A DNA stretch of 32,154 nucleotides from Clostridia bacterium (lineage in GTDB: Bacteria > Bacillota > Clostridia > Oscillospirales > CAG-272): NCBI GenBank assembly GCA_017550315.1, contig JAFZPN010000220.1, forward strand, positions 1 to 32,154. The letters are read 5' to 3'. The position numbers and the translations under genes are program-made. Positions 1 to 32,154 of this stretch are shown in pieces (within the stretch, counting starts at the first letter, position 1; every line of letters starts with the position of its first letter). A model generated the notes under the pieces. It ran no database searches, had not been told where the DNA came from, and saw nothing but the letters and a program-made list of their open reading frames with translations.

Positions 1-12
1 GAGTAAAATAAA

Positions 13-948
13 ATGGCAGCAATCACAGCAAAAATGGTGAACGAGCTCCGCACCAAGACCGGCGCGGGCATGATGGACTGCAAGAAGGCGCTCGTGGAGA
101 CCGAGGGCAATTTCGACGAGGCGATCAAGGTCCTTCGCGAGAAGGGTCTCTCCAAGGCTGACAAGAAGGCCGGCAGAATCGCAGCGGAAGGCGTCGTGGA
201 CATCCTCTCCGAGGGCTGCACCACCGCGATGATCGAAGTCAACGCCGAGACCGACTTCGTTGCCAAGAACGCGACGTTCAAGGAATTCGTGCGCAATATC
301 CTCAAGGTCATCGTCGCCAACCGTCCGGCGGACGTCGAAGCGCTGAAGGCTCTCCGTTACGACGAAACCTTTGAAACGGTTGAAGCGAAGCTGAAGGATA
401 TGATCTTCACGATCGGCGAGAACATGAACATCCGCCGCTTCGTGATCGTCGACGGCATCACCTCCACCTATATCCACGGCGGCGGCATCGCGGGCGTTAT
501 CGTGAAGTTCGACACCGACGCTGAAACCGCCGGCAAGCCGGAATTCGCGGAATATGCGAAGAACGTGTGCCTCCAGATCGCGGCCGGCACCCCTCCGACC
601 TACGTCAACAAGGAAGACGTTCCGGATGACGTTCTCGCCGAAGAGAAGGAAATCCTCGTCGCCCAGCTCAAGAACGACGAAAAGAACGCGAACAAGCCCG
701 ACGCCATCCTCCGCAAGATCGTCGACGGCCGTATCGGCACGTTCTATGAGAGAGCCTGCCTGAACGAGCAGAAGTACGTCAAGGAAGACAGCATCACGGT
801 CGGCCAGTACACCGCGCAGATCCAGAAGGAACTCGGCGCCGCCATCAAGGTGGACAGCTTCGTTCTCTATGAGAAGGGCGAAGGCCTCGAGAAGCGCGAA
901 GACAACTTCGCGGAAGAGATCGCGCAGCTCACCGGCAAAGCGCAGTAA
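13..948 (+). CDS. tsf: Elongation factor Ts
   Basis: This is the guanine-nucleotide exchange factor that recycles EF-Tu-GDP to EF-Tu-GTP in the cytoplasm. The 311-residue product is close to the usual 290-310. It opens with the UBA-like N-terminal domain containing GAGMMDCKKAL (about residues 18-28) and has the family signature TDFVAKN at about residue 80, where the Asp-Phe pair contacts EF-Tu. The core dimerisation domains follow. The ATG lies only 12 bases into the window; a GAG at bases 1-3 is probably the end of its Shine-Dalgarno. Family knowledge puts rpsB directly upstream, outside this window. The gene is followed by a strong intrinsic terminator and a new promoter, so it ends its operon. 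Confidence 0.98.
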   Translation: MAAITAKMVNELRTKTGAGMMDCKKALVETEGNFDEAIKVLREKGLSKADKKAGRIAAEGVVDILSEGCTTAMIEVNAETDFVAKNATFKEFVRNILKVIVANRPADVEALKALRYDETFETVEAKLKDMIFTIGENMNIRRFVIVDGITSTYIHGGGIAGVIVKFDTDAETAGKPEFAEYAKNVCLQIAAGTPPTYVNKEDVPDDVLAEEKEILVAQLKNDEKNANKPDAILRKIVDGRIGTFYERACLNEQKYVKEDSITVGQYTAQIQKELGAAIKVDSFVLYEKGEGLEKREDNFAEEIAQLTGKAQ

Positions 949-963
949 AGTCAAGACACAAAG

Positions 964-988
964 AGCCTCGGGGATCCGGGGCTTTTTT
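964..988 (+). terminator. Intrinsic terminator after tsf
   Basis: An 8-bp stem (964-971 with 976-983, one T-G wobble) with a GGAT loop runs straight into a T tract (983-988). It lies 16 bases after the tsf stop and separates tsf from the pyrH promoter. Confidence 0.9.
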
Positions 989-1077
989 GCCGCCTGCCGC
1001 ACAAACCGCAGCCTCCCGCGCACCGGGAAATCCTTCGGTTTGTGAAAAATTTTGTCAATGAATTTACGGATTGTCTA

Positions 1078-1106
1078 TTGACCTGCAGGGGGAAATAGGG
1101 TACAAT
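1078..1106 (+). promoter_or_regulatory. Sigma-A promoter for pyrH-frr
   Basis: The -35 is TTGACC (1078-1083) and the -10 is TACAAT (1101-1106), with exactly 17 bases between. Each hexamer matches consensus at 5 of 6 positions. It sits just upstream of pyrH and beyond the tsf terminator. Confidence 0.85.
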
Positions 1107-1140
1107 AAAGAAAACCGGATCGGGATGGAGGACGACATCG

Positions 1141-1893
1141 ATGCAGAACGAAGAAAGGCGCTTCGGACGGGTACTGCTCAAGCTCTCGGGAGAGGCCATC
1201 GCCAACAAGGAGACCGGGGAGATCTTCGACGCCGCCATGGTCGCGAAGATCGCCGACATCATCTGTCAGCTCGTCGCGGAAGGCACCGAGGTCGGCGTCG
1301 TCATCGGCGCGGGCAATATCTGGCGCGGCGCTTACGGCAAGGGCGTCCGGCGCGCGAGAGCGGATCAGATGGGCATGCTCGGCACGATGATCAACTGCCT
1401 CCGCCTCGAGGACGCCGTGGAAAAGACGGGGACCCCCGTCACCGTCATGTCCCCCGTCGCGATGAATTCCTTCGCCGAACAGTACAATTTCCGCACCGCG
1501 TGTGAATACCTCGCCGCGGGCAAGGTCGTCATCTTCGGCGCGGGTCTCGGCATCCCCTATGTTTCCACCGACACGGCGGTCGTCGTGCGCGGCGCGGAGA
1601 TCGGGGCGGACGTCATCCTCATGGCGAAGAACGTCGACGGCGTCTATACCGCGGACCCGAAAAAGGATCCCGCGGCGCGCCGCTATAAGAAGATCAGCTA
1701 CCGCCAGTGCGTCGACGACGATCTGCACGCCATCGACGAAGCCGCCGCTCTCCTCGCGGGCGATCAGGGCATCGATTCCTATGCCTTCTCCCTCGCCGAT
1801 CCCGACAACATCCTCCGGGTCGCGCGCGGCGAAGAGATCGGAACGCTCCTCACGGCCGCCGAATGCGAGGCCGAGCTCTACCCCGAAGCCTGA
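1141..1893 (+). CDS. pyrH: UMP kinase (uridylate kinase)
   Basis: Phosphorylates UMP to UDP with ATP in pyrimidine nucleotide synthesis; bacterial enzymes are hexamers of the amino-acid-kinase fold. The 250-residue protein shows the family motifs in order: LLKLSGEAI near the N-terminus, GAGNIWRG (about 59-66), MGMLGTMIN, and the nucleotide-binding segment NVDGVYTADP (about 163-172). The ATG follows GGAGG at 1127-1131 with a 9-base spacer. It has its own promoter and is followed 50 bases later by frr, the order normal for Bacillota. The tail after TLL is slightly longer than in many homologues, but nothing catalytic appears altered. Confidence 0.97.
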   Translation: MQNEERRFGRVLLKLSGEAIANKETGEIFDAAMVAKIADIICQLVAEGTEVGVVIGAGNIWRGAYGKGVRRARADQMGMLGTMINCLRLEDAVEKTGTPVTVMSPVAMNSFAEQYNFRTACEYLAAGKVVIFGAGLGIPYVSTDTAVVVRGAEIGADVILMAKNVDGVYTADPKKDPAARRYKKISYRQCVDDDLHAIDEAAALLAGDQGIDSYAFSLADPDNILRVARGEEIGTLLTAAECEAELYPEA

Positions 1894-1943
1894 GGGCCAC
1901 TTGAAACGTAAAATCACGAAGGGAAATAAAGGAGAACGAAAAC

Positions 1944-2498
1944 ATGAAACTCGACACCAAAGATTATGAGAGCCGGATGAAAAAGTCCATCGAGGTCTAT
2001 AAGGAAGCGCTTTCCGTCATCCGCGCGGGCCGTGCGAACGCCGCCGTCATTTCCAGAGTGACCTTTGAGTATTACGGCGCGCCCACCGAAATCACCTCCA
2101 TGGCGGACGTCAAGGTCACCGACCCGAAGACGCTCGTCATCACCCCCTACGACGCCTCCACCTTAAAGGCGATCGAAAAGGCTCTCCTCGCGTCCGACGT
2201 CGGCATCACCCCGATGAACGACGGCAAGGTCATCCGCCTCGTCTTCCCGCAGCTCACCGAGGAGCGCAGAAAAGAAATCAACAAGAACATCTCCAAGATG
2301 AGCGAGGAAGCCAAGGTCGCGATCCGCAACATCCGCCGTGACGCGAACGACAAGTCCAAGGCCATGAAGAAGAATTCCGAAATGACCGAGGACGAACAGA
2401 AGCAGTCCGACAAGGACATCCAGAACCTCACCGACAAGTACATCAAGGAAATCGAAGGCATCACCGAAGCCAAAGAAAAGGAAATCATGGAGATCTGA
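1944..2498 (+). CDS. frr: Ribosome recycling factor
   Basis: Splits the post-termination 70S complex together with EF-G. The 184-residue length is typical (about 185). The N-terminal helix motif VIRAGRANAAVI (about residues 25-36), the TDPKTLVITPYD segment and the RNIRRDAND motif (about 129-137) are all present. The ATG is preceded by GGAG at 1931-1934 with a 9-base spacer. It is probably co-transcribed with pyrH because no promoter is visible in the 50-base gap. Two weak hairpins follow it before the uppS promoter. Confidence 0.97.
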   Translation: MKLDTKDYESRMKKSIEVYKEALSVIRAGRANAAVISRVTFEYYGAPTEITSMADVKVTDPKTLVITPYDASTLKAIEKALLASDVGITPMNDGKVIRLVFPQLTEERRKEINKNISKMSEEAKVAIRNIRRDANDKSKAMKKNSEMTEDEQKQSDKDIQNLTDKYIKEIEGITEAKEKEIMEI

Positions 2499-2508
2499 GA
2501 GGATCGCG

Positions 2509-2541
2509 CGCCCGGCACCGGATGCAGTCCGCCGCCGGGCG
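2509..2541 (+). terminator. Weak hairpin after frr (first)
   Basis: A perfect 8-bp GC-rich stem (2509-2516 with 2534-2541) encloses a 17-base region that can itself pair GGA with TCC. Only three T residues follow, so termination efficiency is doubtful. It starts 10 bases after the frr stop. Confidence 0.45.
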
Positions 2542-2562
2542 TTTCCTGCGGATGGAGATCGT

Positions 2563-2588
2563 CAGAGCCTGCGGCGCGGGCTCTGTTT
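2563..2588 (+). terminator. Weak hairpin after frr (second)
   Basis: A perfect 7-bp stem (CAGAGCC at 2563-2569 with GGCTCTG at 2579-2585) and a 9-base loop are followed by TTTCC. Like the first hairpin it has a poor T tract. The two in series, ahead of a consensus promoter, could act together to end the pyrH-frr transcript. Confidence 0.4.
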
Positions 2589-2621
2589 CCTGTCCGGATC
2601 CGGCGAAGGAAAGAATAGAAT

Positions 2622-2638
2622 TTATCGAAAATCGATAA
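2622..2638. repeat. Palindrome upstream of uppS promoter
   Basis: A perfect inverted repeat, TTATCGA-AAA-TCGATAA, ends 7 bases before the -35 hexamer of the uppS promoter. The AT-rich setting also suits an UP element. The position suits an operator, but no regulator is identified. Confidence 0.6.
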
Positions 2639-2645
2639 AAAGTTA

Positions 2646-2674
2646 TTGACAATCGGTTATCCCTGTGCTATAAT
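2646..2674 (+). promoter_or_regulatory. Consensus sigma-A promoter for the uppS-polC operon
   Basis: TTGACA (2646-2651), a 17-base spacer and TATAAT (2669-2674) are both perfect, and a TGC immediately before the -10 makes it an extended -10 promoter. It likely drives the whole run from uppS to polC, in which no other promoter is apparent. Confidence 0.93.
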
Positions 2675-2706
2675 GGCATCACACAGACAAAGAGAGTGGG
2701 TGCAAC

Positions 2707-3468
2707 ATGGCAATCAGCCGCGAAATCAACAGCACGCCCGTCACGGAACTGGTGAAGCAGTCCCGTCTGCGCCACATCGCGTTCATCATGGACGGCAACG
2801 GGCGCTGGGCAAAGAAGAGGATGCTTCCCCGGGAAGCGGGCCACAAGGTCGGCGCGGACAACTTCAAGACCATCGTCCGCTACTGCAAGAAGATCGGCAT
2901 GGAATGCTGCACGGTCTACGCCTTCTCCACGGAGAACATCAAGCGTCCGAAGAGAGAGGTGGAGGCCCTTTTCCGCCTGCTCATCTCCTTTATCGAAGAG
3001 GCCGGCGAGGAGGAGGACATCGAATTCCGCTTCATCGGCGAGCCCGGACAACTCGGAGAGACCATCGGACGGCGGACGAAAGAACTTGAAGACGAGACGC
3101 GGGGCCGTCCCTACCGTCTCAATATCGCGTTCAACTACGGCGGACGCGCGGAGATCGTCCGTGCCGTGAACCGCCTCCTCGCCGAAGGGAAGACCGCGGT
3201 CACGGAAGAGGACATTTCGGCGAACCTCTACACGAACGAATGCCCGGACCCGGACCTCATCGTGCGGACCGGCGCCGAGATGCGCATCTCGAACTTCATG
3301 CTCTGGCAGGCGGCTTACGCGGAATTCTACTTTACGGACCGTCTCTGGCCGGATTACACGACGGCGGACGTCGACGAGGCGGTGCGGGTCTTTGCGTCCC
3401 GTTCCCGCCGCTTTGGCGGGCTGGACAGGAACGAGGCGGCGTCTCAGGGCGAACAGGAGGGAACATGA
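2707..3468 (+). CDS. uppS: Isoprenyl transferase (undecaprenyl diphosphate synthase)
   Basis: Condenses isopentenyl diphosphate units in cis onto farnesyl diphosphate to make the C55 lipid carrier for peptidoglycan and wall polymers. The 253-residue protein has the catalytic P-loop-like segment IAFIMDGNGRWAKKR (about 24-38; Asp29 corresponds to the catalytic Asp), STENIKRP (about 77-84), NIAFNYGGRAEI, and the distal signature LIVRTGAEMRISNF. The last usually reads RTGGE or RTSGE, so the Ala is a mild variation. The Shine-Dalgarno is weak (GAGAGTGGGTG before the ATG). The gene opens the operon behind a perfect promoter and ends 1 base before cdsA. Confidence 0.96.
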   Translation: MAISREINSTPVTELVKQSRLRHIAFIMDGNGRWAKKRMLPREAGHKVGADNFKTIVRYCKKIGMECCTVYAFSTENIKRPKREVEALFRLLISFIEEAGEEEDIEFRFIGEPGQLGETIGRRTKELEDETRGRPYRLNIAFNYGGRAEIVRAVNRLLAEGKTAVTEEDISANLYTNECPDPDLIVRTGAEMRISNFMLWQAAYAEFYFTDRLWPDYTTADVDEAVRVFASRSRRFGGLDRNEAASQGEQEGT

Positions 3469-3469
3469 T

Positions 3470-4300
3470 ATGCTGAAACGCGTGATCACGGCGATCGTCG
3501 CCATCGCGATTTTCATCCCCGTCTGCTGGTTTTCGGACACCTTCGTCTGGCCCGTCGCCGTGTCGATCCTGTCCGTGATCGCGGCATATGAGATGACAAA
3601 ATGCGTCGGGGCCTCGAAGCACGTCTCCCTGCTCATCCCGGCGTTTCTCACGGCCTTTTTGATCCCCTGGGTGGTTCGGCGATTTCCCTCCAATCCGTGG
3701 GCGGGACTGCTCGGCATTTATGTCGCCTATCTGCTCTGGACTTTTACCGCGGACGTCTTCTCCCGCGGGAAGATCGATTATGCGGTTTCCGCGGCCTCGT
3801 TCATGGGGATCTTCTATGCGTCGTTTGCATTTTCCTGCCTGATCTGGCTGCGGGCGAACACGGGATCGTACCGCTATCTCCTCGTCTTCATCGGACCGTG
3901 GGTCTCGGACACCTTCGCGTATCTCACCGGCCGCGCGATCGGCAAGCACAAGCTCATCCCGGAGGTCTCCCCGAAGAAGACCGTCGAGGGAGCCGTCGGG
4001 GGCGTGGTGTTCGCCGCGCTGGCGTTCGTTCTGTATGGCTGGATCCTGCGCCGGTTCTTTACGCCGGGCTCTTCCGTGGACCTTCTTGTCATGGGAGGGG
4101 CCGGAGCGCTCATCGCCGTGATCTCCCAGATCGGGGATCTCGCGATGTCCGTCATCAAGCGGCGGTACGGCGTGAAGGATTTCGGCCGGATCTTCCCGGG
4201 ACACGGCGGCGTGCTCGACCGCTTTGACAGCGTGCTGCTCACCGCGCCGGTCCTCGTGATCCTGTCGCAGATCCCTGCGGTTTCCGCTCTGCTTGTCTGA
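3470..4300 (+). CDS. cdsA: Phosphatidate cytidylyltransferase
   Basis: Makes CDP-diacylglycerol from phosphatidic acid and CTP at the membrane, the branch point for phosphatidylglycerol and cardiolipin. From the ATG at 3470 it has 276 residues, several hydrophobic spans from residue 4 onward, and the family signature near the C-terminus (SVIKRR, then VKDFGRIFPGHGG, then LDRFD). The PKKTVEGAVGG motif is also present. I place the start at 3470 rather than further upstream because AGGAGGG at 3455-3461 is spaced 8 bases from it and the upstream extension is arginine-rich overlap with uppS. It is translationally close-coupled to uppS (1-base gap). Confidence 0.95.
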   Translation: MLKRVITAIVAIAIFIPVCWFSDTFVWPVAVSILSVIAAYEMTKCVGASKHVSLLIPAFLTAFLIPWVVRRFPSNPWAGLLGIYVAYLLWTFTADVFSRGKIDYAVSAASFMGIFYASFAFSCLIWLRANTGSYRYLLVFIGPWVSDTFAYLTGRAIGKHKLIPEVSPKKTVEGAVGGVVFAALAFVLYGWILRRFFTPGSSVDLLVMGGAGALIAVISQIGDLAMSVIKRRYGVKDFGRIFPGHGGVLDRFDSVLLTAPVLVILSQIPAVSALLV

Positions 4301-4313
4301 GGGGGAGTCGGCT

Positions 4314-5504
4314 ATGGTGAATTTGCGACCGAATCCCGCGTTCCGGGCAAACGCTGCGTGCGTGCTCGGCGCGACGGGATCCGTAGGCATTCAGACCCTC
4401 GACGTGCTGGCGGAATGCGGCATCCCCGTCGAGATGATGACGGCGGGCGAGGGCGTCGAACGCTTTGCCCGGGCGGTGAAGCGCTTCCGCCCGAAGATTG
4501 CCGCGATGACGACCGGGGAAGCGGCGGCAAAGCTCCGGGAACTGCTCGGAGACGACGCGCCCGAGATCCTCTGGCGGCCCGACGAAGTCCTTGACGCCGT
4601 GCGGACCACCGGCGCGGACATCGTTTTCCACTCCGTTTCGGGACTGGCGGGCCTCGACACGGCGATCGCGGCGGCAGAATCCGGCAAGCGCGTCGGCATG
4701 GCGAACAAGGAGGCGATCGTCGCCTGCGGGGATCTCATTCTCGACCGCGCCGCTTCATCCGGCGGGGAGATCATCCCCGTCGACAGCGAGCACTGTGCGA
4801 TCTACCGCTGCCTCGAAGGCCGCGATCCCGGCGATCTGCGGCGCATCCTGCTCACGGCATCCGGCGGCCCCTTCTTCGGGCGCACGGCGGAGGAGCTCCG
4901 GCATGTCACCGCGGCGGAGGCCCTCGCGCATCCGACGTGGAAGATGGGGAAGAAGATCACCGTCGACTCCGCGACCCTCATGAACAAGGGCTTCGAGGTC
5001 ATCGAGGCCGTGCGGCTGTTCGGCGTCCCCGAGAACCGGGTCGACGTCCTCGTGCACCGGCAAAGCATCGTGCATTCGATGGTCGAATGGAACGACAACA
5101 CGCTTTTGGCCCAGATGGGACGCCCGGACATGCGCGACTGCATCCGCTACGCCCTGACCGCCCCCCATGCCGCTCCGGTGACGCATCCCCCGCTCGATCT
5201 CGCCGCGATCGGATCTCTCACCTTCGCCGAACCCGACACCACGGCCTTCCCCCTTCTCGAAGCGGCCCGCGAGGCCGTTCGAATGGGAGGGACCGCCCCT
5301 GCCTGTCTGATCGCCGCGGATGAGGAAGCGGTCGACGCCTTCCTCGCGGGACAAATCGGCTTTCAGGACATCGCCGCGGTCGTCACGGAGACGCTCGGGC
5401 GCATCCCGGCGCTGTCGGAAATAAACACGGAAACGGCGGCATATACTGTCACACAAGCCCGACGGTTCGCCCGCCGTCAAATCGACCTCATGCAAAGGAT
5501 GTGA
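4314..5504 (+). CDS. dxr: 1-deoxy-D-xylulose 5-phosphate reductoisomerase
   Basis: Second enzyme of the MEP pathway; converts DXP to MEP using NADPH and a divalent metal. The 396-residue protein has the Rossmann motif LGATGSVGIQTLDV (about 18-31), ANKEAIV, the metal/substrate segment PVDSEHCAIYR with the conserved Asp and Glu, LLTASGGPF, KITVDSATLMNKGFE, and VHRQSIVHSMVEW. ATG 4314 is chosen because GGGGGAG (4301-4307) is 6 bases upstream; a TTG at 4293 would overlap cdsA and lacks such a site. Its last codons contain the Shine-Dalgarno of rseP. Confidence 0.96.
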   Translation: MVNLRPNPAFRANAACVLGATGSVGIQTLDVLAECGIPVEMMTAGEGVERFARAVKRFRPKIAAMTTGEAAAKLRELLGDDAPEILWRPDEVLDAVRTTGADIVFHSVSGLAGLDTAIAAAESGKRVGMANKEAIVACGDLILDRAASSGGEIIPVDSEHCAIYRCLEGRDPGDLRRILLTASGGPFFGRTAEELRHVTAAEALAHPTWKMGKKITVDSATLMNKGFEVIEAVRLFGVPENRVDVLVHRQSIVHSMVEWNDNTLLAQMGRPDMRDCIRYALTAPHAAPVTHPPLDLAAIGSLTFAEPDTTAFPLLEAAREAVRMGGTAPACLIAADEEAVDAFLAGQIGFQDIAAVVTETLGRIPALSEINTETAAYTVTQARRFARRQIDLMQRM

Positions 5505-5506
5505 TC
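5494..5506 (+). promoter_or_regulatory. Near-perfect Shine-Dalgarno for rseP, overlapping the dxr stop
   Basis: The 13 bases AAAGGATGTGATC match the full complement of the expected 16S rRNA 3' end (AAAGGAGGTGATC) at 12 of 13 positions. The core ends 7 bases before the ATC at 5509. The dxr TGA lies inside it. This decides the otherwise unclear rseP start. Confidence 0.75.
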
Positions 5507-5508
5507 GT

Positions 5509-6549
5509 ATCAATATCGGAACGATCCTGCTTGCCCTGCTCATTTTCGGATTTCTCATCTTCATCCATGAGTCCGGGCACTATCTCACCGCGCGTCTGTT
5601 TCATGTGACCATCCGGGAGTTCTCCATCGGCATGGGTCCGAAACTCCTCACGCGCGTCTCGAAGAAAACGGGGATCTCCTACTCCCTGCGCACCCTGCCC
5701 GTCGGCGGATTTGTGGCGATGGAAGGGGAGGACGAGGATTCCCCGGATGAAAATGCCTTCCGCAACAAGCCCGTCTGGCAGCGGATCATCATCACCGCCG
5801 CCGGAGCCGCCATGAATATCGTCGTCGGGATGCTCGTCATGCTGATCCTCGTCTCGACGATGAAGATCCTGCCCTCGACGACCATCGGCGCGTTCGTCCC
5901 GGATGAGGACGGAGTCTGCTACGCCGAAGCCGGGGGACTCCGGCTCGGGGACGAGATCGTCGCCGTGAACGGGACCCGCACGCACATTGCGAACGAGGTC
6001 GTCTATCAGATCATGCGAAACGGCCTCGAGCCGCTCGACATCACCGTGATCCGGGACGGCGAGCGCATTGTCGTCGAGGACGTGCTTTTCCCGACCTTCA
6101 CAGAGGAGGGCACCCGCTTCGGCACGGTCGATTTCAAGGTCACACCCGAGAAGATCACGCCCGGCGTCGTCCTGAAGCACGCCTTCTACCGCTCCACCTC
6201 GACGATCCGCATGATCTGGGAATCCCTCTTCGATCTGATCCGCGGGCGGTACGGCATGGAGAGCATCTCCGGCCCAGTCGGCGTTACGAAGGCCCTCGGC
6301 GAGGCGGCGGAACAGGGCGCCACCGATCTTGTGTATCTCGCGGTCGTCATCTCGATGAACCTCGGGGTGATGAACCTTCTGCCCCTGCCCGCGCTCGACG
6401 GCGGACGCCTGCTCTTCCAGTTCATCGAACTGATCCGGGGCAAGCCCGTCCGCGCGGAATTCGAGGGTTATGTCCACTTCGCGGGACTGGTCGCCCTCAT
6501 GATCCTCATGGCGGTCGTCGCCGTCAAGGACGTCATCAGTTTGCTGTAA
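5509..6549 (+). CDS. rseP: Site-2 zinc metalloprotease RseP, probable ATC start
   Basis: Intramembrane protease that cleaves membrane-anchored anti-sigma factors and signal-peptide remnants. The reading frame gives the zinc motif HESGH (residues 20-24 if ATC 5509 is codon 1), a central PDZ domain (about 130-200), and the C-terminal NLLPLPALDGGR motif that supplies the third zinc ligand. Predicted length is 346 residues, typical for Gram-positive homologues. No ATG, GTG or TTG occurs in frame between the dxr stop region and the catalytic helix. The first such codon, GTG 5605, lies after HESGH and would remove the active site. ATC 5509 has ideal spacing from a strong Shine-Dalgarno and gives a normal N-terminus. 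A base-call error (ATC for ATG) is the alternative. Function is confident, the start less so. Confidence 0.9.
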   Translation: MNIGTILLALLIFGFLIFIHESGHYLTARLFHVTIREFSIGMGPKLLTRVSKKTGISYSLRTLPVGGFVAMEGEDEDSPDENAFRNKPVWQRIIITAAGAAMNIVVGMLVMLILVSTMKILPSTTIGAFVPDEDGVCYAEAGGLRLGDEIVAVNGTRTHIANEVVYQIMRNGLEPLDITVIRDGERIVVEDVLFPTFTEEGTRFGTVDFKVTPEKITPGVVLKHAFYRSTSTIRMIWESLFDLIRGRYGMESISGPVGVTKALGEAAEQGATDLVYLAVVISMNLGVMNLLPLPALDGGRLLFQFIELIRGKPVRAEFEGYVHFAGLVALMILMAVVAVKDVISLL

Positions 6550-6580
6550 ACATCGGATCCAAAATCCGAAGGACACGAAA

Positions 6581-7090
6581 ATGGGAAGAAAGACACAGGT
6601 CATGTGCAACGGCGATCCGGCCCGGTTCGAGGAAGTGGCCGCCTTTGTCTATGACAGGTTCGGGAATTCCGTCCGGTATATCGCGGACGTCGCCGGCGGG
6701 CAGGGCATGCTCGCCAGGCTTTTGAACAAGAAATACAATTACGACGCGGAAGTGATCGATCCGAGGCATTATCAGGTCGTCGGCGTGAAGAACCGCGAAT
6801 GCGAATACACGCGCGACATGGCCGGGTTCTACGATCTCATCGTCGGGCTGCATCCGGACGAGGCGATCCGGGAAGTCGTGGAATCCGCGATGACCCGACC
6901 CGTTCTGGTGGTTCCGTGCTGCAATTTCTGGGACAGAAGCCGCAAACTCGGCGCGAAGGAAATGATCGCGGATATTGCGAAATGGCTGGACGACAACGGG
7001 ATCTGGTATGAGACCGTGACGTTCCGCTTCAAAGGCCCGAAGAACGTCGGCATCCTGACCTCTCCCCCGGCCCGTGCCGCTTCCAGATGA
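6581..7090 (+). CDS. Uncharacterised small methyltransferase-like protein
   Basis: I do not recognise this 169-residue protein by name. It has a glycine-rich SAM-binding-like loop (IADVAGGQGMLARLL, about 33-47), an acidic residue after the next strand (EVIDPR, about 56-61), then DLIVGLHPDEA (about 85-95) and VLVVPCCNFW (about 108-117). The order of these blocks resembles Rossmann methyltransferases of the Methyltransf_32/TRMT13/METTL25 type, which carry GLHxCGD and VPCC motifs; here the Cys of the first is replaced. There is no membrane segment. The ATG follows GAAGGA (6568-6573). It sits between rseP and ispG, 31 bases after rseP, and its stop overlaps the ispG ribosome-binding region. Substrate unknown. 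Confidence 0.6.
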   Translation: MGRKTQVMCNGDPARFEEVAAFVYDRFGNSVRYIADVAGGQGMLARLLNKKYNYDAEVIDPRHYQVVGVKNRECEYTRDMAGFYDLIVGLHPDEAIREVVESAMTRPVLVVPCCNFWDRSRKLGAKEMIADIAKWLDDNGIWYETVTFRFKGPKNVGILTSPPARAASR

Positions 7091-7122
7091 GCCTTTCGTT
7101 TACTGGCAGGAGGAAAATGCAT

Positions 7123-8199
7123 ATGTCTGTGCCAAAGCCATCCCGTACCGTCCGGGCGGGCAGCGTGTATATCGGCGGCGGAAATCCTCTGACGGTGCAG
7201 TCGATGACCAACGTCCCAGCGGAAGACACCGAGCGTTCCGTCGCGCAGATCCTCGCCCTCGAGCGCGCGGGATGCGACATCGTGCGGCTCGCTGTCCCCT
7301 CGGAGCGTGCGGCGGAGGTCTTCCGTGCCGCGAAGGAGGCGGGCGCGCGCTGTCCCCTCGTCGCGGATATCCATTTCGACTACCGCCTGGCCCTCGCCGC
7401 CGTCCGGGGAGGCGCGGACAAGATCCGCATCAATCCCGGCAACATCGGCGAGCGGTGGAAGGTGAAGGAAGTGGCGGACGCCTGCCGGGATAGGGGACTG
7501 CCCATCCGCATCGGTGTCAACGGCGGCTCGCTGGATCCGAAGATCCTCTCAAAATACGGCGCGCCGACGGGGGAAGCGCTCGCACAGTCCGCTCTCGAAG
7601 AGGCCTCGGTCCTCGAGGACTGCGGCTTTTCTGACATCGTGATCTCGATCAAGTCCTCCTCGATCCGCGAAATGCTCACGGCCAACCGCCTTGTGCGCGA
7701 GCAGTCCGATTATCCCCTCCACCTCGGCGTCACGGAAGCCGGGGACGATTATTCCGGCCTTGTGAAGAACGCGATCGGCATCGGCGCGCTTCTCGCGGAG
7801 GGCATCGGCGACACGCTCCGGGTGTCCCTCACCGCCGATCCGCTCGAAGAAGTCCGGGCCGGACGTGAGATCCTCCGCTCTCTCGGGATGGATCCCCGCG
7901 GCGTCATCGACGTCATCTCCTGCCCCACCTGCGGGCGGACGAAGATCGATCTCATCGGGCTTGAGAGGCGCTTCAAGGAAGCAGTCGCAGGTCTCAATCC
8001 GAAGGGAAAGCGGATCCGCGTCGCCGTCATGGGATGCGTGGTCAACGGTCCCGGCGAGGCGAAGGAAGCCGATTTCGGGATCGCGGGCGGCGACGGATGC
8101 TGTGTCTTCTTCAAAAAAGGAGAAAAACAGGAAAAGCTTTCGGAGGACGATGCCCTCGCGCGCCTGATCGCGGAGACCCGCCGCGCCATCGACGCATAA
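7123..8199 (+). CDS. ispG: 4-hydroxy-3-methylbut-2-en-1-yl diphosphate synthase
   Basis: Penultimate step of the MEP pathway: an iron-sulfur enzyme reducing MEcPP to HMBPP. The 358-residue protein has the TIM-barrel start NPLTVQSMTNV (about 21-31), VADIHFDYRLAL, IRINPGNIG, and the cluster-binding C-terminal part with SCPTCGRTKIDL (two Cys) and GCVVNGPGEA (third Cys and conserved Glu). ATG 7123 lies 9 bases after AGGAGG (7108-7113); ATG 7117, two codons earlier, is only 3 bases away and less likely. It belongs to the uppS-polC operon with dxr, so two MEP-pathway genes are co-expressed. Confidence 0.96.
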   Translation: MSVPKPSRTVRAGSVYIGGGNPLTVQSMTNVPAEDTERSVAQILALERAGCDIVRLAVPSERAAEVFRAAKEAGARCPLVADIHFDYRLALAAVRGGADKIRINPGNIGERWKVKEVADACRDRGLPIRIGVNGGSLDPKILSKYGAPTGEALAQSALEEASVLEDCGFSDIVISIKSSSIREMLTANRLVREQSDYPLHLGVTEAGDDYSGLVKNAIGIGALLAEGIGDTLRVSLTADPLEEVRAGREILRSLGMDPRGVIDVISCPTCGRTKIDLIGLERRFKEAVAGLNPKGKRIRVAVMGCVVNGPGEAKEADFGIAGGDGCCVFFKKGEKQEKLSEDDALARLIAETRRAIDA

Positions 8200-8229
8200 A
8201 CAGCAAGTTTGAAATACAGGAACAACGCT

Positions 8230-11200
8230 ATGTCAGACAAATCCACCCGCACCCTGTCGGAAATCTTTGCGAAAATCGCGCCGACCCTCACCGGGGTGAG
8301 CCGCGATCTTTTCCTCGAGGCGGAGGACGTCCGCCTGAAGGTCAGCCGGGAAGCGCGGATCGCCGAGGTGAGCTGCGCCCTGCCGCGCCTGTACCGCAAA
8401 CAGGATATCTATGCGCTGGAAGCGAAGATCAAGGATGCCTACGACCTCGCGCAGGTCCGCATCCTCACGCGCTACGATCCGGCGCTTTTCACGATGGATT
8501 ATATGAGCGAGATCCTCGCGGAGGCGGGGCGCGTCGGCGTCGTCTGCAACGGCTTCTTCGACCGCTACGAGCTCGCCGCCGAAGGGGAGCGGATCACCGT
8601 ATCGATCCCGTTTTCCCGCGGAGGGATCGGACTGCTCGACCTTGCCCAGACGGCTCGCGTGATCGAAGGGATCCTCTACAGCGAATTCGGGCTGCATTAT
8701 GAGATCTCGATCGAGCAGTCGAAGAACGCCGACGAGGAGCACGCGGAATTCCTCTCCCGCCAGCTCGAACGCCTCAACGCGACCTCCGCCGAGATCCTCA
8801 CCCGGTATGAACAGGCGGAGGCAGCTCCTCCGCCGGAAGCCGAATCCGCGCCCGCCGAAGAAGAGAAGGCCAAGCTGCCCCGCGTCGATTCGCTTTTCGA
8901 CGGCAGCCCGACAGCGGAGGACCTCGGGGACGGCAGAATCCGCAGCGGACGGATCACGTTCGACTGCGCCGCGCCGGAGGTCGTCTTCGGTGAGCTTTTT
9001 CCGATCGAGAACGTCAAGCCCCTGCGGTCGATCAAGCATCCGGAGCGCGGCGCCGTCATCCTCTGCGAGGTCTTCGCGATCGAGCAGAAGGAAACGCGGC
9101 GCGGCGACAAGGTCATGTTCACGATCGCCGTCACCGACCGCGAGGCGTCGATCTACATCAAGATCACCGTTCCCGCGGACGCCGCAAACGATACGGAAAG
9201 CCTCTTCGCGAAGGGGAAGCAGTACGCCGTGCGCGGGACGATCAGGAACGACAAGTTCGACGACGAGCTTTATATGCAGTTCACCGACATCCTGAAGGTG
9301 AAGGAAGCCGCCCGCATGGACCGCGCGCAGGAGAAACGGGTCGAGTTGCACCTGCACACGGTCATGTCCGCGATGGACGCGACGAACAAGGCTGACGACA
9401 TCGTGAATACGGCATATAAATGGGGGCACAAGGCGGTCGCGATCACGGACCACGGCAACCTTCAGAGCTTTCCCGTCGCCATGCTCACCGCGGACAAGCT
9501 CGAAGAAAAGATCAAGGTCCTCTACGGCGTCGAGGCATACTACGTCGACGACACCGCCCGCGCGGCTTACCGGGGCGAGGAAGTCACCTTTGACGACGAA
9601 TTCGCCGTCTTCGACCTTGAAACGACGGGCCTCTCCGCCGCGTCGAACAAGATCACCGAGATCGGCGCGGTCATTCTCAAGAACGGCGAGATCCTCGACC
9701 GCTTCAACACCTTCGTCAACCCCGGCGTCCACATCCCGGAGAACATCACCGAGCTGACCGGGATCATGGACGAGATGGTCGCGGACGCGCCGCCGGTCGG
9801 GGAAGCGCTGAAGGATTTCTATGCCTTCATCGGGGACCGCATGCTCGTCGCGCACAATGCCTCCTTCGACACGGGCTTCATCCGCACGGCGTCGGAGCAG
9901 AACGGCATGGATTTTCAAAATCCCTACCTTGACACCGTCGCCATGTCGCGCTACATGAACCCGGAGCTCAAAAACCACCGCCTCGATACGCTCGCGAAGC
10001 ACTACCGCCTCGGCGATTTCAACCATCACCGGGCCTGTGACGACGCCGAGATGCTCGCCCGGATCTTCGCTTCGATGGTCGAGCGCCTGAAGGAGGACGG
10101 CATCGGGGACATCGCCCGGCTCAACTACGTCATGGCCGAGAAGGCGGATCCCTTAAAGCTGAAATCCTATCACCAGATCATCCTCGTGAAGAACCAGGCC
10201 GGGATGAAGAACCTCTACCAGCTCGTCTCGGATTCCTATCTCAAATACTTCTACCGCCACCCGCGCATCCCCCGCACCCGCCTCGAAGAGCTGCGCGAGG
10301 GATTGATCCTCGGGTCCGCGTGCTCCGAGGGCGAGCTCTTCCGCGCGATCCAGGAGGGCAAGCCCGAGGACGACCTCATCGAGATCGCGAAGTTCTACGA
10401 CTACCTCGAGATCCAGCCGATCGCGAACAACGCCTACATGATCCTCGAAGGGACCGTCCCGGACGAGGAGGCGCTGCGCAGTTTCAACCGCCGGATCGTC
10501 GAGATCGGGAAAAAAGCGGGACGTCCCGTCTGCGCCACCTGCGACGCGCATTACAAGAACCCGGAGGACGAGATCTACCGCCGGATCATCCTGACGGGTC
10601 TCGGCTACAAGGACGCGGACCGCGAGACCAAGCTCTACTTCCGCACGACCGAGGAGATGCTCGAAGAGTTCTCCTATCTCGGCCCGGAGACGGCTTACGA
10701 GGTCGTCGTTACCAATCCGAACAGAATCGCCGACAGCATCGAACAGGTCCGCCCGATCCCGAAAGGGAACTACCCGCCCCACATCGACGGCGCGGAGGAG
10801 GAGCTGACGACGAAATGCTGGTCCCTTGCGAAGGAGATGTACGGCGATCCGCTGCCCGAGGTCGTATCGTCGAGACTCCAGCGCGAGCTCGATTCCATCA
10901 TCTCGAACGGCTTTGCCATCATGTACATCATCGCCCGCAAACTTGTGGAAAACAGCGAGGAGAAGGGCTATCAGGTCGGCTCCCGCGGCTCCGTCGGCTC
11001 GTCCTTCGCGGCGACCATGGCGGGGATCACCCGGGTCAATCCGCTCCCGCCGCATTACCGCTGCCCGAAGTGCCGCTGGTCCGAGTTTTATACGAACGGC
11101 GAGTACGGCTCCGGATTCGATCTGCCGCCGAAGGTCTGTCCCGTTTGCGGCACGCCGTGCGATCAGGACGGCCATGATATCCCCTTCGAGACCTTCCTCG

Positions 11201-12654
11201 GCTTCAAGGGTGACAAGACCCCGGACATCGACCTCAACTTCTCCGGCGACGTGCAGGGCGCGGCCCATAAATTCACCGAAGTCCTCTTCGGCGTCGGGCA
11301 CGCATTCAAGGCGGGGACCATCGGCACGGTCGCGGACAAGACGGCCTACGGCTTCGCGGCGAAATTCCTCGAAAAGAAGGGCATCTCGGTCAATCGCGCG
11401 GAGATGGACCGCCTCATCCACGGCTGCAACGGCACCAAGCGCACGACCGGCCAGCACCCAGGCGGCGTCATCGTCGTCCCGGCGGAATACGAGGTCTACG
11501 ACTTCTGCCCGATCCAGCACCCTGCCGACGACCCGAACTCGAGCATCATCACGACGCATTTTGAATATACCTACCTGCACGAGACGATCCTGAAGCTCGA
11601 TATCCTCGGCCACGATATTCCGACGAAGTACAAACGGCTCGAAGAGTATTCGGGCGTGCTCGTCACGGACGTTCCGCTCTCCGACCGGCTTCTGTATGAG
11701 GGTCTGACCTCCACCGAGCCCATCGGCGTCTCCCCGGATCAGATCGACGCGCAGACCTCGACCCTCGGCCTTCCCGAGCTCGGCACGAACCTCTCGCGCA
11801 AGGTGCTCATGAAGGCGCAGCCGAAGTCCTTCGCCGATCTTTTGCAGATCCAGGGCCTGACCCACGGGACGGGCGTCTGGCAGGGAAACGCGGACGAACT
11901 GATCGAATCGGGGATCTGCACGATCTCCGAGGTCATCGGGTGCCGCGACGACATCATGATGACGCTCATCCACAAGTACGGGGTCGAAAAGTCCCTCGCG
12001 TTCAAGATCATGGAATTCGTGCGCAAGAACAAGAAGGGCCTGATCATCCCGCAGGACATGCAGGACGCGATGCACGCGCAGAACGTCCCGCAGTGGTACA
12101 TCGATTCCCTCCAGAAGATCCGCTACATGTTCCCGAAGGCCCACGCCGCGGCCTATGCGATTGACGCCGTGCGCCTGATGTGGTACAAGATCCACTATCC
12201 GGTGGAATTCTACGCGGCCTACTTCACAGCGGCGCCCGACGGCTTTGACGGGGAGATCGTCATGGGCGGGAAACGGCGCGTCCGGGAGGTCTACAATGAC
12301 CTGAAAAAACGGAACGACCTCTCCGCGACCGAAGCGGACGTGCGGGATGCGCTGCAGCTCGTGATCGAGTATTATGAGCGCGGCTACGATTTCCTCCCGG
12401 TCGATATCAAAAAGTCCCACGCGACGAAATTCCTTCCGGAGCACGGCAAGATCCGCCTGCCCTTCACGAGTCTGCCCGGACTCGGCGTGAGCGTGGCGGA
12501 GAGCATCATGAACGCCATGCAGTCCGGGGCGGTTTGGTCCGTCGACGATCTGCGCGTGAACGCCCGCGTCTCGAAGAGCATCCTCGAACTGCTCGAAAAG
12601 AACGGCGCGCTGGCGGGCATGTCCCAGACGAATCAGCTTTCCCTCTTCGGCTGA
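8230..12654 (+). CDS. polC: DNA polymerase III alpha subunit, PolC type
   Basis: Replicative polymerase of low-GC Gram-positives with built-in proofreading. In the 1474 residues I see an N-terminal domain, an OB fold (about 225-365), a PHP domain starting VELHLHT (about 370) that is split by a DnaQ-like exonuclease (DLETTG about 460, HNASFD, then HHRACDD), the PHP remainder, a zinc site with CPKC and CPVC (about 944-975), the catalytic palm with TPDIDLNFSGD (about 996), and HPGGVIVVP (about 1076). The C-terminus ends QLSLFG, a consensus beta-clamp-binding peptide. ATG 8230 has AGGA at 8218-8221; a TTG at 8209 lacks one. It is last in the operon and closed by a terminator overlapping the spoIVA leader. 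Confidence 0.98.
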   Translation: MSDKSTRTLSEIFAKIAPTLTGVSRDLFLEAEDVRLKVSREARIAEVSCALPRLYRKQDIYALEAKIKDAYDLAQVRILTRYDPALFTMDYMSEILAEAGRVGVVCNGFFDRYELAAEGERITVSIPFSRGGIGLLDLAQTARVIEGILYSEFGLHYEISIEQSKNADEEHAEFLSRQLERLNATSAEILTRYEQAEAAPPPEAESAPAEEEKAKLPRVDSLFDGSPTAEDLGDGRIRSGRITFDCAAPEVVFGELFPIENVKPLRSIKHPERGAVILCEVFAIEQKETRRGDKVMFTIAVTDREASIYIKITVPADAANDTESLFAKGKQYAVRGTIRNDKFDDELYMQFTDILKVKEAARMDRAQEKRVELHLHTVMSAMDATNKADDIVNTAYKWGHKAVAITDHGNLQSFPVAMLTADKLEEKIKVLYGVEAYYVDDTARAAYRGEEVTFDDEFAVFDLETTGLSAASNKITEIGAVILKNGEILDRFNTFVNPGVHIPENITELTGIMDEMVADAPPVGEALKDFYAFIGDRMLVAHNASFDTGFIRTASEQNGMDFQNPYLDTVAMSRYMNPELKNHRLDTLAKHYRLGDFNHHRACDDAEMLARIFASMVERLKEDGIGDIARLNYVMAEKADPLKLKSYHQIILVKNQAGMKNLYQLVSDSYLKYFYRHPRIPRTRLEELREGLILGSACSEGELFRAIQEGKPEDDLIEIAKFYDYLEIQPIANNAYMILEGTVPDEEALRSFNRRIVEIGKKAGRPVCATCDAHYKNPEDEIYRRIILTGLGYKDADRETKLYFRTTEEMLEEFSYLGPETAYEVVVTNPNRIADSIEQVRPIPKGNYPPHIDGAEEELTTKCWSLAKEMYGDPLPEVVSSRLQRELDSIISNGFAIMYIIARKLVENSEEKGYQVGSRGSVGSSFAATMAGITRVNPLPPHYRCPKCRWSEFYTNGEYGSGFDLPPKVCPVCGTPCDQDGHDIPFETFLGFKGDKTPDIDLNFSGDVQGAAHKFTEVLFGVGHAFKAGTIGTVADKTAYGFAAKFLEKKGISVNRAEMDRLIHGCNGTKRTTGQHPGGVIVVPAEYEVYDFCPIQHPADDPNSSIITTHFEYTYLHETILKLDILGHDIPTKYKRLEEYSGVLVTDVPLSDRLLYEGLTSTEPIGVSPDQIDAQTSTLGLPELGTNLSRKVLMKAQPKSFADLLQIQGLTHGTGVWQGNADELIESGICTISEVIGCRDDIMMTLIHKYGVEKSLAFKIMEFVRKNKKGLIIPQDMQDAMHAQNVPQWYIDSLQKIRYMFPKAHAAAYAIDAVRLMWYKIHYPVEFYAAYFTAAPDGFDGEIVMGGKRRVREVYNDLKKRNDLSATEADVRDALQLVIEYYERGYDFLPVDIKKSHATKFLPEHGKIRLPFTSLPGLGVSVAESIMNAMQSGAVWSVDDLRVNARVSKSILELLEKNGALAGMSQTNQLSLFG

Positions 12655-12663
12655 GGGGACGGC

Positions 12664-12692
12664 GCATAAACGATCCTCCGCGTGCATAAGCT
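12664..12692 (+). promoter_or_regulatory. Candidate sigma-E promoter for spoIVA
   Basis: GCATAAA (12664-12670), a 14-base spacer and CATAAGCT (12685-12692) resemble the mother-cell sigma-E elements (KMATATT and CATACAnT), each with about two mismatches. Initiation would fall near 12699, inside the loop of the polC terminator. spoIVA is a sigma-E gene in Bacillus; the promoter call here is inference. Confidence 0.42.
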
Positions 12693-12722
12693 GTACCGCA
12701 GCATTACACGCGGAGGTTTTTT
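12675..12722 (+). terminator. polC terminator whose 3' arm holds the spoIVA Shine-Dalgarno
   Basis: A perfect 10-bp stem (CCTCCGCGTG at 12675-12684 with CACGCGGAGG at 12707-12716) is followed by six T residues (12717-12722). A nested 4-bp stem GCTG/CAGC (12690-12693 with 12699-12702) sits in the loop. GGAGG at 12712-12716 is also the only ribosome-binding site for the spoIVA TTG start, 9 bases on. Confidence 0.88.
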
Positions 12723-12725
12723 CCT

Positions 12726-14237
12726 TTGACTGATTCATCTATTTATCGCGATATCGCAGAACGAACCCACGGCGACGTCTACATCGGCGTCGTCGGACCC
12801 GTCCGCACGGGAAAAAGCACCTTCATCAAGCGATTCATGGAGTCCGTCGTCCTGCCGAACATCCCCGATGAGGGCGACCGGGCAAGAGCGCGCGACGAGC
12901 TCCCGCAGTCCGCCGGGGGCAGGACCGTCATGACGACCGAGCCGAAGTTCATCCCGGACGAGGGCGTGCAGGTCGACATCGACGGCGTCGGACTGCGCGT
13001 CAAGATGGTCGACTGCGTCGGCTACATGATCCCGGAGGCGATGGGCGGGGAAGAGGACGGGGAAGTACGCATGGTGAATACGCCTTGGCATCCCGCGCCG
13101 GTCCCCTTCGAGGAGGCCGCCGAGGAGGGGACCCACAAGGTCATCGCCGAGCATGCGACCGTCGGGATGCTCGTCACGACGGACGGCACGATCGGCGATC
13201 TGCCCCGGGAGAATTACGTCGGCGCGGAGGAGCGGATCGCGGCGGAGCTGTCCGCGCTCGGGAAGCCCTACGCCGTCATCCTCAACTCCGCCCGCCCCGA
13301 GATGCCGGAATCGGTGCGCCTCGCCGAACACCTCGAAGAGAAGTACGGCGCGCCGGTCGCCCTGGTGAGCTGCCTCGATCTCGACGCGGAGGACATCTGG
13401 CACATCCTCGGGATGCTGCTCGGAGAATTCCCGGCAAAGGAAGCGGACATCGTCTTCCCCGCCTGGACCGGGATCCTGCCGCCCGATCACCGGCTGAGCA
13501 TCGGTTTCCGGGAGGCGGTGACGGCGGCGTCGAAGAAGATGAAGCGGCTCGCCGACATACGGGGCGCGTTTGCCGAGGTCCTCGGAGAGGGGATCGCGAA
13601 GACCGTGGCGGCCGGGGGTTCGGATCCCGCCGACGCGAAGGTCGAGGTCATCGCGACGGACGCCGGCCGGGGATGCGCGATGCTTTCCGTGACCCTGCCG
13701 GACAGTCTCTACTACACGACGATCTCCGAGCTGACCGGGATCCCCATGAAGGACGAGGAGGAACTGCTCGGCGCGCTGGGCAGCCTGTCCGAGACGAAAC
13801 GGGAATACGACCGCTACCGGGACGCCATCGCCGCGGTGAACGAACGCGGATACGGGATCGTCATGCCGGAGGCCGGGGACCTCATCCTCGAGGAGCCGCA
13901 GATCGTGAAGCAGGCGGGAAGCTACGGGGTGCGGCTCCGGGCATCCGCGCCGTCGATCCACATGATCCGCGCGCAGATCGGGGCGGAGATCAACCCGATC
14001 GTCGGGACGGAGGAGCAGTCCGAGGAGATGGCAGGCTACCTCATGGAGGAGTTCGAGAGCGATCCCGCGAGACTCTGGCAGTCGAACATGTTCGGCCGGA
14101 GCCTCTACGAGCTGGTCAACGACGGGCTCCACGCCAAGCTCAGCCACATGCCCGAAGACGCCCGGCAGAAATTCGGCGAAACGCTCTCGAAGATCATCAA
14201 CGAAGGCAGTCAGGGGCTGATCTGCATCATCCTGTAA
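12726..14237 (+). CDS. spoIVA: Stage IV sporulation protein A
   Basis: ATPase that polymerises on the forespore surface to form the basement layer of the spore coat. The 503 residues match the Bacillus protein (492) end to end. Blocks include DIAERTHGDVYIGVVG, the Walker A GPVRTGKST (24-32), DELPQSAGGRTVMTTEPKF, VDCVGYMIP, TTDGTIGD, a middle domain, and the C-terminal APSIHMIRA, FGRSLYELV and INEGSQGLICIIL. The start is TTG 12726: it gives the expected N-terminus and has GGAGG 9 bases upstream. It is monocistronic as far as can be seen. Presence of the gene indicates an endospore-forming lineage, though not that this strain sporulates. Confidence 0.97.
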   Translation: MTDSSIYRDIAERTHGDVYIGVVGPVRTGKSTFIKRFMESVVLPNIPDEGDRARARDELPQSAGGRTVMTTEPKFIPDEGVQVDIDGVGLRVKMVDCVGYMIPEAMGGEEDGEVRMVNTPWHPAPVPFEEAAEEGTHKVIAEHATVGMLVTTDGTIGDLPRENYVGAEERIAAELSALGKPYAVILNSARPEMPESVRLAEHLEEKYGAPVALVSCLDLDAEDIWHILGMLLGEFPAKEADIVFPAWTGILPPDHRLSIGFREAVTAASKKMKRLADIRGAFAEVLGEGIAKTVAAGGSDPADAKVEVIATDAGRGCAMLSVTLPDSLYYTTISELTGIPMKDEEELLGALGSLSETKREYDRYRDAIAAVNERGYGIVMPEAGDLILEEPQIVKQAGSYGVRLRASAPSIHMIRAQIGAEINPIVGTEEQSEEMAGYLMEEFESDPARLWQSNMFGRSLYELVNDGLHAKLSHMPEDARQKFGETLSKIINEGSQGLICIIL

Positions 14238-14256
14238 CCGAAAAGGCTTTTTTGAA

Positions 14257-14284
14257 GTGAAAAGAGAAAAGTGAACAGTGAATA
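14257..14284. repeat. Four tandem 7-base units (intergenic repeat)
   Basis: Four degenerate heptads follow one another: GTGAAAA, GAGAAAA, GTGAACA, GTGAATA. They lie 20 bases after the spoIVA stop and lead into a hairpin. The low-complexity, AT-rich composition differs from the surrounding GC-rich coding DNA. This looks like part of a dispersed intergenic repeat, but only one copy is in the window. Confidence 0.55.
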
Positions 14285-14293
14285 ATGGCGGTG

Positions 14294-14315
14294 GAAATCT
14301 GCTGACGCAGATTTC
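14294..14315. repeat. Perfect 9-bp inverted repeat, no T tract
   Basis: GAAATCTGC (14294-14302), loop TGAC, GCAGATTTC (14307-14315). It is not followed by T residues on either strand, so it is not a typical terminator. It lies between the heptad repeats and the spoIVA terminator. Confidence 0.7.
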
Positions 14316-14325
14316 AGAAGAATCA

Positions 14326-14376
14326 AACGGCGGTGCAGCTGTATATCCCGGACAGCCGCACAACCGTTTTTCTTTT
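14326..14376 (+). terminator. Probable terminator for spoIVA
   Basis: A long imperfect hairpin: AACGG/CCGTT, a 2x2 internal loop, GTGC/GCAC, one mismatch, then GCTGT/ACAGC around a 9-base loop. It is followed by TTTTTCTTTT. It ends about 75 bases before the cls promoter. Confidence 0.75.
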
Positions 14377-14451
14377 GGAAACCGGAAGCTTCCTTCCTCA
14401 GCTTTTTACATTAGAATCTCATGAAATTTGCCCGCCCCCTGCCTCCCCGCC

Positions 14452-14479
14452 TTGACTTTTTTCCCGAAAAGGGTATAAT
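14452..14479 (+). promoter_or_regulatory. Sigma-A promoter for cls
   Basis: TTGACT (14452-14457), a 16-base spacer and TATAAT (14474-14479). The spacer contains CCC-GAAAA-GGG, a small dyad of unknown meaning. The promoter is 45 bases upstream of the cls ATG. Confidence 0.85.
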
Positions 14480-14524
14480 AGAAGATGAGCCGTTCTTTTA
14501 TTATGCATCCGCTCGGGAGATATC

Positions 14525-16066
14525 ATGAAAAAAAAGCTCAAACGGATCGCCACCAGCCGTGCGGTCATCGTCTGGCCCCTCATTGTTTTACAGCTCGTCC
14601 TCATCTTCGTGCTGGCCGTCCAGTTCACCCGCTTCTTCTACGTCTTTTCCGCGGTGACGGCGCTGCTCGATTTCATCTTCATCCTCTATCTCATGAAAAA
14701 CAGCCGGAGCATGTCGTACAAGCTCTGCTGGATCGTCGTCGCCTTTACTTTCCCCGTCTTCGGGGTCGCGCTCTACCTCATCTTCGGCGGGAAACGCGCC
14801 TCCAAGCGCTCTCTCAAAAAGATGCGCTTCATGCAGGAGGCGTCGAGAGCGGGTACGGCGCGGGAATCCTGTGCGCTGGAGGAGCTCAATGCGGAAGCAC
14901 CCGGCGCCGCGCGTCAGGCTCGCTACATCAAGAACACATCCTTCTGCCCGCCCGTGAAGCACTGCGAGACCCGCTATTTCGAGAGCGGCGAAGCCATGTT
15001 TCCCGTCCTGCTCGAAGAGCTGAAAAAGGCACAGCGCTACATCTTCCTCGAATACTTCATCATCGGCGAGGGAGAGATGTGGGACGCCGTGCACGAGATC
15101 CTTCTTGAAAAAGTGAAAGCCGGGGTCGACGTGCGCGTGATCTACGACGACGTCGGATGCGCGCTCGCCATTCCCGGCAACTTCCATGAAAAGCTCCGCC
15201 GCGAGGGGATCGACTGCCGCATCTTCCAGCGGTTCGTCCCCTTCCTCTTCGCCCGTCAGAACAACCGCGACCACCGCAAGATCTGCGTGATCGACGGCGT
15301 CACCTCCTTCACCGGCGGCATCAACCTTGCGGACGAGTACATCAATACGGAGAAGCGCTGCGGCTACTGGAAGGACACCGCGGTGATGGTGCGCGGGGAG
15401 GCTTCGTGGAGCTTCGCCGTCATGTTCCTCACCATGTGGGATTATCTATGCGGCACGAAGACCGACGAGATCGGCGACTACGCCGAATATGCCCCTCTCC
15501 CGGGCGCTTATGAGGGCGTCGACGGGGCGGGGTACGTCCAGCCCTACACCGACAGCCCGCTCGACGGAGAGCCCGTCGGGGAGAATGTCTATCTCGGCCT
15601 CATCGAGAACGCCAGACGCTATGTCTGGATCACCACGCCCTACCTCATCGTCGACGAGCGCATGGAGCAGGCCCTGATCCATGCGGTCCACTGCGGGGTC
15701 GACGTGCGGATCGTCACCCCCGGCATCCCGGACAAGATCCTCATCAACCAGACCACCAAGTCCTATTATCCCAGCCTACTCGCAAAGGGCGTGAAGATCT
15801 ACGAGTACAAGCCCGGCTTCGTCCACGCGAAGGGCTTCCTCGTCGACGACGAATACGCGGTCGTCGGCAGCGTCAACCTCGACTACCGGAGCCTGTATCT
15901 GCACTTTGAATGCGGCCTCTGGATGTACAAGCCCGACTGCCTGCCGGACGTGAAGCGGGATTTCGTCACGCTGATCGCGGCAAGCGAGCCGGTCGATGCG
16001 AAAAAGCCCAAGCTCCTCACCCAGCTCTTCCGCGCCGCGCTCGATCTCATCGCGCCGCTTCTCTGA
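14525..16066 (+). CDS. cls: Cardiolipin synthase (phospholipase D family)
   Basis: Membrane enzyme that joins two phosphatidylglycerol molecules into cardiolipin and glycerol. The 513 residues start with two hydrophobic helices (about 15-35 and 38-58, with a third about 66-86), as in ClsA. Two HKD catalytic motifs follow: HRKICVIDG (about 250) and HAKGFLVDD (about 432), each followed by the usual GG(I/V)N or GSVN segment. The ATG follows GGGAGA. It has its own promoter and is probably monocistronic. It ends 1 base before the stop of the convergent trmL gene, with no classical terminator between. Which paralogue it is (sporulation-linked or housekeeping) cannot be told. Confidence 0.94.
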   Translation: MKKKLKRIATSRAVIVWPLIVLQLVLIFVLAVQFTRFFYVFSAVTALLDFIFILYLMKNSRSMSYKLCWIVVAFTFPVFGVALYLIFGGKRASKRSLKKMRFMQEASRAGTARESCALEELNAEAPGAARQARYIKNTSFCPPVKHCETRYFESGEAMFPVLLEELKKAQRYIFLEYFIIGEGEMWDAVHEILLEKVKAGVDVRVIYDDVGCALAIPGNFHEKLRREGIDCRIFQRFVPFLFARQNNRDHRKICVIDGVTSFTGGINLADEYINTEKRCGYWKDTAVMVRGEASWSFAVMFLTMWDYLCGTKTDEIGDYAEYAPLPGAYEGVDGAGYVQPYTDSPLDGEPVGENVYLGLIENARRYVWITTPYLIVDERMEQALIHAVHCGVDVRIVTPGIPDKILINQTTKSYYPSLLAKGVKIYEYKPGFVHAKGFLVDDEYAVVGSVNLDYRSLYLHFECGLWMYKPDCLPDVKRDFVTLIAASEPVDAKKPKLLTQLFRAALDLIAPLL

Positions 16067-16067
16067 T

Positions 16068-16556
16068 TTACAGCAGATAATCGCTTTGCGGCTGCTGCCC
16101 GCGGAACCCCTGCTGCCTCAGGACCTCGTAGACGCCCACGGCAGCGGAGTTCGAGAGGTTCAGGCTCCGGAGATTCTCCCGCATCGGGATCCGGACGCAT
16201 CGGTCGAGATGCGCGCGCAGAAAGTCCTCCGGCAGACCCTTCGTCTCCTTGCCGAAGAAGAGGAAGACCGGCGTCTCGTAGACCACCTCCGTATAGCACC
16301 TCGGCGCCTTCGTCGTGAAGCACCAGAACGCGCACCCCGGATTTTTCGCGAAGAAGTCCGCGAGGTCATCGTAATAGGTGATGTCGAGCAGGTGCCAGTA
16401 GTCCAGCCCCGCGCGCTTGAGCTTCCGGTCGTCGATCGCGAAGCCCATCGGCCGGATGATGTGGAGCGCGGATCCGGTCGCGGCGCAGGTCCGGGCGATG
16501 TTCCCCGTGTTCTGCGGGATCTCGGGCTCGTGCAGAACGATGTTGATGTCTTTCAT
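16068..16556 (-). CDS. trmL: tRNA (cytidine(34)-2'-O)-methyltransferase
   Basis: SPOUT-class enzyme that 2'-O-methylates the wobble base C34 or cmnm5U34 of tRNA-Leu isoacceptors using SAM. The 162-residue length is typical. Signature blocks are NIVLHEPEIPQNTGNIAR at the N-terminus, IIRPMGF, FLFFGKETKGLP (about 97-108) and the knot region IPMRENLRSLNLSNSAAV near the C-terminus. I chose the internal ATG at 16556 because the family starts there; in-frame sequence upstream is the promoter and leader. Its Shine-Dalgarno (AAAGGA) lies unusually far, about 16 bases away. It is divergent from secA and convergent with cls. Confidence 0.95.
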   Translation of the reverse strand: MKDINIVLHEPEIPQNTGNIARTCAATGSALHIIRPMGFAIDDRKLKRAGLDYWHLLDITYYDDLADFFAKNPGCAFWCFTTKAPRCYTEVVYETPVFLFFGKETKGLPEDFLRAHLDRCVRIPMRENLRSLNLSNSAAVGVYEVLRQQGFRGQQPQSDYLL

Positions 16557-16596
16557 AAACGATGAACGGATTCCTTTCCTCTGTTTTCCGAAATCC

Positions 16597-16625
16597 ATTG
16601 TACCACAAACCGGCGGATTTCGCAA
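16597..16625 (-). promoter_or_regulatory. Promoter for trmL
   Basis: Read on the minus strand: TTGCGA (16620-16625), a 17-base spacer, and TACAAT (16597-16602) with an extended -10 TGG. Predicted leader is about 35 bases. Confidence 0.75.
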
Positions 16626-16659
16626 GAGCGGCGCGGAGTGAATCCGTTTTTGCATTAAG

Positions 16660-16679
16660 TTTACATTTTCCGCTGTAAA
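16660..16679. repeat. Operator-like dyad in the secA promoter region
   Basis: TTTACA (16660-16665), 8 bases, TGTAAA (16674-16679). The right half coincides with the position a -35 element would have for the TATAAT at 16697. A role as a repressor or activator site is possible but unproven. Confidence 0.45.
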
Positions 16680-16702
16680 TCTTATCACAAACGGCATATA
16701 AT
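16674..16702 (+). promoter_or_regulatory. Probable secA promoter
   Basis: A perfect TATAAT at 16697-16702 has only a weak -35 (TGTAAA, 16674-16679) at a 17-base spacing. An alternative start is TTTACA (16660) with TATCAC (16683) at 17 bases. One of these very likely drives secA and the three genes after it. Confidence 0.6.
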
Positions 16703-16758
16703 AATCCTGTATGACTATATCCTCATTCCGTTGAATGATCCGATCCAATCCGAATACA

Positions 16759-16795
16759 GAAAGGGACAAGCGGCCCGCGCGGCCGTTTTGAAACC
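16759..16795 (+). promoter_or_regulatory. secA leader: distant Shine-Dalgarno plus hairpin
   Basis: The only good purine-rich site, GAAAGGGA (16759-16766), ends 29 bases before the ATG. Between them is a perfect 5-bp GC stem, CGGCC (16771-16775) with GGCCG (16781-16785), loop CGCGC. If folded, it would bring the site to about 14 bases from the ATG. Confidence 0.5.
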
Positions 16796-19561
16796 ATGAG
16801 CATCATAACCAAGATTTTCGGCACCTACAGCGACCGTCAAATCAGAAAGATCATGCCCGCCGTGAAGCGCGTGAATGCCCTCGCGGACGAATACCGGGCC
16901 ATGTCCGACGCGGAGATGCGTTCCCGGACCGACGTCTTCAAGAGCCGTCTGGCAGCGGGCGAAAGCCTTGACGATATCCTCCCCGAAGCCTACGCGTGCG
17001 TGCGCGAAGCGTCCGACCGCATCCTCGGCAAGCGTCCGTTCGACGTGCAGATCATGGGCGGCATCCTCCTCCATCAGGGGCGGATCACCGAGATGAAGAC
17101 CGGTGAAGGCAAGACGATCGTCGCCGTCCTTCCGTCCTATCTCAACGCGCTCGAAGGACACGGCGTCCACGTCGTCACGCCGAACGAATACCTTGCGCGC
17201 GTCGGCGCGGAAGAAATGGGCCGCATCCACGAGTACCTCGGGCTGAAGACGGGCCTTGTCGTCCACGATCAGAAGCGGGCGGAAAAGCAGGAGGCCTACA
17301 ACTGCGACGTCACTTACGGCACGAACAATGAGTTCGGCTTCGATTACCTGCGCGACAACCGCGTCCTGTATAAGAGCGAGCTTGTCCAGCGCGGGCATGC
17401 GTTCGCCATTGTGGACGAGGTCGACTCCATCCTTATCGACGAGGCGCGGACCCCGCTCATCCTCTCCGGTCAGGGCGAGGAGGTCGACATGCTCTACGAG
17501 ATGGCGGACCGCTTCACGTGCACGCTCCGCAAATACGTCATCAAGGAGCTCGACGCGAAGGAAGACAACGACGACATCGACGCGGACTACATCGTCGACG
17601 AGAAAGCCCGGTCCACCACGATGACCGCCTCCGGCATTGCCAAGGCGGAAAAGTATTTCGGCATCCAGAACTTCTCCGATCCCGAGAACGCCGACATCAC
17701 CCACCACATCTATCAGGCGCTCCGCGCGCACGGCATCATGCATCGCGACACGGACTATATCGTGAAGGACAACGAGGTCATCATCGTCGACGCCTTCACG
17801 GGCCGCATCATGCCCGGCCGCCGCTTCTCCGACGGTCTGCATCAGGCGATCGAGGCGAAGGAGGGCGTGCAGATCCAGCGCGAGAACCGCACCATCGCGA
17901 CGATCACGTTCCAGAACTACTTCCGCATGTACAAAAAGCTCTCCGGCATGACGGGCACGGCCCTGTCCGAGGAGAACGAATTCCGCGAGATCTACAACCT
18001 CGACGTCGTCGAAGTGCCCACCAACCGCCCGATGATCCGCGACGACCATCCGGACGTGGTGTACAAAACCAAGGCGGGGAAGGACCGCGCGATCATCAAC
18101 CAGATCGTCGAATGCCACGAAAAGGGCCAGCCGGTCCTCGTCGGCACGGTGTCGGTCGAGAAATCCGAAGAGCTTTCCAAGAAGCTGAGAGCTACAGGCA
18201 TCCCGCATACCGTCCTCAACGCGAAATACTACGAAATCGAAGCGGACATCGTGGCGCAGGCAGGCAAGCCGGGTGCTGTCACAATCTCCACGAACATGGC
18301 GGGCCGCGGTACCGACATCATGCTCGGCGGCAACGCGGAATACCTCGCGAAGGCGCAGATGCGCAAGGAGGAATACCCCGAAGAGCTCGTCGCGGCGTCC
18401 ACCGGCTCGTCCCTCGACGTGAGCGAGGAGATCCGGGGCGCGCGCCTGCGGTTCCAGGAGCTTTATAAACAGTATCAGGAGAAGATCAGGCCCGAGGCGG
18501 ACCGTGTCCGGGAGGCGGGCGGTCTCTTTGTCATCGGCACCGAACGTCACGAATCCCGCCGGATCGACAACCAGCTCCGCGGCCGTTCCGGACGTCAGGG
18601 CGACCCGGGCGAGAGCCGGTTCTTCCTCTCCTTTGAGGACGACCTCATGCGCCTCTTCGGCTCCGACCGCATCACGGGCATCGTCGAGCATCTCGGTCTG
18701 GATGAGGACACCCCGATCGACGCGAAGATTTTGTCCGGATCCATCGAATCCGCGCAGAAGCGGCTCGAGGATCAGAACTTCAACCGACGCAAAAACGTCC
18801 TTGCCTATGACGACGTCATGAACCAGCAGCGCACGATCATCTACGAGCAGCGCGCCGAGGTCCTCGACAACGCCAACCTCAAGGACAAGATCAAGGGAAT
18901 GATCGTCGAGACGCTGAACGACGCCGTCGACAGCTACCTGCACGAGGACGACACCTCCCTCTGGGACGTCGCCGGACTGCGCCAGAAATACCTCGGCCTG
19001 CTCTGCGGGGCGGAGGACTTCACCGATCTCACGGGCGACGCGGGCGAAGTGCGCGAGAGCATCCGAAAGACCCTGCAGGAGCGCGCGGACGCCCTTTACG
19101 CCTCGAAGGAAGAGCTCTTCGGCGAGGAGCGGATGCGCGAGCTCGAGCGCGTGGTGCTTCTGCAGAACGTCGACGTGAAGTGGATGGATCACCTCGAGGC
19201 GATGGATTCCCTCATGGAGATGATCGGCCTCCAGGCATACGCGCAGAGAAACCCGATCTCCGAATACCGCATCCAGGGCGCGGATCTCTTCGACGAGATG
19301 ATCACGAGCATCCGCGACGACACGGCCCGCATGATCATGTCGATCATCCCGAAGCCGGCGCAGGAGATCAAGCGCGTCGAGGTGGCGAAGCCGGTATCCG
19401 AAGGTTTTGCGGGCGGCGGACCGAAGGCGGTCAAGCGGCCGATCCGGGTCGACAAGACGCAGAAGGTCGGGCGCAACGATCCCTGTCCGTGCGGCAGCGG
19501 CAAGAAATACAAGAACTGTCACGGCCGTCCGCAGAACAGCAGCGCGGACACCGGGGAATAA
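16796..19561 (+). CDS. secA: Preprotein translocase ATPase SecA
   Basis: Motor that pushes unfolded preproteins through SecYEG using ATP. The 921 residues include the usual N-terminus (ITKIFGTYSDRQ), Walker A TGEGKT (about 101-106), the DEVDSILIDEARTPL block (Walker B, about 206-220), a preprotein cross-linking domain, the second nucleotide-binding fold with MAGRGTDIMLGG (about 500-511) and QLRGRSGRQGDPG, the helical scaffold, and a C-terminal SEC-C zinc motif NDPCPCGSGKKYKNCHG that binds SecB or ribosomes. No in-frame start lies between the ATG and the only Shine-Dalgarno-like site, so ATG 16796 is well supported. Three further genes follow at short spacing. Confidence 0.98.
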   Translation: MSIITKIFGTYSDRQIRKIMPAVKRVNALADEYRAMSDAEMRSRTDVFKSRLAAGESLDDILPEAYACVREASDRILGKRPFDVQIMGGILLHQGRITEMKTGEGKTIVAVLPSYLNALEGHGVHVVTPNEYLARVGAEEMGRIHEYLGLKTGLVVHDQKRAEKQEAYNCDVTYGTNNEFGFDYLRDNRVLYKSELVQRGHAFAIVDEVDSILIDEARTPLILSGQGEEVDMLYEMADRFTCTLRKYVIKELDAKEDNDDIDADYIVDEKARSTTMTASGIAKAEKYFGIQNFSDPENADITHHIYQALRAHGIMHRDTDYIVKDNEVIIVDAFTGRIMPGRRFSDGLHQAIEAKEGVQIQRENRTIATITFQNYFRMYKKLSGMTGTALSEENEFREIYNLDVVEVPTNRPMIRDDHPDVVYKTKAGKDRAIINQIVECHEKGQPVLVGTVSVEKSEELSKKLRATGIPHTVLNAKYYEIEADIVAQAGKPGAVTISTNMAGRGTDIMLGGNAEYLAKAQMRKEEYPEELVAASTGSSLDVSEEIRGARLRFQELYKQYQEKIRPEADRVREAGGLFVIGTERHESRRIDNQLRGRSGRQGDPGESRFFLSFEDDLMRLFGSDRITGIVEHLGLDEDTPIDAKILSGSIESAQKRLEDQNFNRRKNVLAYDDVMNQQRTIIYEQRAEVLDNANLKDKIKGMIVETLNDAVDSYLHEDDTSLWDVAGLRQKYLGLLCGAEDFTDLTGDAGEVRESIRKTLQERADALYASKEELFGEERMRELERVVLLQNVDVKWMDHLEAMDSLMEMIGLQAYAQRNPISEYRIQGADLFDEMITSIRDDTARMIMSIIPKPAQEIKRVEVAKPVSEGFAGGGPKAVKRPIRVDKTQKVGRNDPCPCGSGKKYKNCHGRPQNSSADTGE

Positions 19562-19564
19562 GCC

Positions 19565-20296
19565 ATGGGATTCGGCACGCTGTTCTTCGGCTACTTCGCG
19601 ATGTTCGCGTTCACCCTGTCCCCGTACTACTTCTTCGCGGACATCCTCGGCGCGATCGTCGCGATCTGGGCCTACGTCAAGCTCTCGGAGTACAACCGGT
19701 ACTTCCGCAGCGCATGGGCGGCGACCTTCGTCTTCCTTATCCTCTGCGGGGTGAACGCGGCGTCGCTGATGTTCACGCTGTATGAGACGGGCGGGGATAT
19801 CGACCTCGGCGTGAGCGTCGGGAAAGAGATCGCGGCCTGCGTCATGCACGTCTTCTTCTTTCTCGGCACGCGCGGGATCTGCCTCGGCGCGGAGGCAAAG
19901 AAGCTCGCGGCAAAGTGCGACCGCAACTTCGTCATGACGATGTTCGCGTACCTCGCGACCTTTGCGGTGCTCGCGCTCAACCGTGTCATCGGGGATGAGC
20001 TCGGACCGGTCGGCTTCATGCTGCTGATCTACCGCCTGATCTGCATCGTTTTGAACCTCGCGCTGATTTACCAGTGCTTCGGCATCCTCATGCCCGCGGA
20101 CGAGGACGAGGATCAGAAAAAGCGCTCGCGCTTTGCCTTCATCAATGCGCTGAGCGACAAGTTCGACGCCATCGACGACGCGAAGAACGAATACCGCCGT
20201 CAGTCGATGAAGATGGCGATGGACGAGGCGGACCGCCTGCGCGCGGAAAAACAGAATAAGAACGGAAAACGGAATACGCATAAAAAGAAGAAATGA
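19565..20296 (+). CDS. Uncharacterised membrane protein with charged C-terminal tail
   Basis: I do not recognise this 243-residue protein. It has about six hydrophobic segments within residues 1-175, followed by a roughly 65-residue, very charged tail (DEDEDQKKRS onward) that looks helical or coiled and ends in a lysine run (THKKKK). The tail is presumably cytoplasmic. The ATG is 3 bases after the secA stop with GGGGA 7 bases upstream, so it is co-translated with secA. The N-terminal pattern (Gly-Phe-rich helix, then DILG, then a KLS turn) resembles the start of the next gene's product, suggesting distant homology. No catalytic motif is visible. A link with export is possible only from position. 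Confidence 0.6.
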   Translation: MGFGTLFFGYFAMFAFTLSPYYFFADILGAIVAIWAYVKLSEYNRYFRSAWAATFVFLILCGVNAASLMFTLYETGGDIDLGVSVGKEIAACVMHVFFFLGTRGICLGAEAKKLAAKCDRNFVMTMFAYLATFAVLALNRVIGDELGPVGFMLLIYRLICIVLNLALIYQCFGILMPADEDEDQKKRSRFAFINALSDKFDAIDDAKNEYRRQSMKMAMDEADRLRAEKQNKNGKRNTHKKKK

Positions 20297-20312
20297 CGGA
20301 GGGAGGACTTTT

Positions 20313-21677
20313 ATGGGAATCGGATTGGTGATGGCCGGGTTCATTCTGCTCTTCAACCCGGTGGTCATCGTGGTGGACGTCATCCCGGACGCGGTGGGCT
20401 TCTTTCTCATCGCCGCGGGCCTGACCAAGATGTCCTGCTTCATCGGCAAGATCGAGGAAGCGCGCCAGACCTTTCTGAAGCTGGCCTTCGTGGAGACGGC
20501 GAAGATCTTTTCCATCGTGATCCTGCCGTATGCGAGCGGATCGGCGAACGTGCTTCTCGCGTTTGTCTTCGGCCTGATCGAGGGCTTCCTCTTCGTGCCG
20601 GCCGTCGCGAACCTCTTCGAGGGGCTGTCCTTTGCCGCGCTCTGGTACGGCGGAACGGCGGTCTACGCGAAGAAGGAAACCGTCCGCGGCGGCAAGACCA
20701 AAACGGTGGAGCTGGCGTCGGCGACCAAGCGGTACATTCTCTTCTTCTATCTCTTCCGCATCGTGGCGACGCTCGTTCCCGAGCTGACGGAACTCCAGAT
20801 GTATGACAACATCGGCACGGTCGACGCCCGGATCATGCGGATGACGGCCTTCAAGCCGCTGCTCTACATCCTCTTCGGCACGGTGACGATGATCTTCGCC
20901 GTAATCTACATCGTGAAGGTCGTCCGCTTCTTCGGCCCGGTCCGCGCGGACAAGCCCTTTATCGACGCCCTCACGCGCAAATATGAGCGGGATATCCTGC
21001 CGAAGACGACCTTCTTCATCGCCAAGCGCATGAAGATCGCCCTGATGCTCTTCGGCGCGTCCGCGCTTGCGTCCTTCATCTTCACGCTCGACAACGTCAA
21101 CGTCCTCATCGGGGCGGTCGCGTCCGGTCTTTTGATCGCCGCGGCGGTGATCGTCGGACGGTACGTGAAGCGGGCGTACATCACGGTCGTGCTGGCAGCC
21201 GTCCGCGCCGCGCTTTCGATCCTCAACCTGATCCTCGAGATCCGTTATTTCGCGGATTACAGTCCGGAGGCGACCCTGCGGGTGACGGAGGCCTATACGC
21301 GGTACTACCGGATCGCGATGCTCGAGACGGTCGAACATGTGCTCGCGCTCGCGTCGGTGCTCTTCTTCCTCGCCGCGCTCATGAAGGCGGTGAAGGGGCA
21401 TCTCGAGATCTCCGGGATCCAGACGGACAACGCGATGTACTCGAAGCGCAATCGCGACCTCGAGACATACAACACGGTCGGCGGGAAGCTGCTCCTGCTC
21501 TCCGTCCTCGTCATCATCCACGACGTCATGGGCAGCGCGTTCCGGTATCTGCTCGTGCATCTGCCGGCGGTGCTGGTGATCTGCACGGCGGTGACCATCG
21601 TCTACGTTGCCTATGCGATCTATTCGATGAGCGTGATCGACAACCTCCTCTATGACAAGGAAATCGAAATGAGCTGA
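20313..21677 (+). CDS. Uncharacterised polytopic membrane protein
   Basis: An unassigned 454-residue protein with roughly nine to eleven hydrophobic spans. The N-terminal helix ends in VVIVVDVIPDAVGFFLIAAGLTKMS, a Pro-Asp-Gly motif at the membrane edge that may define its family. Short charged loops separate the helices, for example KKETVRGGKTKTVE about 122-135. No transporter, enzyme or receptor signature is visible. The ATG follows GGGAGG (20301-20306) with a 6-base spacer and lies 16 bases after the preceding gene. It sits between secA and a glycerophosphodiester phosphodiesterase in a likely single transcript. A permease role is a guess I do not endorse. Confidence 0.6.
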   Translation: MGIGLVMAGFILLFNPVVIVVDVIPDAVGFFLIAAGLTKMSCFIGKIEEARQTFLKLAFVETAKIFSIVILPYASGSANVLLAFVFGLIEGFLFVPAVANLFEGLSFAALWYGGTAVYAKKETVRGGKTKTVELASATKRYILFFYLFRIVATLVPELTELQMYDNIGTVDARIMRMTAFKPLLYILFGTVTMIFAVIYIVKVVRFFGPVRADKPFIDALTRKYERDILPKTTFFIAKRMKIALMLFGASALASFIFTLDNVNVLIGAVASGLLIAAAVIVGRYVKRAYITVVLAAVRAALSILNLILEIRYFADYSPEATLRVTEAYTRYYRIAMLETVEHVLALASVLFFLAALMKAVKGHLEISGIQTDNAMYSKRNRDLETYNTVGGKLLLLSVLVIIHDVMGSAFRYLLVHLPAVLVICTAVTIVYVAYAIYSMSVIDNLLYDKEIEMS

Positions 21678-21716
21678 ATAAAGGCGGCGTGACACCGCCG
21701 AGCGAAGGAGACATCC

Positions 21717-22439
21717 ATGCGAAACAACACCATCAAGATCCCGGAAAAGGGGAAGACACGCATCGTCGCGCACCGCGGGGTGAGCGGACTCGAATGCGAA
21801 AATACGGCTGCCGCGTTCATCGCCGCCGGAAACCGCACGCATTACGGCGTGGAGACGGACATCTGGCGCACCATTGACCGGCAGTACATGTGCAACCACG
21901 ACGGCCGGACGGGACGGATCTGCGACGTGGACCTCGTAATCGAAAAATCGACGTTCGCGGAGCTGCGCGCCCTGACCCTCAGAGACACGGACGGCAAGAG
22001 CGACCGCGCGGAGATCCGGCTCGCGACGCCCGCGGAGTACCGGAAGATCTGCGAGAAATACGGGAAGCACTGTGTACCGGAACTGAAATCGAACTTCACG
22101 GCGGACGAGATCCGGGAGATCCTCGCGATTTTCGACGGGTATCTCGACAACACGACGTTCATTGCCTTCAACATCGCGAACCTCGATCTGGTGCGGGAAC
22201 AAAAGCCGGATCAGAGCTGCCAGTTCCTGACGGGAAGCTGGAACGACGAGATCCCCGACATGCTTGCGGCGCGGAAGATGGACCTCGACATCGCGTGGCC
22301 TGCCCTGACCGAAGAGCGTGTAAAGGCGTGCCATGACCGCGGGATCGAGGTCAACTGCTGGACGGTGGACGATCCCGAGAAGGCGGCGATGCTGATTTCC
22401 TGGGGCGTCGACTACATCACGAGCAACATCCTCGAATAA
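21717..22439 (+). CDS. Glycerophosphodiester phosphodiesterase
   Basis: Hydrolyses deacylated phospholipids to glycerol 3-phosphate and an alcohol. The 240-residue TIM-barrel protein has the catalytic HRG (19-21), ENTAAAF (29-35), VETDIW with the metal-binding Glu and Asp, NHDGR with the second His, PELKS (Glu and Lys ligands, about 122-126), and the C-terminal block NCWTVDDPEKA...GVDYITSNI. No signal peptide is visible, so it should be cytoplasmic. The ATG follows GAAGGAG (21704-21710). A short GGCGG/CCGCC hairpin lies in the 39-base gap before it. It ends the secA transcript at a bidirectional terminator. It could belong to the UgpQ/GlpQ group; which cannot be told. Confidence 0.92.
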   Translation: MRNNTIKIPEKGKTRIVAHRGVSGLECENTAAAFIAAGNRTHYGVETDIWRTIDRQYMCNHDGRTGRICDVDLVIEKSTFAELRALTLRDTDGKSDRAEIRLATPAEYRKICEKYGKHCVPELKSNFTADEIREILAIFDGYLDNTTFIAFNIANLDLVREQKPDQSCQFLTGSWNDEIPDMLAARKMDLDIAWPALTEERVKACHDRGIEVNCWTVDDPEKAAMLISWGVDYITSNILE

Positions 22440-22462
22440 AGAGAACCGAAAACGGCATAGAA

Positions 22463-22500
22463 AAATGACGCAGGGGCACGTTCCCCGGCGTCATTTCTTT
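22463..22500. terminator. Bidirectional terminator between GDPD and trmO
   Basis: A 9-bp perfect stem (22463-22471 with 22488-22496), one A-G mismatch, four more G-C pairs and a CACGTT loop. TTTCTTTT follows on the plus strand and a T run follows on the minus strand. The last two codons and the stop of trmO overlap the right arm and its T tract. Confidence 0.93.
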
Positions 22501-23204
22501 TCGATCCCGCACAGCGTGAGGGTATCCCCACGCACACGGAATGTGATCTCGTATCCCGCGTACGGGAAGCCGTATTCCCGATCGGCTTCTTCGGCCGAAG
22601 TCCGGCGGTAGGAGGGCCGCGGATCGCCGCGCAGCACCGAGACGAGCGGATCGCGCTTTTCCGCAGGCAGGCGGGCGAGCAGGTTTTCCGGATCCTCCAC
22701 CGAGAGCAGATCCCCGTCGAGGGCGTCCGCGTAGCCTCCCACGGCATCCGGGACCGCATCGGCGAAGGGCAGGTACGGCTTGATGTCATATACCGGCGTC
22801 CCGTCCGTCATGTCGATCCCCGCCACCTTTAAGACCGGGCCGCAGGCGGGATCCCGTTCGACCGCGATCAGCCGCACGACCGAGAGCCCGATCGGGTTGG
22901 GACGGTTTGGCGAGCGCGTCGCGAAAACGCCCATTCGCGTATTCCCGCCGAGCCGGGGCGGCCTGACCGTCGGCGACCATGATCCGGCTTCCGCCTCCCC
23001 GCGCGAGGAGAAGCCATCGGAAAAGCCCCACAGGAGCCATAGATGCGAGAATCCTTCGATCCCGCGCAGGGCGTCCGGGTTGCGGTATTCCTCCTCGAAC
23101 ACCACCGTCCCCGGGAGCTCCGGGACGACGCCGCTCTGCCGGGGAAGCCCGAATTTCTCAGGGAAATCCGTGCGGACGCGCGCAATGATACATAGATCCG
23201 TCAT
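22491..23204 (-). CDS. trmO: tRNA t6A37 N6-methyltransferase TrmO (TsaA family)
   Basis: Methylates N6-threonylcarbamoyladenosine at position 37 of ACY-reading tRNAs to m6t6A using SAM. The 237-residue protein has the TsaA beta-barrel domain with FEEEYRNPDAL, IEGFSHLWLLWGF, and the signature RPPRLGGNTRMGVFATRSP-NRPNPIGLS (about 82-109). GIDMTDGTPVYDIKPYLP follows (about 128-145), then a C-terminal domain of about 90 residues. The ATG has GGAG 8 bases upstream and overlaps the TGA of the small membrane protein gene before it (ATGA), so the two are translationally coupled. The stop codon is inside the terminator stem shared with the opposite gene. Confidence 0.93.
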   Translation of the reverse strand: MTDLCIIARVRTDFPEKFGLPRQSGVVPELPGTVVFEEEYRNPDALRGIEGFSHLWLLWGFSDGFSSRGEAEAGSWSPTVRPPRLGGNTRMGVFATRSPNRPNPIGLSVVRLIAVERDPACGPVLKVAGIDMTDGTPVYDIKPYLPFADAVPDAVGGYADALDGDLLSVEDPENLLARLPAEKRDPLVSVLRGDPRPSYRRTSAEEADREYGFPYAGYEITFRVRGDTLTLCGIEKK

Positions 23205-23692
23205 TTCTTCCGCTCCTGTTGCCTGCCGTCGGTGAACTGCGGCGCGTAATCCGCGCTTGGCTTGTTCTCCCGGTCGGCATAAAGGCTCTTGTACGGCTTT
23301 GCTTTTTTATCTGCCTCCGCGCTCAGCCACCGCCAGAGAAGCACCATGGCGGCGCACACGACATAGACGAAGACGTAGACCGCGGCGGCCGTGAAGAGCG
23401 ATCCGCCGTTTTTCAGATACCCGCCGAGCCGCAGGAAGGTGAGATAAAAGAGCAGAAACGTCGCGAGAAAATGCAGGACCACGCGGATCGGCGCGGTCAG
23501 AAGATCCGACGAGAGGAATTCGACGGACAGGCCCAGCCAGAGCGAGAAGATCAGAAGCGAGACGACCGTCGGGGCGGAAGGCAGCCATGCGGCGTTGACC
23601 GAGGCTCCGAGAAAGTACGCGGCGGTGATGAGGACGGTGTAGAAAACGCAGGCGCGGACGAGGATGCGGCGCGCGGCGGAGAGGATTTTCAT
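23201..23692 (-). CDS. Small four-helix membrane protein, uncharacterised
   Basis: A 163-residue protein with four probable transmembrane helices (about 13-33, 38-60, 68-88 and 98-122) and a hydrophilic C-terminal tail of about 40 residues. The general layout recalls small four-helix proteins such as DUF3021, but I cannot confirm this. The start at 23692 is chosen because AGGAG lies 8 bases upstream; the longer frame to 23947 runs back through the promoter region and beyond it into the nusB leader on the other strand. It precedes trmO with a 4-base ATGA overlap. No functional motif is visible. Confidence 0.7.
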   Translation of the reverse strand: MKILSAARRILVRACVFYTVLITAAYFLGASVNAAWLPSAPTVVSLLIFSLWLGLSVEFLSSDLLTAPIRVVLHFLATFLLFYLTFLRLGGYLKNGGSLFTAAAVYVFVYVVCAAMVLLWRWLSAEADKKAKPYKSLYADRENKPSADYAPQFTDGRQQERKK

Positions 23693-23724
23693 GGCGGTCT
23701 CCTCGGGGATTTGTTGTTGCTCCC

Positions 23725-23733
23725 ATCCTACCA
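23725..23733 (-). promoter_or_regulatory. Possible extended -10 promoter for the membrane protein-trmO pair
   Basis: On the minus strand TGG-TAGGAT forms an extended -10 element 32 bases before the ATG. It resembles the trmL -10 context (GTGGTA..AT). No convincing -35 is present at 16-18 bases. Confidence 0.3.
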
Positions 23734-23848
23734 CGGAAACATGAAATTTTCTTGGGGCGGGCGAGAACACACCGTAAATTTGCGCGAAAGCGCCGCCGCA
23801 GGAGACGGAAAATGCATAAAATTCTACGGATAAATGAATGAATATCGA

Positions 23849-23877
23849 TTGACAGGAACGAATAATTATAGTATAAT
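23849..23877 (+). promoter_or_regulatory. Consensus sigma-A promoter for the nusB-recN operon
   Basis: Perfect TTGACA (23849-23854), a 17-base spacer and perfect TATAAT (23872-23877). An ATCGAT sequence abuts the -35, as in the region upstream of the uppS promoter. Predicted leader is about 53 bases. Confidence 0.93.
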
Positions 23878-23892
23878 ATACAGGAATTGTCA

Positions 23893-23911
23893 GAGGGCGG
23901 AAGAGGCCCTC
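23893..23911 (+). promoter_or_regulatory. Hairpin in the nusB 5' leader
   Basis: GAGGGC (23893-23898) pairs with GCCCTC (23906-23911) around a 7-base loop, between the predicted transcription start and the nusB Shine-Dalgarno at 23927. No T tract follows, so it is not a terminator. It may stabilise the mRNA or bind a regulator. Confidence 0.45.
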
Positions 23912-23936
23912 GGACGCCACTGTATCGGAGTGCATC

Positions 23937-24362
23937 ATGTCTGACAAGAAAAAGCTCTCCCGTCACGCCTGCCGGGAGCTGGTCTTCAAACTCCTCTTTG
24001 CAAAGGAATTTGACCGGGACGCCGATCCCGAAACCTATTATAACGATTACACCGAAAACGCCGAAGAGCCGACGGCGGATTACGTAAGAGAGATCTTCCT
24101 CGGCGTATGCGCCGCCCTCCCGGCGCTCGACGAAGCGATCGAGGCCGCGAGCGAAAACTGGAAACTCGCGCGCATGTCCACGGCAACGCGCTCCGTCTTG
24201 CGCATGGCGGTCTATGAGATGACCGAGGCCGAGGTCCCGGCGAAGGTCGCGATCAACGAGGCGCTTGAGATCATCAAGCTCTACGACGAGGGCAGCGCGC
24301 CGAAGTTCGTCAACGGGATCTTAAACAAGATCGCGCGCGAGCGGGGGCTCATCGAATCATGA
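23937..24362 (+). CDS. nusB: Transcription antitermination factor NusB
   Basis: Binds boxA RNA with S10 (NusE) to prevent premature termination in rRNA operons. The 141-residue all-helical protein starts SRHACRELVFKLLFAKEFD (typical R..A...L...) and ends with the family pattern LRMAVYEM, then PAKVAINEALEIIKLYDE, then FVNGILNKIARE. The ATG has GGAG (23927-23930) 6 bases upstream. It opens a ten-gene run behind a consensus promoter, and its TGA overlaps the ATG of the next gene (ATGA). Confidence 0.96.
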   Translation: MSDKKKLSRHACRELVFKLLFAKEFDRDADPETYYNDYTENAEEPTADYVREIFLGVCAALPALDEAIEAASENWKLARMSTATRSVLRMAVYEMTEAEVPAKVAINEALEIIKLYDEGSAPKFVNGILNKIARERGLIES

Positions 24363-25321
24363 TCCTCGGGATCGACACGAGCAATTACACGACCTCCACC
24401 GCCCTCGTCGACCGGGAAGGGCATGCGCTCCTCAACGCGAAGATCCCCCTGCCCGTCAGGGAGGGCGAACGCGGCTTGCGCCAGAGCGACGCGGTCTTCC
24501 ACCATGTCCGGAATCTCCCCGAGACCGCCCGACAGGTCGGAGAGGTCCTCGCGGCGCATCCGGACGATCCGGTCATCGCCGTCGGCGTATCGGAAACGCC
24601 GCGCGACGCGGAGGGATCGTATATGCCGTGCTTTCTCGCAGGGGTCTCGGCGGCGGAGATGACCGCCCGGACGCTGGGGGTGCCGCTTTATCGGTTCTCC
24701 CATCAGGCAGGGCATGTCATGGCCGCGCTGACCTCCGCCTGTCAGAACGGAGAGGGAGACCGGGACGAGATGCTCACAGCACCCTTTTATGCGTTCCATG
24801 TCTCCGGCGGGACCACGGATCTTTTGCTCGTGAAGCCCGGCGGGGACCGGATCTTCTCGATCGAGGAGATCGGCGGATCGAAGGACATCCACGCTGGCCA
24901 GGCGGTCGACCGCATCGGGGTGAACATGGGATTCCCCTTCCCGGCGGGACCGTCCATGGACCGGGCCGCTTTCGAAGCGCTCGAGGCGGGTATGAAGCCG
25001 ATGCGCGCGCAGATTTCCGTCGACGGGACGCGGTGCAATCTCTCGGGGCTCGAAAACCGTGCCGCCGCGCTCTGGCAAGAGACCGGGGATCGGGCGGCGG
25101 TGTCGCTCTTCACACTCGATTTTATCGCCCAGACGCTCGAAGCGATGACGAAAAACGCGTTTGACCTGTACGGAGCGCTCCCGGTTATCTACGCGGGCGG
25201 CGTGATGAGCTCGCAGACCGTGCGCCGGACGCTCGGACAATACGGACTGTTCGCCGACGCGGCCTTCTCCGCAGACAATGCGGCCGGGATCGCGTGGCTC
25301 ACGGAGGTGCAGCGTGGCTAA
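24359..25321 (+). CDS. Kae1/TsaD-like M22 family protein (not canonical TsaD)
   Basis: A 320-residue ASKHA-fold protein of the Kae1/TsaD/M22 family. It starts LGIDTSNYTTSTALV rather than the LGIESSCDETA of true TsaD. It keeps the metal-site HxxxH as HQAGH (about 115-119), and SGGTTDLLLV (about 148-157) replaces the usual SGGHTEL. It also retains DIHAGQAVDRIGVNMGFPFPAGPSMD, matching the D.AGEAFDK..R.LGL.YPGGP region, and YAGGVMSS near the end. It is embedded in the nusB-xseA interval by a 4-base overlap. Such paralogues are usually annotated 'O-sialoglycoprotein endopeptidase', but protease activity is unproven for the family. Whether it helps make t6A or acts elsewhere is unknown. The start follows a GCGGGGG stretch. 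Confidence 0.75.
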   Translation: MILGIDTSNYTTSTALVDREGHALLNAKIPLPVREGERGLRQSDAVFHHVRNLPETARQVGEVLAAHPDDPVIAVGVSETPRDAEGSYMPCFLAGVSAAEMTARTLGVPLYRFSHQAGHVMAALTSACQNGEGDRDEMLTAPFYAFHVSGGTTDLLLVKPGGDRIFSIEEIGGSKDIHAGQAVDRIGVNMGFPFPAGPSMDRAAFEALEAGMKPMRAQISVDGTRCNLSGLENRAAALWQETGDRAAVSLFTLDFIAQTLEAMTKNAFDLYGALPVIYAGGVMSSQTVRRTLGQYGLFADAAFSADNAAGIAWLTEVQRG

Positions 25322-26561
25322 AATCTATTATTCCTCCGAGGCGCCGAAGATGCCCGACGCTCTGACGGTGAGCCAGCTCAACGAATTCGTGAAGCGGATG
25401 CTCGACGCCTCGCCGGTCCTCGGGAATCTCACGGTCCGCGGCGAGATCTCCAATTTCAAGAATCACTATGCCACGGGGCATTATTATTTCACCCTGAAGG
25501 ACGAGGCGAGCCAGATCAAGGCCGTCATGTTCCGCTCGGCCGCCGTGCGGTTAAAATTCCTGCCCGAGGACGGCATGAAGGTCACGGTGCGGGGACATCT
25601 CTCCGCGTTCGTGCGGGACGGCGTGTATCAGATCTACTGCGACACGATGGAGCCGGACGGCGTCGGCGCGCTGTATATCGCGTTCGAGCAGCTCAAGCAG
25701 AGGCTCGACGCCGAAGGCCTGTTCGCTCTGGAGCGCAAGCGTCCGCTGCCGAAGATCCCCACCCGCATCGGGATCATCACCAGCCCGACCGGCGCGGCGA
25801 TCCGGGACATGATCAACGTGACCGGGCGGCGTTTCCCGGCGGCGTCGATCCTCGTCTACCCCTCGCTCGTGCAGGGACCGGACGCGCCGGCGCAGCTGAT
25901 CGCGGGACTGCACTATTTCAATCAGAACGATGCGGCGGATGTGCTCATCATCGGGCGCGGCGGCGGATCGCTCGAAGACCTGTGGGCGTTCAACGACGAG
26001 GGGCTCGCGCGCGCCGTGGCGGCCTCGAAGATCCCGGTGATCTCGGCGGTCGGCCATGAGACGGATTTCACGATCTGCGATTTTGCCGCCGATTTCCGCG
26101 CGCCCACCCCGTCCGCTGCCGCGGAGATCGCGGTCCCCGACACGGCGGAACTCAAGCACAAAATCACGAACCTCATCGCGCGGGAGGCCGGGGTACTCGA
26201 TAAGCAGGTGCGCCTTGCCCGCCAGAGGCTCGACGCGCTGGCCGCATCACGTGCGCTGCGCCGTCCGATGAGCGCGGTGGACGAGAGGAGGATGACGCTT
26301 GACACCCTTGCAGACCGACTGCGGCGCGCGGAGACGACCCGGGTTGCCGTACGGAGAGCTGGCCTTGCCGAGGCTGCCGGAAAGCTGTCCGCGCTCGATC
26401 CGATGGCGACTCTGTCGCGCGGCTATTCCGCGGTCTTCAAAGCGGATGGCGCGCTCGTGCGGTCCATCGCGGATATGGAAAAAGGAGACCGCATCTCGGT
26501 CCGGACCGTCGGCGGCGAGGCCGTCTGCACGGTCGACGAGGTGAAGGAGGAGATTTCATGA
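25314..26561 (+). CDS. xseA: Exodeoxyribonuclease VII large subunit
   Basis: Catalytic subunit of ExoVII, which degrades single-stranded DNA in both directions. The 415-residue product has an N-terminal OB fold (ALTVSQLNEFVKRML onward, about 16-110) and the nuclease core with GIITSPTGAAIRDM (about 146-159), IIGRGGGSLEDLWAFND (about 213-229) and AVGHETDFTICDFAADFRAPTPSAAAE. A coiled region that binds XseB follows, then a C-terminal beta element with LSRGYSAVF. The start is GTG 25314: GGAGGTG (25303-25309) lies just upstream. It overlaps the previous gene by 8 bases. ATG 25350 is a weaker alternative. Confidence 0.95.
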   Translation: MAKIYYSSEAPKMPDALTVSQLNEFVKRMLDASPVLGNLTVRGEISNFKNHYATGHYYFTLKDEASQIKAVMFRSAAVRLKFLPEDGMKVTVRGHLSAFVRDGVYQIYCDTMEPDGVGALYIAFEQLKQRLDAEGLFALERKRPLPKIPTRIGIITSPTGAAIRDMINVTGRRFPAASILVYPSLVQGPDAPAQLIAGLHYFNQNDAADVLIIGRGGGSLEDLWAFNDEGLARAVAASKIPVISAVGHETDFTICDFAADFRAPTPSAAAEIAVPDTAELKHKITNLIAREAGVLDKQVRLARQRLDALAASRALRRPMSAVDERRMTLDTLADRLRRAETTRVAVRRAGLAEAAGKLSALDPMATLSRGYSAVFKADGALVRSIADMEKGDRISVRTVGGEAVCTVDEVKEEIS

Positions 26562-26818
26562 ACGAAGAAAAAGAAGTGAAAAAAGAGAATCCGGAAGAGG
26601 TGACCTTTGAAGCGGCCATCGCGCGGCTCGAGGAGATCGTGCGTTCCCTCGAATCCGGCTCCGCGCCGCTCGACGAATCGCTCGCGCTGTTTGAAGAGGG
26701 CGTCTCGCTCGTGAAGCTCTGCAACGCGCGCCTCGATACGGCGGAGCAGAAGGTGAAGCTCCTGACGTTGAACCCGGACGGCACCGCGGAAGAACGCGAC
26801 ATGCCGCCCATGACCTGA
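26558..26818 (+). CDS. xseB: Exodeoxyribonuclease VII small subunit
   Basis: Small regulatory subunit that coats the XseA coiled-coil. The 86-residue protein has the full family pattern: TFEAAIARLEEIVRSLESG, then LDESLALFEEGVSLVKLCNARLDTAEQKVKLL. The ATG overlaps the xseA TGA (ATGA) and is preceded by GGAGGAG. Coupled translation is expected because the small subunit is needed in excess over XseA. Confidence 0.95.
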   Translation: MNEEKEVKKENPEEVTFEAAIARLEEIVRSLESGSAPLDESLALFEEGVSLVKLCNARLDTAEQKVKLLTLNPDGTAEERDMPPMT

Positions 26819-26830
26819 CGGAGGCGTCCG

Positions 26831-27721
26831 ATGGCGTATAAAACCAACATCGAGGCCGCGCTGAAAACGGCGGCAGGCCTTGCGGAATGCGCGCTCGAGG
26901 AGGCCCTCGGCGAGCGTTATACCGGCAAAACGGTCGTCGCGGAAGCCATGCGCTATTCGACCCTCGGCGGGGGAAAGCGCATCCGGGCCTTCCTCGTGCT
27001 CGAATTCTGCCGTCTCTTCGGCGGGGAAGTGCGGGCGGCCCTTCCGTTTGCCTGCGCGCTCGAATGCGTCCACGCCTATTCGCTGATCCACGACGATCTC
27101 CCCTGCATGGACGACGACGCGCTGCGGCGTGGAAAGCCCTCCTGCCACATCCGGTTCGGCGAGGCGGAGGCGCTCCTCGCGGGCGACGCACTCCTGACCT
27201 ACGCCTTTGAATGCGCCGCGTCGAACGGCCAGGTCAGCGCGGAATCCGTGCGGCTTGCCGTGAAAACCCTGGCGGCGGAAGCCGGTCCCCGGGGCATGGT
27301 CGGCGGCCAGACCCTCGACATGGCGGCGGAGATGAAGGACTACGAGGAGCTCCGGGCAATGATCGACGGCAAGACCTCCGCCCTGATCCGGGCCGCGTGC
27401 CTGCTCGGGTATTACGCGGCGACGGACGAAGCCGATCCCTCGGTGATCGGGAAGATCACCGCTTATGCCAACGCCGTCGGACTGGGCTTCCAGATCCACG
27501 ACGACATCCTCGACGTGACGAGCGACACCGCCACCCTCGGCAAGGAAGTCGGCAGCGACGAGAAAAACGGCAAGAAGACCGCCCTCGCGTTCATGACCCT
27601 CGAGGAGGCGCGTAAGACCGAAGCCGCGCTCGTGGCTGAGGCCCGGGAAGCTGTCGCGGGCTTTGCGGGCTCAGAAGCGCTCGCCGATCTCGCCCTCTGG
27701 CTCAGCAGGAGAAACAAATGA
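26831..27721 (+). CDS. ispA: Farnesyl diphosphate synthase (short-chain trans-prenyltransferase)
   Basis: Builds farnesyl diphosphate from DMAPP and IPP, giving the substrate that UppS (encoded at 2707) elongates. The 296 residues contain GGGKRIRAFLV (about 45-55), the first Asp-rich motif DDLPCMDDD (about 90-98), KPSCHIRFGEAEALLAGDALL, GGQTLDM (about 158-164), and the second Asp-rich motif FQIHDDILD (about 219-227). Product length cannot be fixed with certainty from sequence, but HAYSLIHDDLP is typical of bacterial FPP synthases. GGAGG (26820-26824) precedes the ATG by 6 bases. It overlaps tlyA by 4 bases, where many relatives have dxs. Confidence 0.94.
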   Translation: MAYKTNIEAALKTAAGLAECALEEALGERYTGKTVVAEAMRYSTLGGGKRIRAFLVLEFCRLFGGEVRAALPFACALECVHAYSLIHDDLPCMDDDALRRGKPSCHIRFGEAEALLAGDALLTYAFECAASNGQVSAESVRLAVKTLAAEAGPRGMVGGQTLDMAAEMKDYEELRAMIDGKTSALIRAACLLGYYAATDEADPSVIGKITAYANAVGLGFQIHDDILDVTSDTATLGKEVGSDEKNGKKTALAFMTLEEARKTEAALVAEAREAVAGFAGSEALADLALWLSRRNK

Positions 27722-28497
27722 GGCTCGACATCCGCCTCACGGAGCTCGGGCTGGCAAAGAGCCGGACCCGCGCGCAGTCCCTCATCGCGGGGGGATTCGT
27801 CACGGTCAACGGCGTTCCCGTCACGAAGGCGTCCTATGACGTTGCGGATACGGATACGGTCGTCCTCACCGGGGAGGAGCACCCCTTCGTCGGACGCGGC
27901 GGCATGAAGCTCGATGCGGCGCTCACGCGTTTCGGCATCGATCCCGCCGGACTTGTCTGCGCGGATATCGGCGCATCGACCGGGGGCTTTACCGACTGCC
28001 TCCTCCGCCGGGGAGCCGCAAAGGTCTGGGCAGTGGACGCCGGTCACGGTCAGCTCGATCCGAAGCTCGCGGCCGATCCCCGGGTGGTGAACTGCGAAGG
28101 CGTCAACGCCCGCGCGCTCGATCCGTCGATCCTGCCGGAGCTTGTCGCGCTTGCGGTCCTCGACCTCTCCTTCATCTCGCAGACGCTGGTTCTCCCCGCG
28201 CTCGTGACCGTGATGACGCCGGACGCCGGGTACGTCGGGCTCATCAAGCCGCAGTTTGAATGCGGACGGGATGCGCTCGGAGGCGGGGGCATCGTGCGGG
28301 ATAAAAAACAGCACACCGCCGCGATCCGCAAGGTCCTCGCCGCCCTCGACGCGGTCGGACTGGGCGCCGTCAATCTGATGAAATCCCCCGTGCGGGGCGG
28401 GGACGGCAATACGGAATTCCTCGTGTACGCAAGACGCGGCATCCCCCGCGCCGTCGGAGAACGGGAGACGGCGGAGGCCGTACAGGCGAAAGAATAG
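27718..28497 (+). CDS. tlyA: TlyA family rRNA 2'-O-methyltransferase
   Basis: The 259-residue protein joins an N-terminal S4 RNA-binding domain (RLDIRLTELGLAKSRTRAQSLIAGGFVTVNG, starting at residue 2) to an FtsJ-like SAM domain with motif I DIGASTGGFTDCLL (about 83-96), VWAVDAGHGQLD, and the catalytic Lys segment GLIKPQFE (about 175-182). TlyA enzymes in actinobacteria methylate C1409 of 16S and sometimes C1920 of 23S rRNA. The Bacillota homologues (YqxC type) are less well characterised, so the exact target is inferred. The ATG overlaps the ispA stop; nadK begins 1 base after its TAG. Confidence 0.92.
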   Translation: MRLDIRLTELGLAKSRTRAQSLIAGGFVTVNGVPVTKASYDVADTDTVVLTGEEHPFVGRGGMKLDAALTRFGIDPAGLVCADIGASTGGFTDCLLRRGAAKVWAVDAGHGQLDPKLAADPRVVNCEGVNARALDPSILPELVALAVLDLSFISQTLVLPALVTVMTPDAGYVGLIKPQFECGRDALGGGGIVRDKKQHTAAIRKVLAALDAVGLGAVNLMKSPVRGGDGNTEFLVYARRGIPRAVGERETAEAVQAKE

Positions 28498-28498
28498 A

Positions 28499-29359
28499 AT
28501 GGATATGAAACCGATCAAAGACATCCTCCTCATCCCGAATCCGGGCAAGGCCATCCCGGAGGAGCGGATCGCGGCCCTCGCGTCCCGGCTGACGGGGCAG
28601 GGCTGCCGGGTGGGCATCCTGCCGGAACAAGTCGAGCGACTCTCCTGTCTCGGCAGTGTCGTCTCCTTTACCGAGGCGAGCGGCGACGCGGCCCTCGTGC
28701 TTGGCGGGGACGGCTCGATCATCGAGGCTTCCCACCGTCTGCTCGGGAGCGGCATCCCGATCATCGGGATCAACTACGGCCACGTCGGGTTCCTTTCGGA
28801 GATCGGGCTCGACGAGCTCTACCTCCTGGAGCGCCTCCTCACCGGCCACTTCACCGTCGAAGAGCGCATGATGCTCGACGCGGCGGTGACGGATGCGGAC
28901 GGCACGGTCCGGGGCACCTTCACCGTGCTCAACGACATCGTGCTCACGAACGGCCCGGTCTCGCGGCTCATTTCCTTTGACGTTTTCTGCGGCGGCGTCC
29001 GGTTCGAGACCTGCCGCGCGGACGGCATGATCGCGGCGACCCCGACGGGCTCCACGGCGTATTCGCTCTCGGCGGGCGGTCCCGTGCTCGATCCGTCCAT
29101 CGAGGCTTTCTGCCTCACGCCGATCTGTCCGCATACGCTCTCGAGCCGCCCGGTCATCTTCCGCGGCGACGCCGTGATCCGGCTGACGAACATCCAGCCG
29201 AACGGCGCGTCCGTGTACCTCAACGCCGACGGGCGCGAGGATCTGGCGATCCGCGAGGGCGACACGGTCGAGGTGCGCCGCTCCGCCCATGTCACAAAAC
29301 TGCTCCGCGTTCGGGAAGACAGTTTCCTCGGCGTCCTGCACGCGAAGCTCTCCCAGTAA
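28499..29359 (+). CDS. nadK: NAD kinase
   Basis: Phosphorylates NAD to NADP. The 286 residues have the catalytic GGDGSIIEA (about 69-77), IIGINYGHVGFLSE (the G-x-LGFL-type motif), LNDIVLTNG (about 145-153) and PTGSTAYSLSAGGPVL (about 181-196), then SRPVIF. ATG 28499 is 1 base after the tlyA stop; ATG 28505 is an equally possible start. No strong Shine-Dalgarno is visible, so translation is probably coupled to tlyA. The 52 bases after it contain no clear promoter or terminator. Confidence 0.95.
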   Translation: MDMKPIKDILLIPNPGKAIPEERIAALASRLTGQGCRVGILPEQVERLSCLGSVVSFTEASGDAALVLGGDGSIIEASHRLLGSGIPIIGINYGHVGFLSEIGLDELYLLERLLTGHFTVEERMMLDAAVTDADGTVRGTFTVLNDIVLTNGPVSRLISFDVFCGGVRFETCRADGMIAATPTGSTAYSLSAGGPVLDPSIEAFCLTPICPHTLSSRPVIFRGDAVIRLTNIQPNGASVYLNADGREDLAIREGDTVEVRRSAHVTKLLRVREDSFLGVLHAKLSQ

Positions 29360-29411
29360 ACCACGACCATATTTCCCGCCGGGTCCGCCCGCGGTCTGAA
29401 AGGATAACACC

Positions 29412-29864
29412 ATGAAAGTCAAGAGACACAACAAGATCCTCGAAATCATCGAGAATTACAACATTGAGACGCAGGAAGAGCTGATCGAAAAGCTCAAGCT
29501 CGCCGGCTTTGAAGTCACGCAGGCGACGGTCTCACGCGACATCCGCGAGCTCAAGCTCTTAAAACAGATGTCCGACATGGGGACCTACAAATACGTGGTC
29601 CCGAAGAACAACGCGACGGAGAACCAGCATGTGTACAGCCGCGCGCTGGCCTCCTCTGTCAAGGGCGTCGACTATTCGATGAACGCGATCGTCATCAAGA
29701 CCTACGCGGGCATGGCGAACGCGGTGGCAGCGGGCGTGGACACCCTGCACGAGGCGGATATCCTCGGATGCGTGGCGGGCGACGACTGTATCATCATCAT
29801 CTGCCGGGATCCCGACGTGACGGCGGCCATCGCGCACCGGATCACCAAGCTCATCAATTCCTGA
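29412..29864 (+). CDS. argR: Arginine repressor ArgR/AhrC
   Basis: Hexameric arginine-dependent regulator of arginine biosynthesis and catabolism. The 150 residues comprise an N-terminal winged helix with QEELIEKLKLAGFEVTQATVSRDIRELKL (recognition helix about 39-49) and a C-terminal oligomerisation and arginine-binding domain with GCVAGDDCIIIICRD (about 118-132). The usual GDDT is GDDC here, a small change next to the ligand-binding aspartates. AAAGGATAA precedes the ATG. No arginine genes are nearby; its place before recN is the standard Bacillota arrangement. Confidence 0.95.
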   Translation: MKVKRHNKILEIIENYNIETQEELIEKLKLAGFEVTQATVSRDIRELKLLKQMSDMGTYKYVVPKNNATENQHVYSRALASSVKGVDYSMNAIVIKTYAGMANAVAAGVDTLHEADILGCVAGDDCIIIICRDPDVTAAIAHRITKLINS

Positions 29865-29867
29865 GCC

Positions 29868-31568
29868 ATGCTCTCGAGCCTGTCAATCGAAAACATCGCC
29901 GTCGCGCGGCAGCTGGACATTTCGTTCGACGAGGGCTTCACCGTCATCACGGGAAGCACCGGCGCGGGGAAATCGATCCTGATCGACAGCCTGCTCCTGC
30001 TTTCGGGCGCGAAGAACGGACGGGAGCTCCTCCGGACGGGGGAAGAGCGTGCGACGGTCTCGGCGGTCTTTTCCTGCACGCCGTCCATGGCCGAACGGCT
30101 CGACGCGCTCGGATATCCGCCCGATGAGAACGGCGAGATCTCCCTCCAGCGCACGATCACGGCGGACGGACGCTCGACGGCGAAGATCAACCGCCGCTCA
30201 GCGCCCCTGTCGGCTCTGAAGGAAGCCGCCCCGATCCTTTTGAACATCCAGACGCAGAACGAGCGGAGCGACTACGCCGACAAATCGACCTACGCGGCCC
30301 TGCTCGACGATTTCGCTGACGACGGAGCCGAGCGCGCGGATTATGCCGACGCCTACGCTGCCCTGATCGGGGTGCGCGCGGAGATTGCCGCCCAGCGCGA
30401 AGCCATGAGCCAGAAGGAAATGATGCTCGACATCCTCCGCTATCAGAAAAAGGAGATCGACGCAGCCCGGCTCACGGCGGACGACGAGGAAGAACGTCTC
30501 GTCCGTCTGCGCACGAAGCTGAAAAGCCTCGAAAAGGTGACGAAGTACGCCGGCGTTGTCATCAAAGCCCTCGCGGAGAGCGAAAAAGGCGCGACGGCTG
30601 CCTATCTGATCGAGCGAGCGGAGGGGGCGCTCTCCCAGCTCGGCGAGGTCGTCGAAGGCGCGGACGAAATGGCTGCACGCCTCGCGAACTACCGCTATGA
30701 GATCCTCGATATCGCCGAACGGGTGCGCGACGCCCTCGACGAAGACGTCGGCGATCCTGCCGAAAAGCTCACCCAGATCGAGGCGCGGCTCGCCCTGATC
30801 GAAAAGCTCGAACGCAAGTACGGCGCATCGATCGCCGAGGTGCGGGCCAAACGCGCGGAAATCGCGCAGAAGATCGCGGACCTCGAGGACGGGGACTTCC
30901 GGATCGCGCAGCTCGAGAAGCGGCTCGCAGAAGAAGAGTCTCGTGCCGCCGAGGCTGCCGTCCGGCTGCGGGCGAAACGGACCGCCGCCGCGGAAAAGCT
31001 CTCCGCCGAGATCCTCGGATCGCTGCGGTTCCTCGACATGCCGAAGGTGCGCTTCCGCATCGCCGTCGTGCCGCTCACGGATAAGGGCGCGCCCCTCTTC
31101 CGCCCGGACGGATGCGACGATGTCGACTTTCTCATCTCGGTCAACGCCGGGGAAGAGCTCGGGTCCCTCGGCAAGGTGTCCTCCGGCGGCGAGCTGTCCC
31201 GGATCACTTTGGCGCTCAAGACCGCCCTCGCCGGGAAGAAAGACTCCGGCACCCTGATCTTCGACGAGATCGACACGGGCGTCTCGGGCGGCACCGCGGA
31301 GCGCATCGGCATCATGCTCGAGCGGCTCGGAGAAGGCGCGCAGGTCATCACCGTCACCCACTCCCCGCAGATCGCCTCCATCGCGCCGCATCACCTCCTC
31401 ATCGAGAAGCACGAGGCGGACGGCCGGACGGAGAGCACGGTCCGCGCGATCGCCGGGGATGAGCGGACGGCGGAGATCGCCCGGATCATCGGCGGCATCA
31501 ACGTCACCGAAAAACAGACCGCCGCGGCGCAGGAGATGCTGACCAAGCGCACGGACGGCGAAACCTGA
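29868..31568 (+). CDS. recN: DNA repair protein RecN
   Basis: SMC-like ATPase acting early in double-strand break repair. The 566 residues have Walker A GSTGAGKS (about 27-34), long central coiled-coil arms (about 160-360), the ABC signature [18 protein letters not shown] (about 435-452), Walker [15 protein letters not shown] (about 460-473) and the H-loop VTHSPQIAS. In the region where relatives have IHGQH, this protein reads [14 protein letters not shown] (about 126-139). It starts 3 bases after argR without a visible Shine-Dalgarno, suggesting reinitiation after argR. In related bacteria spoIVB follows; here tyrS does. Confidence 0.95.
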
Positions 31569-31608
31569 ATCCATATCGTATTCAAAACCATACAGGAGAA
31601 TCAATTTC

Positions 31609-32154
31609 ATGACAATCTACGACGAACTGAGGGCGCGGGGACTGATCGCGCAGCTGACAGACGAAGAAGAAATCAAAGAACTCATCAACACGGGGAAGGC
31701 GACGTTCTACATCGGCTTCGACCCGACGGCGGACTCCCTCCACGTCGGACACTTCATGGCCCTGTGCCTGATGAAGCGGCTCCAGATGGCGGGCAACCGT
31801 CCCGTCGTGCTGATCGGTGGCGGCACCGGATACATCGGCGACCCCTCCGGCCGCACCGATATGCGCTCGATGATGACCCCCGAGACGATCCAGCACAACT
31901 GCGACTGCTTCAAGAAGCAGATGGAGCGCTTCATCGAATTCGGCGAAGACAAAGCGATCATGGTCAACAACGCCGACTGGCTCCTCGACCTCAATTACAT
32001 CGATCTGCTCCGCGAGATCGGGGCCTGCTTCTCCGTCAACAACATGCTCCGCGCGGAGTGCTATAAGCAGAGAATGGAGAAGGGCCTGTCCTTCCTCGAA
32101 TTCAACTACATGATCATGCAGTCCTACGACTTCTACCACCTGTACCAGCACTAC
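31609..32154 (+). CDS. tyrS: Tyrosyl-tRNA synthetase, 5' part (runs off the window)
   Basis: The first 182 residues of a class Ic aminoacyl-tRNA synthetase that charges tRNA-Tyr. The open frame continues to the window edge without a stop. It contains [18 protein letters not shown], where LHVGH is the HIGH motif (about 43-47), [13 protein letters not shown] (about 63-75), and a tyrosine-binding stretch ending [16 protein letters not shown]. The KMSKS motif and the S4 domain are beyond the end. AGGAG (31594-31598) is 10 bases before the ATG. The 40-base gap after recN is too short for a T-box leader, so it is probably transcribed from upstream. Confidence 0.96.

Follow-up and report, generated by a model that had tools for sequence, protein, structure and literature searches.

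The window, i.e., the whole 32,154-nt stretch of DNA analyzed here, encodes PolC and, immediately downstream on the same strand, the sporulation protein SpoIVA. Both assignments are well above the curated cut-offs of the respective families (1638 bits versus 873 for NF001688 in the case of PolC and 602.8 bits versus 459.9 for TIGR02836 in the case of SpoIVA). Farther 5' of polC, the same strand encodes Tsf, UMP kinase (with a match slightly below its cut-off), Dxr, and IspG (genes tsf, pyrH, dxr, and ispG). As read directly from the sequence, the TGA stop codon of polC (positions 12652 to 12654) and the TTG codon of spoIVA are separated by 71 bases, which contain most of the features listed in Table 1.

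Table 1. Features of the polC-spoIVA junction and the copies of two further genes in the same genome
Feature	Position	Strand	Comment
polC	8209..12654	+	NF001688 and TIGR01405, above cut-off; co-directional, 5' of spoIVA
-35 element GCATAAA	12664..12670	+	Part of predicted sigma-E promoter; read directly; similar-form promoters in family leaders
Hairpin 5' arm CCTCCGCGTG	12675..12684	+	Led by the anti-SD CCTCC; within the promoter spacer; co-varies
-10 element CATAAGCT	12685..12692	+	14 bases after GCATAAA
Predicted sigma-E transcription start	12699 (about +/- 1-2 bases)	+	Placed from the -10 position; 3' of the 5' arm
Hairpin 3' arm CACGCGGAGG	12707..12716	+	Ends in the five-base Shine-Dalgarno (SD) sequence of spoIVA
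T6 tract	12717..12722	+	Completes the intrinsic-terminator shape; part of the SD-to-start spacer
spoIVA	12726..14237	+	TTG start, 503 aa; TIGR02836 and three SpoIVA Pfam domains
D-Ala-D-Ala carboxypeptidase gene, own copy	L250:7756-8913	-	Stretch not chosen for any match
TIGR04086 membrane-protein gene, own copy	L254:12810-13232		GCATACA-14-CATAGAAT, stem CCTCCCG/CGGGAGG, T-tract, TTG start

The arms CCTCCGCGTG and CACGCGGAGG are perfectly complementary and form a 10-bp stem around a 22-nt loop, which contains a smaller hairpin. The 3' arm ends in GGAGG, the only evident SD of spoIVA, and the TTG codon (12726-12728) lies nine bases past it. The stem, the SD at its end, and the distance to TTG had been described in an earlier, sequence-only reading of the same DNA and are confirmed by direct inspection. 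The G+C-rich stem with T6 directly after it has the form of an intrinsic terminator. The hairpin is absent from the list produced by a stock terminator scan, in which loops are limited to ≤8 nt; the loop is large by terminator standards. Rfam searches of positions 12301 to 13200 yield no matches up to an E value of 1. The segment from 12664 to 12728 folds with a predicted energy of -25.7 kcal/mol, compared to -12.35 +/- 2.7 for its shuffled versions, none of which (0/200) is as good. By z score, the SD-pairing stem of spoIVA ranks second among the 402 testable SD-bearing genes of its own genome, in a sample of about 1.0 Mb (29% of the genome) whose stretches were partly chosen.

SpoIVA is present in 21 of the 25 genomes of the genus and in 121 of the 146 sampled genomes of the family. 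A recognizable start codon is found in 133 family leaders, of which 119 are usable, with an SD score of ≥5 and sufficient upstream sequence; five spoIVA matches (G065, G168, G179, G096, and G095) were left out of the leader set, and removal of one near-duplicate gives a set of 118. An SD-pairing stem at a shuffle p of ≤0.01 is seen in 36 of the 119 leaders (in 40 of the 118 under a slightly different test window), including 16 of the 21 leaders within the genus and 20 of the 98 outside it, the latter spread over 14 other genera. The remaining 83 leaders are above 0.01, and 62 of these, referred to below as stem-less, are above 0.1. Beyond the fetched family set, the stem is found in 8 of the 52 tested loci, two of which encode SpoIVA proteins that are just 49 to 50% identical. 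Close relatives that keep the SD and lose the stem, which the sequence-only reading had named as evidence against its model, are found in part: five of the 21 genus leaders (L018, L005, L011, L014, and L016) miss the 0.01 threshold, yet L018, with a p of 0.012, still has a long stem. The other four are without a clear stem. The upstream gene of L005 is opposed and a terminator-like repeat lies shortly upstream in L016, whereas neither feature is found at L011 and L014. As a separate observation, TTG or GTG start codons occur in 18 of the 36 stem-bearing leaders and 6 of the 62 stem-less ones, without correction for relatedness.

The sequences of the two arms vary widely among these leaders with their pairing retained, and G-T pairs are present. 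At -16 kcal/mol or better, 31 of the 118 leaders pair with their own partner, whereas 6.2 are expected with swapped partners. Since the arms were displaced in some rows of a MAFFT alignment, pairs were counted by script; beside the anti-SD core, the flanks form 393 pairs, compared to 279.9 +/- 12.8 (maximum, 324) in 5000 permutations of 100 leaders. Kinship can inflate such tests, so one leader was drawn per genus. In 20 draws from 53 genera, z ranges from -5.0 to -7.8 (median, -6.6), and in every draw, none of the 1000 permutations reaches the observed sum. Compensatory change between the arms, the comparison that the sequence-only reading had proposed, is seen among relatives, also at one leader per genus. 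It bears on two other explanations of the inverted repeat. C-rich spacers near the sigma-E -10 element might pair with GGAGG by composition, and unrelated spacer/SD pairs do often pair moderately (32 of the 118 leaders at -12 kcal/mol with swapped partners, compared to 61 with their own). However, the strong excess of own over swapped partners, which persists with one leader per genus, makes pairing by chance very unlikely. Alternatively, the repeat might work at the DNA level, being the operator of SpoIIID or of some dimeric regulator, with RNA folding being incidental; SpoIIID indeed binds DNA upstream of spoIVA in Bacillus subtilis (PMC517825). An operator would retain its sequence, however, whereas the arms diverge with pairing kept, include G-T pairs, and are followed by a T-tract after the 3' arm, so that this explanation is hardly credible.

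In the window, the -35 and -10 elements (GCATAAA-14-CATAAGCT) stand at the right spacing for sigma-E. A sigma-E-like form of the ATA...CATA kind, scored with the generally known consensus letters of this sigma factor, is found in 103 of the 119 family leaders; in 20 shuffled sets, the mean is 7.7 and the maximum is 13. This conservation backs the promoter over the 5' arm that had previously been proposed from the window. Among the stem-bearing leaders, the promoter is scored in 31 of 36 (all except L007, L008, L013, L120, and L126), in each case with a spacing of 16, a value that the score favored, along with 17, by half a point. In these 31 leaders, the 5' arm extends at the median from -23 to -8 relative to a start predicted from motif position only, and it lies entirely upstream of that start in 29 of them, as had been suggested for the spoIVA leader of the window. 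In B. subtilis, spoIVA is controlled by sigma-E (PMC517825), and sigma-E dependence of the gene in the window is probable.

The stem-bearing and stem-less leaders differ in what follows and what precedes the stem, with all of the following counts uncorrected for relatedness: a T-tract after the SD is present in 33 of the 36 stem-bearing leaders (all but L010, L153, and L162) and in 7 of the 62 stem-less ones; the ratio of co-directional to opposed upstream genes, where confidently called, is 31:0 versus 28:13 (Fisher p, 3e-4), or 15:0 versus 26:13 outside the genus, and 33:3 versus 39:18 with uncertain calls included (p, 0.011); and a separate terminator at co-directional loci is found in 0 of 33 stem-bearing and 16 of 39 stem-less cases (p, 9e-6). 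The scan for separate terminators ended 44 bases before the SD and for this reason missed the terminator-like repeat of the stem-less L016. Gene orientation was called by amino-acid score in the 115 of 119 leaders with ≥250 bases upstream. This method replaced calls by open-frame length, which showed no association (23:13 versus 33:24; p, 0.67) and mis-called polC.

Among the stem-bearing relatives of the genus, polC adjoins spoIVA in some and is 450 to 950 bases away in others, indicating that the element tracks spoIVA and any co-directional gene that precedes it. The hairpin originally described as the polC terminator is thus terminator-like but not specific to polC, and on the simplest reading, it stands in for the terminator of whichever co-directional gene comes before spoIVA. 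Judged from the T-tract, the co-directional neighbor, and the fact that no second terminator was found, termination of read-through is a better-supported role than hiding of the SD. Termination might even be the only role, the terminator of the upstream unit overlapping the promoter and SD of spoIVA to save space and the hiding of the SD being an unselected by-product. That T-tract, missing second terminator, and co-directional neighbors all track the stem fits this possibility, whereas the three stem-bearing spoIVA leaders without a T-tract speak against it, as do the leaders of two other genes described below; on balance, it is unlikely.

The predicted accessibility of the SD differs between long leaders, which contain both arms, and short leaders, which begin at the predicted start. 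Among the 84 leaders with a scored promoter and sufficient flank (31 stem-bearing and 53 stem-less), opening the SD is predicted to require a median of 14.6 kcal/mol in long and 2.5 kcal/mol in short leaders when the stem is present and 5.2 versus 1.5 kcal/mol when it is absent; the difference between long and short is ≥3 kcal/mol in 31/31 and 25/53 leaders, respectively. In all 31 stem-bearing leaders, the SD is predicted to be more accessible in the short form, with a median unpaired probability of 0.454 versus 0.000. For the window itself, the predicted opening costs are 13.1 and 6.0 kcal/mol (8.6 and 6.1 as MFE cost in one context), and the unpaired probability is 0.003 in the long leader and 0.006 in the short one. 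In the short leader, GGAGG is predicted to form pairs with CCUUUG across the start codon (-6.9 kcal/mol), so that exposure of the SD in this transcript would be partial. In sigG, a ribosome-binding-site hairpin of -6.2 kcal/mol cuts expression 2- to 4-fold (PMC5942855). The sequence-only reading had the SD hidden in read-through RNA and exposed in the short leader. The first part holds by prediction, given the stem energy of -25.7 kcal/mol and the opening cost, behind the better-supported termination; for the second, the predictions are mixed, with a more accessible SD at the median of the 31 leaders and a weakly paired one in the window. In cells, hiding of the SD would be an effect added to termination, the present data do not isolate selection for it, and a translational switch at spoIVA may operate as modeled.

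Similar stems are found before two other genes of the genus. In leaders of the D-Ala-D-Ala carboxypeptidase gene (L352-L366), the stem reaches p of ≤0.01 in 10 of 15 cases, and own partners again pair better than swapped ones (z, -6.1; 0/5000 among 14 non-duplicate leaders, genus relatedness uncorrected). The SD of this gene varies (GGGAGG, GGAGTG, GAGGTG, and GGGGTG) and the spacer arm varies with it, giving the spacer/SD pairs ATCACTCCC/GGGAGTGAT, ACTCC/GGAGT, CACCCC/GGGGTG, and ACACCTC/GAGGTGT. The TIGR04086 membrane-protein gene, which came to notice via a pattern search, has the stem at the same threshold in 8 of 18 leaders (L313-L330), with a swap z of -4.4 (0/5000 among 17 non-duplicate leaders, genus relatedness uncorrected); in L326 and L327, a strong stem covers the SD and the T-tract is missing. 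An SD that changes together with its partner, like strong SD stems that lack the T-tract, speaks against SD hiding as a by-product of termination.

Evidence from other sporulation genes is mixed or negative. SigG-like genes have the stem in 4 of the 10 leaders tested (15 tried), with a mixed signal (swap z, -2.3) and no protein above the TIGR02850 cut-off. By eye, a terminator-like hairpin (AACGCC... / ...GGGGCGTTTTT) appears across the promoter CAATACTG in L446-L448 and L450. Its 3' arm GGGGCGTTTTT seems to be located 5' of the SD, not within it, and such a promoter-nested hairpin favors termination as the sole role. The stem is found in none of 19 yabP leaders (swap z, -1.3), in 1 of 16 tested SpoIIP leaders (6 of the 22 loci being without a usable start), and in none of the 9 SpoIIIAA-like leaders tested of 13 tried, all of which are under the family cut-off. 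In 0.31 Mb sampled from a second genome, 3 of the 95 tested genes reach p of ≤0.01, spoIVA having the best z of the three; none of its two sigma-E-like genes has the stem, and the promoter of its spoIVA escaped the sigma-E pattern of the scan.

In the scanned part of the window's own genome, the stem reaches p of ≤0.01 in 5 of the 7 sigma-E-like genes and in 12 of the 395 others, counts that are biased by the choice of stretches. Many stretches had been picked for pattern-search matches; three of the five genes are such matches, as is a fourth, spoIVA of the window, and the remaining one is located on a chosen stretch, so that this count was rejected as proof of regulon-wide use. The unchosen stretches (228 genes tested, window excluded) contain one sigma-E-like gene, which is without the stem, and the pattern search itself gives 16 matches versus 19 for the control. 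From these sequence surveys, the device appears not to be regulon-wide and seems absent as a general feature of sporulation genes.

The same scan returned several individual loci. A 46-aa DUF3789 gene (L253:11157-11297) has a sigma-E-like promoter spanned by a CCTCCGGC/GCCGGAGG stem, whose 3' arm contains the SD. The gene at L255:720-1820, whose product presumably resembles a cation-efflux protein, has an 8-bp SD-pairing stem and a sigma-A-like promoter (TTGACT-17-TACAAT), the spacer of which contains the 5' arm. A THF riboswitch (RF01831, 87.5 bits) at L273:1054-1150, on the minus strand, precedes a membrane-protein gene (444-974); its recovery by the SD-stem scan serves as a useful positive control.

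Taken together, the spoIVA element would be a sporulation promoter enclosed by an intrinsic terminator. Polymerase arriving from polC would copy both arms, and the hairpin, formed before the T-tract, would stop most of the read-through; in the RNA that escapes, GGAGG would be locked in the stem and spoIVA poorly translated. Transcription from a sigma-E start at about 12699 would give RNA with the 3' arm and without the 5' arm, which would neither terminate nor hold the SD in the stem. This model, in which the hairpin ends read-through transcription and masks the SD in whatever escapes, with sporulation transcripts lacking the 5' arm, has a probability of roughly two in three.

Several known systems share parts of this arrangement. 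Ordinary intrinsic (Rho-independent) terminators likewise have a G+C-rich stem and a T-tract between co-directional units, but the spoIVA stem, with its long loop, encloses the -10 element of the next gene and ends in its SD, so that spoIVA's own transcripts, from the predicted start, would be unable to form it. Translational riboswitches also occlude the SD in a leader stem; in contrast, spoIVA has no Rfam match, and the choice would be made by the transcript start, not by a ligand. In phage T4, upstream transcripts of gene e are known to hide the ribosome site that promoter-proximal ones leave free (PMC3014915), and in the leaders of e, soc, 49, and I-TevI, as in spoIVA, this site is held in a helix. 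These leaders serve the lytic timing of a phage, and the pages of that source that cover them describe no T-tract, whereas spoIVA is a bacterial developmental gene located after housekeeping genes. B. subtilis sigG (spoIIIG), like spoIVA, functions in sporulation, follows a co-directional unit, and has a large leader hairpin. The same logic as in T4 gene e, with the ribosome site hidden in RNA from upstream and free in RNA from the nearby promoter, has been proposed for it (PMC5942855, which cites Masuda 1988 and Sun 1991). The sigG gene differs from spoIVA, as does its sigma factor, and the sections of that article dealing with the hairpin mention no terminator T-tract. Unlike sigG, spoIVA has the 5' arm in the promoter spacer, family-wide co-variation, and at least two other genes that share the design. 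Among the matches listed in a search of the open-access literature (titles and beginnings of abstracts), none describes a fused terminator/promoter/SD element. As far as that literature shows, the combination of terminator, promoter, and SD in one element that co-varies across a family, occurs at several genes, and depends on the neighborhood is new.

In this family, promoter-nested terminators with a built-in SD might be a device used repeatedly by selected sporulation genes to distinguish RNA made from their own promoter from read-through. With the 5' arm in the spacer, initiation at the right place would erase both terminator and lock, and the device would be gained and lost with the upstream neighborhood. 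This broader view is tentative, at somewhat below even odds. One 65-base stretch that combines a terminator, a promoter, and a translational lock could silence a developmental gene behind housekeeping genes at no cost in extra DNA. Because the presence of the stem follows the neighborhood, the family provides a comparative test of how bacteria handle read-through, and an anti-SD in the promoter spacer is a simple rule for searches of other genomes.
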